Source of the DNA: a virus
Virus record (IMG/VR): IMGVR_UViG_3300017763_000017
Coordinates: 1 to 58,534 of that record
Strand: one strand, 5' to 3'
Length of the DNA stretch: 58,534 nt
The notes beneath the pieces are model-generated. The model did not search any database, was not told where the DNA came from, and saw nothing but the letters and a program-made list of their open reading frames with translations. Within the stretch, counting starts at the first letter, position 1; each line of letters opens with the position of its first letter. Both the position numbers and the translations under genes were made by a program. This document shows, in pieces, positions 1 to 58,534 of the stretch.

Positions 1-1694
1 ACTGCTCGTATTTCACCACCAGCAGTAATTCCACCATCACTCGAAACACCAGCGACATGAATTGTTGCGGTTGGATCAATACCTAGAGTAGATCCAGCGA
101 GTGTCATACCTGCACCAGCGGTTGTAGTTTCTCCAGTGGGTGCAGTTGATTGGAAGGTTCCATCGGCGAAGGTTATACCAGAAGAACCAAGACTGATTCC
201 CTGAGTCACAATATTGTGCGAATCTAATTCTATAGGAACAAGGAATTTTACTTCTGTATTATTAACATGGATTTTTTCAAATCCAGTGTAGGATGCAATA
301 CCTGTTCTAGTGTTAACGAAATTAATATAACCATAAGGTGAAGAAAGTTTACCATCAAGAGTAATACCACCATCACTAGAGATACCAGCGACATGAACTA
401 TGGCGGTTGGATCTATTGAGAAAGTATTTCCACCGGAGAGTGTAAGTCCTGCGCCACCATAGTAAGTAGCACCACCTCCACCACCCGAACCGTCTTGTCC
501 AGTTACACCTCGAGGACCAGTTACACCATCAATACCAGAAATCTGAATCCAGCCCAAAGTAGTTCCGTCAAAAATATAAGCATAATATAGTCCGGTGTCG
601 TTTTCGTACCAGAAATCTCCAGTGTTTGCACCCACGGGTGCAGTATTACCTGCGGTGTAACCAACAGAAGTACCATCTGCCCCAGTTACACCACCAGATC
701 CAGATGCAGCAGTCGATTGGAAGGTTCCATCGGGGAAGGTGATGCCAGCGGCATCCATTGAGATACCTGCGGCAGTGACAAACAACTGATTCGATTTGCC
801 ATACCCGTTACCAACTTCTAAACTCTTACTCGAACTTCCTGCGTACATTAAACGGGCTGTTGCTGAATCTATCTTCAGACCGTGGCTGCTGCTATTTAAT
901 GCTAATAATGTCACGGTATCAGATGCAATTTTAGCATCAGCATTGTCAATAGTTAAAAACTGAGTCTTGATTGGTCCACCAAAGGTAGCACCACCATCAC
1001 TAGAGATACCAGCAACTTCCACTACTGCGGTTGGATCAATACCTAGAGTAGATCCAGTGAGTGTCATACCTGCACCAGCGAATATTTCCAATTGGTCAAA
1101 GGTAACTGCACCTGTTTCGCCGTTGAAACTAGAAACACCAGTTACATCACCAGTTAAACCATTAAACGAAGTGACAATACTTTCTGCTTCTGTTCCGTCA
1201 GGGAATCTGAAGTATTCGGAAGCAGCCTGTGCTGGTGCGTCAGCATAAACGTTTATCGTTACCGACTTACCACTACCAGTTGAAATGTTTGGCAGAATTC
1301 CAGTCGCAGTAAATGAATATGATCCAGAAAATAAAGTTACTGAGTCGTAATAAAAGTTTCTTTCTATTGTGGAGTCACCAAAAATAACACCAATTCTACC
1401 TGTGGTAGTCAGTGTACCATTCAACGCATCAGCAAAACTAGTTCCATTGCTATCGTTTTCATTTATTGAAATTGTATTGTTACTGGTGTTATGTAAGAAT
1501 TCTCCGTCAGCAGAAGCATTTGCAAGACTACCACCAGAGGTATAAACATAGGTTGCACCTGTAGCAGAAGCACCTCCACTAGAACCACTACTACCTGCAA
1601 CTTCCTGTGTCCAAGCATAGCCTGTCCACTTAAAAGTTTTACTGCCTATATTGGTAGTATCATTTACACTCGGACTGTTTGGAAATGTACCCAT
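1..1694 (-). CDS. Fiber/adhesin-like virion protein, C-terminus cut by window edge
   Basis: The frame is open from an ATG at 1694 to the left edge, so at least 564 codons are present and the C-terminus is missing. AGAGGAA lies six bases before the start. The N-terminus (MGTFPNSPSVND, then FKWTGYAW) matches the start of the protein at 4737-5624, suggesting a shared attachment module. The rest is low-complexity and rich in Gly, Ser, Thr and Ala, with a short collagen-like stretch (GPRGVTGQDG) and repeated units carrying SIDPTA followed by VAG(I/V)SSDGG. Such composition is typical of phage fibers and adhesins. It is the last visible gene of the fiber block; receptor binding is inferred from this context only. 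Confidence 0.6.
   Translation of the reverse strand, partial: MGTFPNSPSVNDTTNIGSKTFKWTGYAWTQEVAGSSGSSGGASATGATYVYTSGGSLANASADGEFLHNTSNNTISINENDSNGTSFADALNGTLTTTGRIGVIFGDSTIERNFYYDSVTLFSGSYSFTATGILPNISTGSGKSVTINVYADAPAQAASEYFRFPDGTEAESIVTSFNGLTGDVTGVSSFNGETGAVTFDQLEIFAGAGMTLTGSTLGIDPTAVVEVAGISSDGGATFGGPIKTQFLTIDNADAKIASDTVTLLALNSSSHGLKIDSATARLMYAGSSSKSLEVGNGYGKSNQLFVTAAGISMDAAGITFPDGTFQSTAASGSGGVTGADGTSVGYTAGNTAPVGANTGDFWYENDTGLYYAYIFDGTTLGWIQISGIDGVTGPRGVTGQDGSGGGGGATYYGGAGLTLSGGNTFSIDPTAIVHVAGISSDGGITLDGKLSSPYGYINFVNTRTGIASYTGFEKIHVNNTEVKFLVPIELDSHNIVTQGISLGSSGITFADGTFQSTAPTGETTTAGAGMTLAGSTLGIDPTATIHVAGVSSDGGITAGGEIRA
25..120. repeat. Direct repeat copy A inside fiber gene
   Basis: This stretch of about 96 bases is nearly identical to 985-1080 and more distantly similar to 361-456. 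It encodes the GAGMTL...DPTA...VAG.SSDGG unit on the minus strand. The nucleotide similarity suggests recent duplication or recombination within the fiber gene. Confidence 0.75.
361..456. repeat. Direct repeat copy B inside fiber gene (diverged)
   Basis: This copy encodes the same VAGISSDGG-type unit as 25-120 and 985-1080. It is more diverged, reading GGAGLTLSGG and SIDPTA. Confidence 0.65.
985..1080. repeat. Direct repeat copy C inside fiber gene
   Basis: This copy is nearly identical to 25-120, with long shared runs such as the GGATCAATACCTAGAGTAGA block. It encodes the same modular unit. Confidence 0.75.
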
Positions 1695-1718
1695 TAATAA
1701 TTCCTCTTACAGTATATA

Positions 1719-2390
1719 TCAGAGTTCTTCAATTATCATCCGAGTTCCTCCAGCAGGAGACATAAAAGTTCCAGAACCGAGACTTCCAAAATCTAAAGAA
1801 TTTTGAACTTTTACAATTACACCAATTACATTATTATTGTAAATGTAAGTACAAGAGGTTGTGTCACCATGAACAAATGAATTTCCCGGAGCTGCTCTAG
1901 GAAAACTATGATACATGTCAGTTCCTGCCTGATCAACTTCGAATATTCCAGTATCATATCTTATTTTAGTCAAAGTTCCTACTGCACTAGATGGTGTTGC
2001 TCCAGTCAATCCAACAGTAACATCTGTAGTAATTTTAAATAATCCAGTTTTATTTATTTTAACTCCACCTTCAGATAGTGTAAGACCAGAAGGATCAGAA
2101 TTGTACATAGTACTATCTATTGTTATTCCACTGGTAGAGTTAAACTCAGAATTAGTTATATTCCTAAAACTACCATATAACTTTGTTATATCACCAGTCT
2201 CTCCATTTATAGAAGAAACTGAGTGTGTAGAACTATTGATTTCCTTGAGTCCATCATCAGAACCTTTGAAAAATAGTTTTTCATCGGCTGCGTTGATGGC
2301 TAGTTCACCATCTTTTAGTAAAGTAGAATCGGGAGTTACACCACTTGTTTCAGAGTATAAAATTTGTATTGTAGATTCTCTATTTAACAT
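1719..2390 (-). CDS. Fiber-like virion protein with RESTIQILY N-terminal module
   Basis: This 223-residue protein starts MLNRESTIQILYS, followed by a DGELA...K.LFF.G segment. The same module begins the 481-residue protein at 2615-4060, so the two share an N-terminal domain, probably for docking or assembly. The middle carries VSSINGETGDIT, a motif shared with other fiber proteins of this block (compare SFNGETGAVT in the first gene). The C-terminal half is predicted beta-rich, with no recognised enzyme motif. A role as a small fiber or fiber accessory protein is inferred from the module and position. Confidence 0.5.
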   Translation of the reverse strand: MLNRESTIQILYSETSGVTPDSTLLKDGELAINAADEKLFFKGSDDGLKEINSSTHSVSSINGETGDITKLYGSFRNITNSEFNSTSGITIDSTMYNSDPSGLTLSEGGVKINKTGLFKITTDVTVGLTGATPSSAVGTLTKIRYDTGIFEVDQAGTDMYHSFPRAAPGNSFVHGDTTSCTYIYNNNVIGVIVKVQNSLDFGSLGSGTFMSPAGGTRMIIEEL

Positions 2391-2394
2391 TTAC

Positions 2395-2592
2395 TCACTC
2401 AAAATCTTTTTTAGTAGTTCGTCTTCCCTTTGCCTCTAATTTTTTAGTGAGTTCTGCTACCTTAGCAACAGACTCAGTGTAAAGATCGCTCAACTCCTTT
2501 ACCTTAGCCTCCAACTTTATACAATGAGGCATTATCTCGCTATACCGAGTAAGGGAAATCTCGGCCAAATAATCACTATACTTCGAATCCAT
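2395..2592 (-). CDS. Small coiled-coil-like hypothetical protein
   Basis: This 65-residue protein lies between two fiber-like genes. Residues 25-55 are rich in Lys, Glu, Leu and Ala with heptad-like spacing (LEAKVKEL...VAKVAELTKKLEAK), suggesting a short coiled coil. The C-terminus is basic and no known family is recognised. Tight packing with its neighbours (4 and 22 bases) suggests cotranscription. It could be a chaperone or oligomerisation factor for the fibers, but that is only positional inference. Confidence 0.45.
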   Translation of the reverse strand: MDSKYSDYLAEISLTRYSEIMPHCIKLEAKVKELSDLYTESVAKVAELTKKLEAKGRRTTKKDFE

Positions 2593-2614
2593 AATATAAA
2601 CCTTTCACTAAAAA

Positions 2615-4060
2615 TCAAGAATATGTACCAGCATTTACCTTACAAACTAGTGTTGCGATGTTACCAGAAGCCATACTAGGAAGTGTAGCGTCTGTACCAT
2701 TATATGCAGCGCCACTTATGTCTTCAAACAACTTAAACTTACCCGAGTCATTCGCATCTCTTGCAAGACCTGTATACTTAATGGCACCATCATTATACTG
2801 ACCAACAAATCCAATGTCAATACTATCTGCGGAATTGTTATGTGCAAGACCCATTAAAGAATCTTCAACCAATACCGTAGTGGTGTTTATTGTAGTAACA
2901 GTTCCATTTACAGTAAGATCTCCCGATATTGTGACATTATCAGGCATTCCAATTTGAACGTTTCCGGCAGTTTCTTCTACTGTAATTTCGTTTGCAGTTC
3001 CTGTAAATCCTAGAGATTGTCCGAGACCGATACTAAAACTACCAGAATCGGTTGAAGTAGTAACCGTAAATCCAGAATTGTCTAACTTAGAAGAAGGAAT
3101 ATCACCAGAAATACCAGTGCTTGGATTCAATCCTGTTGCATCAGTAAGATTAAACGCAGGGGTTGCGTCTGTTTCTCCAAGATTGAGAGACACACCACCA
3201 AATGATACACTAGAGTTGGCTAATTGGTTATTTCCAACACCGCCAGATTTAATATTAACAGTACCATACCCACTAATATCAGTAGCAATAGCAAAGTCAG
3301 TAGCAGCAAAAGCTGCAACGCCAACTTGGGTTGCGGTTGCTGCAGTTACACCTATTGTTACAGTGCTACCAAGTTGAACAACTTGTGTGCTAGTGGATCC
3401 ATCTATTTCAACACCACCGGTTCCACCTGAAAAATTGATGTTACTATTTGCTAGTTTTGAATTTGGAATTCCACTGTTACTCAAACCAAAAGTCAAGGTA
3501 TTACCAGAGGAAGAAGTTGCTACACCATCTGTACCAGAAATAAACGTATTAGAACCCAGACCAATAATTTTTGTAGTAGTATCATCGGTAATAAAGTTAA
3601 TAGCATCGTTTGCCAGAGAAACATTACCGACAGCACTCACAGTAAAGTCATCAGAGTTATATTTTGCAACACCAACTACACTAGTAGTCGCGGTGAGACC
3701 AGCTATTGTTAGAGTACCACTACCACTACCAGTAGTAGAAATACCAATACCCAATCCAGCCGCAACATTAACAGAACCAGTCAGAGCTTCGATACTCGTA
3801 ACACCAGCAGAAGCACCAATAGAGTTATCGACATAAGTCTTAATTGACTGCTGAGAAGCAAGAGAAGTTGCACTATTAGAGTTAAAGTCGTCTTCGTCTA
3901 GTATTTGTGCGCCAACAGTAACTGCAGTATTGTTTCCACCCGCACCAACGAATAGATTTTTTGATCCATGGGCGTAGGCTAATTCACCATCACTCAGATC
4001 CGTGGGCGCTCCTGTAGTGCTACCACCATATAAAATTTGAATAGTTGATTCTCTTGCCAT
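2615..4060 (-). CDS. Fiber-like virion protein with RESTIQILY N-terminal module
   Basis: This 481-residue protein begins MARESTIQILYGG, then DGELAYAHGSKNLFVG, paralogous to the N-terminus of the 223-residue protein at 1719-2390. The body consists of repetitive Gly/Thr/Ser/Asn-rich beta segments, with recurring SK(L)ANS and SFGGVSL-like units and many short valine-rich strands. This is typical of trimeric fibers. Residues near 380-420 (SGDLTVNGTVTTINTTTV, then EDSLMGLAHNN) resemble a segment common in marine phage tail proteins. No catalytic motif is seen. The likely role is a structural fiber component. Confidence 0.6.
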   Translation of the reverse strand: MARESTIQILYGGSTTGAPTDLSDGELAYAHGSKNLFVGAGGNNTAVTVGAQILDEDDFNSNSATSLASQQSIKTYVDNSIGASAGVTSIEALTGSVNVAAGLGIGISTTGSGSGTLTIAGLTATTSVVGVAKYNSDDFTVSAVGNVSLANDAINFITDDTTTKIIGLGSNTFISGTDGVATSSSGNTLTFGLSNSGIPNSKLANSNINFSGGTGGVEIDGSTSTQVVQLGSTVTIGVTAATATQVGVAAFAATDFAIATDISGYGTVNIKSGGVGNNQLANSSVSFGGVSLNLGETDATPAFNLTDATGLNPSTGISGDIPSSKLDNSGFTVTTSTDSGSFSIGLGQSLGFTGTANEITVEETAGNVQIGMPDNVTISGDLTVNGTVTTINTTTVLVEDSLMGLAHNNSADSIDIGFVGQYNDGAIKYTGLARDANDSGKFKLFEDISGAAYNGTDATLPSMASGNIATLVCKVNAGTYS

Positions 4061-4071
4061 CGATTAATTCC

Positions 4072-4737
4072 TTAAGTAAAAGTCCCGCCGAGTATGAATT
4101 CTAAATCCACTGATATATTTATATATCCCGTAGACCCAGATCCTTCGTTTGTAACACCAATAATAACGTTACTGCCCTGAACAAATTTGAGAGCATTAAT
4201 TCCTTCAATTGTAAAGGTAGGACCAGATAAGTCTACCTCGCCTCCAGATCCAGCAGGACCTTGTGGTCCCTGTGGTCCCGTATCACCTGTATCGCCAGTT
4301 GGTCCTATGGGTCCACCAGAAGGACCAGTATCACCTCTAGGACCCGGCTGACCATTTATTTCTACCCATTGGAGCGAATCTCCGTCACTCACATAAACAA
4401 AGAAAGATCCAGTGTCTTCTTCAAACCAAAAGTCACCAAGGTTTGGAGATGACGGTGGTGATGCATCAAAGGTTATAGCAGTTGCACTCAAAGAAAGTAT
4501 AGACCAATCCGAATTGGATATACCACCTTCTAGTTTGTAATATGTCTGGTCACCCAGAACATAAACCAACATACCTTCTTCCCTGCGATCAGACGGTATG
4601 TTATTTCTTGCAGTTGTATTATTTACAGTACGAAGTCCACCCAAACCAAATTCTGGTTTAGTCACAGGGAAAGTATCCGCCGTATCAGTAGGCGATATGA
4701 ACCCTCCTATTCTAACTCCACCCGTAATAATTGCCAT
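4072..4737 (-). CDS. Collagen-like virion protein
   Basis: This 221-residue protein has an N-terminal globular part (FISPTDTADTFPVTKPEFGLGG), then a segment naming itself as a display module (LGDFWFEEDTGSFFVYVSD...WVEI). About 16 residues of Gly-X-Y triplets follow (GPRGDTGPSG, GPTGDTGDTGPQGPQGPAG) before a short beta-rich tail. The FWFE(E/N)DTG..Y(V/A)Y unit also occurs in the first gene of the window. Collagen-like triplets are common in phage fibers, where they form triple helices. The gene start shares one base with the stop of the upstream gene, so translation is probably coupled. Confidence 0.6.
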   Translation of the reverse strand: MAIITGGVRIGGFISPTDTADTFPVTKPEFGLGGLRTVNNTTARNNIPSDRREEGMLVYVLGDQTYYKLEGGISNSDWSILSLSATAITFDASPPSSPNLGDFWFEEDTGSFFVYVSDGDSLQWVEINGQPGPRGDTGPSGGPIGPTGDTGDTGPQGPQGPAGSGGEVDLSGPTFTIEGINALKFVQGSNVIIGVTNEGSGSTGYINISVDLEFILGGTFT

Positions 4738-5624
4738 TATGTGCTAACCTTTACTGATACTTCCCCTGCGAAATTGTTGGTAGATTCATATAGATGATAT
4801 ACGACATTTAATCCAAATGTATTCACATGACCAAAAGTTCCTCCATCAGTGAAAGGAAAGTTCAAATTGGTCCCAGTATCAGTAAAAGTTAAAGAGCCGG
4901 AAATTTCTTCTTCCGGTATCACAAAGTATGCTTTGTTTGCTGGAGATGCTGCAGCAAATGTGACCGTATAATTATTAGGTGTTGTTCTAAATGTATCTGC
5001 AAATCCTTGTCCTGTAAGACCAGAACCAGTAAATCCTGCACCAGTCTTGCCACTAAAGTATTTATACTTCCAAGTTAAATTTTGATTTCTCGTAGCATCA
5101 CTACCTTGATCCTGTGACCCCGATATAGTGAAGGTCAACGTAGTCGGCGATGTAAAATTATATGCCGAGTGTGTTATTCCCGTAGGGGAATCATCATAAT
5201 CTAATCCAGAAACTAATGTACCAACACTTTGATTTGCTGATATGGAAAGTGATCCCGAAACCCAATTTCCTGTAGGACCGGATGTATTCCATGTAGCGTT
5301 ATTAGTAGAGTTACCTGCAGTCTGTCCAACTTCATAAGAAGTGGAAAGTGCAGTAGAGAATGAAGTAAAACTAACCGCCTGATATGGATACAACAAACTT
5401 TCCAGAACCTGTATAGCATCAGTTCCGTTTGCCAAAGTTGTTCCCGCTTCAATTCCACCTACAGTTTCTGGAAAAGGATCATCTTGTCGAGTCCAAGTCG
5501 CCCCAGAACCGCCAGTTCCAGTACCACTTATTTTATCCCAAGCATAACCATTCCACTTCCATGTGATACCACTGAAAGTGTACTCGTCATTCGTTGCGGG
5601 CGATACTGGAAATAGTATTGTCAT
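4737..5624 (-). CDS. Fiber-like virion protein with FP.SP..ND module
   Basis: This 295-residue protein begins MTILFPVSPATNDEY and then SGITWKWNGYAWDK, a module shared with the protein at 1-1694. The remainder is Thr/Ser/Gly-rich and likely all-beta, with no enzyme motif. Near residues 150-185 (NFTSPTTLTFTISG...WKYKYFSGKTG) it looks like Ig-like or beta-sandwich repeats of phage tail proteins. It overlaps the next gene by one base. A structural role in the fiber or baseplate periphery is inferred. Confidence 0.5.
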   Translation of the reverse strand: MTILFPVSPATNDEYTFSGITWKWNGYAWDKISGTGTGGSGATWTRQDDPFPETVGGIEAGTTLANGTDAIQVLESLLYPYQAVSFTSFSTALSTSYEVGQTAGNSTNNATWNTSGPTGNWVSGSLSISANQSVGTLVSGLDYDDSPTGITHSAYNFTSPTTLTFTISGSQDQGSDATRNQNLTWKYKYFSGKTGAGFTGSGLTGQGFADTFRTTPNNYTVTFAAASPANKAYFVIPEEEISGSLTFTDTGTNLNFPFTDGGTFGHVNTFGLNVVYHLYESTNNFAGEVSVKVST

Positions 5625-5633
5625 TTACTCTCC

Positions 5634-7079
5634 TTAGAATTCTACCCATAAATCTTCATAACGAGTAAAAAGCTTCGCAGTATCTGACTCTATCCACCTA
5701 TCTCCAGTAACAAAAGTTCCCGATGGTGCATTATCAGAAACATAGACATTGCTTCCAGCAGAACCACCAGCAGAAATCGAAACTCGTACACTCTTACCAC
5801 CAACCTTATTTAGTGAAACTCCAGAACCTTCAAAAATTAAATCTTCAGGATTTCTAACAAAAGCAACATCAGAGTCATTTCCATTTTTAATTGATGACAA
5901 TCCACCACCGCCACCATAAGATGCTGCAGTGATAAAATTGTTCATTAGTTTTTCATTTACGTTACCACCAGAGAGGAGTTTTTCAAAAAACTTCTTATCA
6001 ATTGTAAATAACCCACGATCTTCTTGATAAACTAGTGGGTACTTAGCCTTTACTATAGGAGATTCACCGTCCTCTCCCTTTGGTCCAGCAGGACCGACAG
6101 AACCTTGCAATCCATCAGTTCCATCAACACCATCTTTACCTTTAGATCCCCGGGGCCCCTTTGGACCTCTTTCTCCTGTAGAACCGCGTGGTCCAGCAGG
6201 TCCCCGTTCACCTTGTTTACCGGGAACAGAATGTCCAAGAGGACCTCGAGGACCTACCGGTCCTTTTGGTCCCGTGCTACCACGATCTCCTCTTTCTGCT
6301 GCTGTTCCGGGAATACCCCGCTCACCACGTTCTCCCTGCTCTCCTTTATCACCCTTCTCTCCTTTGGGTCCAGTTGGACCGTCAGCACCATCTTTTCCAT
6401 CTTTTCCATCTTTCCCATCTTTTCCGGGTTCTCCTCTAGGACCAGCATCACCACGATCACCTCTAGGTCCAGCAGGACCTTGGTCGCCTACAGGACCCTG
6501 CTCACCCGGAAATCCTCTAGGTCCAGCAGGACCAACTAATTTTTCTTCTTTGATTATTTCAGTTACATATTCTCTTTTTGTTATTTTATCTTCTTCAACC
6601 AAAATATCCAATAGATCATTAGAACTGACTTTTTCAGTTTCATCTATAATAATTTCCATACACTCATTGAATTTTTTCTTTGATCCACGAAGTGCAACAA
6701 CCTCAGAACCATCCTCAAGAAATATTATATTCGTACCTGCATCCAGAGCCTCAGACCTATCAAATTCACTCAAAGGACTTTCTTTGTATATCCTACCAGC
6801 AAATAAATTTGAAACTGGAGGACCTTTCCACCTATACGTTTTTAATTTAGTTTCGGTATATTCATGTAAATATTCATCATAGTCGGATCGTTTTCCTAAT
6901 AATTTAACCACTGCACCAGATTCAATTTTAAAATTCTTTCCTTTAGAGAAAAAGTTAAATCCCCCATCATACTCAGATAAATTAATAGCTTCAACGTGAA
7001 TCAGATTACTCTCCTCTATAATCTGATTCTTCTGTATGGAATCATTTATGGTCTTTTTTACAATCCATTTAGACATCAT
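5634..7079 (-). CDS. Long collagen-like tail protein
   Basis: This 481-residue protein has three parts: a globular N-terminal region (about 1-180), an almost uninterrupted Gly-X-Y collagen-like region (about 183-338, including GKDGKDGKDG), and a C-terminal region (about 345-481) ending in the display unit ...TGDRWIESDTAKLFTRYEDLWVEF. The N-terminal part (IESGAVVKLLGKR, WKGPPVSNLFAG) is likely the virion attachment domain. Its start overlaps the stop of the upstream gene; a second ATG directly follows the first, so the true start could be at 7076. Long antisense frames opposite the triplets are composition artefacts. Confidence 0.65.
   Translation of the reverse strand: MMSKWIVKKTINDSIQKNQIIEESNLIHVEAINLSEYDGGFNFFSKGKNFKIESGAVVKLLGKRSDYDEYLHEYTETKLKTYRWKGPPVSNLFAGRIYKESPLSEFDRSEALDAGTNIIFLEDGSEVVALRGSKKKFNECMEIIIDETEKVSSNDLLDILVEEDKITKREYVTEIIKEEKLVGPAGPRGFPGEQGPVGDQGPAGPRGDRGDAGPRGEPGKDGKDGKDGKDGADGPTGPKGEKGDKGEQGERGERGIPGTAAERGDRGSTGPKGPVGPRGPLGHSVPGKQGERGPAGPRGSTGERGPKGPRGSKGKDGVDGTDGLQGSVGPAGPKGEDGESPIVKAKYPLVYQEDRGLFTIDKKFFEKLLSGGNVNEKLMNNFITAASYGGGGGLSSIKNGNDSDVAFVRNPEDLIFEGSGVSLNKVGGKSVRVSISAGGSAGSNVYVSDNAPSGTFVTGDRWIESDTAKLFTRYEDLWVEF
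6066..6533 (-). repeat. Collagen-like Gly-X-Y coding repeat
   Basis: About 52 consecutive Gly-X-Y triplets are encoded here, with a GKDG tandem near the middle and an interruption at GTAAERG. The GG(T/A)CC-rich composition on the plus strand is a by-product of Gly-Pro codons. Confidence 0.7.
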
Positions 7080-7654
7080 GAGTCATCCCAAAATCGTCCG
7101 AATCCATTTACTCGATACATGTAATAATTAGTACCACCATCAATGGACCAGATCTTCCACATATGTATTCCGCCAGTAAGACCGTCTGTAGCATCACTAG
7201 ACAGTGATCTGTCCATATGCACAGTTCCGGTGATTCCACTATTATTGAGACCAACAATATTAAAATCTGTCGGGTTATCTGGATTATCAACAATTAGTGT
7301 TGCTTCCATAAATGAATTTGTTGTTGGGGGATTTAAAAATCTAACCGTACTAGGAAAAGTTCCAGTAGAAGCTGCAAATCCAATAAAATGAATATCAGAA
7401 ATGCTTAGATATGCATCATATGTAAGTCCAACAGATGTCAAACCCTGACCTAGTATGTTTACGTTAGGATATTCTTTTTCTACCTTCGTATCAGAAACCC
7501 AAGCACCAAGTCTACCATCAAAAAACCATTCCTGAGTAAACCCCTTATTTAGTCCATCAGGATAAGTGCAACCGGATGTCCATCCAAAAGGATAAACATC
7601 ACATGTTGCACCATCAACACCGTTTATTGCAGGAAATCTAATTGGATCCGTCAT
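7076..7654 (-). CDS. Virion protein, putative fiber-associated
   Basis: This 192-residue protein begins with a cysteine-containing segment (GVDGATCDVYPFGWTSGCTYPDG), then W..DGRLGAWVSD, a motif style also seen at the N-terminus of other marine phage fiber proteins. The C-terminal half is beta-rich (HMWKIWSIDGGTNYYMYRVNGFGRFWDDS). No catalytic residues are recognised. It is the first gene of the fiber block, directly after the carbohydrate island, and a CATAAATA late-promoter-like element lies upstream. It is probably structural; the exact role is unknown. Confidence 0.45.
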   Translation of the reverse strand: MTDPIRFPAINGVDGATCDVYPFGWTSGCTYPDGLNKGFTQEWFFDGRLGAWVSDTKVEKEYPNVNILGQGLTSVGLTYDAYLSISDIHFIGFAASTGTFPSTVRFLNPPTTNSFMEATLIVDNPDNPTDFNIVGLNNSGITGTVHMDRSLSSDATDGLTGGIHMWKIWSIDGGTNYYMYRVNGFGRFWDDS

Positions 7655-7685
7655 TAATAGATATATCCCTATAACTTATACCTAT

Positions 7686-7693
7686 TATTTATG
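7686..7693 (-). promoter_or_regulatory. Late-promoter-like CATAAATA before the fiber block
   Basis: The minus strand reads CATAAATA, 7 of 8 with the T4 late consensus TATAAATA recognised by gp55-type sigma. It lies about 30 bases before the ATG at 7654 and overlaps the stop of the upstream glycosyltransferase. It would let the virion fiber genes be expressed late, separately from the sugar island. Confidence 0.4.
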
Positions 7694-8969
7694 CTTTTTG
7701 TTTCGGTCTCTTTTTATATCCACGTTTTTCTGGAGCTTTAGTAGGCTTTTTATTCATATTGGGTTCTTTTTTAGGTGCTCCAACATGAGGTGGTAAATTA
7801 TTCTCTGCAATTTTTCTCTGTTCTTCTATTTGTTTCATAACTTGCTCATATGATCTAAAATTCTGAAGAACTCTTTGTTTGTGCATAGGAGGAATGAGGT
7901 TATTTTCTAGAAGAATTTTACTTGCTTCATATCCAACCTGTGCTTGATTTGCATAAAAGGCAGTCGCAGAAACTTCATCCAAAATACCCCACCTATAAAC
8001 ATCATCCTGAATAAACAAAATGTCCTGTTGTGGATAAGGAATATCCAATGCTATCCTAGCATACATGTATGCTGCAGCAGGCATTTCGTTCATTCTATAC
8101 ATCCTAGACAAGAACCATAAAGGTTCAGCCCTAATAGGTCTATAATTAAATGCATCAACAAACGCTGCTGCGGTTTCTTCTAATGGTCGATTCATTAATC
8201 CTTTAAGTATACCACATCTAAGTTTTGCATAATATACTTCTTCTGCCCAACCACCCAATTCAACTCTTCTTTCGTATGCAACAAGAGACTTCTCAAACTG
8301 CTGAGAGTCAAAGTAAGACTGTGCTAAGTAGAATTGATAACGATCATTTTCGGGTTCATCTAGTATAGCCCTTTCTAGAACTTCCGCATCTCTCTTATAT
8401 TTTTCTATAGGGGTAATACCAACATTACGATTGCCTTCAGTTCTTGCAATTACTTTATAGTTACCACCAAGTTTGCTAGCTTTAATTTCTTCTCTTGGTT
8501 TGGCATCAGTTGTTGCATATTCGTGCAATATACCAGCATATTTCCAGTCCAAATCAAGCTTAAAAATTTGGTTTCTCCACCAAGTAAAATCACCGCGACC
8601 AATATTTAATGAATATGCATCATGGTTCATTGGTTTTGGAAACTGAAAATCACCTTCCACATAATCATCTGCATCAATAACCCATGCGTATTCGGCATCA
8701 GATTTTTTTGCATTTATTAAAGATTCTGACCTAGAACCCATTTTACCGCCATGATCACCAAATCCTTTCCAGTCTGATTGATGAACCTCACCGGGAACTT
8801 TTAGTTCTTCCATAGTCTTCTTGATAAGATCCTGTGTTCCATCGGTGGAACCAGTATCAGTAATATCATATCTATCAACATATTTGGCAATAGAACGAAG
8901 ACATTGTTCTATAATATGAGTTTCATCTTTCACGATCATACACAAGGTAACTTTAGGACGGTCATTCAT
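7689..8969 (-). CDS. Family 2 glycosyltransferase with TPR-like C-terminal half
   Basis: The N-terminal ~230 residues form a GT-A domain. It starts VTLCMIVKDE, with TDTGSTDGTQDLI for nucleotide binding and the metal-binding acidic motif in WVIDADDYV (about residues 96-104). The family transfers sugars from nucleotide donors. The C-terminal half (about 200-350) is helical with TPR-like units (RAILDEPENDRYQFYLAQSYFDSQ...), followed by a basic Lys/Pro-rich tail. Similar GT2-TPR proteins are frequent in marine T4-like phages. Whether it modifies phage fibers, DNA or host surface glycans is not visible. AGGAGT lies before the start codon. Confidence 0.8.
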   Translation of the reverse strand: MNDRPKVTLCMIVKDETHIIEQCLRSIAKYVDRYDITDTGSTDGTQDLIKKTMEELKVPGEVHQSDWKGFGDHGGKMGSRSESLINAKKSDAEYAWVIDADDYVEGDFQFPKPMNHDAYSLNIGRGDFTWWRNQIFKLDLDWKYAGILHEYATTDAKPREEIKASKLGGNYKVIARTEGNRNVGITPIEKYKRDAEVLERAILDEPENDRYQFYLAQSYFDSQQFEKSLVAYERRVELGGWAEEVYYAKLRCGILKGLMNRPLEETAAAFVDAFNYRPIRAEPLWFLSRMYRMNEMPAAAYMYARIALDIPYPQQDILFIQDDVYRWGILDEVSATAFYANQAQVGYEASKILLENNLIPPMHKQRVLQNFRSYEQVMKQIEEQRKIAENNLPPHVGAPKKEPNMNKKPTKAPEKRGYKKRPKQKA

Positions 8970-8992
8970 TATATACTCCTATAATCTTTCAT

Positions 8993-10066
8993 TTAAACTT
9001 CAATCAGTTCTTTTAATTTATTTATATCTACTTTCCAGCTGGAATTTATACCCCCAAATATCGAAAGAGCATTTTTGTGTGTCTCTACTTCTTCTTTTCT
9101 GTCTACAAATTCTGTTTCATTGAAATGAATCAAGTCGGTCCTGTTCATGGCAAACTCCAACCTTCTATTAACATCAAAGAACTCAGGGCTGTTTATCGAC
9201 AACACCCTACAATCCGGTCTACAAAATAGAGCATTTGACATCCCACCACCAATCGGTCCTGCTACAAAATCTGCATTACGAAACAATCCAATTTTATCTT
9301 CCATACACAAGTCTTCAGTGAAAACTTCTTCGAATCCGTTATGAATAAAAAATTCCGCTACTTCATCTTCGTTAACACATTTCCTCTGTTGTGTATAATC
9401 AGTTCCGATATTTTCATTCCTTTTCTTTGTCCACGTTCTTCTTGAAACATAGACTTTCTTCACATCGGATCTAGTTCCCTCCATCGAATCTAGTATTTCG
9501 TATAAAGCAGGATGCGGTGGATCCAGAGACATTCTATTGTGAGTTAAAGAGGAGCCAACAAAAACTCTAAAGTAAGACACATCATCTCTCAAAAAAACTA
9601 AATCATTTTTTGCTATACCTAATAGTTCTAGAGTTTCATATACGAATGGATATAGATCATCTTTTCCTTCGGGGGGACTAATTAACAATTTCAAATTTGG
9701 AATTTGTTTTTTAAGATCGAAGTAGGAGTATAAGTAAGGAACCGTATCATACAACCAGTGAAAATAATTAGCACAATTGTACACAAAGTAAAAAACCGGT
9801 GTTGTAATCGATCTAACATCCCAAAGTCTTTTTTCAGATGTTTCATATTCCATTGTGTCTTCATAGACGGTTCCCCTACCCAAAGACATAAATTTTTCTA
9901 TAGTGGGAAGTAAAAGTTCATCGTTGGTGTGCAATAACGGTTGGGGGTAATTTAAAGAAAAACCCTCCACTGTACAATCTCTAAACTCACCAATCTTTAT
10001 GTTTCTTTTTTCGGAAACAGTTCTTATGGATCCGGATTGGCTTTTATCCCAATAATCTATTTTCAT
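8993..10066 (-). CDS. GT61-like (DUF563) glycosyltransferase
   Basis: This 357-residue protein shows the typical order of GT61/DUF563 enzymes: an N-terminal region with NCANYFHWLYDTVPYLYSY (about 95-113), a central VYVSRRTW (about 207-214), and a C-terminal FVAGPIGGGMSNALFCRPDCRVLSI donor-site region. The His-Trp pair and the GPIGGGMSN loop are conserved family features. The start overlaps the 3' end of the adjacent nucleotidyltransferase by 23 bases, so the genes are likely translationally coupled. It probably transfers a sugar made by the surrounding cluster; the acceptor is unknown. Confidence 0.75.
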   Translation of the reverse strand: MKIDYWDKSQSGSIRTVSEKRNIKIGEFRDCTVEGFSLNYPQPLLHTNDELLLPTIEKFMSLGRGTVYEDTMEYETSEKRLWDVRSITTPVFYFVYNCANYFHWLYDTVPYLYSYFDLKKQIPNLKLLISPPEGKDDLYPFVYETLELLGIAKNDLVFLRDDVSYFRVFVGSSLTHNRMSLDPPHPALYEILDSMEGTRSDVKKVYVSRRTWTKKRNENIGTDYTQQRKCVNEDEVAEFFIHNGFEEVFTEDLCMEDKIGLFRNADFVAGPIGGGMSNALFCRPDCRVLSINSPEFFDVNRRLEFAMNRTDLIHFNETEFVDRKEEVETHKNALSIFGGINSSWKVDINKLKELIEV

Positions 10067-10781
10067 AATTCAATAAATCCTCTGGTGTTCCCCAGCAATG
10101 ATACTCATCAACATCGAATATACTCATGTCTAAATGACCTATACTATTAAAAATATTATCAATGTAATATTCACCATTACTCTTGATACCATCTTTGTAT
10201 ATCCTAGAAACCCCATCTAAAAAATCACCGGCACGTCGGAAAAAAAACGTACCCACTATGGCACGATTGTTAAATGGATCATCGAAAAAATTTTGTTTTA
10301 CATGTGTTTTTGTTAACCTAACGCCCGATGTTTCTAACCAACTATAAGAACTTGGATTGTTGGAAAACGCAGCGTTGTTTATGGTTGACCAGACAACAAC
10401 ATCAGAGCCTTTCTTCACACTCTCGTACTTTTTATTGGACCACTCTAAACCATAATCACAACAACTTATTGTGATTGAATCTTCTTCATGTATTGACGAT
10501 TGTAAAATACCAATTTCAGCCGTACAAGCTTGTCCCATAGTTGTTTTATCTAAAATAACAAACTCTGATTCTGGATAATAGTCCTTTATAATTTCGTCTA
10601 TAGAATGTTCTTCTATATGTTCTGTTCTACAGACAAAGACATGGGAGTCTGCTTCTGGAAGACAAGAAACGGCTTCTATAATCATGGGTTTGCCGTTAAC
10701 TTCAATTAAAGGTTTTGGTGTTTCTACACCAACACCAGAGAACCTAGAACCTTCACCTGCTAAAGTTATTAGATTTATCAT
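10044..10781 (-). CDS. NTP-transferase (sugar/polyol-phosphate nucleotidyltransferase), copy 2
   Basis: This 245-residue protein has the nucleotidyltransferase signature ITLAGEGSRFSGVGVETPKPLIEVNGKPMI at the N-terminus (GxGxRF...PKPL), and CCDYG in place of the usual metal-site Asp region. The C-terminal NGEYYIDNIFN resembles NGEYYVTLVYN in the second copy at 11479-12306. The two copies are clearly paralogous and are separated only by the HAD and GDPD-like genes. The family activates a phosphorylated sugar with an NTP. Substrate and nucleotide cannot be read from sequence. Confidence 0.75.
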   Translation of the reverse strand: MINLITLAGEGSRFSGVGVETPKPLIEVNGKPMIIEAVSCLPEADSHVFVCRTEHIEEHSIDEIIKDYYPESEFVILDKTTMGQACTAEIGILQSSIHEEDSITISCCDYGLEWSNKKYESVKKGSDVVVWSTINNAAFSNNPSSYSWLETSGVRLTKTHVKQNFFDDPFNNRAIVGTFFFRRAGDFLDGVSRIYKDGIKSNGEYYIDNIFNSIGHLDMSIFDVDEYHCWGTPEDLLNYENRLLG

Positions 10782-11236
10782 TTGAACGACTCCACATAAT
10801 CAGAACAAACTCCATAGACCTTTGTTTCTTCCCAACCTAGTAATTGTTCTTTCGACAAAAGTGGTATTATACACTTTTCATTTATCATATCTAAATCGTG
10901 AGCCCATATTAACCCATTACTTATCATAGCATATCTTTCATTTTCATGAAAGAATATCCTAAAGCCTGTATTAAGTAGATAACTAAATGCTTGAAAATTC
11001 TTACAATGAATCCACACACGGTCCTTTATGTTTTCTAAAAATAACAGGGGAACCATCCAATCCGGTTTATCGTGACCCAACCAAATACCACTGTCCCACC
11101 AATGAACATCGATCTCAACATCATATCCAGCAGTTATTGCCTCCTGAATATATGATGGAGAATTTTCTCTATCCGGATTAACTCCGTTCAAATTTCCTCT
11201 ATGGGATATCAATTTTATTTTTTGTTTTGTCATCAT
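10778..11236 (-). CDS. Glycerophosphodiester phosphodiesterase-like protein (short)
   Basis: The N-terminus reads KLISHRGN, then ENSPSYIQEA, VEIDVHWWDSG and WLGHD. These are the ordered active-site motifs of GDPD/PI-PLC-like TIM barrels (HR, E.D, H). At about 152 residues it is much shorter than typical GDPD enzymes (~240), so the barrel may be partial or minimal. I chose the ATG at 11236; GTG or ATG alternatives exist nearby and no strong ribosome site is seen. It overlaps the HAD gene by 38 bases. A role in hydrolysing or forming phosphodiester-linked polyols in the glycan is plausible. Confidence 0.65.
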   Translation of the reverse strand: MMTKQKIKLISHRGNLNGVNPDRENSPSYIQEAITAGYDVEIDVHWWDSGIWLGHDKPDWMVPLLFLENIKDRVWIHCKNFQAFSYLLNTGFRIFFHENERYAMISNGLIWAHDLDMINEKCIIPLLSKEQLLGWEETKVYGVCSDYVESFK

Positions 11237-11498
11237 AAAAAATATCGTAATATGGTTTATCACATCTCAGTTGATGATACTTAACGCCCCAACTTTTTAA
11301 CTGTTTCTCTGTATGATCGAACCAATCAATTCCACTTCTACTTCCCCTAGCTGTCCAATAAACTATTTGGTTACCCTCGTCAAATAGATGATTGATCTTC
11401 TCTATTATTTTTTTCCGTGGAACGGATCTGTGGTAGTCTCTCGGATTATCTGGCGTATCACAGATGGTTTCATCAATGTCAACAAAGATCACTTGCAT
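11199..11498 (-). CDS. HAD-family phosphatase (capsule-type)
   Basis: This 99-residue protein has HAD motif I in IFVDIDETIC (nucleophile Asp7, general acid Asp9), motif II in YWTARGS, and motifs III/IV in RCDKPYYDIFYDD. Small HAD phosphatases of this kind are common in capsule clusters, where they dephosphorylate sugar phosphates. There is no large cap domain. It overlaps the NTP-transferase gene upstream by 20 bases and the GDPD-like gene downstream, indicating one operon. The substrate is unknown. Confidence 0.75.
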   Translation of the reverse strand: MQVIFVDIDETICDTPDNPRDYHRSVPRKKIIEKINHLFDEGNQIVYWTARGSRSGIDWFDHTEKQLKSWGVKYHQLRCDKPYYDIFYDDKTKNKIDIP

Positions 11499-12306
11499 GG
11501 TATTCTTTCCAGTAACGATAACACTTTACTAGGTCTTCCTCTGAGTTCACTTGTCCCTTGGTCAAAATACTTACCCATGACTCAAAATTTTCTACTTCTT
11601 CCGGTGTTCCCATTACAGTTGCAAATGGGGTATCATAATATCCAACCCGCAAACCATCTCTAACGAAAAGATTATAAACGAGCGTAACGTAATACTCACC
11701 ATTATAACTAACATTTTCTTCTATTGCAACGTCAAAATACTTCTTTATATCCTTCCCTTTAGAAAAATAATAAGTTCCTGTTGATGCGTGTTCGTTTATG
11801 GGATCATCGGTGTAACACTCTTTCTCTTTTATTTCTCGTACCAATCCATCTTTGGTTTTCATAAAAGCCATCTTGGTATGATTTAAACTGTGAGGGTGGA
11901 ACCCACTATGAGAAATCACACACCCATCTAGTTCATTATTCTTAATGTGCCGTATAAAATCGTTTCTGTCCCAAAGGTATGGGTTATCACAATATGAAAC
12001 TATAACCTCTTCATCATCCTCTATATGATCATATACCTGTTTCACACTATAAACAGGCCCTAATTTATGAGGAGGCATAGAAACGATTTTTGCATCAGGA
12101 ACAAGACCAATCAACACTTCTCGCATGTTTGTATTTTCGAGGTGATCGTCGTTACACACAAAAACATACTCATCAGTCGAGGAAAACATTTCAAGAATAT
12201 ATTCTATAATCATCTTCCCATTTACCTTAATCAGAGGTTTGGGATCAGAATAACCCTTGTCGATAAATCTCTGTCCAGATCCAGCCATTGGTATGATAAT
12301 TTTCAT
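11479..12306 (-). CDS. NTP-transferase (sugar/polyol-phosphate nucleotidyltransferase), copy 1
   Basis: This 275-residue protein starts MKIIIPMAGSGQRF, then DPKPLIKVNGKMIIEY, the nucleotide-binding signature of the NTP-transferase/MobA-like fold. VSYCDNPYLW carries the expected acidic metal site. The C-terminal GEYYVTLVYN and MGTPEEVENFESW match the paralogue at 10044-10781 (WGTPEDLLNYENR). Its start overlaps the kinase-aldolase stop by four bases (ATGA). Two such enzymes in one cluster suggest two activated precursors or divergence of function. Confidence 0.8.
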   Translation of the reverse strand: MKIIIPMAGSGQRFIDKGYSDPKPLIKVNGKMIIEYILEMFSSTDEYVFVCNDDHLENTNMREVLIGLVPDAKIVSMPPHKLGPVYSVKQVYDHIEDDEEVIVSYCDNPYLWDRNDFIRHIKNNELDGCVISHSGFHPHSLNHTKMAFMKTKDGLVREIKEKECYTDDPINEHASTGTYYFSKGKDIKKYFDVAIEENVSYNGEYYVTLVYNLFVRDGLRVGYYDTPFATVMGTPEEVENFESWVSILTKGQVNSEEDLVKCYRYWKEYHASDLC

Positions 12307-13706
12307 AGTACACCCATTCTATATTTTTCCTCTTCCATACTTAATAATTTCTCAACTTCATTGTCACATAAAAATCTTGGAGTTAGTCCAACATCACCCT
12401 GTATGTATGTCATATACTGGTTTAAATTTTGCATTTTGTCTTTGAGGATGACCGCATCAGGAAACAGAAAACCAACTGGTTTGTCGAATTCTACTTTCGA
12501 AAAAGTTTTAAATGCCTTTGAATTTTTAATTAACCACTCTTTACACAACTGATTCACACGAAGAGAGTTATCAAATACTTCAATAAAAGATGAACCACTA
12601 CAAATGAGTCCATGATTTTCTAGTAATATAATTTTATTTTCCTGACTAATTTTACCCAACATCAAAGAAATGTCAAAAATATTTGACAAGGATTCACCCG
12701 GAGTAACATATGGAACATAGTCGTAATCATACTCTTTAAGAATTTTTGAAATAATTTCCTCGGATTGTTCGGAACAAAGTATAGTATTCAAATAAATCGG
12801 ATGGGTATGGAAGACAACAGGCCACTTAATCTTGGTATGTAATTTTACTTCCATAGATGGTCGTTCCCGACTCTCGTCAATAGAACAACCATTAGAATCA
12901 CATGCACTAAAACCATCAAGCATAAGAACCTCACTCATGTCTCTGCCGGATGATGTTATGATAATTTTATCCTCGAACTTATAAGAAACATTACCACCAC
13001 CATGTTGAACGAGGTCATATTCAAAAGAAGTCTTCTTACACAACGAAAGAAATTCTCTGTGCATATCGTACAATCTCTTAACCCGTTCAAGTAGTTTCAA
13101 TGACTTATCCGTTTGTGCAGTATATTCTAGATGAACTGTTCTGTCTTTTTTCTCTTCGAACCTAACTACGGCATCAGCATTTTCTTTTTGAGGTTGAATG
13201 TATAATAGTTCATCTTTTTCTCTTCTATCCAAGGTATCTTCAACCTGTTCAACGGTATATCCTCTTTTTTGTGTATCGCGGTTCATTTTCCACTGACGTT
13301 TAAGTCCCTTGTCAGTTTCAACAAAAATTTTTATATCCGATATTTCATTTACATCACCAAACAAGGCATGAAGTCCCTCATAAACAATATATGATTTTGG
13401 TTCAATCAACTCTGGAGGATCAAACTTTCCAGTATCATGGTTATACCTGCACCGTTTTATTGGGTTGTTGTTTGACAGAGAAATCAAATCTTGATATCCA
13501 CCTTCGATATTATTAGACTCGGGATTTAAATGTGTTGTATTCTTCCAGTTTTCATCGTTTCTTTCCCACAAATGTAAATCATCACCACACAGATTTACAA
13601 CTTTGTCAGGACCAATCACTAAAGAAATCAATTCTGACAAAGTTGTTTTTCCAACACCAGAGCTACCAGAGAGTGTTACTATCGTATTCAATGAATGCTC
13701 ATCCAT
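12303..13706 (-). CDS. Phosphoribulokinase/uridine kinase-like and class II aldolase fusion
   Basis: This 467-residue protein joins two enzymes. Residues ~8-200 are a P-loop kinase: Walker A GSSGVGKTT (14-22), acidic GDDLHLW.R (41-49), YNH.TG..DPPELIEP (88-103), EGLHALF (110-116) and a distal DPQK-like IQPQK..AD. The order and spacing match phosphoribulokinase within the uridine kinase family. Residues ~210-465 are a class II aldolase/adducin domain: GGGNVS (236-241), SSGRDMS, catalytic-type Glu286, zinc-type HTH (300-302) and NHG with His365. All key residues are retained, so both halves may be active. No frameshift separates them. The fold also covers ribulose-5-phosphate epimerases, so the second activity could be epimerisation. 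The substrate is unknown. Confidence 0.8.
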   Translation of the reverse strand: MDEHSLNTIVTLSGSSGVGKTTLSELISLVIGPDKVVNLCGDDLHLWERNDENWKNTTHLNPESNNIEGGYQDLISLSNNNPIKRCRYNHDTGKFDPPELIEPKSYIVYEGLHALFGDVNEISDIKIFVETDKGLKRQWKMNRDTQKRGYTVEQVEDTLDRREKDELLYIQPQKENADAVVRFEEKKDRTVHLEYTAQTDKSLKLLERVKRLYDMHREFLSLCKKTSFEYDLVQHGGGNVSYKFEDKIIITSSGRDMSEVLMLDGFSACDSNGCSIDESRERPSMEVKLHTKIKWPVVFHTHPIYLNTILCSEQSEEIISKILKEYDYDYVPYVTPGESLSNIFDISLMLGKISQENKIILLENHGLICSGSSFIEVFDNSLRVNQLCKEWLIKNSKAFKTFSKVEFDKPVGFLFPDAVILKDKMQNLNQYMTYIQGDVGLTPRFLCDNEVEKLLSMEEEKYRMGVL

Positions 13707-14350
13707 TTCCCATCGTATTCAAAAACTCTATTTTCTCTTGACCACTGACGTACTCCCATTACAAATTCATCATTACTTTGATATAAAGTTTTTTTGAAGT
13801 TGAAGGGTTTTTTAATAACACCAACGTCTCTAATACTAGCATCTAAAGTATCATGTGGATTTTTTTCTAGGAACGTCTTTTCCTGCGTTGTGAAAATTTT
13901 TCTAAAGATATCAGGGGAAGTAATACCAATGTTGTCAAATATACCCCAAGGTAAATCCGGTGCATAGTAAGTGTTATGTTCCATAATACTTGGTATTTCT
14001 ATACTATTCAACTCACAGTCAATTCGATGCCTAATAATACAATCAAACGAATCTAAACCCTCTACCATATCCACATGTTTACACAGGATCTCGATACAAC
14101 GAAACATCCTATAATTGTTACCATTATGGTTTCCTATAGTTTCCAGTATGGGATCGATAGAAATCAGTTCTATGTTTAAGTCACTGTTGTCTATGAGAGT
14201 TTTGAGTTTTTTATATTCTTCAGTTTCATATGTGAGGGCATAATGTGTACAATCATAATCAGATAGGGTTGACAGAGTGGTTTTGATATTTTCAAAAACA
14301 CGATCCGCATTAGGTCTAATTACGCCTGTTATGATACTACAAATTTTCAT
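13688..14350 (-). CDS. Putative glycosyltransferase (WavE-like)
   Basis: This 220-residue protein starts MKICSIITGVIRP, a typical N-terminal beta strand of GT-A-like enzymes. Around residue 108 it carries IIRHRIDCELNSIEIP, similar in style to the RxR.D motif of WavE-type lipopolysaccharide proteins. The C-terminus (NDEFVMGVRQWSRENRVFEYDGKW) fits the same class. No signal peptide or membrane segment is seen. It overlaps the kinase-aldolase gene by 19 bases. Assignment is by pattern and context only. Confidence 0.45.
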   Translation of the reverse strand: MKICSIITGVIRPNADRVFENIKTTLSTLSDYDCTHYALTYETEEYKKLKTLIDNSDLNIELISIDPILETIGNHNGNNYRMFRCIEILCKHVDMVEGLDSFDCIIRHRIDCELNSIEIPSIMEHNTYYAPDLPWGIFDNIGITSPDIFRKIFTTQEKTFLEKNPHDTLDASIRDVGVIKKPFNFKKTLYQSNDEFVMGVRQWSRENRVFEYDGKWMSIH

Positions 14351-14377
14351 TACCCATTTAACCCCATGTGTAAAATA

Positions 14378-14974
14378 TCAACAACTTGAAAAATGCAATT
14401 TTGGTCTACCATCATTTGGGTTCTCTGTACGTATTAGTTTTAGATTACACAGGGAACATATTTCAATTATTTTATTTTTTTCTTTTTCGTAATCTGTATC
14501 ATCATGTTGTTCTACTTCTAGATGATTTATTTTTAAATTACTAGACAACCCCTCTAGTATAGGAACTTCATATCCTTCTGTATCTAGATAAAAATGTTCA
14601 ACTGTTGAAATATCTAAAGAGTCTAGAATTTCACTTATAGTAAATGCAGGCACTACAATAGAAGATCGTGAATAATTAGTTGGGTTATTTGTTTGTTGCA
14701 CCGAACCCTCCAAACAATTCATTAAACTCCAATGTTTGTGTTTATACAATGTAACAAATTTCTTTTTATATGAAGGAGAAACTAAAGCACAATTAAAAAA
14801 TATAGTTCTTCCGTTATTTCGATTTCTAACACACTCAGAAAATACAACTGGATCGGGTTCTATTAATATACCAACATAATCAGGATTGTCAATTAAAGAA
14901 ATACTTCTACTTTGATCAATTCCATTATTTGCACCACATTCAATATAAATTTTTTTATTTTCGTATAATGTCAT
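14378..14974 (-). CDS. FkbM-family methyltransferase
   Basis: This 198-residue protein has a SAM-binding motif I in IYIECGANNGIDQSRSI (about 9-25), followed by ILIEPDPVVFSEC (motif II, acidic ribose-binding Glu). The family-typical VEHFYLDTEGYEVPILEGL lies near the end. FkbM enzymes usually O-methylate sugars or polyketides. It overlaps the upstream exostosin-like gene by four bases (ATGA). In this island it most likely methylates a sugar residue of the glycan product. Confidence 0.8.
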   Translation of the reverse strand: MTLYENKKIYIECGANNGIDQSRSISLIDNPDYVGILIEPDPVVFSECVRNRNNGRTIFFNCALVSPSYKKKFVTLYKHKHWSLMNCLEGSVQQTNNPTNYSRSSIVVPAFTISEILDSLDISTVEHFYLDTEGYEVPILEGLSSNLKINHLEVEQHDDTDYEKEKNKIIEICSLCNLKLIRTENPNDGRPKLHFSSC

Positions 14975-15777
14975 CTTAAATTATCCACAATAGTTTTTGT
15001 TACAGTAAAAGAACCTTCAGGTGAAGCGTTCCTATTATACCAGTCCTGTCCCGCATCGTGCATGTCTTGCCACTGACTCTCACTGACTGAATCGATTAGT
15101 GGTTTGACTTGACTGGGATAATCCACACGAAGGAAATGAACTCCTTCTTTCATTGGTTCATGGTATGTATTATCAACTTCAGTAGCAAAGAGTGGGACGA
15201 CACCCATACCAAGAAGTTCGATCTCCCGATTGCACTTGGGACCATACCCAGCAAGACATAGTCCAAACTTCGAGTGTCGTAGTTTTTCTAGGTACTCTTC
15301 TTTTGTAAATGGATAGTGGTCTGGTCCCGGTTTGTCAACAGGACAATTAAAGAGTTTTATACCCGATCGTTCCCAGTCTTTGTTTTTTCTGTTCTGATTC
15401 TGAACATTATTTTCAACCTTACCCAAGAAGATAGATTCTATGTCCCGATCTGTATAACCCAACAACGGAGTTTTTCTTGCTTCCATTAGGCGGCGAGGAC
15501 TTCTAGCCCAGAAGATCCAAGGATGACAATTTGGATGCATTGGGACAGTATTACCAAAAATACCATGACGGAATTTGGGAATATGTCGATCATCTAATCT
15601 GGGAAAATCGTATAGTAATACATCACCACACTCTTCTACCCAACAAAAACAGTCTGGACTATCTTGCACTTCACATAGACCAAGTTCTTCCCATATATCA
15701 ACTAGTTCTCTGAACGTATCTCCACAATGACCGTAGCATGTACCATTAGCATCAGTATTACCTTTTAGAATTTTCAT
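14971..15777 (-). CDS. Exostosin-like (GT47-type) glycosyltransferase
   Basis: This 268-residue protein has no N-terminal signal. Its C-terminal half carries LRHSKFGLCLAGYGPKCNREIELLGMGVVPLF (about 168-198), the donor-site region found in exostosin-type glycosyltransferases (S.F.L...G.G....R..E....G.IPV). The N-terminal half is Cys/Trp-rich (CYGHCGDTFREL, CFCWVEECGD), possibly an acceptor or metal-binding part. It overlaps the cytidylyltransferase gene by 20 bases. The acceptor is unknown. Confidence 0.6.
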   Translation of the reverse strand: MKILKGNTDANGTCYGHCGDTFRELVDIWEELGLCEVQDSPDCFCWVEECGDVLLYDFPRLDDRHIPKFRHGIFGNTVPMHPNCHPWIFWARSPRRLMEARKTPLLGYTDRDIESIFLGKVENNVQNQNRKNKDWERSGIKLFNCPVDKPGPDHYPFTKEEYLEKLRHSKFGLCLAGYGPKCNREIELLGMGVVPLFATEVDNTYHEPMKEGVHFLRVDYPSQVKPLIDSVSESQWQDMHDAGQDWYNRNASPEGSFTVTKTIVDNLR

Positions 15778-16207
15778 TTATTACTCCTTGATATTCTAAA
15801 ATATCAGTTGTTGAATATTTACCAAGTCTAGGAAAGAAACTAACCTCATCCACAAATTCAGATCCAATGACTGTCTGGTGTTTATATTCTTCTCCTACTA
15901 CCATAATATCTGGTTTATGTACTTCACTAATCAATCCCTTAAGTTCTTCATCAGTAGAAAACACATCAACAACATCAATCAGTTTCAATGCCCTTAATAT
16001 TTCTACTCTATCTCCAATAGTATTAAAGGGTCGGTCATTTCCCTTCAAAGATTTTACTCTTTCATCAGAATCTACACCAACAACAACCACACCTTCGGGT
16101 CCAGCAAGTTCAAAGCATCGTTTAAACATTTCAATATGACCACGATGTAAAATATCAAAACACCCATTGGTCCAAACAACTCTACTTTTTAAATCAGAAA
16201 AACTCAT
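15758..16207 (-). CDS. HldE/RfaE C-terminal-like cytidylyl/adenylyltransferase
   Basis: This 149-residue protein has the nucleotidyltransferase signature VWTNGCFDILHRGHIEMF (about 11-28) with the HxGH motif, VVVGVDSDERVKSLKG, and PDIMVVGEEY. It ends with RLGKYSTTDIL, equivalent to the second ATP-binding motif. The closest family in pattern is the nucleotidyltransferase part of HldE/RfaE (ADP-heptose synthesis) and glycerol-3-phosphate cytidylyltransferase. The HldE kinase domain is absent. It likely activates a phosphorylated sugar or polyol for the neighbouring glycosyltransferases, including the GT9-like one. Confidence 0.85.
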   Translation of the reverse strand: MSFSDLKSRVVWTNGCFDILHRGHIEMFKRCFELAGPEGVVVVGVDSDERVKSLKGNDRPFNTIGDRVEILRALKLIDVVDVFSTDEELKGLISEVHKPDIMVVGEEYKHQTVIGSEFVDEVSFFPRLGKYSTTDILEYQGVINENSKR

Positions 16208-16704
16208 TTATTTTCCTTTTCACCAAAAACCATAAAACTATTATTTAAATCAACACCAGATTTAAATATATTACAATAACCATTGTCTTTCATATAATCA
16301 TAAATTATATCAGAAGTGAATATATTTAAATGTTTTTTATTATTCCACGGTCTCCAATATTCCTGACTATAGTCGGGTAAGTATAAAAATAAAACTCCAC
16401 CACCTTTCAATTTACTAAACCAATATTCCATTGTGTCAACCCACGATGGAATATGCTCTAAGCAATGAGAAGAAAAAATATAATCTAAATTTTCATACGG
16501 AAAATTAGAAGCATTATATTCATTAATAGCGGGATCAACTAGATTAGATCCGGGAAATGCCCATTCCTTTTTAGCACACCCTATATCTACCCCGATTCCT
16601 CGACATACATGTTGAGCAAAAGGTATTGCAAATTTAGATGCATTACCCTCACTCTGAAATTTTGGATATAGTTTATTTTTAAATTCTATTGTTTCAATTG
16701 TCAT
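16204..16704 (-). CDS. SAM-dependent methyltransferase (type 11-like)
   Basis: The ATG at 16704 overlaps the stop of the GT9-like gene (ATGA), so I prefer it to the in-frame TTG at 16719. The protein has motif I GIGVDIGCAKKEW (about 34-46), DPAINEYNASNFPYENLDYIFSSHCLEHIPSW covering motifs II-IV, and GGGVLFLYLPDY (motif V). This is the usual small class I methyltransferase layout, at about 166 residues. The substrate is unknown; a sugar or nucleotide-sugar precursor is likely from the neighbours. Confidence 0.75.
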   Translation of the reverse strand: MTIETIEFKNKLYPKFQSEGNASKFAIPFAQHVCRGIGVDIGCAKKEWAFPGSNLVDPAINEYNASNFPYENLDYIFSSHCLEHIPSWVDTMEYWFSKLKGGGVLFLYLPDYSQEYWRPWNNKKHLNIFTSDIIYDYMKDNGYCNIFKSGVDLNNSFMVFGEKENK

Positions 16705-17390
16705 TTTATAATATTCCAATTATTCTTCCATATAGTTTTAGTCCACGGTATATTGTTTCTAACATCCACAAAGTATTTCTTCTTGTCTTTAAATTCTTTT
16801 ACTGTTTCTATGAAATGACAAAAGGAACTATCTATGCAGTAAATTTCACTTGATTCATTTGCAATTTTATACCAATCAAATATATTATAACCGGACATGG
16901 GTTCTACTACAATATGTTTATCTTGGAAAGATATCAACTTACCCGAAGAACCAGTATCATGTACTAAGATATATGGTGTTTCACTCACCTTTAATTCAAA
17001 TAATGAATTTTCTTTCTCTAAGTTTCTAGTAAATGATAAATTCCACCTGTTTTCATATGAAACAGAAGATAATTTATATTTTGCTTCTACAAAATTAGAA
17101 GCATATTCGGTATTCATATGATAACTATTTACTTGACTTCCCGGAAATCCAAAACTTAAATCTATTACCTTATCATAATCACCAGTCATTTTATAGCACT
17201 CAGAAACACAATTACCTATACCAGAAAAAATTTCAATTGGTTTAACGTAATCTATATTGTTAAATGTATCTGAGTATTCAGAAAGAACCGGCCAGTAAAC
17301 CTCATGACCAAGATCTTTATAGAACTTAGCAATCGGCAAACAGATAAGAATATCGCCGAGTCTACCCGGCTGTATGATTAAAATTTTCAT
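16701..17390 (-). CDS. GT9 heptosyltransferase-like protein
   Basis: The N-terminus KILIIQPGRLGDILICLPIAKFYKDLGHEVYW is the GT9 (ADP-heptose:LPS heptosyltransferase) signature. The C-terminal SSEIYCIDSSFCHF corresponds to the donor-site serine region of that family. At about 229 residues it is shorter than bacterial heptosyltransferases (~320-350). The chosen ATG at 17390 follows an in-frame GTG. Pairing with an HldE-like activating enzyme two genes away supports transfer of a heptose-like sugar, but this remains inference. Confidence 0.75.
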   Translation of the reverse strand: MKILIIQPGRLGDILICLPIAKFYKDLGHEVYWPVLSEYSDTFNNIDYVKPIEIFSGIGNCVSECYKMTGDYDKVIDLSFGFPGSQVNSYHMNTEYASNFVEAKYKLSSVSYENRWNLSFTRNLEKENSLFELKVSETPYILVHDTGSSGKLISFQDKHIVVEPMSGYNIFDWYKIANESSEIYCIDSSFCHFIETVKEFKDKKKYFVDVRNNIPWTKTIWKNNWNIIK

Positions 17391-17412
17391 CACTCACCAA
17401 TAATATAGCACA

Positions 17413-18129
17413 TCAAGACTTAGCTGGAACTGGTAGTCCCAAACGTTCTCTGACTTCATCAATATCAAAGTTGTTTTCGGCTCTTCGACTGAAAACTTCA
17501 CCATCTACACCATAGTAAGATTCATTTCTTTTGTGTAGATCGTCTGCATTTTCGTGATTACCGGGAATCCACTCATGTCTTGCAATGATCATCTCACATA
17601 CTGCAAGTTTACCCAACATACCACAAAGTCGAGTTTGTTCATCATCACAATAAAGAGATGTGTAATCCGGGTGGTAACAATGCCCAATCGCCTTGTACAA
17701 CTTCCAACCAAGACAAGGTAGTGTCATCAAAGCGTCATTACGAAGCCCGTCGTTGAATTTGATTGCACCATCGTAATTAGGAAAAACCTCAGCAAATCCC
17801 TGTGCAATAATTGAATCATAATTCATTGCAGCAGGAACCATATCGTCAGATACGACAAGCAATACGTCGCCCTCTTCGTCTTCTAAATCTGCATTACATG
17901 CTTCTACTTTAGTTTTTGAATGACCATAACGATATACAAGATCCACCGACTTCTGTGTTTCTTCGAACCATTCCCGCATCTCATCGGTGTTCATTGTCTC
18001 ATCATCAAGATCACATGTTATAACAAAGCGAACTTCATTTTCTCCAGATAGAAAGTCGATATATTGCTGGAGTATAGTTTTAAATTTTTCTGGGCGACTT
18101 CTTGTCGCCATCTTCACAATAAGTTTCAT
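17413..18129 (-). CDS. GT-A fold glycosyltransferase-like protein
   Basis: This 238-residue protein begins KLIVKMATRSRPEKF and has VRFVITCDLDDE, ACNADLEDEEGDVLLVVSDDM (an acidic metal-binding type motif near residue 95-105) and a C-terminal HEWIPGNHENADDLHKRN. The layout resembles GT2-like enzymes found in marine phages, although the nucleotide donor is not evident. It is the first gene of the carbohydrate island, six bases downstream of regA's end, so it may be transcribed with the replication block. Confidence 0.6.
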   Translation of the reverse strand: MKLIVKMATRSRPEKFKTILQQYIDFLSGENEVRFVITCDLDDETMNTDEMREWFEETQKSVDLVYRYGHSKTKVEACNADLEDEEGDVLLVVSDDMVPAAMNYDSIIAQGFAEVFPNYDGAIKFNDGLRNDALMTLPCLGWKLYKAIGHCYHPDYTSLYCDDEQTRLCGMLGKLAVCEMIIARHEWIPGNHENADDLHKRNESYYGVDGEVFSRRAENNFDIDEVRERLGLPVPAKS

Positions 18130-18135
18130 AATAAA

Positions 18136-18534
18136 TTACCTTCTTCCTATATGGTATTTAGGAACTAATTCCCATTCTTCCTTTTGTTTATGGGGAATTA
18201 TTTTAATCTGAGCCATACTCGCTAATGGTTCTATATCATCATCCAGTATACCAACTAATCCCCACTCTTCAAGTAATTTGCATATTTTATTTCTTCTTGC
18301 GATATCACTTTCTGATATGTCACTTTCTAGACCATCTAAAATAAAAAATTCTTTAAAGTGTAAAATAGCGTATTTACCTCTCTTGTGTAATATATGACAA
18401 GATTGATATAACTTTTTTTCTTTTCTCGACGAAACCCCTATTCGGGTAAGAGTTTCTCTAATTTTAAGGAAATCTTCAGGTGATTTTAATTCAATCTCCA
18501 CCCCAAGTCCATCAAATACATCATTTTCTTCCAT
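18136..18534 (-). CDS. regA: RegA translational repressor
   Basis: This 132-residue protein matches RegA by position (after gp62, as in T4) and by sequence pattern, including GVEIELKSPEDFLKIRETLTRIGVSS and the C-terminal IIPHKQKEEWELVPKY. T4 RegA (122 residues) binds the initiation regions of early phage mRNAs, including gp44, gp45 and its own, and blocks translation. A hairpin precedes its start codon here. In T4 the DNA polymerase gene 43 follows; here the glycosyltransferase island follows instead. Confidence 0.85.
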   Translation of the reverse strand: MEENDVFDGLGVEIELKSPEDFLKIRETLTRIGVSSRKEKKLYQSCHILHKRGKYAILHFKEFFILDGLESDISESDIARRNKICKLLEEWGLVGILDDDIEPLASMAQIKIIPHKQKEEWELVPKYHIGRR

Positions 18535-18537
18535 AAC

Positions 18538-18567
18538 TATGAGTCCCTATAAAATCGCAGACTCATA
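18538..18567 (-). promoter_or_regulatory. regA leader hairpin overlapping its ribosome site
   Basis: TATGAGTC (18538-18545) and GACTCATA (18560-18567) form a perfect 8-bp inverted repeat with a 14-base loop, in the 36-base gap between gp62 and regA. On the minus strand the likely ribosome site AGGGA (18548-18544) lies partly in the stem, nine bases before the regA ATG. Such a structure could regulate regA translation. Confidence 0.55.
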
Positions 18568-18570
18568 TAT

Positions 18571-18960
18571 TTAGGTTTTTGGTGTCTTAACGGACATTCC
18601 GTACATATCTCGTATCTTCTGAACCCCACCAGACCCCAAAACAGCGAGTGCTTCTTTCGCTTTTATATCGGAATAGTTATAGTGAAACTTAATCCACTCG
18701 AGATCATCCGAAGATTCTTCTTTTATCCAACGACTGAATCTCTTTCGTTTTCTTACAGAATTGATGTAGTAATCATATTGCATTTTATTGTCAATATGAT
18801 AATTCATGTTCATTTCGTTGCTGTATAGAATAGTATCTGTAAAATACGAGAGACAGCGATTCACCACAAAAGGAGGATACAGACGCTCACAATTACTGTC
18901 AGCGTCCATAAGGTTCTCCTTTGTGTCATTGATCGACTTGAGAAAATCTTTCAATTGCAT
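18571..18960 (-). CDS. 62: Clamp-loader small subunit gp62
   Basis: This ~129-residue protein carries the gp62-like core YPPFVVNRCLSYFTDTILYSNEMN (about 29-52) and NKMQYDYYINSVRKRKRFSRW, conserved in marine T4-like phages. With gp44 it forms the ATPase that loads gp45 on DNA. I chose the ATG at 18960, which overlaps the stop of the GroES-like gene (TGATG). It is shorter than T4 gp62 (187 residues), as usual in this marine lineage. Confidence 0.85.
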   Translation of the reverse strand: MQLKDFLKSINDTKENLMDADSNCERLYPPFVVNRCLSYFTDTILYSNEMNMNYHIDNKMQYDYYINSVRKRKRFSRWIKEESSDDLEWIKFHYNYSDIKAKEALAVLGSGGVQKIRDMYGMSVKTPKT

Positions 18961-19253
18961 CAATCACTATCCCGTACTACTAGTAGTTGATCAAACGGAA
19001 CCAAATCATATGGTACATCATCAACCTTATAGTGTCCAACTGCAGAATCCAACCTCCAGCAAACCCAGTCTCCAACATCAAGACCCGGTAGGGTTACATC
19101 AGGTCCGATAGAATGAACCTCACTCCAAACATTAACATTAGCACCGTCCAGTTGACTTTCACGGTAAATAATACCATGTTCATTTTCATATTCGTGACGT
19201 TGCAAGTCAGTTTTTACCACAACATTAATACCCAACGCTTTTAAGTCTTTCAT
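18960..19253 (-). CDS. GroES-like co-chaperonin candidate
   Basis: This ~97-residue protein has the order of a GroES chaperonin-10 fold: a first strand INVVVKTD, a GIIYRE..LDG...V loop, then VWSEVHSIGPDVTLPGLDVGDWVCWRLDSA, and a closing YDLVPFDQLLVVRD. In GroES the matching pieces are VLVK, GGI-loop, V.AVG...VGD.V and dil.V. T4 encodes a co-chaperonin, gp31, for folding gp23. The start at 19253 overlaps the gp44 stop (ATGA). The call is by fold pattern; another oligosaccharide-binding-type barrel is possible. Confidence 0.55.
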   Translation of the reverse strand: MKDLKALGINVVVKTDLQRHEYENEHGIIYRESQLDGANVNVWSEVHSIGPDVTLPGLDVGDWVCWRLDSAVGHYKVDDVPYDLVPFDQLLVVRDSD

Positions 19254-20179
19254 TTGAATTCGCACCTCATCATAAGTTCAACAACACACGCGACAAAATT
19301 AATTTCCTGATCAGATACAAATGCTGCTTTGTACTGATACTCTGCGATGATTAGAATCGCTTCTGGTATAGAGTTCTTTTCTAGACTCTCGTACATAGTA
19401 TCATAAATTTTTCTGAACATCTCAGGAGGTGAATTGTCTAGATTGGAGACAATCCACTTACGAGCTTCCGTAAAATTTTTGTCCTTCATTGCGTTCACAA
19501 GATCCTGAATCTTGATGTTCTCAAAGTTGGAAAGAATACCAACATCAATCTGACCAGATACAGAATACCTTTGAATTTCATTTAGCATTCTCCGGATATC
19601 GGGAAAGTGCTTCATAATGAGTTTAACAAGAACTTCGTTATCGAAAGGTATCGATTCAGTGTCCAGAATAAACTTAATTCTCTCCATCATTAACTTCGCT
19701 AGAAAGGGTTTCTCTGCGGAGGGAATCGAAAACTCGATGTTTGTACACCGAGAATGGATTGGTGCAATAATTCGATTCTTGTAATTGCAAGTAAGAATAA
19801 ATCTGCAGTTACCCGCAAACTCCTCAATCGCACCTCGCAACGCTGGCTGAATTGAATTTGCATTGGAATAGTCAAACTCATCCAGAATTACAACTTTTTG
19901 GTTCCCGTTGAGAGAAACAGTGCTAGCAAAATCTCGAATCTTAACACGAAGAGTATCAATATTCCGATCTTCTGAGCAGTTAATTAGAATGTGCTCTGCA
20001 TTTAGATCGTTACACAGTGCTCGTGCCACACTAGTCTTACCTGTACCAGCAGAACCAGACAACAAAATATTTTGTGCGACTCCACTCTTTACCATTTCTA
20101 GAAATGTATTTTTCAGATCGGACGGTAGAATACAGTCTTCAATTGTCTTCGGTCGATACTTCTCTACGAATAGATCCAT
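19250..20179 (-). CDS. 44: Sliding-clamp loader ATPase gp44
   Basis: This 309-residue AAA+ ATPase has Walker A GSAGTGKTS (about 42-50), Walker B VVILDE (about 96-101) and the SRC arginine-finger motif (HSRCTNIEF). It begins VEKYRPKTIEDCILP, typical of clamp loaders. With gp62 it opens and loads the gp45 clamp at primer ends. The start codon shares a base with the gp45 stop (TGATG), so the clamp and loader are translationally coupled. Length is close to T4 gp44 (319). Confidence 0.95.
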   Translation of the reverse strand: MDLFVEKYRPKTIEDCILPSDLKNTFLEMVKSGVAQNILLSGSAGTGKTSVARALCNDLNAEHILINCSEDRNIDTLRVKIRDFASTVSLNGNQKVVILDEFDYSNANSIQPALRGAIEEFAGNCRFILTCNYKNRIIAPIHSRCTNIEFSIPSAEKPFLAKLMMERIKFILDTESIPFDNEVLVKLIMKHFPDIRRMLNEIQRYSVSGQIDVGILSNFENIKIQDLVNAMKDKNFTEARKWIVSNLDNSPPEMFRKIYDTMYESLEKNSIPEAILIIAEYQYKAAFVSDQEINFVACVVELMMRCEFK

Positions 20180-20886
20180 CAGACAGATGCTCCAGTAGTA
20201 ACAGAATCCATAGTATAAGAACTAGTTGATTCTAGTGCAACCCAGTAAGTCAAGTCAATCCCATCAGCATTAACAAATTCACTGACAATCTTTTCTGCGA
20301 TGTTCACAGTATAAGAACCGGGAATAAACCTAAGATTTTCAATATTAAAATCATAGTTAAAAACTGCACCTTCTTCGAAATCGACATTCTCAATTTCAAT
20401 TGAGTACGTATTACTTCCCTTGTTACCCTTATCATAGAGGGTAGCAGTTACTTCAGAACCATTAGACTTGATAGTTAGATCCGTAAGACCGAGAACAGAA
20501 CCAGCCTTCTTCAGTTCATTGAAAGATGTTTCCTCTAGGGTCAAAGAAACCACCGAGGTAGGCATCTTAACATCCTTAGTTGGAACTGTAAGGAGAGTTG
20601 GTTCGGAATAAAAATACTTAACCTTAGCCTTACCCCCATTAGAAATGGTGACAAACTTTTCATGAAAATCAAAGTCTGGATCATCAAACAGAGAGACCGT
20701 ACCCAGAAAACTAGTCAAATCCCAAATACCAAATTCAACGGGGAATTGTTCGGTAACCGTGGCTTCTGCCATAACATTCTTTGCACCAGTCAAAGTCTTG
20801 ACTACATTTCCGGGACTGATAAGAATGTTAGAATTCAGGTCACGGAAGTTTTTCAGAATCGAAAGTGTTTCTCTAGAAATATGCAT
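20179..20886 (-). CDS. 45: DNA sliding clamp gp45
   Basis: This ~235-residue protein aligns with T4 gp45 from its first residues (MHISRETLSILKNFRDLNSNIL versus the T4 pattern K.T...LKNF..INS). I therefore chose the ATG at 20886, which has GGAG six bases before it and overlaps the upstream stop (TGATG). The clamp tethers the polymerase and, in T4, activates late transcription with gp55 and gp33; both partners are encoded in this window. A sigma70-like promoter lies just upstream, within the preceding small gene. Confidence 0.92.
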   Translation of the reverse strand: MHISRETLSILKNFRDLNSNILISPGNVVKTLTGAKNVMAEATVTEQFPVEFGIWDLTSFLGTVSLFDDPDFDFHEKFVTISNGGKAKVKYFYSEPTLLTVPTKDVKMPTSVVSLTLEETSFNELKKAGSVLGLTDLTIKSNGSEVTATLYDKGNKGSNTYSIEIENVDFEEGAVFNYDFNIENLRFIPGSYTVNIAEKIVSEFVNADGIDLTYWVALESTSSYTMDSVTTGASV

Positions 20887-21080
20887 CAATTGCTCCATTT
20901 TGTATCTTCTAGTTCGTCTATCATATCAAATATACTATCTTTGTCAACACTACCACTAGCTAAATCATGTAAAATATCCTTAGTTTGATGTCTCTTAGAT
21001 TTACTTTCTCTCCTTTCACTTGATCTAGTTGCCTTTTTGTGTGTCTTATCTTCAAAAAATCTTTTAGTCTTCTTCTTCAT
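20886..21080 (-). CDS. Small basic hypothetical protein before gp45
   Basis: This 64-residue protein has a very basic N-terminal half (MKKKTKRFFEDKTHKKATRSSERRESKSKRH) and an acidic helix at the C-terminus (DSIFDMIDELEDTKW). It could bind nucleic acid and contact a partner, but no family is recognised. Its stop overlaps the gp45 start, and its 3' half contains the gp45 promoter, so part of its sequence is constrained by regulation. Confidence 0.5.
   Translation of the reverse strand: MKKKTKRFFEDKTHKKATRSSERRESKSKRHQTKDILHDLASGSVDKDSIFDMIDELEDTKWSN
20920..20947 (-). promoter_or_regulatory. Sigma70-type promoter for gp45
   Basis: On the minus strand TTGACA (20947-20942) is followed after 16 bases by TATGAT (20925-20920). 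This is a perfect -35 and a five-of-six -10, giving a leader of about 28 bases to the gp45 ATG. It lies inside the 64-residue gene, and would give early expression of the clamp operon. Confidence 0.6.
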
Positions 21081-21391
21081 AATTCAACCCATATGTGAAT
21101 AGAGTTATTTTCTATCCTTTTGTATAAAACGCCACTGGATGTATCAAACCACTCATCACCTAGTTCTGCATGAAAAGGCTCAGTACTAGACTCATACAGA
21201 ACCGATCTATCCGACAAAGAAAGCCATCCTGCTTTCTCCCCCAGACTAGGAGACAATCCCTCAATCTTCTTAGATGCGATATATGTTTTACTTTCATGGT
21301 AAACAACATCACCAACTTTATAACAAATGACATTTCCGGATGCACGTTTTGCCTTAAAGTCTCCGATAAAATTAAAATTAGTAATTTTCAT
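21077..21391 (-). CDS. Hypothetical protein with carbohydrate-binding-like motif
   Basis: This 104-residue protein contains YKVGDVVYHESKTYIASKKIEG (about 25-46), then GWLSLSD. This resembles the Y..GD.V.Y.G..Y.A......G..P....W unit of small chitin/cellulose-binding modules and phage tail proteins. The C-terminal half (AELGDEWFDTSSGVLYKRIE...WVEL) is the display unit seen in several fiber proteins of this window. Despite this it sits in the replication block, between two unknown genes, with four-base overlaps on both sides. A virion or surface-binding role is possible but unproven. Confidence 0.5.
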   Translation of the reverse strand: MKITNFNFIGDFKAKRASGNVICYKVGDVVYHESKTYIASKKIEGLSPSLGEKAGWLSLSDRSVLYESSTEPFHAELGDEWFDTSSGVLYKRIENNSIHIWVEL

Positions 21392-22116
21392 GAAGTAACC
21401 CTAACCAAAATTGTGGTATCGTTAAATCTTCCTGTTGCTTCCCTAGATTTTGTTTTACACCTAATTAACTCACCGCGAATGTTAGCAGGTCCAATCTCTG
21501 AAAATCGAGGGATCATCTTATCCGCAGTCCTTCCAATCTTTTTCACGAAGGACTTTTCAGAATTAAAATTCTGCAGAGTAGTTCCCTTAATTCCAAATGA
21601 ACTATCGGTTTCGTAATAAAAGGCGTCACCAGTTTTTATATTATATGCAACAAAAGACTTACAGTCCAAAATCTTGACAGGATCAAAAGAATTTACCAGA
21701 ACTTTTCCAAACATCGAATTGTCCATATACTTCAATGTTTTAACAATATCCTCTGGTTTTTTGACCTTCTTCTTTTTGGTAATCTTGGAGTAAGAGGCAA
21801 AGTCATCACAAATGTCAGAAACAAATTGATGAAGTTTTTTCAACTTACCCGGACTAAGAAAATCATAACCTTCCACTAGATCAGGATCTGTATGATCTAT
21901 AGCCTCAGTCAATTCATCCTTGAGATTAGTAAACCACTGTGCGATATACTTTGCCTCAGACTTTTTGATTTTGTATGTTTTAAGAAGATTAATCAATCTC
22001 TTCTTTTTATTATAGTCATTGTTTTTTAGATTTTCGATATATCCATCAATCCATGACTCTACATGTTCTGCGACTTCTTCTGCTTCTTTTGTTACTCTAG
22101 TTCCTAGTTTAGTCAT
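21388..22116 (-). CDS. Conserved-type phage hypothetical protein
   Basis: This 242-residue protein has a Lys/Glu-rich helical N-terminal half (about 1-120), a basic patch ITKKKKVKKPED (about 111-122) and a C-terminal beta-rich part (SFVAYNIKTGDAFYYET, IKGTTLQNFNSEKSFVKKIG). The C-terminal half resembles a domain I have seen in many phage hypothetical proteins of replication regions, but I cannot name a function. The start overlaps the methyltransferase stop (ATGA). A role linked to DNA metabolism is suggested by position only. Confidence 0.5.
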   Translation of the reverse strand: MTKLGTRVTKEAEEVAEHVESWIDGYIENLKNNDYNKKKRLINLLKTYKIKKSEAKYIAQWFTNLKDELTEAIDHTDPDLVEGYDFLSPGKLKKLHQFVSDICDDFASYSKITKKKKVKKPEDIVKTLKYMDNSMFGKVLVNSFDPVKILDCKSFVAYNIKTGDAFYYETDSSFGIKGTTLQNFNSEKSFVKKIGRTADKMIPRFSEIGPANIRGELIRCKTKSREATGRFNDTTILVRVTS

Positions 22117-23684
22117 TGTTCTTTCCTAAAGACATATACTGGTTCATATTTATAATATTTGCTTTCTACCATGCAGTAGTTTTTACATTTAGGCTTACCA
22201 TCATCCCCAACTCTATTTTGTCCGGGCATTCCCTCCATAGCCATCTTTAACTTATCAACGTAAACTAATCCATTTTGTTCTACAAACTTTCGAGAATCTT
22301 CTTCTAGGGGAAGGTATTCGCCCTTAATTAGAATATCTGCTATATTCCACAGAAGATATCCACCACATTTTAGCATATCACAACACGTTTGTAAAGTAGG
22401 TTTTAGGAAACCATCTCGCCACGACTCATATGTGCTGCCATATTTTTTGTAAGATTGGTTCTCGTCTTCACTATATGCCTCCCGGTTAAAGTAAGGAGGT
22501 GAAGTAAATACAATATCTATATCACCACGATGCTTTAGGAAGTCTTCATTTTTGCCTATTTCTTCTGAACCGAGTCTGTAAATCTCGTAACTATTTGTGT
22601 GGGAGAAGAATGAATTTCCTCTGTATGTCTTAGAGTTATAAAAATGTGCCACATGCGAGTAACGACAAGTTCCATCAGGGAAAAAATTATCAGGATTGGG
22701 GTCAGTACCGATATAGTGAACATCACGGTTGTCCCGAACAGACATAGCACCCAAAATCCTGCCACCCCATCCAGCAGAAGGGTCGTAAATTTTAATTTGT
22801 TTCTGACTTGGTTTAGTGAATCGCTCATATAAGTATTTAGCAGTTCCCGGTGGAAAATTCACTGCTGGTTGAATATAACCAATTCTAAATGCCTTAAATC
22901 CAACCGGAAAAATTTTACCACCCCTTTTGTATATACGAATCGAGTACACCCGATCGTCTGACATATTTTCAATATCGAATGTAGAGTGGTGTCTGTACCT
23001 TAGCCAACCCATATCATTATACTCTGAGACCTGATCTGCCGTGAGTTGCAATATATCAGATTGCTCAACTTGATTGTAACTACTACTCAACCCATCTCGG
23101 ACCTTAACCTCTTCCAAGAAGAAATCTCTATCTCCGAATATTTCAGGTCTAGTAAAAAATGATTGTATCCAATCAGTTGCCTCGGAAACAGAGATGACAG
23201 AAACCTTTCTATTATCCTTCAGTGCGGAAACAGCATGGTCATAAAAGGAGTCGCGTCTAAAATGACGCAAGCTCCCCTTATAGACCTGATCAAGTCGGTT
23301 AGGATCTGATACCAGATCATAAATGGAATATCCATTGTCTGTATCAGTATAATTGATTCTGGTCTTGAACATATTCTCAAAGAATTGATCAACTTCAGAT
23401 CCTATCCGAGACTTGTTTATAATCACATCACCCTCAGAGGTCCCCAGTTCGTCTGTGTGCTCATATTTACTGACAGGAAAGGTCTCTAGTAGATTCCACT
23501 TTTTAATTATGTCATCTATCGACTTTCCAGTTCTAGGAGGACACCCGTGACTATCCCAAATATCAGTAAATGCCTTTCTCATTTTGATAACCCAATCCAT
23601 AAACTGATCGGGTGTCATCTCTAAAAGATCTTCAAAATTTACATTTACATCACTATTAATAATATAGTCGTTGCGTTCGTACAA
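22113..23684 (-). CDS. SPPY-type DNA methyltransferase with large N-terminal extension
   Basis: Residues ~280-520 form a class I methyltransferase. Motif I DPSAGWGGR is at about 301-309, the acidic loop GTDPNPDNF follows, and the catalytic SPPY (395-398) is preceded by DIVFT. GGYLLWNIADI then follows. SPPY is typical of amino-methylating (N4-C/N6-A) enzymes. The first ~280 residues match no family I recognise and may hold a specificity domain. The start is a TTG at 23684: AGGAGG lies five bases before it, and no better ATG fits. It follows the PLP-like gene by one base, so the two are probably coexpressed. It may protect phage DNA or take part in base modification. Confidence 0.8.
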   Translation of the reverse strand: MYERNDYIINSDVNVNFEDLLEMTPDQFMDWVIKMRKAFTDIWDSHGCPPRTGKSIDDIIKKWNLLETFPVSKYEHTDELGTSEGDVIINKSRIGSEVDQFFENMFKTRINYTDTDNGYSIYDLVSDPNRLDQVYKGSLRHFRRDSFYDHAVSALKDNRKVSVISVSEATDWIQSFFTRPEIFGDRDFFLEEVKVRDGLSSSYNQVEQSDILQLTADQVSEYNDMGWLRYRHHSTFDIENMSDDRVYSIRIYKRGGKIFPVGFKAFRIGYIQPAVNFPPGTAKYLYERFTKPSQKQIKIYDPSAGWGGRILGAMSVRDNRDVHYIGTDPNPDNFFPDGTCRYSHVAHFYNSKTYRGNSFFSHTNSYEIYRLGSEEIGKNEDFLKHRGDIDIVFTSPPYFNREAYSEDENQSYKKYGSTYESWRDGFLKPTLQTCCDMLKCGGYLLWNIADILIKGEYLPLEEDSRKFVEQNGLVYVDKLKMAMEGMPGQNRVGDDGKPKCKNYCMVESKYYKYEPVYVFRKEQ

Positions 23685-23685
23685 T

Positions 23686-24447
23686 CTATCCTCCTACATT
23701 CCAAAATAAAGCACCCGGACTGGCATACTTCTTCATGAATTCCCACGCTTTCGCGTCGTATGTTTGTGCTGATGGGAACGGGGGCAAGACTTTTGTTGGT
23801 TTGTTGAATGGGTAGGGGGACTCATACGTCTTTGCTCTTCCATATGAGCCACGATGTCCCACACGCACACAATGAAACTCGGCGCTTGGCCATGCGATCT
23901 GTAATCCTCTCGTGAGTGTTCCACTTGATCCTACGCTCCAGACTTCAGTTGGTCTAATATCCATACTACCAGCAACCCTAACGATGGAAGAGATAACAGA
24001 AGGATGTTCAAAACCAATAGGAAGTAATCTACGGCGGATTGGATCTTCTGCAACATAATCTCGTGCTCGCTTTTCTGTTACACTAAGCATCCCGTTTGGG
24101 ATCCAATGAATTATAGCACCAAGTTCCTCCGCACGCAACTGATAAGAATGTAAATTTTTTCTGTCTCGTTTTGCCATAAACAAAACCGACTTCTTACCAT
24201 AGTTGTTGCACAAACAAGTAAGAGAAATCTGTGCGTACCCAGTTGCGGGCGAACTCCCATATACCCATTCTTCTACCTCCGGATTTGATTGTATAATAAA
24301 ATCTGCAAATCTGACCTTAGACCCACCACCCAATAAGTCATCACGAACAACATTAAATCCGTGATAATGCTGAACGACTGGCTTTGGGTTGGGATCCCCC
24401 CAGTCACCTATATCAAATAGATCTTCTTCGAATAGGGATGGACTCAT
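23686..24447 (-). CDS. PLP-dependent fold-type II enzyme-like protein (ACC deaminase/cysteine desulfhydrase-like)
   Basis: This 253-residue protein has FNVVRDDLLGGGSKVR (31-46), like the KR.D....GGNK.R segment of ACC deaminase and D-cysteine desulfhydrase, with Lys44 the candidate PLP lysine. VYGSSPATGYAQISLTCLCN matches the substrate-binding (S/N)xxxA region, and SVGSSGTLTRGL the phosphate-binding Gly-rich loop. Known enzymes are ~320-340 residues, so ~80 are missing, mostly near the C-terminus. It lies between gp46 and a DNA methyltransferase, with a four-base overlap with gp46. It may act on an amino acid or on a modified base; the reaction is not known. Confidence 0.65.
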   Translation of the reverse strand: MSPSLFEEDLFDIGDWGDPNPKPVVQHYHGFNVVRDDLLGGGSKVRFADFIIQSNPEVEEWVYGSSPATGYAQISLTCLCNNYGKKSVLFMAKRDRKNLHSYQLRAEELGAIIHWIPNGMLSVTEKRARDYVAEDPIRRRLLPIGFEHPSVISSIVRVAGSMDIRPTEVWSVGSSGTLTRGLQIAWPSAEFHCVRVGHRGSYGRAKTYESPYPFNKPTKVLPPFPSAQTYDAKAWEFMKKYASPGALFWNVGG

Positions 24448-26159
24448 TTTAATCTACTAAAATTATTCTTCTTATAAAAAGTTAAACTATTATTAAAACG
24501 ATCTGCTAGTTGATCACTCTTGTGCGTTATGACAAAAATATTACTTTCGGTGGACAGATCCCTAAGAACTTTCATGAGATCGTCCACACCAACAGAGTCC
24601 AGAGACGAATCAAATATTTCATCTAGTATTAATAAATTGCAGTGAGCACTATTTTTTATCTTTGCAATCTTTCTCCAAGCAAGAAGAATTGCTAGATCAA
24701 TTCTAGATTTTTCACCTTCACTAAAATTCATGTAACTAAAAGTGTCCCTATGTCTACTTTTAATTTCTTCGTTAAATTCTTCATCTAATGAAAAGGAAAC
24801 AAAGAAATTCATATGAGTAAGATATTTATTTATGATCTCGTTAATTACAGGTAAGTAATTTTTTATGATTTTTGATTTTATACCAGAGTCTTTGAGTAAT
24901 AAAAACAACACATCTAAATTTGACTTTAATTCTTTCTGTCTTACCACTCGTTCTTTGTGTGCATATAAATCAGATTCGTAATCTCTCTGTTTTCCTTCAC
25001 ACTCCAATATGTTTTCATCAAAGCTACTGGATTCATTTTCAGATTCTAGTAGAGAAGTCATATACTTATTGGCAGCATTTATTTCACTATTCTTTTCTCG
25101 TATCGACTGCTCTATATTTTTACTAACTAAAAATTTCTGCTTCAATTCATCTAAAGAACTTTTCAATTCAGTGTAATCAGTTTTAAAAGAAATTATACTA
25201 GATTCTATTTCATCTTTAGATTCATTTAAATCAGATAATTTATCTCCTTTAAACTCTTCCGTAATTTCCTGACTGCATGTTGGACAGACGCTGTTCTCGT
25301 CATAGAATGAAATAGAACTAATAGTCTTTTTCTTATCCTTTATCAAATTAACAATAGAACTTTCAAATTTACCCAGTTTATTCTCTATCGTTTTCTGTTC
25401 ACTTTCTACCTCAGAATACGGCAATAAAGAATCGGTTAATTGCGATAGTTCCTCATTAAAAATTTTTATTTCATTCTTTAGTTTCTCTACTTTGTTTGTT
25501 AGGTTGGAGGCGCTTTCATTTTTCTTATCCGAAAAAGATTTAATAGTTTGTTCCTGAACTTCTATCTTTTCGGTTAGAACTTCCATTTTATTTTGTAACT
25601 CTCGAACTTGATTTTTTGTCATGGACAATTTAGCTTTGATAATTTGGTTCATTGCACTGAATATATTAATGTCTAAAATATCTTCAATCACTTCCCTTCT
25701 ATCCACAGCAGAAAGTTGCATGAAAGGAACAAATGAAGAACTACCAAGAGTTACAATCTGAGTGAACGACTTATAATTCATTTTTAAGATCTGATCTTCT
25801 AAAAGTTTTTGGTAATCTTTAGCTTTTGCAGACTGTTGCAGTAGTTCTCCATTTTTGTGAATCTCAAATTTCTTAGGTTTTAAACCACGAACAATTTCAT
25901 AGGTGTCACCATAAATTTCAAATGTTAACTGCACAACACAATTTTTATTGTTCATTGTGTTGATAAGCTGAGGTATATTTATTTTCCTAAATGGCTTACC
26001 AAACAAAGCAAACGTAATAGAATCTAAAAGAGCATAGGATTTACCGTGACCATTTGATCCAGAAACTAGGGTCATGTTATCACTACAAAAATCTATCTCA
26101 GTAAAATAATTACCAAAAGAACCGAAGTTTTTAAATTTAACAGTTTTAAACTTTATCAT
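24444..26159 (-). CDS. 46: Recombination exonuclease subunit gp46 (Rad50-like)
   Basis: This 571-residue SMC-type ATPase has Walker A GSNGHGKS (about 34-41), long coiled coils and a central zinc hook CPTC (near residue 290). The signature NFSEGEKSRIDLAILLAW is near 475 and Walker B LLILDEIFDSS near 507. With gp47 it forms the nuclease that resects DNA ends and degrades host DNA. Length matches T4 gp46 (560). It overlaps the SET-like gene by four bases. Confidence 0.95.
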   Translation of the reverse strand: MIKFKTVKFKNFGSFGNYFTEIDFCSDNMTLVSGSNGHGKSYALLDSITFALFGKPFRKINIPQLINTMNNKNCVVQLTFEIYGDTYEIVRGLKPKKFEIHKNGELLQQSAKAKDYQKLLEDQILKMNYKSFTQIVTLGSSSFVPFMQLSAVDRREVIEDILDINIFSAMNQIIKAKLSMTKNQVRELQNKMEVLTEKIEVQEQTIKSFSDKKNESASNLTNKVEKLKNEIKIFNEELSQLTDSLLPYSEVESEQKTIENKLGKFESSIVNLIKDKKKTISSISFYDENSVCPTCSQEITEEFKGDKLSDLNESKDEIESSIISFKTDYTELKSSLDELKQKFLVSKNIEQSIREKNSEINAANKYMTSLLESENESSSFDENILECEGKQRDYESDLYAHKERVVRQKELKSNLDVLFLLLKDSGIKSKIIKNYLPVINEIINKYLTHMNFFVSFSLDEEFNEEIKSRHRDTFSYMNFSEGEKSRIDLAILLAWRKIAKIKNSAHCNLLILDEIFDSSLDSVGVDDLMKVLRDLSTESNIFVITHKSDQLADRFNNSLTFYKKNNFSRLK

Positions 26160-26773
26160 TTGTCAACTTTAATACTTTTTAACTCCTCATTCCCTACCAT
26201 AGACTTAAATTTTGAACTACGTTTAATTTGGTTTTTTGGTAGTTCGACTGGTTTCTTGTTTAGTATTTTTGGAGGTCCGGAAGATTGCTTAGGTAATGAT
26301 GTTGGTGTTACTCCCGAAGTTTTCTTTTTACCGCAACCACAACCCTTATTTTCTTTATCTGGTTTCATGGGTTTATCCTCCGGAACAATTGGATAAAATA
26401 AAATTTCTTCTCCCACATCTATATCTTTGATTGCTCTAACAGTCACAATTCCAAAACGATGATCGTGTTGATATACTGCGTTGTTTTCTGGATATGAACG
26501 ATATGAGGTAAAGTTCCCCCCGACCATATACAAAGAAGTTTTCTGTGTTGTGATATCATACGAAGTAACTAAACCATCAAGTAGTTCCTCATCTGTATCG
26601 TCCGATTTGTACATAGCCTCTAAAGTAGAAGATATTTTTTTAGTTGCACACTCTTCTATAACCTGACCCATTTTAAATCTCTGGGTTGCAACTACAACAT
26701 ATCCATTTTTAGTGCCTTTGAGTTTACATCCCTTTGATATAAAATCACTATAATAAAAATTACCGTCATTCAT
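26156..26773 (-). CDS. SET-domain-like protein between gp47 and gp46
   Basis: This 205-residue protein has an N-terminal GYVVVATQRFKMGQVIEE (about 24-41). Later comes SYRSYPENNAVYQHDHRFGIVTVRAIKDIDVGEEILFYP (about 90-128). This is the order of a SET fold: G.GVFA...I..GE.I, then a PNA segment, then R.I.V.A.RDI..GEEL...Y. The usual NHS is replaced by RSYP, so methyltransferase activity is uncertain. The C-terminal 70 residues are disordered-like, with GCGCGKKK and many Pro/Lys. Four-base overlaps with gp47 and gp46 show it is part of the recombination operon. Confidence 0.55.
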   Translation of the reverse strand: MNDGNFYYSDFISKGCKLKGTKNGYVVVATQRFKMGQVIEECATKKISSTLEAMYKSDDTDEELLDGLVTSYDITTQKTSLYMVGGNFTSYRSYPENNAVYQHDHRFGIVTVRAIKDIDVGEEILFYPIVPEDKPMKPDKENKGCGCGKKKTSGVTPTSLPKQSSGPPKILNKKPVELPKNQIKRSSKFKSMVGNEELKSIKVDK

Positions 26774-27798
26774 TGGTCTAAAGCCTCCAAATATATTTCA
26801 TTTGCTAATTTTTTAAGGACACTACTATTTATGTCCAATTCTAGATTATCTATTTCTTCGTTTATAATCGTCAAAGTATCCTTAGACAAATCAACAGGAT
26901 CTGTATCTTTATTATCCATTGATATGTCTTCTATTATAGTAAATTCATATGGATTTTGATTTTCTATGTTTGTAATTTTTTCATCGACTACTTTTCTTGC
27001 ACAATCCGATGTTACAATCAATTTAATATATTTGTTAGCGAATTTACTATAGTCTAATATGCTATCGTTTGGGTTTACTGAATAAAACATTTTATCTGGA
27101 TTTTCAATAAATTCAATCTCTCTAGTTTCAGTATCTAAAACATGAAACCCCTTAGTGTCATTCATATCAGAAAATGTAATTTCGTATTGAGTGCCTAAAT
27201 ATTCAACATTGTTATTTGATGACTTATTGTGGAAATGTCCACTAAGAACCATTTCGAATCTAGACAAAAACGAATCTTCCATACCACCAGAAAATTTGAC
27301 ACCCCTAAGAACTTCATAATTATTAAGTTCAAAATGTCCACACAAAATGGGACATGCACAGTTTTGTATGAAATCTAGAACAGAATCTTTATTCTGTGGA
27401 CATATCCAAGGAACCATCCCAACACACAAATCATCAAAATTTAAAACTTTACAATCTTCATATAAATTGAAACATTTATAATGAGAAAACAATTGCTTAG
27501 GTGAATTCACCTCGTTTGTATTTCTGTAAAATGTATCATGGTTCCCAAGAAGCATATGGAGATTTACATCCATACTTTCAAGTCGATCAAAAAATCTACT
27601 CTTGACCTGTGTTAAAGTATTAAAATTTACATACTTCCTTCTATCCATCAGATCTCCCAGATGGAGAACAGTATCAATTTTATTTTCTTCTATGTAAGGA
27701 AAAAATATGTTTTCAAAAAACTCAAAGAAGTAGTTTAAAAAAACAGCAGAATCATTCCTTGCACCGAAGTGGGTATCATTTAGGATCGCTATCTTCAT
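26770..27798 (-). CDS. 47: Recombination nuclease subunit gp47 (Mre11-like)
   Basis: This metallophosphoesterase shows the Mre11 motifs in order: KIAILNDTHFGAR (DxH), DTVLHLGDLMDRR (GD), LLGNHDTFY (GNHD) and VLSGHFHNK (GH.H). I chose the ATG at 27798, just before KIAILND. In-frame upstream codons would only add a basic tail overlapping gp55. At 342 residues it matches T4 gp47 (339). The start lies inside the gp55 3' end, suggesting coupled translation. Confidence 0.93.
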   Translation of the reverse strand: MKIAILNDTHFGARNDSAVFLNYFFEFFENIFFPYIEENKIDTVLHLGDLMDRRKYVNFNTLTQVKSRFFDRLESMDVNLHMLLGNHDTFYRNTNEVNSPKQLFSHYKCFNLYEDCKVLNFDDLCVGMVPWICPQNKDSVLDFIQNCACPILCGHFELNNYEVLRGVKFSGGMEDSFLSRFEMVLSGHFHNKSSNNNVEYLGTQYEITFSDMNDTKGFHVLDTETREIEFIENPDKMFYSVNPNDSILDYSKFANKYIKLIVTSDCARKVVDEKITNIENQNPYEFTIIEDISMDNKDTDPVDLSKDTLTIINEEIDNLELDINSSVLKKLANEIYLEALDQ

Positions 27799-28303
27799 TC
27801 TTTTTACTTTTCTTCTTTTTATCAAACTTTTCTATATCAGTCTTAGACAGAGAAAAATAATCAGCCAAATGTTCTTCGGGGTTTCTTTCTTCTTCAAAGT
27901 TATTATTTTTTAACCAAGAACTGAGAGTACCGCTGGTGTCCATATTCTTTAATACCTTATACTTTATGAAATTTTGTTTCTTTTCTTTTTCTATTCTTCG
28001 TATAAAAGCATAATACGTTATTTGTGTGAAATATGAAAATGGATTCTTTGACTTTTCTGGGTCAAAGTTATGTGCATACATTAAACAGTTTTCTACTGCA
28101 TCTCCAATCATGTCTTCTCTGAATGGGTAGTTTGCAAAGTTAGACTTGAATGATAAGTGCTCTGCTATTTTCCAAAAACACTCACCGATATATTCATTGA
28201 TGGGAGGCTTACCTTCTCCCTGTTCTGCGAGTTCAATTACTTTTAATTTCCACTCACTCATTTCCGCAAAAAATTTCTTGTTATCTATGTAATTATTACT
28301 CAT
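27776..28303 (-). CDS. 55: Late-transcription sigma factor gp55
   Basis: This 175-residue protein has a sigma region 2-like core: REDMIGDAVENCLMYAHNFDPEKSKNPFSYFTQITYYAFIRRIEKEKK (about 62-110). In T4, gp55 (185 residues) replaces host sigma70 and recognises TATAAATA, with gp33 and the gp45 clamp as co-activators. The basic tail contains LADYFSLS, a possible clamp-binding motif. It has a strong AAGG ribosome site. Several late-promoter matches in this window support its function. Confidence 0.9.
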   Translation of the reverse strand: MSNNYIDNKKFFAEMSEWKLKVIELAEQGEGKPPINEYIGECFWKIAEHLSFKSNFANYPFREDMIGDAVENCLMYAHNFDPEKSKNPFSYFTQITYYAFIRRIEKEKKQNFIKYKVLKNMDTSGTLSSWLKNNNFEEERNPEEHLADYFSLSKTDIEKFDKKKKSKKNEDSDPK

Positions 28304-28319
28304 GTTTTTTCCTTGACAT

Positions 28320-28325
28320 ATTATA
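28320..28325 (-). promoter_or_regulatory. Candidate -10 element of gp55 promoter
   Basis: The minus strand reads TATAAT about 17 bases before the gp55 ATG. No good -35 is seen at 16-18 bases; the best, TTACAC at 19, is weak. It lies in the 66-base gap after a possible terminator, so an independent transcript for gp55 is plausible. Confidence 0.35.
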
Positions 28326-28355
28326 AAGTACCTGTAAAATCCGAGTGTAACGAGT

Positions 28356-28379
28356 TAAAAAGAGTAGTATTAATACTCT
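28356..28379 (-). terminator. Weak hairpin-plus-U terminator after the Sm-like gene
   Basis: On the minus strand AGAGTA (28379-28374) and TACTCT (28366-28361) form a 6-bp stem with a 7-base loop, followed by TTTT. The stop codon of the Sm-like gene lies at the loop. The stem is AT-rich, so termination would be partial. Confidence 0.35.
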
Positions 28380-28960
28380 CTTGTATCTGAACTCCAATCA
28401 GTCCAACGATTACCATAGTCTGGGTGATTGATATCATTCTCGGTGGTATCTTCACTTATTTCTTCTGATGGAAAACTAAACTCTATATCATACTCAAAAG
28501 ATCCAGATGCACCATTAGCCAATTGGTTAAGTAAATCATCTAGAGTTTGTGGAGGCTCATTTGCTTGTTGAGCTTCTACTTCATCCATCATTTCATCTAA
28601 CATTTTTTGAACATTGTTTTTCATTTCATTTTGAAATGTGTCAATGTTTTTTATTTCTCTTTTCTTACTCGTCAACTTTTTTTCCTTTTCCCTTTCATAA
28701 AGAGAAACTACTTCTTCAATGGGATTGTTGTACGAGAGAACTATAGTCTCAGGAATCTTAATGAACTTATCTGAACTATATGAAACCCAGTCTTTTAAGA
28801 CAGTAATTTCTTTTTGCATACCACTGACAGGATCAGACATGACAATTGTCTTAAATGCCATAGGAGTTTCCATGTATACTTTACCATTTTGTCTTTTTTG
28901 TATTCGGGTGATTAATTCATCACCTGTGTTTAATTTTAGGATGCGGTAAATTGAACTCAT
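28370..28960 (-). CDS. Sm-like (LSm/Hfq-type) phage protein candidate
   Basis: The first ~95 residues (YRILKLNTGDELITRIQKRQNGKVYMETPMAF...EITVLKDWVSYSSDKFIKIPETIVLSY) follow the Sm fold: a first strand, a GDELI turn, long bent strands and a terminal strand. The remainder is helical and acidic (about 95-198), probably flexible. I chose ATG 28960, which has GAGGAG six bases before it. It sits between UvsW and gp55, where marine T4-like phages often carry such a gene. RNA binding is inferred from the fold only. Confidence 0.5.
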   Translation of the reverse strand: MSSIYRILKLNTGDELITRIQKRQNGKVYMETPMAFKTIVMSDPVSGMQKEITVLKDWVSYSSDKFIKIPETIVLSYNNPIEEVVSLYEREKEKKLTSKKREIKNIDTFQNEMKNNVQKMLDEMMDEVEAQQANEPPQTLDDLLNQLANGASGSFEYDIEFSFPSEEISEDTTENDINHPDYGNRWTDWSSDTREY

Positions 28961-28970
28961 TGTCATCTCC

Positions 28971-30443
28971 TCATACCTTTATTCTTTTCAGTGTGTAATT
29001 AAACTTCTCATTATTATATATTCGTACACGTTCATCTAAATGTTTCATAGTATGATTAGTATAACTTTTATATGAAAGATCATCTGAAATATCATACACC
29101 TTAGTTTTACCCTTTCCTTTTGCCTTTCTGAGTCCTCTACCTATTGATTGGAGAACACGAATGACAGATTTTGATGGAGAAGAAAATATAACGTTTGCTA
29201 TACTTGGTATATTGATACCAGTAGAACACGTTCCATACGATGCAATTAGAATTGCGTTCTGTTCTTTTTCTAAAATGGTTCTTATATGTTCTCTCTGATC
29301 GGCATCTGTACCACCATAGATGAAGAATATATTTCTATCTGGAGCCTTCTCTTCAATCATTTGATGTAGTACTTTGCCGTGTAGATCTACAAAATTGAAT
29401 AGTAAAAGAGTGTTACCTTTCAGGTTCAATGTCAGATCCCGAATGAAATTATTTCGTTTTTCATTTGTGATAATAAAGTTCAGTTCGTCCTGATATGCAG
29501 CTCGTTTCATTTCATTTTTGATTTCTTGTTCGTAATCTAAAATAAGACATTCTATCTCCACATCAGTGAGAAGTTTCTTTTCTATTAGTTTCTTGGTTGA
29601 TGTAACATTATATACTGGACCAAATAAACCTTCGATAACTAGTTTATGAGTCTGTGTACCATCTAAAGTTCCAGTCGTACCAATCCTATAGTGGGCATCA
29701 GTCAACTTAGTCATAATAGATGTTAGGGACTTCGCTTTAAACAAGTGACATTCATCTCCAAATACAGCTCCGAACTGATCGAAAAACTGTTTAGGCATAT
29801 TATAGAGGCTTTGCCAAGTAGATACAACTATTTTTTTGGCAGTTTCTTTTTCCTCACCAGAAAAAATTCTATGTACATTTGATGGTACATCCCATGTACC
29901 CGCTGAGTAGTCCTCAAAGTCTCTGTAAAGCTGGTTAACCAGTCCAACGGTTGGAACTATGATTAATATTTTTTCGTTGTCATTTAAACGCATTATTGCA
30001 TCTCTGACTAGAATATAGATGATAAGAGACTTACCACTACCAGTAGGAGATAGTAGTAAAGATCTCTTATCTTTCATCGCTCGATAGCAGGCTTTAAGTT
30101 GGTGTGGATGTGGTTTTAATTTTAAGTTTAAAGATTTGATAAAGTTTGCAAACTCGTCCACAGTGTAGTCGTCTGACTCTAAAAGTTTTTCGCTGTCTAC
30201 CTCTAAACTATATTTTCTATCCTCTGCAAACTTTTTAATATAGTCCAAAAGACCCACATATATGTTTCTACTATACAAGTTAAACAGTCGTATCTGACCA
30301 TCCCAAACTTTTTTCTTATATGCAGGTGTATATTGATAATTGGGAACATAAAATGTGAAGTATTGATTCAATTCTTTTGCAATTGATTTTTCGCATTCTA
30401 TGAACAGATTTACAGCATCTTTTTGTTTTATAACTAAATCCAT
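28971..30443 (-). CDS. uvsW: UvsW-like DNA helicase
   Basis: This 490-residue superfamily 2 helicase has LLLSPTGSGKSLI (Walker A), GAVFGDECHLF (Walker B, DECH box), GTTGTLDGT (motif III-like) and QSIGRGLRKAKGKG (motif VI). The N-terminal part (FYVPNYQYTPAYKKKVWDGQIRLFN) is the UvsW-type small domain. T4 UvsW unwinds branched intermediates and R-loops and switches origin replication to recombination. The start overlaps the UvsY stop (TGATG). Confidence 0.93.
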   Translation of the reverse strand: MDLVIKQKDAVNLFIECEKSIAKELNQYFTFYVPNYQYTPAYKKKVWDGQIRLFNLYSRNIYVGLLDYIKKFAEDRKYSLEVDSEKLLESDDYTVDEFANFIKSLNLKLKPHPHQLKACYRAMKDKRSLLLSPTGSGKSLIIYILVRDAIMRLNDNEKILIIVPTVGLVNQLYRDFEDYSAGTWDVPSNVHRIFSGEEKETAKKIVVSTWQSLYNMPKQFFDQFGAVFGDECHLFKAKSLTSIMTKLTDAHYRIGTTGTLDGTQTHKLVIEGLFGPVYNVTSTKKLIEKKLLTDVEIECLILDYEQEIKNEMKRAAYQDELNFIITNEKRNNFIRDLTLNLKGNTLLLFNFVDLHGKVLHQMIEEKAPDRNIFFIYGGTDADQREHIRTILEKEQNAILIASYGTCSTGINIPSIANVIFSSPSKSVIRVLQSIGRGLRKAKGKGKTKVYDISDDLSYKSYTNHTMKHLDERVRIYNNEKFNYTLKRIKV

Positions 30444-30877
30444 CAGATACCCTGTGTAAACTTAATCCACTCAATGGCAGATTTTATGTTCCATTGTCTT
30501 CCAGTGATTATTTTTATCACTTGTTCTAGATAAGAAACTACAGAGTTTTGTAGTGATATTTTTGCTCTTAATTTTTGCAAGTCAAGATCTGCGTCCATAA
30601 ACATGGGAATATCGGTTTTTAATATAACATGCTCAAAAGGATCCCAGTCTTTTCTTTTTAGATCGTCATCTCCCATCTTGCCACTGTAATACAACCACTT
30701 ATCCCGCTTCATTATTTTTTCTTGGAACGATAGCTTTTCCAACTCCAATTTAGAGTTTTCGTGCATAATCAAATATTTGTTATGTAACTGGGGAGTTTTT
30801 AACGATTCTGAATTTAAATCTGTTTCATCAATAAATATGTCTTCTTTTACCATTTCACGAAGAGATTCAATGTCCAT
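30443..30877 (-). CDS. uvsY: Recombination mediator UvsY
   Basis: This 144-residue protein matches marine UvsY proteins: an N-terminal acidic region, HNKYLIMHENSKLELEKL, KRDKWLYYSGKM (about 57-68), and a C-terminal helix pair LEQVIKIITGRQWNIKSAIEWIKFTQG. T4 UvsY (137 residues) loads the UvsX recombinase on gp32-coated ssDNA. UvsX itself is not in this window. It is coupled to uvsW by an overlapping stop/start and has GGAG before its ATG. Confidence 0.88.
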   Translation of the reverse strand: MDIESLREMVKEDIFIDETDLNSESLKTPQLHNKYLIMHENSKLELEKLSFQEKIMKRDKWLYYSGKMGDDDLKRKDWDPFEHVILKTDIPMFMDADLDLQKLRAKISLQNSVVSYLEQVIKIITGRQWNIKSAIEWIKFTQGI

Positions 30878-30887
30878 ACATTCTCCA

Positions 30888-31409
30888 TCATACTGTTTCT
30901 AAATCATAATAAGAATATCTAAACGTCACTGAAGAAGATAGCTGAATACTATCTGCAGAAGTTGTAGTAAAGGAAAACCCAGTTAGTGATATAGGAAACA
31001 TATTGTAAAAACTAAATTTAAATTCTGGTTTATACGCACTGTTTAATATAATTAATTCACCAACCGTGGTAGATACATTACAATCATTGTACATGATTTC
31101 TTCTGTTTCTTCATTCATTGGACCCAGTCTTTTGAGCCACTCATATATTTCTCTCCAACTCTCTAGTTTTTCATCTACCAAAAACGAAAGTGTTAGATCT
31201 TCAAAAATATACTTACCTGTTGCTGTTGGTATGTTAACACCAAAGGCAGTATTTAAATCTGCACTGATAAATTCAATGGAAGGAACGTTCACCCCAGTAA
31301 CATAATTCGACAGAATTGGAATTCTGGATGTATTGAATTTAAACTGATTTGCTGTTAGCAAATTAGAAGTGCTAGGTGTGCTACCAAGATGTCTGGGATC
31401 GTTGCTCAT
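30888..31409 (-). CDS. Tail-tube-fold protein at the gp3 position (tail completion candidate)
   Basis: This 173-residue protein (NLLTANQFKFNTSRIPILSNYVTGVNVPSIEF..., then YIFEDLTLSFLVDEKLESWREIYEWLKRLGPM and ISLTGFSFTTTSADSIQLSSSVTFRYSYYDL) has the layout of the gp19/gp54/gp3-type tail tube fold. In several marine T4-like phages a tail completion protein lies between gp23 and uvsY, and is often called gp3. A TATAAATA late promoter ends five bases before the ATG, and no Shine-Dalgarno site precedes it, so a leaderless mRNA is likely. The exact T4 equivalent is not certain. Confidence 0.55.
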   Translation of the reverse strand: MSNDPRHLGSTPSTSNLLTANQFKFNTSRIPILSNYVTGVNVPSIEFISADLNTAFGVNIPTATGKYIFEDLTLSFLVDEKLESWREIYEWLKRLGPMNEETEEIMYNDCNVSTTVGELIILNSAYKPEFKFSFYNMFPISLTGFSFTTTSADSIQLSSSVTFRYSYYDLETV

Positions 31410-31414
31410 AATAC

Positions 31415-31422
31415 TATTTATA
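31415..31422 (-). promoter_or_regulatory. Perfect T4-type late promoter TATAAATA
   Basis: The minus strand reads TATAAATA directly after the gp23 terminator. With the usual -13 to -6 placement, transcription would start at or next to the ATG at 31409. Confidence 0.65.
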
Positions 31423-31423
31423 C

Positions 31424-31453
31424 AAAAAAAAGGAGCACTCCGAAGAGTGCTCC
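31424..31453 (-). terminator. Rho-independent terminator after gp23 (UUCG tetraloop)
   Basis: On the minus strand GGAGCACTC (31453-31445), TTCG loop and GAGTGCTCC (31440-31432) form a perfect 9-bp stem with a UUCG-type tetraloop, followed by seven T. It lies 22 bases after the gp23 stop. UUCG loops are typical of T4 terminators. Confidence 0.9.
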
Positions 31454-31475
31454 CTTTTCGTTTTTGACTGGACTA

Positions 31476-32891
31476 TCAACCAGTTGTACCACCAGCAGCA
31501 AAACCGTGGAGGTTCTTGACTGCGAAGATGCGGTAGTACTGGTTTCCACCGAGTGTACCAAGAACTGTGCTCTCGGCGAATGGGTTGGCAACCATACCGT
31601 ATCGAGTCTTGAACCCGATCTTTGGCTGGAAGGTGTCGTGATCGACAGCTCTTACCATCTGGAGTGGAACGTATGGGCAGTAGAAGAAACCTGCGTCATA
31701 TGGGTTAGTACCCTTATAACCGACTACTGCGTAGTCACCGTAAGCGTGACCTGCACCAACTGAACCGGCGGAGTATGGGTCAACGTAGACCTTGAACTTA
31801 CCGTTGAGTGTACCAACGAAAGTGTTACCGGTGTCATCTGGATCGAGTGCAACGTTCATTGCTGGTGAGATGTTGAGGAATCCACCCATTGCGAGGGCAG
31901 AAGCAACATCAGCGGTGCAGAGAACGAAGTTACCCTTACCACGACGTGTTTCCTTAGCGATCTGGTTGGCTTCACGCTCGATTTGGAACATGAGACCACG
32001 GAATCTTTCAGCACTCCAGCGACCATCAGAGTCAGCGTAGAGGTCATAGATACCATCAGTAGCGATGTCGTTCTGCTTTGCACCAAGCTTGGCGTTGGTG
32101 TAGAGAGTACGGATGACTTCGCGGTTGATTTCACTAAGAATCTCGGTACTGAGGATGTTGGCGAGTTCAGTCTCGGCGTCGAGTCCGTGAACAGCCTTGA
32201 GGTCCTGAGCGAGTTCTGTGGTGTATTCAGCCTTGAGAGCCTTGGTCTTCGCTTCGACGGCAATTCTGTCGATTGAGAAGCCCATGTCAGCAAAGTCCTT
32301 ACCAGCAGCACCAGAAAGTGATTCAGCCTGCGATGTTGACATACCACGGAAGTCTAGTCCGGTTGCAGGAAGACCTTGGTTAGCATTACCGGTGAGCAGG
32401 TCCTCTTGTGTTGCACCACTAGAGAATGGAGAAGCAGAAAGACCTGCACTTGGAGCGGATGCTTCTGTGGCACCTGCGAATGCGTTGGCTTCTTGGAAGA
32501 GAGCTTCAGCACCACCTGTACCGCCACCGTACTTGCTCTTGAGTGCAAAGATAAGACCGGTTGGAGCGGTCATTGGCTGAACACCGCAGAGGTCATATGC
32601 CATTAGGTTTGGCATAGCACGACGAACAAGGCTGATTAGGATTGGATCGTAACCAGCGAGGTTACCAGCACTACCAACCTGTGCGTTTGAGAAGCCACCA
32701 CCCATGTTGTTGGCTGGCTGCTCAACAAGCATTTGCTCGCGGAGTGCGTCCTGTTGGTTTTCGAGGAGAACAGCGGTGGTTCTCTTCTTGTGATAATCTT
32801 CGATATTATCGAGTGAGTCATGGTCTAGAAGTGGTGACCACTTCTCGACTAGCTCGTCATATGGGGTTGAATCGTCTTTATGTGTGAACAT
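31476..32891 (-). CDS. 23: Major capsid protein gp23
   Basis: This 471-residue protein has the gp23 core RRAMPNLMAYDLCGVQPMTAPTGLIFALKSKYG (about 91-123) and ends GVAT-like FAVKNLHGFAAGGTTG. It forms the capsid shell after cleavage by gp21; MLVE (54-57) followed by QPANN fits the (L/I)xE cleavage rule, removing an acidic N-terminus. Length is shorter than T4 (521). Its codons are visibly more GC-rich than those of its neighbours, which is common for the most abundant virion protein. AAGGAG precedes the start, and a strong terminator follows. Confidence 0.97.
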   Translation of the reverse strand: MFTHKDDSTPYDELVEKWSPLLDHDSLDNIEDYHKKRTTAVLLENQQDALREQMLVEQPANNMGGGFSNAQVGSAGNLAGYDPILISLVRRAMPNLMAYDLCGVQPMTAPTGLIFALKSKYGGGTGGAEALFQEANAFAGATEASAPSAGLSASPFSSGATQEDLLTGNANQGLPATGLDFRGMSTSQAESLSGAAGKDFADMGFSIDRIAVEAKTKALKAEYTTELAQDLKAVHGLDAETELANILSTEILSEINREVIRTLYTNAKLGAKQNDIATDGIYDLYADSDGRWSAERFRGLMFQIEREANQIAKETRRGKGNFVLCTADVASALAMGGFLNISPAMNVALDPDDTGNTFVGTLNGKFKVYVDPYSAGSVGAGHAYGDYAVVGYKGTNPYDAGFFYCPYVPLQMVRAVDHDTFQPKIGFKTRYGMVANPFAESTVLGTLGGNQYYRIFAVKNLHGFAAGGTTG

Positions 32892-32917
32892 GTCCTATTT
32901 CTCCTTAGAAATTTAAA

Positions 32918-33949
32918 TTATTTGTTTCTGTTCTGAAAACCGATTGCTCTAGTATAAGCGTCCATGAGGGTGTCGGTAGCACCATCAGTCTTTACATCTT
33001 CTGATAGCATTCTAGGTGCAGATTCTTCTGTGCTTGTTTCAGAAGAAGCAACGTTACCTAAGAATGATTCTTTAACTATTTGGAGCTTTCTGTTATATTG
33101 ATCATAATCTTCAAACTCTACTGTCTCTGCTAAATGTGCAAATCTTTCAACCTCTGTATCTGTGAGGTCTTCACACATTGTTGCAAAGATGGATTGAGCT
33201 GCAGTTACGTTAAGAGCTTTGGTCAACTCAATGTTTCTTTCCATTTGAGTATTAAGTTGCTCTTCAAGATCTTCCTTGACTGAGTGAAGTTCTTCAACAA
33301 CTTTGACCTTTTCTTCTGGCATTTCAATATAGTGAGCTTCGAAGAGTGACTTGAGACCGGAAAGGAAAGATTCAGCAATATCTGACTGAATACCTCTTTC
33401 GATTGCAATCTGGTTGTCGGTTGTCCATTCTTCTACAACATAAGAAAGGAAGTCATCAAGTTTTTCTGAAAGATCTTCTGCAATAGTTTCAACTTGACTG
33501 TTGAGTGTATTGTCAAAAGATTCTTGCATTTCTGCTTGAATGAAATTAATTCTTTCTTCTAGTGCAGCATCAAAGACCGTGGTGAGTTTCTCCATGAGTT
33601 CTGGGGAAAGATCGTTCTCACCAAAGAGATTTGAGAGGTAGTCAGCAGAAGTGTTTTCTTTAACTTCTTCTTCTTCCTCTTTCTTCTCTTTCTTTGGAGC
33701 TGAACCACCAGCACTACCTTCGGCATCAGAAGGTTTGGCTGCGATTGTAGCCATGTTCTGTGCAGCGTCGTGAGGTGTTTCTAGAGTTCCGAGTTGAGCA
33801 CCTTTACCAGTTGCGTCTTGGTAAAGTGCTGGATCGTCGAAGCCACTAGGATCTACAGTTTTAGCGGCGTCTGTTGATTCTTTAAATGAACGGAGACCCT
33901 TGTCTACAGCCTCTGCAAGTTCTTCTTTGAATGTTTCTTTTGTACTCAT
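32918..33949 (-). CDS. 22: Prohead core scaffold protein gp22
   Basis: This ~343-residue protein is acidic and highly helical (LMEKLTTVFDAALEERINFIQAEMQESFD..., then AEDLSEKLDDFLSYVVEEWTTDN). It sits between gp21 and gp23, as in T4. The scaffold fills the prohead core and is degraded by gp21. I chose ATG 33949 (MSTKETF), with AAGGAG seven bases upstream; the TTG directly before it is less likely. The C-terminal half ends DAYTRAIGFQNRNK, a pattern shared with marine homologues. A perfect late promoter precedes it. Confidence 0.9.
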   Translation of the reverse strand: MSTKETFKEELAEAVDKGLRSFKESTDAAKTVDPSGFDDPALYQDATGKGAQLGTLETPHDAAQNMATIAAKPSDAEGSAGGSAPKKEKKEEEEEVKENTSADYLSNLFGENDLSPELMEKLTTVFDAALEERINFIQAEMQESFDNTLNSQVETIAEDLSEKLDDFLSYVVEEWTTDNQIAIERGIQSDIAESFLSGLKSLFEAHYIEMPEEKVKVVEELHSVKEDLEEQLNTQMERNIELTKALNVTAAQSIFATMCEDLTDTEVERFAHLAETVEFEDYDQYNRKLQIVKESFLGNVASSETSTEESAPRMLSEDVKTDGATDTLMDAYTRAIGFQNRNK

Positions 33950-33977
33950 CAATAAGCTCCTTGATGCCTTTCTGGAA

Positions 33978-33985
33978 TATTTATA
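33978..33985 (-). promoter_or_regulatory. Perfect T4-type late promoter TATAAATA before gp22
   Basis: The minus strand reads TATAAATA in the 71-base gap between gp21 and gp22. Transcription would begin about 23 bases before the gp22 ATG, leaving its AAGGAG site intact. It would drive gp22-gp23 up to the terminator. Confidence 0.75.
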
Positions 33986-34020
33986 AAAACTAGATTCTTA
34001 AAAATATAAGTTGTATACTT

Positions 34021-34662
34021 TCATATTTTTCTTAAAAAATCTTCGAACAGTTGAGTAAACTTCTTTTCCATATCTCTGGATGAAGTTCTCTTAATTTCTT
34101 CCTTGTAATGGGAAATTTCTCTTTCTTTGAGAATACCATTATCCCAAATCCATTCCTTTCCTTCCATGATACCGTCAACAAAGGCATCGGGAGCTGAGGG
34201 GTCTGCTACGATATCAACCGCAGCAAGCATAAAATCAGGTTGAACCATATTGACTCCACCCTCAGACTTAAGTGAACCCATACCTCGTGTTGATACACCA
34301 AGTTTGGCACCTTCGTCCATTAGGTTTTGTACAATTTTACCCATCGGTGTATCCATAATTTTAGCTTTACCATTAAAATTTTTACCTTCACACTGAAGGT
34401 CTTTAATGATATGTGATACACGATCTAAATTAACAGTTGGACCCTTTGGGTGGTTGAGTTCACCAAAGGCTCTATTCTTTTCCACAAACTCATTAATGTA
34501 AGAATCTACCTTTGGAGATAATACTTCCATTGGATATATTCTACCATTTCTGTTTTTCTGTTCTGCTTGCATGAAAATGCCAGAAATGAAATAGTTTTTC
34601 TTCCCATCGGAATCTTCAACTAGCAACTCAACGTCTTCGTTCATTTCTGTTATTAGTTTCAT
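34021..34662 (-). CDS. 21: Prohead core protease gp21
   Basis: This 213-residue serine protease has GIFMQAEQKNRNGRIYP, then the catalytic His in FGELNHPKGP (about 90-100) and the catalytic Ser in LGVSTRGMGSL (about 137-147). These are conserved in T4 gp21. It cleaves the scaffold and the capsid N-termini during head maturation. The start at 34662 overlaps the upstream gene stop (TGATG). Length matches T4 (212). Confidence 0.93.
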   Translation of the reverse strand: MKLITEMNEDVELLVEDSDGKKNYFISGIFMQAEQKNRNGRIYPMEVLSPKVDSYINEFVEKNRAFGELNHPKGPTVNLDRVSHIIKDLQCEGKNFNGKAKIMDTPMGKIVQNLMDEGAKLGVSTRGMGSLKSEGGVNMVQPDFMLAAVDIVADPSAPDAFVDGIMEGKEWIWDNGILKEREISHYKEEIKRTSSRDMEKKFTQLFEDFLRKI

Positions 34663-35099
34663 CAATATGCATCCGTTCCTGAGTTTGCAGCACCACCGGC
34701 TTTAGCCATAGCTGCTAAGATTTCTTTTTTCTTCTTAGAAAGGTCGCCGGGTTCGTCTTTAGGAGCACCGTCTGGTCTTAGGTTGTCTGCACCCTGTGGG
34801 GTCTTACCACCTTCACCTTTTGGTTCTTCTTCGTCGTATTCTTCCTTGACCGATTCCTTATCCTTAAGAGCAGATTTCATTGACTCTTCTTTATCGCCAT
34901 CTTTATCGAAATCTAGGAAATCTGGCTTACCCTTACCCTTCTTGTGCTTTTTCTTTTCGCCTAGAAGAGTTGGTGCAATATCAACGTACATTTCATTTAG
35001 GTGGTTACCTAACTTCTCGTAAAGAAGATCATGAATTTCGTTTTTTGCACCGATTAAGTTCTCATCAATTAGTTCTTTAATAATTTTGTGTGTACTCAT
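34662..35099 (-). CDS. Prohead core-like protein (gp67 position)
   Basis: This 145-residue protein lies between gp20 and gp21, where T4 has the prohead core genes 67 and 68. It has an N-terminal helix (STHKIIKELIDENLIGAKNEIHDLLYEKL) and a highly charged middle with KGKPDFLDFDKDGDKEESM, followed by a low-complexity Lys/Asp/Gly tail. Its first residues resemble those of marine scaffold genes. I chose ATG 35099, with AGGA upstream. A core or scaffold role is likely from position and composition. Confidence 0.55.
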   Translation of the reverse strand: MSTHKIIKELIDENLIGAKNEIHDLLYEKLGNHLNEMYVDIAPTLLGEKKKHKKGKGKPDFLDFDKDGDKEESMKSALKDKESVKEEYDEEEPKGEGGKTPQGADNLRPDGAPKDEPGDLSKKKKEILAAMAKAGGAANSGTDAY

Positions 35100-35144
35100 T
35101 GGTGTCCTCATTTACAGGGGGTTTGTATAAACTATGTATATTTT

Positions 35145-36719
35145 TTAGGCTTGTGGAGGAGCTGGTGCCGGAGCCTCTGGTGGTGGTAGCATTCCGGGAG
35201 GAGGTGCAGCAGCAGCAGTTTCCATCTCAGCTTTTTGTCTATCTGCGGTGTTCTGAGAATCAATAAGAGTTATTTCTTCTTCGGACTGTTGTAAAATATG
35301 TTTTCTTACATATTCAGTAGAATAATACTTACCAACTAATGGATCTATTTGACCTAAAAGTTGCAATCTTTCTTTAAGAATTTCTGTGTCTCTTAATTCA
35401 TTGAAGTATGAATCTTCATTAAAATCATAAACTACATTTTGATTTAGATCATCCCAGTCCGTTTCTGCTATTACACCTTTGAGTAATAACTGCTTTCGTA
35501 ATACGTCGTTAAACAGAGTTGCAAATCTATTTCTAAGTCTTTGAATAAACTTATAAAACTTTACTTCATCACGGGTAATTTCTGCAGATCTACCCATGTT
35601 AAAACCATTTTGAGTTTCTAGTCTAGACAGAGGTACGTTTAGTGCTCGGTATAGTTTTCTCTGTAGGTACTCTACGTCCTCCATTTGACCTAGATTCTGT
35701 CCTCCGGATAGAGTACTAATTTCAGTGCCTCTACCACCCTCTCTTCGTGGTAACCAATAATCCTCAAGCATGTGGAGATGATTTCTGTCATCCCTCACCT
35801 CACCAGTTGATTGGTTATAAACAAGTTTATTTCTATACCTGTTCATAAGTTCTTTTAGGTACTGTTCGGCTTTTTGTTTTGGTAAGTTACCTACATCAAT
35901 ATAGAAAATTCTTCTTTCTGGTGCGCGAGATATTCTGTAAATAACCACAGCATCTTCGATTTGACGAAGCATGTTTACAGGACGAATTGCTTTCTGTAAG
36001 TAACCAACTACCTGTTTGGTTGTATAATCGACTATACCACTATGTGCATATGCAATAGAATCCGGAATAATCTTTAATCCACCAGCACCAGTGTATGTGT
36101 TGCTTTGCTTATCACTGTCTGTATAAAGATAAAATTCTTCTATACTAGAAATAATTGGTACAGAAGTAGGACCCTTGGTATATGGTTTTTTATTTACTTT
36201 TCGTACTTTTTTTATCTTAACTGGATCTATTGGTCTGAGTTCTTTGATTCCAGCTCTAGGGTTTTCGGTGTCTATAATAATTTGAAAGTAACATCTACCA
36301 TCAATATACCATCTACGAAATATCTCGTATGCTTTATTTGAAAAATCAAACATCTTTAAAATGTTATCAAATTCTTTGTGTATTTTAGTTTTAATATTGT
36401 CAGAAAACCCTGTGTTTGCAAGATTTAATTTTACTGGTTTTCTATCCTGACCCATTATGATTGAGTCATTTATAATATCCTCAATAGCCATATCAACTTC
36501 TGGATAAAGTGCTATATTCCGATATGTGTGTATAAATTGATTTTCGTTCTGTATACCACCACTAAAATCAACGTAGGTTCCCATGAACCCACCGCTGTTT
36601 ATTGTTTGAGCACCATCGTACTCATCAGGAGAAACAAACGCCTCTTGTTTAAGAGATGTTTGAATTTCTTCTTCTTTTGATTTTTTCCCTATGGAAAATC
36701 CGAATAAGTCAATAGCCAT
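35145..36719 (-). CDS. 20: Portal vertex protein gp20
   Basis: This 524-residue protein matches gp20: YRNIALYPEVDMAIEDIINDSI (about 66-87), then ILKMFDFSNKAYEIFRRWYIDGRCYFQIIID, and YIDVGNLPKQKAEQYLKELMNRYRNKLVYNQSTGEVRDDRN, a region used as a marker for marine myoviruses. It forms the dodecameric portal for DNA entry and tail attachment. Length equals T4 gp20 (524). The C-terminus is Pro/Ala-rich (PPPGMLPPPEAPAPAPP), unusual for this protein. Confidence 0.96.
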   Translation of the reverse strand: MAIDLFGFSIGKKSKEEEIQTSLKQEAFVSPDEYDGAQTINSGGFMGTYVDFSGGIQNENQFIHTYRNIALYPEVDMAIEDIINDSIIMGQDRKPVKLNLANTGFSDNIKTKIHKEFDNILKMFDFSNKAYEIFRRWYIDGRCYFQIIIDTENPRAGIKELRPIDPVKIKKVRKVNKKPYTKGPTSVPIISSIEEFYLYTDSDKQSNTYTGAGGLKIIPDSIAYAHSGIVDYTTKQVVGYLQKAIRPVNMLRQIEDAVVIYRISRAPERRIFYIDVGNLPKQKAEQYLKELMNRYRNKLVYNQSTGEVRDDRNHLHMLEDYWLPRREGGRGTEISTLSGGQNLGQMEDVEYLQRKLYRALNVPLSRLETQNGFNMGRSAEITRDEVKFYKFIQRLRNRFATLFNDVLRKQLLLKGVIAETDWDDLNQNVVYDFNEDSYFNELRDTEILKERLQLLGQIDPLVGKYYSTEYVRKHILQQSEEEITLIDSQNTADRQKAEMETAAAAPPPGMLPPPEAPAPAPPQA

Positions 36720-36734
36720 TATATATCTCCGTTA

Positions 36735-37265
36735 TCACACGCCAGTAAAGTATTCATATTCGACCATGCATTGAAATTGAACTAAGTTATCCATAGCACC
36801 ATGCTGCAATTCAACTGGACCAACCATCGTTGGCCAACAATTATGTAAAGTAATTTGTTTAAGAACAGTGCTACCATTCAGATCATAATGTCCAATTGTC
36901 CAGTCTGCAACAAAATCAGAACCATCTGGATTAAATTGAGTTATATTGCTGAAGTGCTGATTTATTCGATCACTCCATTCGTGAAGTGCTCTCCAAACAG
37001 TTTTACCCGAACTGTATGCCTTTGGTGAATCATAAACAGTAAAGTTCCAAGGAGAATATCTTCTATCTCCCGGTAGTTTTAATATACGACCTCTGAACGC
37101 AACCGGAATTGCCGGTAGTTCTGCCGCAGGTAAAGAAGCAGCAGATACTTCTGCTCTAAGACTATTGGAGAATCCCGGAATGATCATATTAACATCATAC
37201 CGGTTTGCCCTTGTACCAAGACCAACTCTATCTTTAAAGTCTTGTAGTTTTAGATCGAGAGCCAT
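36735..37265 (-). CDS. 19: Tail tube protein gp19
   Basis: This 176-residue protein has FSNSLRAEVSAASLPAAELPAIPVAFRGRILKLPGDRRYSPWNFTVYD (about 32-79), the T4 gp19-type pattern. The C-terminal FQCMVEYEYFTGV closes the fold. It polymerises into the tail tube inside the sheath. The length is near T4 gp19 (163). It is placed directly between portal and sheath genes, as in T4. A CATAAATA element at 37328-37335, inside gp18, could add late transcription. Confidence 0.93.
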   Translation of the reverse strand: MALDLKLQDFKDRVGLGTRANRYDVNMIIPGFSNSLRAEVSAASLPAAELPAIPVAFRGRILKLPGDRRYSPWNFTVYDSPKAYSSGKTVWRALHEWSDRINQHFSNITQFNPDGSDFVADWTIGHYDLNGSTVLKQITLHNCWPTMVGPVELQHGAMDNLVQFQCMVEYEYFTGV

Positions 37266-37268
37266 CTA

Positions 37269-38465
37269 TTATCCTCCTACGGTGTTTTCTGATTCTGGAA
37301 CAAACTCTAACACGATAGTTTCTATACTATTTATGGGTTTATATTCAACTTTAAGTACAAAGTTACCAATATTAGCAATTTCTGGTGGGTTGTTAGTTTC
37401 GTCACAGGTTACAGTAAATGACTCAATTCCGAATTGGTTTTGTACCGACTGTAGAAGTGCAGTAACTCGATTTGTAACCGAAAGTCTAGTTGAAAAATCG
37501 TTAACTTCAAAAAGAGCTTCTCTTGTGATAAGTCCGACTTCTTCTTGTAAGTAAAGTAGTAGATTTACTAAACCAATTTTTTCTCCTGTCGCAGTCTTAT
37601 CACCAAACAAGAGAATTCCTTGATTTGCAAAAGAGATAATTGGATTTATATTATTTGCATATAAAGCATCTGCACTAGCACCGGTAAGAGGGCTTACCAG
37701 TTTGTAAGCGTTTAGAATCTTACCTCTACTAAATCCGGCTGGTGATGCCCAATTATTTGCAACTCTTCTTGATCTTGACATACATCCTACTACATCTGCC
37801 GCAAGATTAATTTGAATTGGTCCACCATATAATGCCAACTCATTGTCTATCGAACTTGCAGGTGGAATGTATTCTTTCTTACCAAATACCCAAACATCAT
37901 ATTTTGTATTTGCGGATCCGGGGAATGCTGAAAGATTTGCATCCTGTGTATCGTGTACTGCTAATAAATCATTTCCCCTATCAGTTCGTATTTGAGTTAA
38001 CACAACACTACCAACCGTACCATCGACATCACCAGAAAATACACAATCTAATGGTAAGTTTGATGATGTGAATGGATCTGCGGTCTGTAGTCCGACTATA
38101 ACCTGAGAACCATATTGTGCTGCTGTTTCTATAGTATGAAACTGATGTCTTAGAGTTGCACCACTAGGTCCACTTGGGAATCTAACTTCATCTTTATTTG
38201 ATGCATATGACGCACCAACACCACCAGAAAATCCCGGAAAATTAAATCCTGCACTATTTCCAGAATTTAGAGTTAGTCTTGAGTTTAAGTCTTGTAAACT
38301 TGTAAAATGAATATAACCCTGAGAAACTTCTGATGTGGTTCCTAGAGCTTTAATTATAACGTCATCTGCTACAACTGCACCAGCTATAAATGTGCCTGAG
38401 GCTTCACCAGAAGATGGTCTAAATGTATCTTCTGAAATTTTAACTGTAACTGAGGGTAAAGCCAT
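37269..38465 (-). CDS. 18: Tail sheath protein gp18 (short form)
   Basis: The protein starts MALPSVTVKISEDTFRPSSGEASGTFIAGAVV and ends with the conserved sheath C-terminal domain (EVNDFSTRLSVTNRVTALLQSVQNQFGIESFTVTCD, then VLKVEYKPINSIETIVLEF). The region LFGDKTATGEKIGLVNLLLYLQEEV lies before it. At 398 residues it is about 260 shorter than T4 gp18, suggesting loss of the outer insertion domains. It forms the contractile sheath. A TATAAATT late-like element precedes it. Confidence 0.88.
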   Translation of the reverse strand: MALPSVTVKISEDTFRPSSGEASGTFIAGAVVADDVIIKALGTTSEVSQGYIHFTSLQDLNSRLTLNSGNSAGFNFPGFSGGVGASYASNKDEVRFPSGPSGATLRHQFHTIETAAQYGSQVIVGLQTADPFTSSNLPLDCVFSGDVDGTVGSVVLTQIRTDRGNDLLAVHDTQDANLSAFPGSANTKYDVWVFGKKEYIPPASSIDNELALYGGPIQINLAADVVGCMSRSRRVANNWASPAGFSRGKILNAYKLVSPLTGASADALYANNINPIISFANQGILLFGDKTATGEKIGLVNLLLYLQEEVGLITREALFEVNDFSTRLSVTNRVTALLQSVQNQFGIESFTVTCDETNNPPEIANIGNFVLKVEYKPINSIETIVLEFVPESENTVGG

Positions 38466-38488
38466 TATATTCTCCTATATATGGGATC

Positions 38489-38496
38489 AATTTATA
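38489..38496 (-). promoter_or_regulatory. Late-promoter-like TATAAATT before gp18
   Basis: The minus strand reads TATAAATT, 7 of 8 with TATAAATA, in the 32-base gap between gp17 and gp18. A start about 18 bases before the ATG would retain the AGGAGA ribosome site. Confidence 0.4.
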
Positions 38497-38497
38497 T

Positions 38498-40590
<2,093 letters not shown>

Positions 40591-40601
<11 letters not shown>

Positions 40602-41331
40602 ACTCAATATCTCCAATACTAAAGTCTAATGTACTACCACTAACTCCGGTAGTCTGTGTAGTTTGTGAAAACTCATCGTTCAACCCTGATATCTCAATCA
40701 TACTAGATGAAGAATCTACAATAACAGTTTCGTTTTTAATTTCAGTATATAATCTGGTTTTGCATGTAAATGCAAATGTAGATGCAACAATTCTTCTATC
40801 TAAAAAGTTTCCATCAAAAGTTTCTTGTACTGCAACATTACCTAATGTTATAGGAACATCTAGTTTAGAGTCAACCGCATTAAAATTGAGAGTAACTATA
40901 AATTCTGGAGAAAAGTATGGAACTATTTGCTCAACAATTTGTAAATTATCGTCCATATTTCTAGAAAAAGCAAAAAGTGTAAATCCGACGTTGTATGGAA
41001 CTTCTTGATACATTGTCTGTGTGCCTTCACCCGCAACAGAATATCTTCGTTTATTTAATTTATTTAAATGTCTAGTAGGATCGTAATCTATACCGGTCAT
41101 TTCAAAACCAAGTCTTGGTAAAGAAACTTCAATTTTAGTTTCATCACTAATACCACTTTGCTGTTCTAATCTTTGTATAAACTTTTCTTTCGATGAATAT
41201 ATTAGAGGAACTTTTAATTTTGAATTTATAGTTTCATTTGCATTTTTTCTTTCGACATAAATCTCGTTAAATAAAGATCCAAATGCAACGGTTAGTTTTC
41301 TTAAAGACTCGTTGTAGAAATGTCCAAACAT
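40591..41331 (-). CDS. 15: Tail sheath stabiliser gp15
   Basis: This 246-residue protein has the gp15 pattern: FGHFYNESLRKLTVAFGSLFNEIYVER (2-28), then VPLIYSSKEKFIQRLEQQ and LPRLGFEMTGIDYDPTRHLNKLN. It caps the tail and stabilises the contracted sheath. The length is near T4 gp15 (272). The start overlaps the gp14 stop (TGATG). Confidence 0.92.
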
Positions 41332-42266
41332 CAGTAGTTACCCTCCGAGAATGGATCCTTGTCTGTAAAGTCAAACAAGTTTTTATCTGTCTTTTCTTTT
41401 TCTAGGTCCAAACTATCTAAAAGATCTTCTGTGGTTCCGGGTCTAGTTGGAATCTTAAGGTTTAGTGAACCAAACGATTCAATTGCTCCAACAGCTCCAC
41501 TACTTTGTCCATAAATATATTCACCAATTTCAACATTAAATGATCCGGACATACTTCCTATTATAAGAAGTCCATCTTCCTTCGAATTCCATTCGAACAC
41601 CTTACCTATACCAGTTGCATTGTCTATCGAAGGTGCTGTAGGTCCGGTGGGACCATTTCCAGTAATATGGAAAGCTTGCTCACCAAGTATAAAGTCTGTG
41701 GTACTACCAGTTAATCCTAAGTATAATTCAAAAGCCTGAGTATGTTGTTCAGTTTCGACATCATCAATAAAACTTTGATCTGTTTCAAACTCTTCGTGTG
41801 AGTAAGTAAACGCCTCACAACTAAGAACAAACGTATATCTTTTACCCAAAGGATAAAATGGATTTTCGTGTTCAACAAAGTTTATTTCAAATATTGTGTC
41901 ACTAAGAGGAAAGTAGATTAGATCCCCTTCTCTGGGTCTTGGCAATTCAGAATCTGTTCTGGAAATTAAATCTTCAAATACTTTGCGTGAAACTACAAGT
42001 TCAACTCGATCTTTTAGTTCTATTCCAAACTTGCTAATTATATCGCCCTGACCTTCGAATCCATTCACGGATTTAACATACATTTCTATTTTGTACGACC
42101 CTTTAAATTTTGATATAGGGTCTTCACCGTATAGGTAATCTTTATTAAACTGCTTTCTTGGTATGTAATAAACATCACGACCCATAGCACTTATGGTTTC
42201 TCGCGTTAAATCTTCTACGAGTCTTTGTTCACTCGTGTTGTCGTAAAAATACGGATTCTTAGCCAT
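41331..42266 (-). CDS. 14: Neck protein gp14
   Basis: This 311-residue protein starts KNPYFYDNTSEQRLVEDLTRETISAMGRDVYYIPR and continues with EDPISKFKGSYKIEMYVKSVNGFEGQGDIISKFGIEL, as in gp14 of T4-like phages. It joins head and tail with gp13. Residues ~195-260 form an inserted Gly/Thr-rich beta part (GPTGPTAPSIDNATGIGKVFEW...SGSFNVEIGEYIYGQSSGAVG), absent from T4 gp14 (256). Confidence 0.93.
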   Translation of the reverse strand: MAKNPYFYDNTSEQRLVEDLTRETISAMGRDVYYIPRKQFNKDYLYGEDPISKFKGSYKIEMYVKSVNGFEGQGDIISKFGIELKDRVELVVSRKVFEDLISRTDSELPRPREGDLIYFPLSDTIFEINFVEHENPFYPLGKRYTFVLSCEAFTYSHEEFETDQSFIDDVETEQHTQAFELYLGLTGSTTDFILGEQAFHITGNGPTGPTAPSIDNATGIGKVFEWNSKEDGLLIIGSMSGSFNVEIGEYIYGQSSGAVGAIESFGSLNLKIPTRPGTTEDLLDSLDLEKEKTDKNLFDFTDKDPFSEGNY

Positions 42267-42270
42267 TTAA

Positions 42271-43074
42271 TTATCCCGTCATGAAATCAACTGGTAGTTC
42301 GTACTGCGAGTAGAACTTCTGTTCTATTTCATCAATTTCTCGTTCTGCTTCTGACTGTATTTGTCCGCCACGAAGAACAACTCCACCCGGCATTTGTACG
42401 CCGTCATACTTAGCAAGATTAGATCCCCACTGTCTTTTTATAAGTGCAGTGGTATATTCTTTGAGAAGACGATCATTAAATATTTCGGTGTATGTGTTTT
42501 CGTTAAGTGCAGCATAGGCTTCTATTACGATATACTCGTCAGTTGCAATTTCACTCCACTTCATGTCAATGTGAAGTTTATTTGTAACCTTACTAAAACG
42601 AATTGCCTTTTCTGGTTGGAAAAAGTCTTCGATCATATTGATATATCTCTTAGTAGAATCATAAGAAGCAAGTCCCTGAGAGACTGCTGCGTTGAGACCT
42701 CTGTTGACACCGAAATAATCGGAAAGTGCTAGTTGATACCTAACGTCAAACATATTAATGTTTGAGAATTGACCAAACTGAAACACCTTTAGAACTGTCA
42801 GGATATCAGAACCTCTGGGTCCATCTCCAGTAGGTCCATTTACAGGTCCAATATCATTGGTAAGAATGTATTTTTGTTCTTTGTCTGCTTCGGTGATCTT
42901 ATGTGAGAAAAATACCCTTTCCACTCCGTCGAAGTGTCTTTCTCTAAAGAACTCTAAGGCATCGTCCAGTCTGTCTTCTGCTTGTGTGTAATCTACGTTA
43001 ATTTCGATAACAGGAGCGCCAAGACGCTTGAACGCATATTCTATAAGTGTTTCTCTGGAATTGGGATGGGCCAT
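42271..43074 (-). CDS. 13: Neck protein gp13
   Basis: This 267-residue protein begins MAHPNSRETLIEYAFKRLGAPVIEINVDYTQAEDRLDDALEFFRERH, the gp13 signature. It continues with RYINMIEDFFQPEKAIRFSKVTNKLHIDMKW. It completes the head neck before tail joining. AAGGAGG precedes the start, and a CATAAATA late-type element lies just upstream. Length is slightly below T4 gp13 (309). Confidence 0.93.
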   Translation of the reverse strand: MAHPNSRETLIEYAFKRLGAPVIEINVDYTQAEDRLDDALEFFRERHFDGVERVFFSHKITEADKEQKYILTNDIGPVNGPTGDGPRGSDILTVLKVFQFGQFSNINMFDVRYQLALSDYFGVNRGLNAAVSQGLASYDSTKRYINMIEDFFQPEKAIRFSKVTNKLHIDMKWSEIATDEYIVIEAYAALNENTYTEIFNDRLLKEYTTALIKRQWGSNLAKYDGVQMPGGVVLRGGQIQSEAEREIDEIEQKFYSQYELPVDFMTG

Positions 43075-43089
43075 AGATACCTCCTTGGA

Positions 43090-43097
43090 TATTTATG
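43090..43097 (-). promoter_or_regulatory. Late-promoter-like CATAAATA before gp13
   Basis: The minus strand reads CATAAATA in the 41-base gap upstream of gp13. The predicted start would be about 10 bases before the ATG, near the GGAGG ribosome site. Confidence 0.45.
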
Positions 43098-43115
43098 GCC
43101 TTCCCGATTCTAAGC

Positions 43116-43571
43116 TCAGGATTCTTCTTTATTTTCTGTTTCTGGAACCTCTGGTGTGGTAACAGTAATGGAGTTAATTTCAGAATCTTTCATGTTTTCA
43201 ATGTAATATCTTCTGGTTATTGGTGATATTCCCTCGTCGGGATCTGAAACCATATAATTACCAAATCCGGGCATTTTTAGAGGACATTCTAACTTTGGAT
43301 AATCTAACTTAGAATATTCTTCTTCAGTACCATTCAACCAAGTACCTTTTCTGTCCCCACAACCACACCCACCACAATAATATTTTCCTTTGGTGGTACT
43401 ATTTTTTAGGTGTTCACATGGTGGTAGTTCACCACCACTATGTTCATTACCAAAACAACTAAGAACTCGAAGCTTTTTTATCGTGGGGTCAGTTTTTTTG
43501 TTAGTTAGTCCCCGAGAAATCATAGCTTCAGCATAGCTTTTTGCCATACCTAAACCTTTTCTAATATCCAT
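43116..43571 (-). CDS. Cysteine-rich hypothetical protein next to neck genes
   Basis: This 151-residue protein carries cysteines at CFGNE...PPCEHL, and a cluster YYCGGCGCGDRKGTWLNG (about 71-88), then LECPLKMPGFGNY. The spacing suggests a zinc- or iron-binding site. The N-terminal part is basic (MAKSYAEAMISRGLTNKK). I chose the first ATG because GGAGG lies seven bases upstream. Its Cys-rich, phage-conserved look and position between gp13 and a fiber-like gene suggest a virion role. I do not recognise its family. Confidence 0.5.
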   Translation of the reverse strand: MDIRKGLGMAKSYAEAMISRGLTNKKTDPTIKKLRVLSCFGNEHSGGELPPCEHLKNSTTKGKYYCGGCGCGDRKGTWLNGTEEEYSKLDYPKLECPLKMPGFGNYMVSDPDEGISPITRRYYIENMKDSEINSITVTTPEVPETENKEES

Positions 43572-43589
43572 TAAAAACCTCCGTAAATT

Positions 43590-45020
43590 TCATACAGTAT
43601 AATCTGCATCTGCAACATAATGAAAGAAAATCTCATCAAATATTACATACCCAGATAGAGGAAGAACTCTAACTCCCTTAATATTTGGTGTAACTTGGAA
43701 AGTATCTGATCCTGTTGTGTGTGTTCTAGTTCCACCATATCCAGTAGTACCAGAAGAAAGTCTCATATCTAGTCCAGAAGATCTATTGAATGGATCAGTT
43801 TCAGTTCCGGACTGCGGAGAATAAACAGTTACGGTTGGAGTATCTCGCATTTCCACACCGAAATCGACGTATGTTGTTTCGCCTGTGTTTGGTGCAACAT
43901 GAAAACGAGCTGGAGTAAAATCTGGTTCAGATGTAGTTGACATTGTAGAAGAACCAGTTTCAACTCCTAATCCGTATGTACGTTGATAATATCTTGAGCA
44001 CTTGGATAGTTCGATTTTTGGGTCTGTTTCCTCGAAATATGGAGCACTTGAAAGAGTTGTTCCCTGAGAAGAGAAAACTCTAATGTTAGAGAAATCCCAA
44101 TTTGCAGAGGTAATAGTCGTTCCCAAATTAGTCTTAAACCCAATAGCAGTATATCCGTCTCCAGTTGCACCTGAATGTGTACCAACAGATGCATTGTGGT
44201 TTACGTTGAAGTAAGTCCAGTTAGATGTACTTGGTGTAATTGTAGTAGAAAATTCTTCTGTGGTGTATGTTGTACCATCGGGAATACTAGTTTTGATGTA
44301 CGGAGTTAGTGTAACCCCAGTACCGCTGTTTAGTCTCACATAACCGTCGATGGTTACAGTCTCGCCTACAAATTTCGTTTGACCTTCAATTTTATTTTCC
44401 AGACCATGAAAATCCGATGCAAACAAAGTACCAAACGCCAAGTCTAAGTTTAAGTAGTATGTTGGATTGCCCGGAACTTCAGTTTGTCCCTTGCTGAAAG
44501 AAACTTGCGTTACCTCCTTTTTTCCACCCCCACCATATGCTGCTGGTCTGTTGGTATTGAAGCACCATCTATCTGCTAAGTAATTTGCACTCTTCGCTGT
44601 AAATGACGTACCTCTTTGCCAAACATCAAAATTACCATTTATGAGTTGATTTTTTATTGTGAATTCGTGTGGTCCGGTGCCAACTGCACCAGTTTCGCCC
44701 CTCTCACCCGTATCACCAGTTAGTGCTATAACAACCGCACCTGTTTGTCCGTTAACAGAAGTAACTGGAGCACCAGTAATAGAACCTGTAACTACAAGAT
44801 CACCTGAAATTGTAACACCAGAAATTGTATCGGAAACAGAAATAGTCGCAGTGCCCCCAGTTGGAGCAACTACGTTAATACCAGTAGATCCTGCTAAATT
44901 GTATATGTTTAGAAGGTTTAACTTTTCAATGATTTCGGTATTTTCTTTTACAACCCAATCATAGAAAGTTGTATTTGCGTTTAAATCTGGTATGTTGTAA
45001 CTAGTGTCTTCTACACCCAT
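43590..45020 (-). CDS. Fiber-like virion protein with short collagen segment
   Basis: This 476-residue protein has an N-terminal helical region, TIKNQLINGNFDVWQRGTSFTAKSANYLADRW (about 121-152), and a following beta-rich domain of some 320 residues. The NQL.NG.FD.WQRGTSF...Y.ADRW motif recurs in tail proteins of marine myoviruses and looks like a carbohydrate-binding jelly-roll. Gly-X-Y triplets (GDTGERGETGAVG) precede it. It sits between neck and wedge genes. Attachment or host-contact role is inferred. Confidence 0.55.
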   Translation of the reverse strand: MGVEDTSYNIPDLNANTTFYDWVVKENTEIIEKLNLLNIYNLAGSTGINVVAPTGGTATISVSDTISGVTISGDLVVTGSITGAPVTSVNGQTGAVVIALTGDTGERGETGAVGTGPHEFTIKNQLINGNFDVWQRGTSFTAKSANYLADRWCFNTNRPAAYGGGGKKEVTQVSFSKGQTEVPGNPTYYLNLDLAFGTLFASDFHGLENKIEGQTKFVGETVTIDGYVRLNSGTGVTLTPYIKTSIPDGTTYTTEEFSTTITPSTSNWTYFNVNHNASVGTHSGATGDGYTAIGFKTNLGTTITSANWDFSNIRVFSSQGTTLSSAPYFEETDPKIELSKCSRYYQRTYGLGVETGSSTMSTTSEPDFTPARFHVAPNTGETTYVDFGVEMRDTPTVTVYSPQSGTETDPFNRSSGLDMRLSSGTTGYGGTRTHTTGSDTFQVTPNIKGVRVLPLSGYVIFDEIFFHYVADADYTV

Positions 45021-45030
45021 TTAATTTCCC

Positions 45031-46443
45031 TCAAAATCGTTGTATTACTTGAGCAAAAAATCGTTTATTTACTGTGCTACTAGAATCAATAGAAAATCTA
45101 GTACTAGCTATATGTAGTGTCTTTCCTGAATTTTGTTTTACATCAGGACGAGTAACCGAAGTTACTGTATATTCTTCGCTTGTTTTTCCTAATTTGATCT
45201 TATCACCAGTTTCAACATCATTTACATTTAGAGTATGAATTTCCAGACCAATTGTAAATGCAGTTGGCTGTGTGGATGCAACAACTTTATCAGTGGAAGA
45301 TCTTGTAGTACCTACTGACTTTGTTAAGTTGACAGAATCTCCAACAACAAAATTTCCAGAACTTGCAGAAGCACCCGAGAGTGGTGCAATTACAGTTTTC
45401 AATTGATTGGATATACCACTACTGGAAAAATCACCCGTAAATAATGGAGTAGAATTATTTTTTACCACATTCTCGTAAATACCAAAGTTAAAAAACTCTT
45501 TTTGATCTACAGTTGATGCAATTGTTGTCGAGTCGGTTTCTATATTAACAAGAGCGTATTTTGCACCCAATATTTCTCTAATATTCATACCTTCGGGTAC
45601 ACTAAATCCTAAAGTAATAGAATTGAAAATATCTAATATTTGAGATGCACTTTCTTTTGTCAAAATTGCAGTTAGACTGTCTCGTAAAGCTAAATCTCTA
45701 TATGTTGTCACTCCGGGATTTACAAACTTAACACCTACAATCTTGTATTCTTTTTCGCTTAATGTTGTATAAGGACTTGACACAACAATAGTTTCTAACT
45801 GTATAGAAGCTCCAGTTCCAGAATCACTTATAATTGGAATAATTGGATCCTTTGCTTTTATAACTAAATTACTTTCGGATATAGTAGATAAATCAATTTC
45901 AAGTGATGTAATTTTACCTGCATGTGAGGTTAGAGTTTTATCGGGAACACTAATCCATTGAGATGAATTTACATTACCTTTATCTGTTGCAGATATTGTA
46001 TATAAAAACAAATAAGTATAACCATCTCCATAAGTTACAACACCACTTGTATGTGTTGGTGGTGTACTAACGGGTATAGTTTTATTATCCTCTTTTGTAT
46101 TTAAATCTGAGTTACCCAAAATAAGATATACGTTGTTGTTGTATGAAACGTAATAGTTATTATCTGGTTTTTTATCAGTATTCCATTTGCCATATATTTG
46201 ACCACGTACCCATTTCACATCTGCAACCACCACGTTTACTGTAGCTGGATTTACTCTACCAATAAAAGAAGAATCCTTGAATGATTCTCTTCTTCTGTTT
46301 TCATTATTTAAATCTGCGGATGTTTCTGCAGAATCACCACCCAAGAAGTATGATAGTATTCTTTGGTTGTTTTTTACAGATGTAACAAAATCAGTTGCGT
46401 TTGCTACAGAGAGATTTGTTGCGTCTAATGAAGATATCGTCAT
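45031..46443 (-). CDS. 8: Baseplate wedge subunit gp8-like
   Basis: This 470-residue protein has WVRGQIYGKWNTDKKPDNNYYVSYNNNVYLILGNS (about 78-112) and YGDGYTYLFLYTISATDKGNVNSSQWISVP (about 137-166), the pattern of gp8 wedge proteins (Y..Y....Y.CL...........DGY.W.YLY.I......F....W.P). It is longer than T4 gp8 (334), with a C-terminal extension of about 140 residues that has SH3-like strands. It lies next to gp6/gp25, as in wedge blocks. Confidence 0.6.
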   Translation of the reverse strand: MTISSLDATNLSVANATDFVTSVKNNQRILSYFLGGDSAETSADLNNENRRRESFKDSSFIGRVNPATVNVVVADVKWVRGQIYGKWNTDKKPDNNYYVSYNNNVYLILGNSDLNTKEDNKTIPVSTPPTHTSGVVTYGDGYTYLFLYTISATDKGNVNSSQWISVPDKTLTSHAGKITSLEIDLSTISESNLVIKAKDPIIPIISDSGTGASIQLETIVVSSPYTTLSEKEYKIVGVKFVNPGVTTYRDLALRDSLTAILTKESASQILDIFNSITLGFSVPEGMNIREILGAKYALVNIETDSTTIASTVDQKEFFNFGIYENVVKNNSTPLFTGDFSSSGISNQLKTVIAPLSGASASSGNFVVGDSVNLTKSVGTTRSSTDKVVASTQPTAFTIGLEIHTLNVNDVETGDKIKLGKTSEEYTVTSVTRPDVKQNSGKTLHIASTRFSIDSSSTVNKRFFAQVIQRF

Positions 46444-46447
46444 TTGA

Positions 46448-47398
46448 TTAGCACCCTGTTATACCGTGGTTTGGACTTGAGTCATATGGCATGTATAAAA
46501 ACTCGTATATATTTATACTTCCGAACGACGCTCCAGCAGGAGTAAGAACTCCATTTGGATGGGTATATGTCGGCATATCAGCGGTGTTTGCTGCAATCGC
46601 TCTCGCATGTGAACTACCAGAACATCCGGATGTATATCCTATAGTACCAGTATCTCCTTGATTATAAACCAAGTAATTTCCTATAAGTGGATTTTCAAAC
46701 GAAATTCCTCGTGACAAAGCAGTAGAAAATCCAAACTCTGCTAGCCTTTGTTCTATTCCAGAATCTTCGCTCGACTCCGTTCTTTCACTTCCTAAAGTTG
46801 AGTTAGTACTTATTGTAGTGTTTATTCCTACAGGTTTCATGTACTTATAAGCTTCTTCATAGACTGAAGTATCTTGCATTGTTCCAGAAATTTCAAGATT
46901 AATTTCTTGGTTTAATAGAGAACCTGTTACAGTAACACTTTCAACTTCTGGAAATGCTCGCACAAAGAAAAGAGCAATGCCCTCTGGTGTTCCCTTTTTG
47001 GAGATTATATCTCTTCTGAAATTTTTCAAAAACTCTTCTTCTTGACCTGCGGTGAGTCCGAGTTGAGGAATAAATGAGTTCGTGAAAGCAGATGTAGTTT
47101 CTGGTATTATATTGCTTATATCCTGAAGACTTTCTATGCTTTCAGTGTATAGTCCAGATTCTTTTGTGCAGTACAACCAATCAAAATAGTGCTGAAAGAA
47201 TTTTACAAAATTACTATTTCCTGCATAGTGTTCATCTACCAACCAATTTGGAACTACGGTTTTCACATCAAATGGTACGTTACACGATTCTGTAATAAAA
47301 TCATTTGCTGCATCTGGAGTAACTGCATTTAAAAACGATCTAACTTTTTCACTGTTAGTCAATTCATTTTGGTCTGTTGTTATAAAACTAGGATCCAT
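46448..47398 (-). CDS. Baseplate wedge protein, gp7/tail protein I-like
   Basis: This 316-residue protein has NFVKFFQHYFDWLYCTKESGLYTESIESLQDISNIIPETTSAFTNSFIPQLG (about 61-112), then FLKNFRRDIISKKGTPEGIALFFVRAFPE. Such a segment is found in tail protein I and in gp7-type wedge subunits. It is far shorter than T4 gp7 (1032). Its 3' end contains a perfect TATAAATA (46510-46517, minus), possibly a promoter for gp8 or chance within Ser-Ile-Asn-Ile-Tyr codons. Assignment is by position and pattern. Confidence 0.5.
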   Translation of the reverse strand: MDPSFITTDQNELTNSEKVRSFLNAVTPDAANDFITESCNVPFDVKTVVPNWLVDEHYAGNSNFVKFFQHYFDWLYCTKESGLYTESIESLQDISNIIPETTSAFTNSFIPQLGLTAGQEEEFLKNFRRDIISKKGTPEGIALFFVRAFPEVESVTVTGSLLNQEINLEISGTMQDTSVYEEAYKYMKPVGINTTISTNSTLGSERTESSEDSGIEQRLAEFGFSTALSRGISFENPLIGNYLVYNQGDTGTIGYTSGCSGSSHARAIAANTADMPTYTHPNGVLTPAGASFGSINIYEFLYMPYDSSPNHGITGC

Positions 47399-47409
47399 TA
47401 AATTTCCTC

Positions 47410-48537
47410 TTATTCGGGGGCTACTGCGCCCGTGCCATACTCAAATACAATTCCAACTATACATTTTTCATTAAGCGCATTTGTTGCTTGATTTTTTTCA
47501 TCTTCCGAAAGTTCCGGGGTTGTTGTGTAAAATACTTTACCTAACTGTGGACTGGTAAGTTCGTCTCCACCAGTTACAGTGACATTATCGAATGAGGTTA
47601 CATATCCTCTTTCAAGTAAAAATGCTTTTACGTCATCCTTGGTAACCACTCGTGATTGGGAAGAAAATACTCTGGGTATTGCAAACTTTAGGCTTTCAAT
47701 AGATGGTTCGTTTGTTCCAGTTGAAGATAATCCAGAAGATCCGATGTTGGTTATATTAGAAAGGGTGGTTGTGAAAGAGCTTACGCCATTACCCGAAGTT
47801 CCAGATGGGACAACATATGTAACTCTGATATTAGCTGTACTTTGTAAATTAGCAGAGTTAAAAATACCTGTATTTGCGTCATATACACCAGCAAACATTA
47901 CATCATATCCTGTCGCTCTTCTTTCAAGAAAGCATACTTTGGATTGTTGTGTAGTGTTTGGTTCTACTGATGTTGCAACTGCATAATCTACACCATCTAC
48001 TGTTACCTTTAGTGATTTAAATTCTATATCGGTTTCTGGTATAAACACCGACTGTGTTGTTGTATCTAAAGTTAATTCTGTATTTCTAATAATTCGTATT
48101 CCCTCGTAGACATCAAATGTTGACGGAGTATCTGCGGTCAATATTACTGGTTTGATATTATAGAAAAATTTAACTTCACCATTAGTTTTTTGACCTCGAA
48201 ATTGTGTATATGCAGGAATAGTTTGATTGGTACTAGATGTTATACTTAAAGTTGCAACTGAGGAAGTTTTGCCGGGTACGACATAACCTTGAACTTTTGC
48301 GTGTGATATTATAGATTCTAACTTTTGAGCAGAATCCAAAAACATTTCATTAACTAAAATATTCTGAAACAGAATTTGATAAAATGTATTGTATGATAAG
48401 AGGTCTATTATTGTTGATAATGCAGATCCTTCGAAGTTATAATCAGTAAACTCATTTTTACTTTTAATGTAAGTAACAAGTTCATTTTTTATTTGATCAA
48501 ATTCAAGACTCTTTAGATTAATGTTTGGTGTTGACAT
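47410..48537 (-). CDS. 6: Baseplate wedge subunit gp6
   Basis: This 375-residue protein starts MSTPNINLKSLEFDQIKNELVTYIKS, then YNFEGSALSTIIDLLSYNTFYQILFQNILVNEMFLDSAQ (about 39-77), the gp6/J-like (baseplate_J) N-terminal signature. It continues with PRVFSSQSRVVTKDDVKAFLLERG. It forms the ring of wedge dimers. T4 gp6 has 660 residues, so this is a short form, as in other marine T4-like phages. It lies next to gp25. Confidence 0.9.
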   Translation of the reverse strand: MSTPNINLKSLEFDQIKNELVTYIKSKNEFTDYNFEGSALSTIIDLLSYNTFYQILFQNILVNEMFLDSAQKLESIISHAKVQGYVVPGKTSSVATLSITSSTNQTIPAYTQFRGQKTNGEVKFFYNIKPVILTADTPSTFDVYEGIRIIRNTELTLDTTTQSVFIPETDIEFKSLKVTVDGVDYAVATSVEPNTTQQSKVCFLERRATGYDVMFAGVYDANTGIFNSANLQSTANIRVTYVVPSGTSGNGVSSFTTTLSNITNIGSSGLSSTGTNEPSIESLKFAIPRVFSSQSRVVTKDDVKAFLLERGYVTSFDNVTVTGGDELTSPQLGKVFYTTTPELSEDEKNQATNALNEKCIVGIVFEYGTGAVAPE

Positions 48538-48547
48538 AGGTTTCCTC

Positions 48548-48919
48548 TTATGAATCCAACGATATTACAGCAGTTTCTTCTACAATGTTATCAGAAAAAC
48601 GATATGTGTATTTTAAAGATAGTTCTAATTTACCACTACTATAAATTGGAGTAACTGTTTGTACATTTATTCGTGGTTCGAATGTATTTAGCAACTCTAT
48701 GATATCTAGTGGTAAAGTACTATTTGCCACAGTAGAAGATTCAAAAGTATATTTTTGTATAGACCCACCATAATTTGGACGAAATGATTTTTCTCCACCA
48801 AAACTAAGAAGTATGTTTTTTATAGACTGTTTAATTGCAGCGGAATCTGTTATTAAATTTACATCCGATGTAAAACTATTTTTAGAAAAGTTGAAATTTA
48901 TATCTGTGTAGTCTGACAT
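48548..48919 (-). CDS. 25: Baseplate wedge subunit gp25
   Basis: This 123-residue protein carries the GPW/gp25 pattern: NFNFSKNSFTSDVNLITDSAAIKQSIKNILLSFGGEKSFRPNYGGSI (about 7-53), ending LSLKYTYRFSDNIVEETAVISL. It is a conserved contractile-tail wedge core. A GATAAATA element, five bases from the ATG, overlaps the stop of the upstream gene. Length matches T4 gp25 (132). Confidence 0.92.
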   Translation of the reverse strand: MSDYTDINFNFSKNSFTSDVNLITDSAAIKQSIKNILLSFGGEKSFRPNYGGSIQKYTFESSTVANSTLPLDIIELLNTFEPRINVQTVTPIYSSGKLELSLKYTYRFSDNIVEETAVISLDS

Positions 48920-48927
48920 ACAGGTAT

Positions 48928-49839
48928 TTATCCTTCTTCTTCTTCTGGTGCCTTTGGTAAACTATCCCGAACAAGAACCAATTCCATTTTGTGTAATTTC
49001 ACGCCAGTAAATCTATGTGCAATGCTATTCACTAACCATTTTCCTGTAAATTTAGAATTCTTTTTGTTTGATGATAAACTAAATGTTCTGGGAGATTCTA
49101 AATCGGAATTTAAATTTTCACTTTCTAAATCTAATTGTATTACATGTCCCGGTCTAATGCTAAGATCACCCGCCACACTTATCTGAATTCTCTGACCATT
49201 GATAAGTGCTCGCTGACCCACGCTGTATAAAGGAACATAATCTGGTGTATTCCAGAAAGTCGCTATCGTATTGTTATATCTAAGATAGTCTGCAAATCTG
49301 GGACCAACTTCTGGACAATTGCAACTCAAAGATGAATTAGGATCTTCCCACAAACACCCAAGCCACTCCGATCCCAAAACTTCTTCTATCTTTGAACACT
49401 CCTTAGATTTCTCCAAAAGGTCGTCGAGTTCTTCTTCGGTAGGCTCATCATATTCTACAGTAATTCCTCTAAGAAATGTAACAGATTCTGCATAATCTGG
49501 AAAATAATCTAATATTTCTGGTATATCACCAGAAGATCCATCAACAACTGCGTACTGATTTACACCGTTTAATATTTCTTGTTTTATTTGATCTTGGAAG
49601 GTTTCGTCTTCTATCGTTACTAACTCAAATAAAGATGCAATATATTCTTTTCTGGGCATCAATTCTTGAGCAGGACAGTTACATAGAGGATCTTCTTCGG
49701 GACATCCTACATTCGAAACTGGCCCTAAAGGATTAGCACAAATATACTCATTTCTTATGGCATGGGTTTCCTCTATATTCACAGATTTTTTTCTGGGAAT
49801 ATATTCGGTTAATATTTTTATTATTGTGTCAGTTGCCAT
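48928..49839 (-). CDS. Baseplate hub-like protein with duplicated CNCP motifs (gp27 C-terminal-like)
   Basis: This 303-residue protein has two cysteine clusters: C34, C46, C53-x-C55-P, and C148, C162, C173-x-C175-P. They form a duplicated CxCP unit that may bind a metal. The C-terminal ~80 residues (DLSIRPGHVIQLDLES..., KFTGKWLVNSIAHRFTGVKLHKMELVLVRDSLP) match the C-terminal fold of T4 gp27 (NLTPGVKIIF..., YVDEVIHELS...HLYMFT). Thus the hub may be encoded in two genes, with the 830-residue protein upstream supplying the N-terminal part. The function of the cysteines is unknown. Confidence 0.5.
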   Translation of the reverse strand: MATDTIIKILTEYIPRKKSVNIEETHAIRNEYICANPLGPVSNVGCPEEDPLCNCPAQELMPRKEYIASLFELVTIEDETFQDQIKQEILNGVNQYAVVDGSSGDIPEILDYFPDYAESVTFLRGITVEYDEPTEEELDDLLEKSKECSKIEEVLGSEWLGCLWEDPNSSLSCNCPEVGPRFADYLRYNNTIATFWNTPDYVPLYSVGQRALINGQRIQISVAGDLSIRPGHVIQLDLESENLNSDLESPRTFSLSSNKKNSKFTGKWLVNSIAHRFTGVKLHKMELVLVRDSLPKAPEEEEG

Positions 49840-52332
49840 TTATGATCTATTATCTCCAATAGGACAATCTGATGTTGTGTTACAATCACCATCTTGTGCG
49901 TTAGTTGCATTAAAATAGTAAACGGTTTTAATATCAGGACTGTTTATATTTATTCCATATAAAGGTAAATCTTTGGTTTTTATTGCCTGTATTTTTACTA
50001 CATGACCCATAGGAATTTCCAGACACTGAACCCCGGTCTGTGCATTTCCGTTATCATCGGTATTTAATCTTTGATAAGAGCCAACCGGCATCGAAGCAAA
50101 ACCAAGGGGATAATCTGTATGTTCTTTATTTGCATTTATTCCGGGACCAATCAAAATATCAACTTCTGCGCTAACTCCCGGAAGGTTTCCACCTGCACTG
50201 TTAAAATCTTGGTAGTGTAAAACAGAACCACCGCAAGTACCCGCAATATCTGGATACGTAAAATCATTATAAGTTGCACGATTTAAAACTTCATTTAGAT
50301 TATATGCACCTGAATAATCTGTAGTTGAACCTCTAGCACCATTTGGTTTTTCTACAACCAAAAATGGAGACCACTCGTCATTGTGGAAAGCAAGAGTAAC
50401 ACCAGAAGTAGTTCCTTCTATGTCACACTGTAAATATGTCTCCAATACTCGAGTTACAGAATTTTCATTTTCAAACGTTATTCCGCAAGTTGTACCTTGA
50501 ATTCGTATTTCACCCGACAGATCCCCAACCGTAAATGGAGTATCCACCTCCACACCATATTTCGATATTGTTAGATTATCCCAGTTAGATCCTGCCGTAA
50601 GTTCTATTCTATTTAAATCCTCCACACTTAAAGAATAATCTGCTGTTGGTCCAGTAGCACCTGCAAAATTAGCCAACTCTACCTTTGGAATAAATATAAC
50701 TTCATTCCAAGAATATCTCCATATATTTCTACCCACCAAACGAGTGTCTTTAACAACTGCCATAAATCCAGAATCTTCTACTTGTGGTGAGGTACAGCAA
50801 ACTGAATATTTGTAAATATTCCATTGTTCTTTATATGCTAATTTATCTCTATATTCTTTCTTTGCTTTGAATGTTGGAAGTTTGATTTCGTTTACTATTT
50901 TCTTAAGTGGTTCTCCGTCTAGATCCATACAATCAAACATTGCTTGCCATTTATTTGTCTCATAAGCATTAAAATGTGATAGATTGTCCGGTAAATCTCC
51001 ACTAGGACCCGATACACCAGAAACTACACTAAACAGTCCCTCTCCCCCTTCTCCGTCCTCTGAGGAGTCTCCAGAAGGACCAGAAGGACCAGAAGCAGCG
51101 ATTCGTTCATTCCCCATGAGCAACACAGATCTAATTTTGTCCTGATCGTTAAAAGCTCTGTCTGACTGATATCCAAAAAGAACATCATTCGCAGATAACT
51201 CATCGTTTTCTAGATCTTCCAACTGTTCTTTTGTAACGAACGGGAACGGATCACCATCTTCCACACCGTATAGTTTGTTAAATACATCTTTATAATTATA
51301 TACTACCTTTTCTTTGGTAAACTTTTCTCTGTCATCCATTAGTCTTGCATACGGAGATGAATAGTAGTCTGGTTCATATCTGTAATAATAAGAGTAGAGA
51401 GCACCATTAGAAAGACTTGAACTAAAAGAAAAATCGCTAATGACATCAAATCTATAAATTCTATTCTTACCGATCATATTACTGTCGAGTGAAAACGTTT
51501 TATACGTTTCATTTTGCTTTGATTCATATGCAAGAAGATCTATAGATTTAAAGTGGAAACCGTCTATGTCTTGCCAGAAGCAATAGTTTACTGCATTTGG
51601 GTTAGTACCACTGACGGCATAATCTTTGCAGTAATTTAACATCTGGAGTGTGTTCATTCCTTCCACTTGTTTTCTGTGTGGTAATGATATAAAGTGTGGT
51701 TTTATCCAGACATCATTCAAGGTTGCTTCGCTGTCGATTCCATTATCCAACGATTCTGCGATGACCTCCACTAAGCCTCGCTGATCTATACCACCAGAAG
51801 CACCATCAGAATCTTCTTCCGATTCACCACCAGAAGCATCTCCCGAAGAACCGTCTAAAGTAATCCCACTGCAAATTTTTCCTATGAATCCGGAGGGAAG
51901 AAGATCTGGCGTTTCGAATAGTTTTTTTGCATCGGTGCTGCAGAATTGAATTGTGACCTTTCGTGTTGTGAAACCTTCAGGTGTTTTATTTGTTTCTGAA
52001 AAATTAGAGGAATCCTGAAAAGATACAACAGAAAACTTTGGTAATTGAATAGACTCAGATTTTGTAGTTTCAGTATCTGGAGTTTTCATGGTTATAAGTA
52101 ATGTTTCGTTTCCGACCAATTGCATAAATTCGTAGTCACCCTGAGTTCCATCAAACACCAGACTACCATCCATCATTGGTGATGAAAGAGACTCAGTAAA
52201 AACTATGTAATCTAACGATAGTTTACCATCTGCATATGCTGTGGTTAAATCTATAATTGGTTCGTCATTCTCATCTAGAATCAAAACCGACTGAATTTCA
52301 ACTTCGTTGTGGTATGCTTGATATGACATCAT
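49840..52332 (-). CDS. Large baseplate hub-like protein (gp27 N-terminal-like)
   Basis: This 830-residue protein has an N-terminal layout like T4 gp27 (LDYIVFTESLSSPMMDGSLVFDG..., ETLLITMKTP). A central segment (NTLQMLNYCKDYAVSG...NYCFWQDIDGFHFKSIDLL) then parallels the gp27 region with FVFVWQDIMGVNMMD. The C-terminal ~300 residues add beta-rich repeats with several cysteines. It is far longer than gp27 (391) and lacks a lysozyme motif. It precedes the 303-residue hub-like gene by one codon. The start could be 52332 or 52329, since two ATGs are adjacent. Confidence 0.5.
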   Translation of the reverse strand: MMSYQAYHNEVEIQSVLILDENDEPIIDLTTAYADGKLSLDYIVFTESLSSPMMDGSLVFDGTQGDYEFMQLVGNETLLITMKTPDTETTKSESIQLPKFSVVSFQDSSNFSETNKTPEGFTTRKVTIQFCSTDAKKLFETPDLLPSGFIGKICSGITLDGSSGDASGGESEEDSDGASGGIDQRGLVEVIAESLDNGIDSEATLNDVWIKPHFISLPHRKQVEGMNTLQMLNYCKDYAVSGTNPNAVNYCFWQDIDGFHFKSIDLLAYESKQNETYKTFSLDSNMIGKNRIYRFDVISDFSFSSSLSNGALYSYYYRYEPDYYSSPYARLMDDREKFTKEKVVYNYKDVFNKLYGVEDGDPFPFVTKEQLEDLENDELSANDVLFGYQSDRAFNDQDKIRSVLLMGNERIAASGPSGPSGDSSEDGEGGEGLFSVVSGVSGPSGDLPDNLSHFNAYETNKWQAMFDCMDLDGEPLKKIVNEIKLPTFKAKKEYRDKLAYKEQWNIYKYSVCCTSPQVEDSGFMAVVKDTRLVGRNIWRYSWNEVIFIPKVELANFAGATGPTADYSLSVEDLNRIELTAGSNWDNLTISKYGVEVDTPFTVGDLSGEIRIQGTTCGITFENENSVTRVLETYLQCDIEGTTSGVTLAFHNDEWSPFLVVEKPNGARGSTTDYSGAYNLNEVLNRATYNDFTYPDIAGTCGGSVLHYQDFNSAGGNLPGVSAEVDILIGPGINANKEHTDYPLGFASMPVGSYQRLNTDDNGNAQTGVQCLEIPMGHVVKIQAIKTKDLPLYGININSPDIKTVYYFNATNAQDGDCNTTSDCPIGDNRS

Positions 52333-53219
52333 GTAACTCTAATAATTTGTCCTCGCTCTATATTCTGAGCAATAAGTTTAGTTAAAAATGAACTTAATTT
52401 GAATGCTAAACCAGTGCTCGTGAAATATATGTTTTTATATTCTGCACTTTCGTTTAGTTTCTGGTCTAATAAAGTTTCAAATCTATAATCATCTAAATTT
52501 AAATTATCTGCAGCCAAAGAAACACCTATTGTTCCTGATGGTACATCGGTAAAATCAAAACTTTCTCCACCTATAGTCATATATGGACTTACCTCAGAAC
52601 CTTCTATTCCAGTTCCAAGTATCTTTACTACCTTACTAACCTCGTCCTCTTTTCTTCCGAGATTGTATTTTGTGTTTGATATAGTATCAAATCCATCATT
52701 AGTCTTTTTGTAAATTTCTATTGTTGGATTTGCTGATGGATCCGATGAATTATCGACATTTTCTTCTTCCGACACTAGTATAATTCTTCTAAAGATAGGA
52801 TCATATTCCTTTACAATACCACCATATTTCCAATCGCCTTCTGCACTTATGATGATTAAATCACCGGCATCAATTTCAGTAGAAGAAATCTGTTTTGCAC
52901 CAAGAACATAATATACCTTACCAGTATATGTTTCTGTTATAGTTCTTTGCTCTATGCTTTGACTTTTTGGTATTTTTCTAAATGAATCAATACCATTGAG
53001 TATTGGTGTAATCCAATATAAACTTGTATTACTAGAGTAGTTTGTATATGCAAGATATTCTAAACGTTTGACTTGATCGTAAAAAACTGATTTAGTCGAA
53101 TTACTATTTTTTAAATTTGAAGAAAACACAAAAGATTTAAGTATATTCACAGACTCCAACTCAAGAGTGCTTCCAGCGATTTTAAATTTAGTTTTTGGTA
53201 GTGACTTTATGTAAGACAT
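52329..53219 (-). CDS. Baseplate wedge subunit gp53-like
   Basis: This 296-residue protein has SVFYDQVKRLEYLAYTNYSSNTSLYWITPILNGIDSFRKIP (about 43-83), like the gp53 pattern YY......P.ELA..IYG....YW.LL..N..YD. The rest has beta strands with GGIVKEYDP and acidic loops. I chose ATG 53219 because GAGG lies six bases before it, whereas the upstream ATG at 53231 has its AGGAAG too close. Longer than T4 gp53 (196). It overlaps the downstream hub gene by four bases. Confidence 0.55.
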   Translation of the reverse strand: MSYIKSLPKTKFKIAGSTLELESVNILKSFVFSSNLKNSNSTKSVFYDQVKRLEYLAYTNYSSNTSLYWITPILNGIDSFRKIPKSQSIEQRTITETYTGKVYYVLGAKQISSTEIDAGDLIIISAEGDWKYGGIVKEYDPIFRRIILVSEEENVDNSSDPSANPTIEIYKKTNDGFDTISNTKYNLGRKEDEVSKVVKILGTGIEGSEVSPYMTIGGESFDFTDVPSGTIGVSLAADNLNLDDYRFETLLDQKLNESAEYKNIYFTSTGLAFKLSSFLTKLIAQNIERGQIIRVT

Positions 53220-53220
53220 A

Positions 53221-54225
53221 TTATCCCTCATCTTCCTGTGCTAAATTGTAAACCTCAGAACGACAAAGCAATCTAGGAGCAGTGATCTCTCCGTATGAAG
53301 CTTCTTGTTGTGAGCCTCCAACATCAACTCTAACGACAGGTTCAATCTCTTTGTAAGATAATGTAAGTTGTGTTCTTAGTGGATAAGTATTTCCGTTATT
53401 GTCTAATGCAACGGATGTTGTATCGTGAACTGCAGTTACGTTGTATAGAACCAGTAACTTAGGTTGACCCAAATATGCGAGTGGTGCAGACTGTGGCGGA
53501 ATTGTAACTCCACCATCTTCTCCTACGACTGCATGGTCCATTCTCCAAATTGGTGGTGTTGCAATCAAGTCTCTATTGGAAATTGAGTCTTCAAAAGATT
53601 TAGGGAATGAATATGCTTCCAATTGAGCGATCATGTTTAAAACACCGTTCTCACCATAGATATCGGCTGCAGATTTTGCAACAAAATCATATGCGAGTGT
53701 ATAGTTTCTTTCGACGGAACCTGTATAGAATAGTTCTTGATTTGACATACCAATCGCAGGTTGGTCTGTAGCCATACTAGCCTGACTCCGAAGCATGTCT
53801 ACGGCACCGAGAGCACCAGTAACCAGTTTATTTCCTGCGTTTGCTGCAACACCGGTTGCCATTGCACCAAGAGTTGAAGCTCCGTCTACACCTGCACCTT
53901 GTTGTGCAAGGCCCTTCTTTGCTGCACCTATCAACCCCTGAAGTTTATTATCCAACGAAGGGAACCCTGTACTTCTTTTACCCGAAGGAGAAGATAGTTT
54001 TTGTAGAGAATACGCAAAGCTAGTTTCTACTTGAGTATAATTGTGTGTAGTAATTCTACTTAACTGCTGAGGCATGGGAACAAACCACGTATCCAGTTTG
54101 GTATCACTACCTTTACCACCAGCAATTGCTGCTCTGGAGTCCAGTGTATTTGCCTGATATGCACTAAGTGCAATATAATCTGAAAAGCTGTCTCTTCTTG
54201 TGTCTTGAGATAGTATTGTTGGCAT
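53221..54225 (-). CDS. 48: Baseplate tail tube cap gp48-like
   Basis: This 334-residue protein has an N-terminal helical region with TQVETSFAYSLQKLS, an Ala/Gly-rich middle (LIGAAKKGLAQQGAGVDGASTLGAMATG), and FYTGSVERNYTLAYDFVAKSAADIYGENGVLNMIAQLEAYSFP (about 166-208). The latter matches gp48 proteins of marine T4-like phages. It ends RAQLTLSYKEIEPV-like strands. gp48 starts the tail tube on the hub. It is divergent from gp4, with a shared TATATATA between them. Confidence 0.72.
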   Translation of the reverse strand: MPTILSQDTRRDSFSDYIALSAYQANTLDSRAAIAGGKGSDTKLDTWFVPMPQQLSRITTHNYTQVETSFAYSLQKLSSPSGKRSTGFPSLDNKLQGLIGAAKKGLAQQGAGVDGASTLGAMATGVAANAGNKLVTGALGAVDMLRSQASMATDQPAIGMSNQELFYTGSVERNYTLAYDFVAKSAADIYGENGVLNMIAQLEAYSFPKSFEDSISNRDLIATPPIWRMDHAVVGEDGGVTIPPQSAPLAYLGQPKLLVLYNVTAVHDTTSVALDNNGNTYPLRTQLTLSYKEIEPVVRVDVGGSQQEASYGEITAPRLLCRSEVYNLAQEDEG

Positions 54226-54241
54226 ATTTTCTCCCTATGTC

Positions 54242-54249
54242 TATATATA
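54242..54249. promoter_or_regulatory. Symmetric TATATATA between divergent gp48 and gp4
   Basis: The palindromic TATATATA is 7 of 8 with TATAAATA on both strands. Only 27 bases separate the two genes, so it may serve as a bidirectional late promoter. For gp4 the ATG follows three bases after it, without a ribosome site. Confidence 0.45.
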
Positions 54250-54252
54250 CCG

Positions 54253-54684
54253 ATGGCATATAAATCCAGATATAAACCAAATAACCCAAGCAAGTACGTC
54301 GGTGACGTAGATAAGATAGTTTGTAGGTCTACTTGGGAAAGAAAAATGTGCAAATTTCTGGATCTCAATGAAAACGTAATCTCATGGGCGTCAGAAGAAT
54401 TAGCAATCCCCTATTTTTCTCCGGTCGATGATAAATGGCATCGATACTATCCAGATTTCATGTGTAAAATCAAAAACAAAACCGGGTCCATAGACAAACT
54501 GATCATAGAAGTCAAACCGGAAAAGCAAACAAAACCACCCAAGTCTAAAAAACAAACAAGAAATTATTTGAGAGAGATGAAAACTTTTGCCATAAATACC
54601 TATAAGTGGGAAGCAGCAGAAAAATTCTGCCAAGAAAATGGTTGGGTCTTTAAAATCTTAACAGAAAAGGATCTCTTCAAATGA
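54253..54684 (+). CDS. 4: Head completion protein gp4
   Basis: This 143-residue protein matches T4 gp4 (150) from the first residue: MAYKSRYKPNNPSKYVGDVDKIVCRSTWERKMCKFLDLN (T4: MAY....P.N.SKY.GD...I.YRS.WE). It continues with IPYFSPVDDKWHRYYPDFMCK and IIEVKPEKQTKPPK. gp4 completes filled heads before tail attachment. The D/E...EVKP pattern resembles a nuclease-like fold. No Shine-Dalgarno site is seen. The stop overlaps the next start (ATGA). Confidence 0.92.
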   Translation: MAYKSRYKPNNPSKYVGDVDKIVCRSTWERKMCKFLDLNENVISWASEELAIPYFSPVDDKWHRYYPDFMCKIKNKTGSIDKLIIEVKPEKQTKPPKSKKQTRNYLREMKTFAINTYKWEAAEKFCQENGWVFKILTEKDLFK

Positions 54685-55292
54685 ATCTATCCACAATAAA
54701 GAACAAGTTCTTTAACTATGATCGCGTACTCAGACAGAATCGTTTTTCTGTGGATATGTCGTTTGTTAGTCCTGTTGATGGCGGCGGCGTTTTTGCTGCA
54801 GGAGAACCTGCAGTTCTTGTTTCATCGCCAACAGTAAACCTGATGATGGCACCATTTGAGTTTCAAAATGTTCCTATCAATATACCAGTAAAAAGAGAAC
54901 CACAGCAAGATTTGTTAATTCGTTTTTATGCAGTAGAAAGTTTGGATATATACACCCAACTCCTAACATTGATCAAACAATATGGTGGTGAGCCAACTGT
55001 AGCGAATGCAAGACCGACTGCTTACGCACCCGGCACTTTTTATAATGACACCATAAGAAATAACAGAATTTTAGTTAGAATGATCACATCCGATGGTAGA
55101 CCGGGTGGTATTAACCCACAGTCAGACGGAGCGGTAAATTACATACAGTATGCTGATGCATATCCACACTTTATACAGCCGATAAATTTCAGTTCGGAAT
55201 CTGATTCACAACCACTTACATTCGACGTACTATTTAAATATGCATACAACTTTACCAGATACGAGGCTCAACTCGGCGGTACTAACTTTTGA
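54681..55292 (+). CDS. Baseplate-tail tube initiator gp54-like
   Basis: This 203-residue protein has YDRVLRQNRFSVDMSF (about 13-28), EPQQDLLIRFYAVESLDIYTQLLTLIKQYGG (about 73-103), and ADAYPHFIQPINFSSESDSQPLTFDVLFKYAYNF (about 158-191). The order matches the tube-fold protein gp54 of T4 (FQRNNMFSCVF, LDPLVISFRMDS, ITTFDVTFAYRVM). It is shorter than T4 gp54 (320). The call is a pattern match; another tube-fold protein is possible. It overlaps gp4 by four bases. Confidence 0.5.
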   Translation: MNLSTIKNKFFNYDRVLRQNRFSVDMSFVSPVDGGGVFAAGEPAVLVSSPTVNLMMAPFEFQNVPINIPVKREPQQDLLIRFYAVESLDIYTQLLTLIKQYGGEPTVANARPTAYAPGTFYNDTIRNNRILVRMITSDGRPGGINPQSDGAVNYIQYADAYPHFIQPINFSSESDSQPLTFDVLFKYAYNFTRYEAQLGGTNF

Positions 55293-55304
55293 GTGAGATA
55301 ATAA

Positions 55305-56036
55305 ATGATACATGAAATAATAAAGAAAAGTATCCCAGAATATACATGTAAACTTCCCATTAGTAAAAAAGAAATAAAGATACGTCCCCTTCTAGTGAAG
55401 GAAGAGAAGTTTATAACCCAAATAAATGAATTATCAGAATCACTCTCTGATAAGTTGTACTCGCTAACGCAGTTAGTAAACTCTTGTTGTGAAAACAAAA
55501 TAGATTCTATGAAAATTTCTATGTTTGATTTCCAATACCTATTGGTTGATATTAGAAAACGATCAATAACAGAAGAAACCAAGATGAAAATCCAGTGTCC
55601 ATACACAGAAGAACCTGTGGTAGTTACTATAAATTTTAATGAATTGCTTGCTAATGCAAATACTGGTAAAAAGACAAAGCAAGTAAAAATTAATGATACT
55701 ACATTACTAAAACTACGAGCGCCTAATGTAAATGATGCACTATCTGTAGGTGGTAATATATCAACCGATGATGATATTATGAATTTAATTGCACAAGTAT
55801 TAACTGATCTAGAAACAGAACACAAATCAATAGATTTGAAGGCAGAACCTATAAATGAAAAATTACAAATTATAGAATCGTTACCTAGAACCACATACAC
55901 AGAATTAAAAGAATTTGTACTCACCAGTTTTTTCATACTAAATTTGAAGTATCAAACATCAGATTCTATCGAAAGGACGGTGAAAGTTTCTGACTTTGCA
56001 AATTTTTTAAGGTTTTATTCGGATACGCTGACTTAG
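55305..56036 (+). CDS. 26: Baseplate hub assembly protein gp26
   Basis: This 243-residue protein matches gp26-like baseplate proteins: MIHEIIKKSIPEYTCKLPISKKEIKIRPLLVKEEKFI (1-37), then FDFQYLLVDIRKRSITEETKMKIQCPYTEEPVVVTINFNELL. In T4, gp26 (208) and gp51 act in hub assembly before tape-measure-dependent tube growth. Ten codons before the stop lies a perfect -1 slippery heptamer, TTTTTTA (56003-56009), leading into the next ORF. A weak GAG-type ribosome site precedes the start. Confidence 0.8.
   Translation: MIHEIIKKSIPEYTCKLPISKKEIKIRPLLVKEEKFITQINELSESLSDKLYSLTQLVNSCCENKIDSMKISMFDFQYLLVDIRKRSITEETKMKIQCPYTEEPVVVTINFNELLANANTGKKTKQVKINDTTLLKLRAPNVNDALSVGGNISTDDDIMNLIAQVLTDLETEHKSIDLKAEPINEKLQIIESLPRTTYTELKEFVLTSFFILNLKYQTSDSIERTVKVSDFANFLRFYSDTLT
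56003..56009 (+). promoter_or_regulatory. -1 ribosomal frameshift heptamer TTTTTTA
   Basis: T TTT TTA lies in the correct phase (X XXY YYZ) within gp26: codons AAT TTT TTA AGG. A -1 slip enters a frame open from here to 56197, through the ATG of the 48-residue ORF. This is the architecture of lambda-type G/GT tail chaperone genes. The fusion would have about 298 residues. Confidence 0.7.
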
Positions 56037-56053
56037 TTAAGGTATTGCAGCTT

Positions 56054-56200
56054 ATGTTTAAAATGACAGAAAATACCAAACTGAATCTACATGAGATAGA
56101 AAACATGATCATATGGGAACGTGATGTTTACGTCACCATGATGAACATGGAAATAGAAAAGAAAAACGAAGAAATTAGAGAAAGAAGATTAACCTCATGA
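56054..56200 (+). CDS. Small ORF at gp51 position; likely frameshift extension of gp26
   Basis: As a separate ORF this is 48 residues (MFKMTENTKLNLHEIENMIIWERDVYVTMMNMEIEKKNEEIRERR, written here as motifs: NLHEIENMIIWERD, then MEIEKKNEEI). No clear ribosome site precedes its ATG. The same frame extends upstream to the TTTTTTA site at 56003, so most product may be a gp26 fusion. In T4, gene 51 follows 26. The stop overlaps the next start (ATGA). A hub assembly role is inferred. Confidence 0.65.
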   Translation: MFKMTENTKLNLHEIENMIIWERDVYVTMMNMEIEKKNEEIRERRLTS

Positions 56201-56703
56201 CGGATCAAATAAAAATACTAAACGAAGCAAAAGAAACACTGTCTTTTAAAAATATTACTGATACCATGATGAAGTCTGCTCCAGCAGGAATGATGGATCA
56301 AGTTGACAGCCTTTCTGGTGGAATTAAAGATATGTTTATGCAGGAACTAGGTGGCATGGTAGATATGGAAGATACCGGTCTCAAAGATCTATTTGGTTCT
56401 ATACTACCAGAAGAAGTTAAAAATTTTCTTGGATTCGATTCAACTCCAGAACTGAAGGATGCTGAAACCCCAGATACAATGGGACCACACATGCCATCAG
56501 AAACTCAACAGAGAGTTGATGTTCAAAATCAACAAGCAGCAGATGCTTCAAGTAGATCAATTAATAACCCCTCGGCAGAAAACCAAGGGGTCATTAAGGA
56601 CATGTCTAAAGCGACTACACCAAATGCAGATCCAGAAAATTCTGTTTATGCAATGCAGGCTTCGATAAACTCACCACCTGCACATAGAACAAATTTCCTA
56701 TGA
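56197..56703 (+). CDS. Hypothetical protein after gp26/gp51
   Basis: This 168-residue protein has an amphipathic helical N-terminal half (TLSFKNITDTMMKSAPAGMMDQVDSLSGGIKDMFMQELGG, about 13-52) and a polar C-terminal half rich in Gln, Ser, Asn and Ala. I do not recognise a family. It starts at the gp51-position stop and ends six bases inside the convergent gp32 gene. It might be a hub or tape-measure related accessory protein, by position only. An imperfect hairpin (56567-56591) in its 3' part could affect gp32 termination. Confidence 0.5.
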   Translation: MTDQIKILNEAKETLSFKNITDTMMKSAPAGMMDQVDSLSGGIKDMFMQELGGMVDMEDTGLKDLFGSILPEEVKNFLGFDSTPELKDAETPDTMGPHMPSETQQRVDVQNQQAADASSRSINNPSAENQGVIKDMSKATTPNADPENSVYAMQASINSPPAHRTNFL

Positions 56704-57558
56704 TTCATTTGCGAGCTTTTCGAAGTAGTCAAGAGCATCGCTCTCTTCCGAAACTTCTTCTCTCGCACTCTTTGGTTCTTCGACAGTCTCTACAGTTTCT
56801 TCGTTCTTTTCTGTAGATCGAACATCCTCACCAAGAACAGCGTCAAGACGCACCTTCAGTGCTTCATAGGTCTTGAACTGATCATCTGCAATAAACGCCT
56901 GTAGAGAATATTGCTTCTTCCAAAGATCCTCTAGGACAGAATCCTGTCCGTCGAATAGAGCATCGGGAGAATCAAACTCCGACTTGTCGTAGTTGATATA
57001 ACCAGCAACCTTACGAACCTTGAGCTTGAAGTCAGCACCTTCCCAGAAATCAAACGGGTTGATTGCCTTTTCATCTTCAAACTCCGGAGACATGGATTCG
57101 TTGATCTTATCGAAGATCTTCTTACCATACTTGTAGAGAAAGTTCTTTCCTTCGTTCTGAGGATTGGCAGGATCACTGATCACCAGAATGTTGGAGATGT
57201 ACTGCATCTTACGCTTACGAGCACGAGCGATGTCCTTGTCTGAATCTAGACCAGACGACCAGAGCTTGTTGTTGGTCTCACACAGAGGACATTTGCCACC
57301 GATAGTGGTAGGGCAGTTCTCGATGAACCAACCACCCGGACCCTGAAATGCATGTGAGTAGAGCTTCACAAAGGGAAGATCTTCCTGTCCAAACGCAGGG
57401 AGGAATCGAATAACGGCATATCCGTTGCTCGACTTATCCAGTTCGGGTCGCCAAAATCGATCGTCCTTATATGAGTTCTTAGACTCAGACTTTTCGATCT
57501 TCTCCTGAAGACTCTTGGTGCTACTACCTGACTTCTTCTTCATGTCTGCAAAATTCAT
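56698..57558 (-). CDS. 32: Single-stranded DNA-binding protein gp32
   Basis: This 286-residue protein has an N-terminal helical basic region (about 1-25), DRFWRPELDKSSNGYAVIRFLP (about 33-54), and a zinc motif CPTTIGGKCPLC (82-93, three Cys visible). The C-terminus is acidic and Ser/Glu-rich (EETVETVEEPKSAREEVSEESDALDYF), typical of gp32 for partner binding. T4 gp32 (301) coats ssDNA and represses its own mRNA. Codons are GC-rich for this genome. A consensus promoter and two leader hairpins precede it. Confidence 0.95.
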   Translation of the reverse strand: MNFADMKKKSGSSTKSLQEKIEKSESKNSYKDDRFWRPELDKSSNGYAVIRFLPAFGQEDLPFVKLYSHAFQGPGGWFIENCPTTIGGKCPLCETNNKLWSSGLDSDKDIARARKRKMQYISNILVISDPANPQNEGKNFLYKYGKKIFDKINESMSPEFEDEKAINPFDFWEGADFKLKVRKVAGYINYDKSEFDSPDALFDGQDSVLEDLWKKQYSLQAFIADDQFKTYEALKVRLDAVLGEDVRSTEKNEETVETVEEPKSAREEVSEESDALDYFEKLANES

Positions 57559-57571
57559 ATTTTGCCTTTCC

Positions 57572-57617
57572 CCGAGGAACTACCTCGGTACGAGTAGATA
57601 TCGGGACCATCCCGATA
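57572..57617 (-). promoter_or_regulatory. gp32 leader with two tandem hairpins
   Basis: Minus-strand hairpin 1 is an 8-bp stem TATCGGGA/TCCCGATA with loop TGG (57617-57599). Hairpin 2 is CCGAGG, loop TAGTT, CCTCGG (57588-57572). Both lie in the ~58-base leader, and TACTCGTA is repeated before each. T4 gp32 autoregulates via a leader structure, so the same is likely here. Confidence 0.6.
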
Positions 57618-57622
57618 CGAGT

Positions 57623-57650
57623 ATTATAACACAAAACAACCCAGTGTCAA
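57623..57650 (-). promoter_or_regulatory. Consensus sigma70 promoter for gp32
   Basis: TTGACA (57650-57645) and TATAAT (57628-57623) are both perfect, with a 16-base spacer. The -35 overlaps the gp33 stop. Transcription would start near 57616, at the first leader hairpin. Confidence 0.8.
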
Positions 57651-57865
57651 AAGGGAAGTTCGGATAATTTTGGAAGGAGATTGATTTCTTCTCCTTCTAT
57701 CTTTATCTTTTCCATAATGGGCTTTGATATAAACTTAGCACCCATTTCCGGACCAAATCCGAATCTTTCAGAAACTGCCAATACGGCATCTATATAAGAA
57801 TCTTGCGATTCCTCTACATACTTCATCACTTCAATACAAAACTTATTCTTAAAATCATTTGTCAT
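57647..57865 (-). CDS. 33: Late transcription co-activator gp33
   Basis: This 72-residue protein has KYVEESQDSYIDAVLAVSERFGFGPEMGAKFISKPIMEKIKIEGEEINLLPK (about 15-66), the pattern of gp33 in marine T4-like phages. Position next to gp32 supports this. In T4, gp33 (112) joins RNA polymerase to the gp45 clamp; its hydrophobic C-terminus binds the clamp, and here the end is LSELPF. It would work with gp55 and gp45 of this window. Confidence 0.75.
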   Translation of the reverse strand: MTNDFKNKFCIEVMKYVEESQDSYIDAVLAVSERFGFGPEMGAKFISKPIMEKIKIEGEEINLLPKLSELPF

Positions 57866-57871
57866 ATAATA

Positions 57872-58108
57872 TCAATCTTCAAGTATTTTTTTCAAAAATC
57901 CGCGCTTTTTCTTTACAGGCTTAGGTGCCTCTGTTACTACTGGATCTGCTTTTTTCTTTACTACTTTCTTTGGTTTTGTGGTAGATCCTATCCAGACCCA
58001 CCCGCTTCGTGTCTTTTCCCATGATCCTTGATTGTTCTTTGCATGATTTGCTCTAAAGAACGGTGCTCTAGAATCATCGTTTGATAATACCCAGAATTTA
58101 CTTGCCAT
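57872..58108 (-). CDS. Small basic hypothetical protein upstream of gp33
   Basis: This 78-residue protein begins MASKFWVLSNDDSRAPFFRANHAKNNQGSWEKTRSGWVWIGS (1-42), then a Lys/Pro-rich tail (KPKKVVKKKADP, KPVKKKRGFLKKIL). I chose ATG 58108, with AGGAAG six bases before it, rather than the upstream in-frame start. It could bind nucleic acid or RNA polymerase, but I know no family. A strong sigma70 promoter lies immediately upstream. Confidence 0.5.
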   Translation of the reverse strand: MASKFWVLSNDDSRAPFFRANHAKNNQGSWEKTRSGWVWIGSTTKPKKVVKKKADPVVTEAPKPVKKKRGFLKKILED

Positions 58109-58121
58109 TTTTGTCTTCCTT

Positions 58122-58150
58122 ATTCTAGCAGTGAATATAAAAAATGTCAA
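58122..58150 (-). promoter_or_regulatory. Sigma70-type promoter with extended -10 for gp33 operon
   Basis: TTGACA (58150-58145) is followed after 17 bases by TAGAAT (58127-58122), preceded by TGC (extended -10). The predicted start, near 58115, falls within the AGGAAG ribosome site of the first gene, leaving a leader of only about 7 bases. Confidence 0.6.
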
Positions 58151-58156
58151 CTTTAA

Positions 58157-58164
58157 TATATATA
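58157..58164 (+). promoter_or_regulatory. Late-type TATATATA before the right-end plus-strand gene
   Basis: TATATATA is 7 of 8 with TATAAATA, as between gp48 and gp4. A start near 58170 would leave CGGAGA intact before the ATG at 58188. Confidence 0.4.
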
Positions 58165-58187
58165 CTAGTAATCAATCGGAGAATATC

Positions 58188-58534
58188 ATGTCCATAACCG
58201 TAAACACTGCAGGTGGAACTGCCTGTCTTTCAACAGAGTTTGGTACTTCGCCTGTAGGTGCAACATGTCATCTACCGCTCAATAAAATTGTATGGGGAGA
58301 CGATAGTGTTTCCCATAAAGTAAACGAAACATACCCACTTCCAGTACAGATAATGGAAATTACAGGTGAAGCAATTGCATTCACTGGTAACATGGGTGCA
58401 AGTGGGTCATTTCCAATAGAAAACACAATAAATGGTTCTTCTTTGGAATATATTGCAATAGCAGGAAGCACCGATGGTAACACCCCAGTAGGTGTAACTG
58501 GTAACATTACAATACAAAACTTTCCCGGTGGAAA
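58188..58534 (+). CDS. Virion-like protein, C-terminus cut by window edge
   Basis: The frame is open from ATG 58188 to the right edge, at least 115 codons. GGAG lies six bases upstream. The sequence is Gly/Thr/Asn-rich with beta-like segments (FGTSPVGATCHLPLNKIVWGDDS, ITGEAIAFTGNMGASGSFPI, VGVTGNITIQNFPGG). The style is that of fiber or decoration proteins of this window. Antisense frames here are ignored. A late-type promoter precedes it. The family is not recognised. Confidence 0.55.
   Translation, partial: MSITVNTAGGTACLSTEFGTSPVGATCHLPLNKIVWGDDSVSHKVNETYPLPVQIMEITGEAIAFTGNMGASGSFPIENTINGSSLEYIAIAGSTDGNTPVGVTGNITIQNFPGG

Follow-up and report, generated by a model that had tools for sequence, protein, structure and literature searches.

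Hypermodification of phage DNA is known to start from a hydroxyl handle on the base (5-hmdU, 5-hmC) or, since 2025, from a carboxyl handle (5cxmC). The 5-NedU pathway of Pseudomonas phages M6, PAE1 and CN2 starts from 5-hydroxymethyluridine, and these M6-type phages possess a dUMP hydroxymethylase, a kinase and an amino acid:DNA transferase, as well as a PLP protein of the phrog_7093 family. The transferase (PF18724) is encoded directly before the PLP relative in PAE1, and one small gene separates the two in CN2. Work on M6 and ViI in PNAS in 2018 and in NAR in 2021 is said to assign to their PLP enzymes the decarboxylation of DNA-linked amino acids. In the ViI-like Ackermannviridae the PLP protein of the 5-NeOmdU pathway is of another type, phrog_3650, and 5-NeOmdU is present in ViI-type DNA (PMC11721090). 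The carboxymethylcytosine system CmoX/CmoA/CmoY of Synechococcus phage S-B43 relies on a homologue of DNA methyltransferases (MTases) that uses an altered SAM; the paper describing it reports no N6/N4 counterpart with CmoA (PMC12783734).

In this study, adjacent genes for a PLP protein and a SPPY-type MTase were analyzed in a virus record of 58.5 kb, a fragment of a T4-like marine myovirus whose hosts are marine bacteria; this whole stretch of DNA is referred to as the window. The PLP protein belongs to the same family as those of M6, PAE1 and CN2, whereas the hydroxymethylase, kinase and transferase of M6-type phages were detected neither in the window nor in its relatives, and the T4-like relatives searched also differ from ViI-like phages in showing no hmdU kinase, ThyA-like enzyme or amino acid:DNA transferase. 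Among 13 related records, which may be fragments although several are 100-165 kb long, the ThyA-like dUMP hydroxymethylase (PF00303), the hmdU DNA kinase (PF18723) and the amino acid:DNA transferase (PF18724) each occurred in 0/13, and ThyX occurred in 5/13. The Cx-SAM synthase CmoA (TIGR00740) was likewise found in 0/13. Owing to the absence of both the hmdU-pathway genes and CmoA, the PLP gene is not accounted for by either the hydroxymethyl or the carboxymethyl route. The locus would resemble the CmoX system in its combination of a DNA-MTase homologue and a modified SAM that install a handle with further tailoring enzymes. However, CmoX is a C5-cytosine MTase supplied with Cx-SAM, whereas the protein described here is of the SPPY amino type, has a putative decarboxylase as its partner and is not accompanied by CmoA. 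Since the PF18724 loader adjoins the PLP gene in PAE1 and CN2, the amino-MTase appears to take the place of the loader at this locus.

Architecture of the gene pair and its products

The window carries a T4-like gene set comprising a clamp loader, gp46/47, UvsY, a late sigma-like factor, the portal and the major head protein. The gene pair, its neighbours and the sites discussed below are as follows.

24444..26159, minus strand: gp46-like recombination nuclease subunit, upstream neighbour, 4-nt overlap with the PLP gene
23686..24447, minus strand: fold-type-II PLP protein of the phrog_7093 family, 253 aa, ATG start; proposed decarboxylase
24316..24318, minus strand: Lys44 (GGSK), proposed Schiff-base lysine, invariant in all aligned PLP relatives
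23743..23760, minus strand: YDAKAW motif, residues 230-235 of the PLP protein, YD or YE in all relatives
22113..23684, minus strand: SPPY amino-methyltransferase-like protein, 523 aa, TTG start
22875..23684, minus strand: first ~270 residues of the MTase protein, without a family match above cut-off
22758..22787, minus strand: SAM-binding motif I, YDPSAGWGGR, residues 300-309 of the MTase protein
22491..22502, minus strand: catalytic motif IV, SPPY, residues 395-398 of the MTase protein
21388..22116, minus strand: phrog_11903 protein, conserved next gene, 4-nt overlap with the MTase 3' end

The original prediction placed a PLP reading frame one base ahead of a SPPY MTase inside a DNA-metabolism operon, and both frames were found at these positions, in a tight operon. 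The TAG stop codon of the PLP gene ends at 23686, the single base 23685 follows and the MTase TTG begins at 23684, with an AGGAGG ribosome site, formed by the final PLP codons, 5 nt upstream of the TTG. The minus-strand run of gp46-like, PLP, MTase and phrog_11903 genes is translationally coupled. The arrangement of the pair is kept in tens of independent contigs and is therefore not a product of chance. The sole trace of a restriction endonuclease that would partner the MTase was a weak, sub-threshold match to CfrBI in the phrog_11903 protein.

Two further features of the window were recorded. A SET-domain protein (PF00856 above cut-off) is encoded between the gp46- and gp47-like genes (26156-26773, minus strand) and is kept in many relatives; this protein-methylating domain is unusual for a phage recombination operon. 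A second tail-tube-like gene (phrog_45) is located at 54681-55292 on the plus strand, besides that at 30888-31409 on the minus strand.

The PLP protein alone gave no Pfam hit, its relatives match PALP in Pfam, and a profile search matched its residues 28-252 to phrog_7093, annotated 'threonine dehydratase', with an E value of 3.6e-37. Searches of PDB sequences with the PLP or the MTase protein singly gave no match. The structural model of the PLP protein has a pLDDT of 92.5, and the ACC deaminase homologue 1j0a aligns with 244 of its 253 residues (Z 22.9, rmsd 2.9); D-cysteine desulfhydrase fits the model equally well, with Z 22.9 and 242-244 residues for both folds. The expectation that the protein had lost part of the usual enzyme was not borne out, since the whole fold is covered; as modelled, it is a trimmed but complete fold-type-II fold.

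Lys44 in the GGSK motif and the GSSGT loop are present, as predicted, and both are conserved among these PLP proteins together with a C-terminal YDAKAW...FWNVGG segment. When window-, M6- and ViI-type sequences were aligned, only seven columns were invariant (R35, D37, K44, G110, Y230, K233 and W249), S175 and G176, in the putative glycine/serine phosphate loop, were nearly so, and an acidic residue always followed Y230. We take Y230-D231 to be the counterpart of the tyrosine-glutamate pair of ACC deaminase, with the acidic residue presumably facing the pyridine nitrogen, a placement that would favour carbanion chemistry such as decarboxylation.

In the MTase protein, residues 389-522 match PF01555 (N6_N4_Mtase) with 29.6 bits against a curated cut-off of 26.7, and type II MTase models also match. 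Motif I and SPPY are conserved in 25 relatives, with motif I preceding motif IV. A comparison of models assigned a class I methyltransferase fold to the C-terminal half, Trm11 being the best match (Z 14.3). A branched polyamine synthase also appeared as fold kin; its Z of 12.9 was tied with dozens of unrelated methyltransferases and was given no weight. Nothing above cut-off was matched in the first ~270 residues, in agreement with the earlier description of the N-terminal stretch as lacking a known family.

Relatives of the MTase were also seen elsewhere. One 157-kb phage record contains a second, distant relative (30%; G001:C1:92399-93040), and Staphylococcus and Mammaliicoccus phages (L088, L090) encode relatives that are without most of the N-terminal region and lie beside helicase and SbcCD-like genes. 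From the latter location, the MTase seems to have belonged to phage recombination operons for a long time.

Pairing in T4-like relatives

MTase loci in IMG/VR with upstream sequence were classed by their PLP state, giving 79 distinct T4-like loci. A PLP gene of the window type is adjacent in 51/79, another PLP type occupies the position in 2/79 and none is present in 26/79. On a tree of 102 MTase sequences the PLP state needs about 5-6 changes, far below the number for shuffled labels, and the PLP gene has therefore passed down the tree together with the MTase, with a small number of losses or replacements. No PLP gene was found elsewhere in 12 PLP-less contigs, in a search run without a positive control. 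MTases with and without the PLP gene show no difference in the active site; only columns 15, 315 and 325 differ.

Seen from the side of the PLP gene, an MTase is in view at 56 distinct loci of the window family and none is in view at 17. The latter include 11 that form a separate branch (L017-L037), two with little flank, one (L124) that shares its contig with an MTase ~6 kb away, and three (L134, L144 and L167) with no MTase within the flanks. Hence, in this lineage a PLP gene nearly always implies an MTase and not vice versa, as expected if the PLP protein serves the MTase or acts on its product.

The gap between gp46 and the MTase takes unrelated cargo in other phages, such as epimerases, HNH and GNAT proteins, and the L017-L037 branch of PLP genes is found without an MTase among nucleotide-metabolism genes. 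Both observations would be in keeping with an auxiliary metabolic gene for small-molecule metabolism of the host, or an enzyme for a counter-defence metabolite, that is merely carried beside the MTase. This explanation is nevertheless improbable, as pairing has arisen independently in two MTase lineages, which arrange the genes in opposite orders, and the PLP domain has even been fused within an MTase (see below).

In five phages without the PLP gene, the space between gp46 and the MTase is filled by a GNAT acetyltransferase: L264 (3522-3980), L270, L271, L278 and L285. In the MTase-less branch, the PLP gene belongs to a conserved cluster (L028:1670-6807; also in L017, L026 and L031) with three enzymes lacking an assigned function and a LOG-like protein, next to ribonucleotide reductase genes. 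The cluster probably represents another base modification route. The group-B neighbours (A5, A6) had been considered as amino acid:DNA transferases; they were not recognizable as such enzymes, two of them gave no Pfam, PHROG or NCBIfam match, and the assignment was dropped.

The replacement of the PLP type was observed in the L051/L053 clade, where the gene ahead of the MTase encodes a PALP-family protein of 318-325 aa that belongs to phrog_3650, the type found in the 5-NeOmdU pathway, here beside a window-type MTase. Relatives of this protein were detected by tblastn in 344 phage records, mostly from Salmonella, Vibrio, Klebsiella, Escherichia and Dickeya phages. It is homologous to ORF169 of Dickeya phage PP35 (E 2e-24), a PLP enzyme that has been listed with genes for the transformation of 5-hmdU (PMC6336734).

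ParB-linked methyltransferases and their PLP or SpeD partners

A second lineage with the same association is formed by the ParB-MTases, annotated as 'DNA modification methylases' of phages and prophages (phrog_498, phrog_12517). They resemble the window pair in having a related MTase domain, with a PLP protein adjacent to it or, unlike in the window, inserted: the catalytic domain is common to both (hhalign E 6.6e-7) and both match phrog_12517. The N-terminus, however, is ParB in these proteins, whereas that of the window MTase is different and showed no similarity to ParB.

The gene order in Microcystis phage Mae-JY30 is ParB, MTase, PLP. In Erythrobacter phages ZS04 and R6L the parts are united in one protein, in which ParB comes first and the PLP domain splits the MTase into a leading half that carries motif I and a trailing half that carries CPPY; the ZS04 fusion protein has 812 aa. 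Pseudanabaena phage Pam4 has a PLP domain of a different subtype inserted at the same point of the MTase. Among the 80 nearest viral ParB-MTases a PLP gene is in view in 40/80, within 400 nt in 35 cases, and all but one of these PLP proteins belong to the window family; SpeD occurs in 0/80, and the other 40/80 have no partner in view. In 34 bacterial contigs, most of them from alphaproteobacteria and likely to be prophages, the ParB-type MTase ends at the PLP start in ~23/34. Relatives of the PLP protein were not found on plasmids. The MTase-associated PLP proteins fall in separate PLP clades.

Co-occurrence of the two genes, for which a neighbourhood survey had been suggested, is thus recurrent in T4-like phages, viral ParB-MTases and bacterial contigs alike, and the coupling between the PLP protein and the MTase is well supported and in our judgement highly probable.

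A sister branch of more distant ParB-MTases has a different partner. In Pseudomonas phage ZRG1 and Croceibacter phage P2559S a gene annotated as S-adenosylmethionine decarboxylase (SpeD) overlaps the 3' end of the ParB-MTase gene, and membership of this family is confirmed by matches to PDB entry 1tlu (E 7e-16 and 4e-10). The same overlap is present at the following loci.

L300:3312-3701, L302:3177-3497, L303:2429-2812 and many of L386-L460: SpeD overlapping the ParB-MTase 3' end

Across 63 distinct loci of this branch, SpeD is in the slot in 54/63, neither partner in 9/63 and PLP in 0/63, and the SpeD proteins keep the ESH and Cys signature. SpeD (PF02675) is absent from the window and was found in two of 18 records, never beside the MTase. 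SpeD homologues are also present in more than 120 cyanophage records.

SpeD beside ParB-MTases may have its role in DNA modification and not in making polyamines. As one MTase family has SpeD and PLP proteins as alternative partners in one slot, the former from a family known to decarboxylate SAM and the latter from one with relatives believed to be decarboxylases, the simplest common product would be an aminopropyl group. The partner need not yield decarboxylated SAM, however, because diverse phage SpeD homologues can decarboxylate ornithine or arginine (PMC10407285). On that ground, the SpeD-like partner might supply amines of the putrescine or agmatine type, with MTase-associated enzymes joining polyamines to DNA or processing them there; the PLP protein would then have a corresponding part in decarboxylating free amino acids. 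We consider this quite unlikely, since the partner that never varies has a SAM-dependent fold, no ligase lies beside it and the relatives of the PLP protein are placed with amino acid chemistry at the DNA level.

The loci without a partner, 26 of 79 in T4-like phages and 40 of 80 among the ParB-MTases, imply that the MTase can act alone, most simply as a methylase, and many MTases of both lineages without a partner may simply methylate. This raises a further explanation in which the MTase of the pair, too, would be an N6-adenine or N4-cytosine methylase of the ordinary kind, in accordance with its standard motif I and SPPY and its match to type II MTase models, while the PLP protein modifies DNA in some other manner, so that the two take part in the same process and neither acts on the product of the other. 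The PLP protein could, for example, add an amino-acid side chain to a base by β-replacement from free serine or phosphoserine, a reaction that is common in fold-type-II enzymes, to which the nearest solved folds, ACC deaminase and D-cysteine desulfhydrase, belong. However, what is presumably the loop that binds the substrate carboxylate is SPATGYAQ-like and not of the SN/GN type usual in such enzymes, as far as we know the family. Furthermore, the insertion of PLP into the MTase fold and the alternation with SpeD point to the chemistry of the MTase cofactor or product. An ordinary methylase in the pair is accordingly rather unlikely, less so than either mere carriage or polyamine handling.

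A proposed aminopropyl modification

Among enzymes acting on tRNA and small molecules, some with the MTase fold are known to draw on the amino-acid portion of SAM; we know of none with a DNA-MTase fold that transfers aminopropyl groups to DNA. No report of DNA aminopropylation or of the PLP/MTase pairing was found in the open literature, to which the search was confined.

The chances seem to us evenly divided as to whether the pair is a DNA hypermodification module that equips adenine or cytosine with an aminopropyl group derived from SAM. In the chemistry that we infer, the MTase-fold protein would move the methionine carbon chain of SAM, and not the methyl group or not only that, onto the exocyclic amine of adenine or cytosine. 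The carboxylate would be removed by the PLP protein, leaving a positively charged 3-aminopropyl group on the DNA, which might block restriction.

Two orders of reaction can be envisaged. In order (a), 3-amino-3-carboxypropyl would be transferred from SAM to DNA and then decarboxylated there by the PLP enzyme; this order is favoured by the PLP relatives believed to decarboxylate amino-acid-linked thymines. In order (b), the PLP enzyme would decarboxylate SAM, and the MTase would then use the decarboxylated SAM for aminopropyl transfer, an order favoured by the alternation with SpeD in the sister branch. We lean slightly towards order (a).

The original prediction that the pair would build or modify a DNA base holds in part. 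A functional pair tied to base modification is strongly supported by co-occurrence in two MTase lineages, insertion of PLP into the MTase and the homology to PLP enzymes of phages that hypermodify thymidine. Building of a base before replication appears less likely than modification at the DNA level, or the supply of its cofactor, and we infer the modification itself from these associations.

If the proposal is correct, an amino-MTase and a decarboxylase would constitute a third route to hypermodification, requiring only SAM, acting on finished DNA and potentially addressing the amines of adenine or cytosine. In its broadest form, to which we attach somewhat less than even confidence, phage and prophage DNA 'methyltransferases' of this kind would transfer aminopropyl or aminocarboxypropyl groups from the amino-acid portion of SAM, and PLP or SpeD proteins would carry out the decarboxylation; N-aminopropyl adenine or cytosine would be a new class of base modification, and the PLP protein possibly the first PLP-dependent SAM decarboxylase. 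As only two small genes are involved, the idea is directly testable. It would provide a new means of placing a primary amine at chosen sites in DNA, and would give a function to many genes that are annotated as DNA methylase, threonine dehydratase or SAM decarboxylase.

Follow-up and report, generated by a model that had tools for sequence, protein, structure and literature searches.

Frameshifting between the G and T genes is conserved across long-tailed phages, with T4 as an exception, according to a 2016 review (PMC5009743). Tail assembly chaperones of T4-like phages were identified by Vladimirov, Gautam and Davidson (Virology 2022, 566:9-15), whose work is conveyed here by two citing papers (PMC10885494, PMC12846349). 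In these accounts, the PRFect paper (PMC10885494) cites the study for the presence, in some T4-like phages, of distinct genes for the short and the fused protein, and PMC12846349 cites it for poly-T slip signals in T4-like TAC-N genes. In a review of T4, gp26 and gp51 both figure as chaperones of hub assembly, and gp51 is described as absent from the final particle (PMC3004832). As far as the citing papers relay it, the production of short and long forms by frameshifting in T4-like phages was already reported in 2022, and the locus described below is a correct example that is not new in kind. The initial annotation of this DNA, in equating the T4 hub assembly factors with the lambda G/GT chaperones, was right in kind and restated a published equivalence.

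The gp26 locus and its overlapping -1 frame

The DNA analysed here, hereafter the window, is an IMG/VR virus record of 58,534 nucleotides, corresponding to a 58.5-kb fragment. Its portal protein is nearest to those of Pelagibacter phage Mosig and of cyanophages (~54% identity), which fits a marine T4-like phage. The features of the locus are collected in Table 1.

Table 1. Features of the gp26 region in the window; L001 is a related IMG/VR locus
Feature	Position	Strand	Evidence
Tail-tube-like gene, upstream of gp26	54681..55292	+	phrog_45 tail tube, E 2.9e-10
243-residue gp26 homologue, the short form (TAC-N)	55305..56036	+	PF12322, phrog_150, AlphaFold2
15 consecutive codons (45 nt) identical to L001	55974..56018	+	Permutation 5e-5 for run length
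T TTT TTA slip heptamer (X XXY YYZ phase), first base 31 nt ahead of the gp26 stop	56003..56009	+	Codon phase and conservation
-1 frame extension, 63 residues and TGA; predicted C-terminal domain of the long form; '51'-position ORF	56009..56200	+	phrog_634, open frame
168-aa downstream ORF, ATG overlapping the fusion-frame TGA	56197..56703	+	Similar start overlap in L001

The gp26 homologue matches the T4_baseplate profile PF12322 over residues 11-235 (E 5.4e-26; 92.1 bits against a curated cut-off of 24.5) as well as phrog_150 (E 4.6e-28). In Pfam, PF12322 was the sole family matched, and nothing of lambda type was found. No solved relative was found by sequence, and comparison of the AlphaFold2 model (mean pLDDT 93) with PDB folds gave no convincing match, the best being 5ir0_A (Z 5.0, rmsd 4.1, 82 aligned residues). 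Among predicted viral structures, baseplate hub proteins were numerous in the matches to the model.

The downstream ORF of 168 residues is conserved in L001, had no convincing family match in Pfam or PHROG profiles and might encode a protein of the hub or of the tape-measure region. Directly after gp26 and its extension, the window has no gene that could be recognised as a tape measure gene; in phage phiM12, a tape-measure-like gene lies one gene further downstream. Further upstream, the window encodes an 830-aa tail protein (phrog_350; 49840-52332, minus strand) whose low-complexity stretches are rich in Gly, Ser and Pro (for example SGPSGPSGD), and a gp4-like head closure protein (54253-54684) that also matches a TnsA-like endonuclease N-terminal family (PF08722).

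The codons at the heptamer read AAT TTT TTA, exactly in phase with the gp26 ORF, and no stop interrupts the -1 frame between 55994 and its TGA at 56198-56200. A slip after TTA would join 235 residues of gp26 to 63 new ones. Both the phasing of the heptamer and the length of about 298 residues that the initial annotation gave for the proposed fusion are thereby borne out by the codons. The 63-residue extension matches phrog_634, 'baseplate hub assembly catalyst', over its residues 2-59 (E 3e-14), a homology that begins upstream of the first in-frame starts, TTG at 56045 and ATG at 56054. Its model is predicted to be helical (pLDDT 85), and the best fold match for the extension alone reached only Z 2.1 (rmsd 3.1 over 42 residues). 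The heptamer TTTTTTA is not in excess in this AT-rich window (43 observed for 41 expected), so that its count is no evidence and its meaning rests on phase, place and conservation.

Taken with the conservation described below, the phase, the open frame and the homology upstream of any start lead us to read the locus as one gene very probably yielding two proteins from one start, through a -1 slip at T TTT TTA. Most ribosomes would terminate at 56034-56036 and release the short form. Some would slip back one base on the heptamer, the tRNAs in their P and A sites each pairing anew with a TTT, and would read on to position 56200, giving a product of 298 residues in which gp26, up to Leu235, is followed by a helical C-terminal domain. 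By analogy with lambda gpG and gpGT, the short form would coat the tape measure protein, and the long form would use its C-terminal domain to recruit tail-tube or hub proteins. We infer slippage itself and its efficiency from the sequence, and the chaperone role of the two forms from this analogy and the T4 literature.

Conservation of the slip site and competing readings

The initial annotation had named conservation of the heptamer and of the -1 frame in related phages as the way to check its proposal, and the proposal withstands this check. The survey comprised 160 IMG/VR loci collected by alignment-guided searches, L001 and five isolate genomes, which left 149 distinct junctions after removal of duplicates. 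A phased slippery heptamer lies at most 34 nt from the gp26 stop in 149 of the 149, which share descent and are not independent. It is T TTT TTN in 148 of them and T TTA AAA in the remaining one (L009). The -1 frame is open past the stop in all junctions surveyed, for 54-72 extra codons where its end falls inside the contig. When the codons of the relatives' genes were shuffled and the last 12 codons scored, a phased TTTTTTN arose in 1.5% of cases, and any phased X XXY YYZ heptamer in 8.7%. Among control ORF ends from the same loci, only 1 of 384 combined a phased heptamer with at least 50 open -1 codons.

The predicted slip site is retained in this phage, in cyanophages, in KVP40, in Sinorhizobium phage phiM12 and in Stenotrophomonas phage Marzo. 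In KVP40, S-BM3, Marzo, P-SSM2, S-PM2 and others it takes the form T TTT TTC and starts 10 nt before the stop. At this place the L009 junction has T TTA AAA, with an 11-bp hairpin after it; if no slippage took place, it would be hard to see why one canonical slippery sequence should have been exchanged for another. The exchange also argues against the idea that RNA polymerase, slipping on the T6 run, makes a -1 message. The slip site of the window is indeed a homopolymer run. However, six T are short for polymerase slippage, the L009 sequence shortens the run yet keeps tandem tRNA slippage, and the Shine-Dalgarno (SD)-like and hairpin elements described below act on ribosomes, so that we give transcriptional slippage hardly any credence.

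A second alternative is that the '51' ORF encodes a separate small protein, made by re-initiation after the gp26 stop from the TTG or the ATG mentioned above. The initial annotation saw no evident ribosome site for this ORF, which is slightly too strong: an AAGG at 56039-56042 precedes the TTG by 2 nt and the ATG by 11 nt. Moreover, gp51 has a gene of its own in public records, and TAATG or TGATG overlaps occur in some relatives. Against this, the AAGG is missing in L001, the position of the first ATG varies among relatives (n=146; offset 3 in 55, offset 19 in 41, offset 32 in 9), and an SD core precedes a start within the first nine codons in only 4 of 167. Conserved residues and homology also precede the candidate starts, and a separate protein would leave the conservation of the heptamer without a reason. 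With starts that are not conserved and homology that begins upstream of them, a separate small protein is disfavoured and in our view very unlikely.

Both products might also coexist, a re-initiated small C-terminal protein being added to the frameshift fusion in phages with TAATG-like overlaps. KVP40 and Marzo combine the heptamer with an overlapping ATG, and Vibrio phage K413 has the ATG alone. In the window, by contrast, the first in-frame ATG stands ~18 nt past the stop behind a weak site and is not conserved in L001, and such an extra product seems unlikely, if less so than a separate protein in place of the fusion. At the K413 junction (L173, ~3142-3348), the -1 frame continues for 58 codons beyond the end of gp26, no phased heptamer was found, and stop and start overlap as TAATG instead. 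The mechanism may therefore vary, K413 possibly relying on re-initiation or having lost slippage.

Many public records either show a stand-alone 'gp51' gene in place of the long-form domain or omit the domain; in S-BM3 (L169, OQ319121.1), the -1 extension at 1508-1692 falls where no gene is annotated, and the long-form domain is absent from the public record.

Sequences flanking the slip site

In the relatives, the predicted slip site is accompanied by further elements. An SD-like core (GGAG, GAGG, AGGA or AAGG) lies 4-20 nt upstream of the heptamer in 123 of 147 relatives, with a spacing of mostly 8-11 nt. The Glu-Gly pair encoded at this site uses GAG in 85 of 118 cases versus 15 of 69 elsewhere (Fisher 2e-11, relatedness being ignored). 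The 65 nt directly 3' of the heptamer fold more stably than controls (mean z -1.59, versus -0.42 and -0.48). Clear downstream hairpins are present in S-PM2, P-SSM2 and L009, and a hairpin pair covaries as U-A, G-C or A-U in 31 relatives, a subset preselected for pairing that makes the test partly circular.

No downstream hairpin was found at the site of the window or of L001 (z from -0.3 to +2.1), and the upstream SD-like core is absent in both, which makes the efficiency of frameshifting there uncertain. L001 is the only close relative in IMG/VR (62% protein identity) and keeps the frame, the heptamer and the extension. Within the run of codons that it shares with the window, the first ten (AGG to AAT) are all identical, whereas elsewhere ~57% of the codons for identical residues are the same. 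This excess is only suggestive, and the 45-nt block could possibly be a cis element, or the mark of a conserved protein end combined with dual coding. We tentatively entertain, as a rather doubtful scenario, that the clade of the window, with a site ~20 nt farther from the stop, has lost the SD-like core and the hairpin and uses either a new stimulator in 55974-56018 or the heptamer and AGG alone. If this is true, the bacterial -1 signal would be a novel one, or unusual in needing no stimulator.

Relation to T4 and other frameshifting systems

T4 gp26 and T4 gp51 each match PF12322 over their full length, and the phrog_634 region is present at the end of gp51. A profile of the extension aligns to residues 207-244 of T4 gp51 (E 6e-5) and finds no match in T4 gp26. 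Likewise, a note in the KVP40 record itself likens the small protein to the C-terminus of T4 gp51. Judged by these profiles, T4 gp51 is a gp26-like protein with a C-terminal extension, and T4 has a pair of paralogous genes for the short and the long form, since both proteins are full PF12322 members and gp51 alone has the extension. The ORF of the window, initially annotated as being in the gp51 position, corresponds to this extension and not to the whole of gp51. The initial annotation also described T4 genes 26 and 51 as adjacent; they are neighbours but divergently oriented. The abstract of the 2022 study reportedly names these two genes and states that several groups of T4-like phages have retained frameshifting. 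In the T4 group, frameshifting would have been replaced by two genes, 26 for the short form and 51 for a pre-fused long form. On this reading, T4 and the window share a gp26 that is the short form and a long form composed of a short-form-like domain and the same C-terminal extension, whereas T4 has two divergent genes and no need of a frameshift.

Bacterial -1 frameshift signals of the dnaX type consist of an SD-like element, a heptamer and a hairpin. Relatives of this phage combine all three, unlike the window, where the heptamer is the only recognisable element. With lambda gpG and gpGT, the locus shares a short form, a predicted -1 frameshifted long form and a place near the tail tube gene. 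It differs from them in that the gene directly following was not recognised as a tape measure gene and in that no sequence relation was detectable with Pfam profiles; function is assigned here by analogy.

The closest likeness is with the T4-like gp26/gp51 system of Vladimirov, Gautam and Davidson as presented in the papers that cite it: the family, the place, the poly-T slip at the end of TAC-N and the -1 C-terminal domain are the same. The clade of the window departs from that system by a heptamer that starts 31 nt before the stop versus 10, and as a divergent lineage in which no SD-like core or hairpin was found. Read in this way, a divergent marine lineage would confirm that T4-like phages share the G/GT strategy of a short and a long chaperone with other long-tailed phages.
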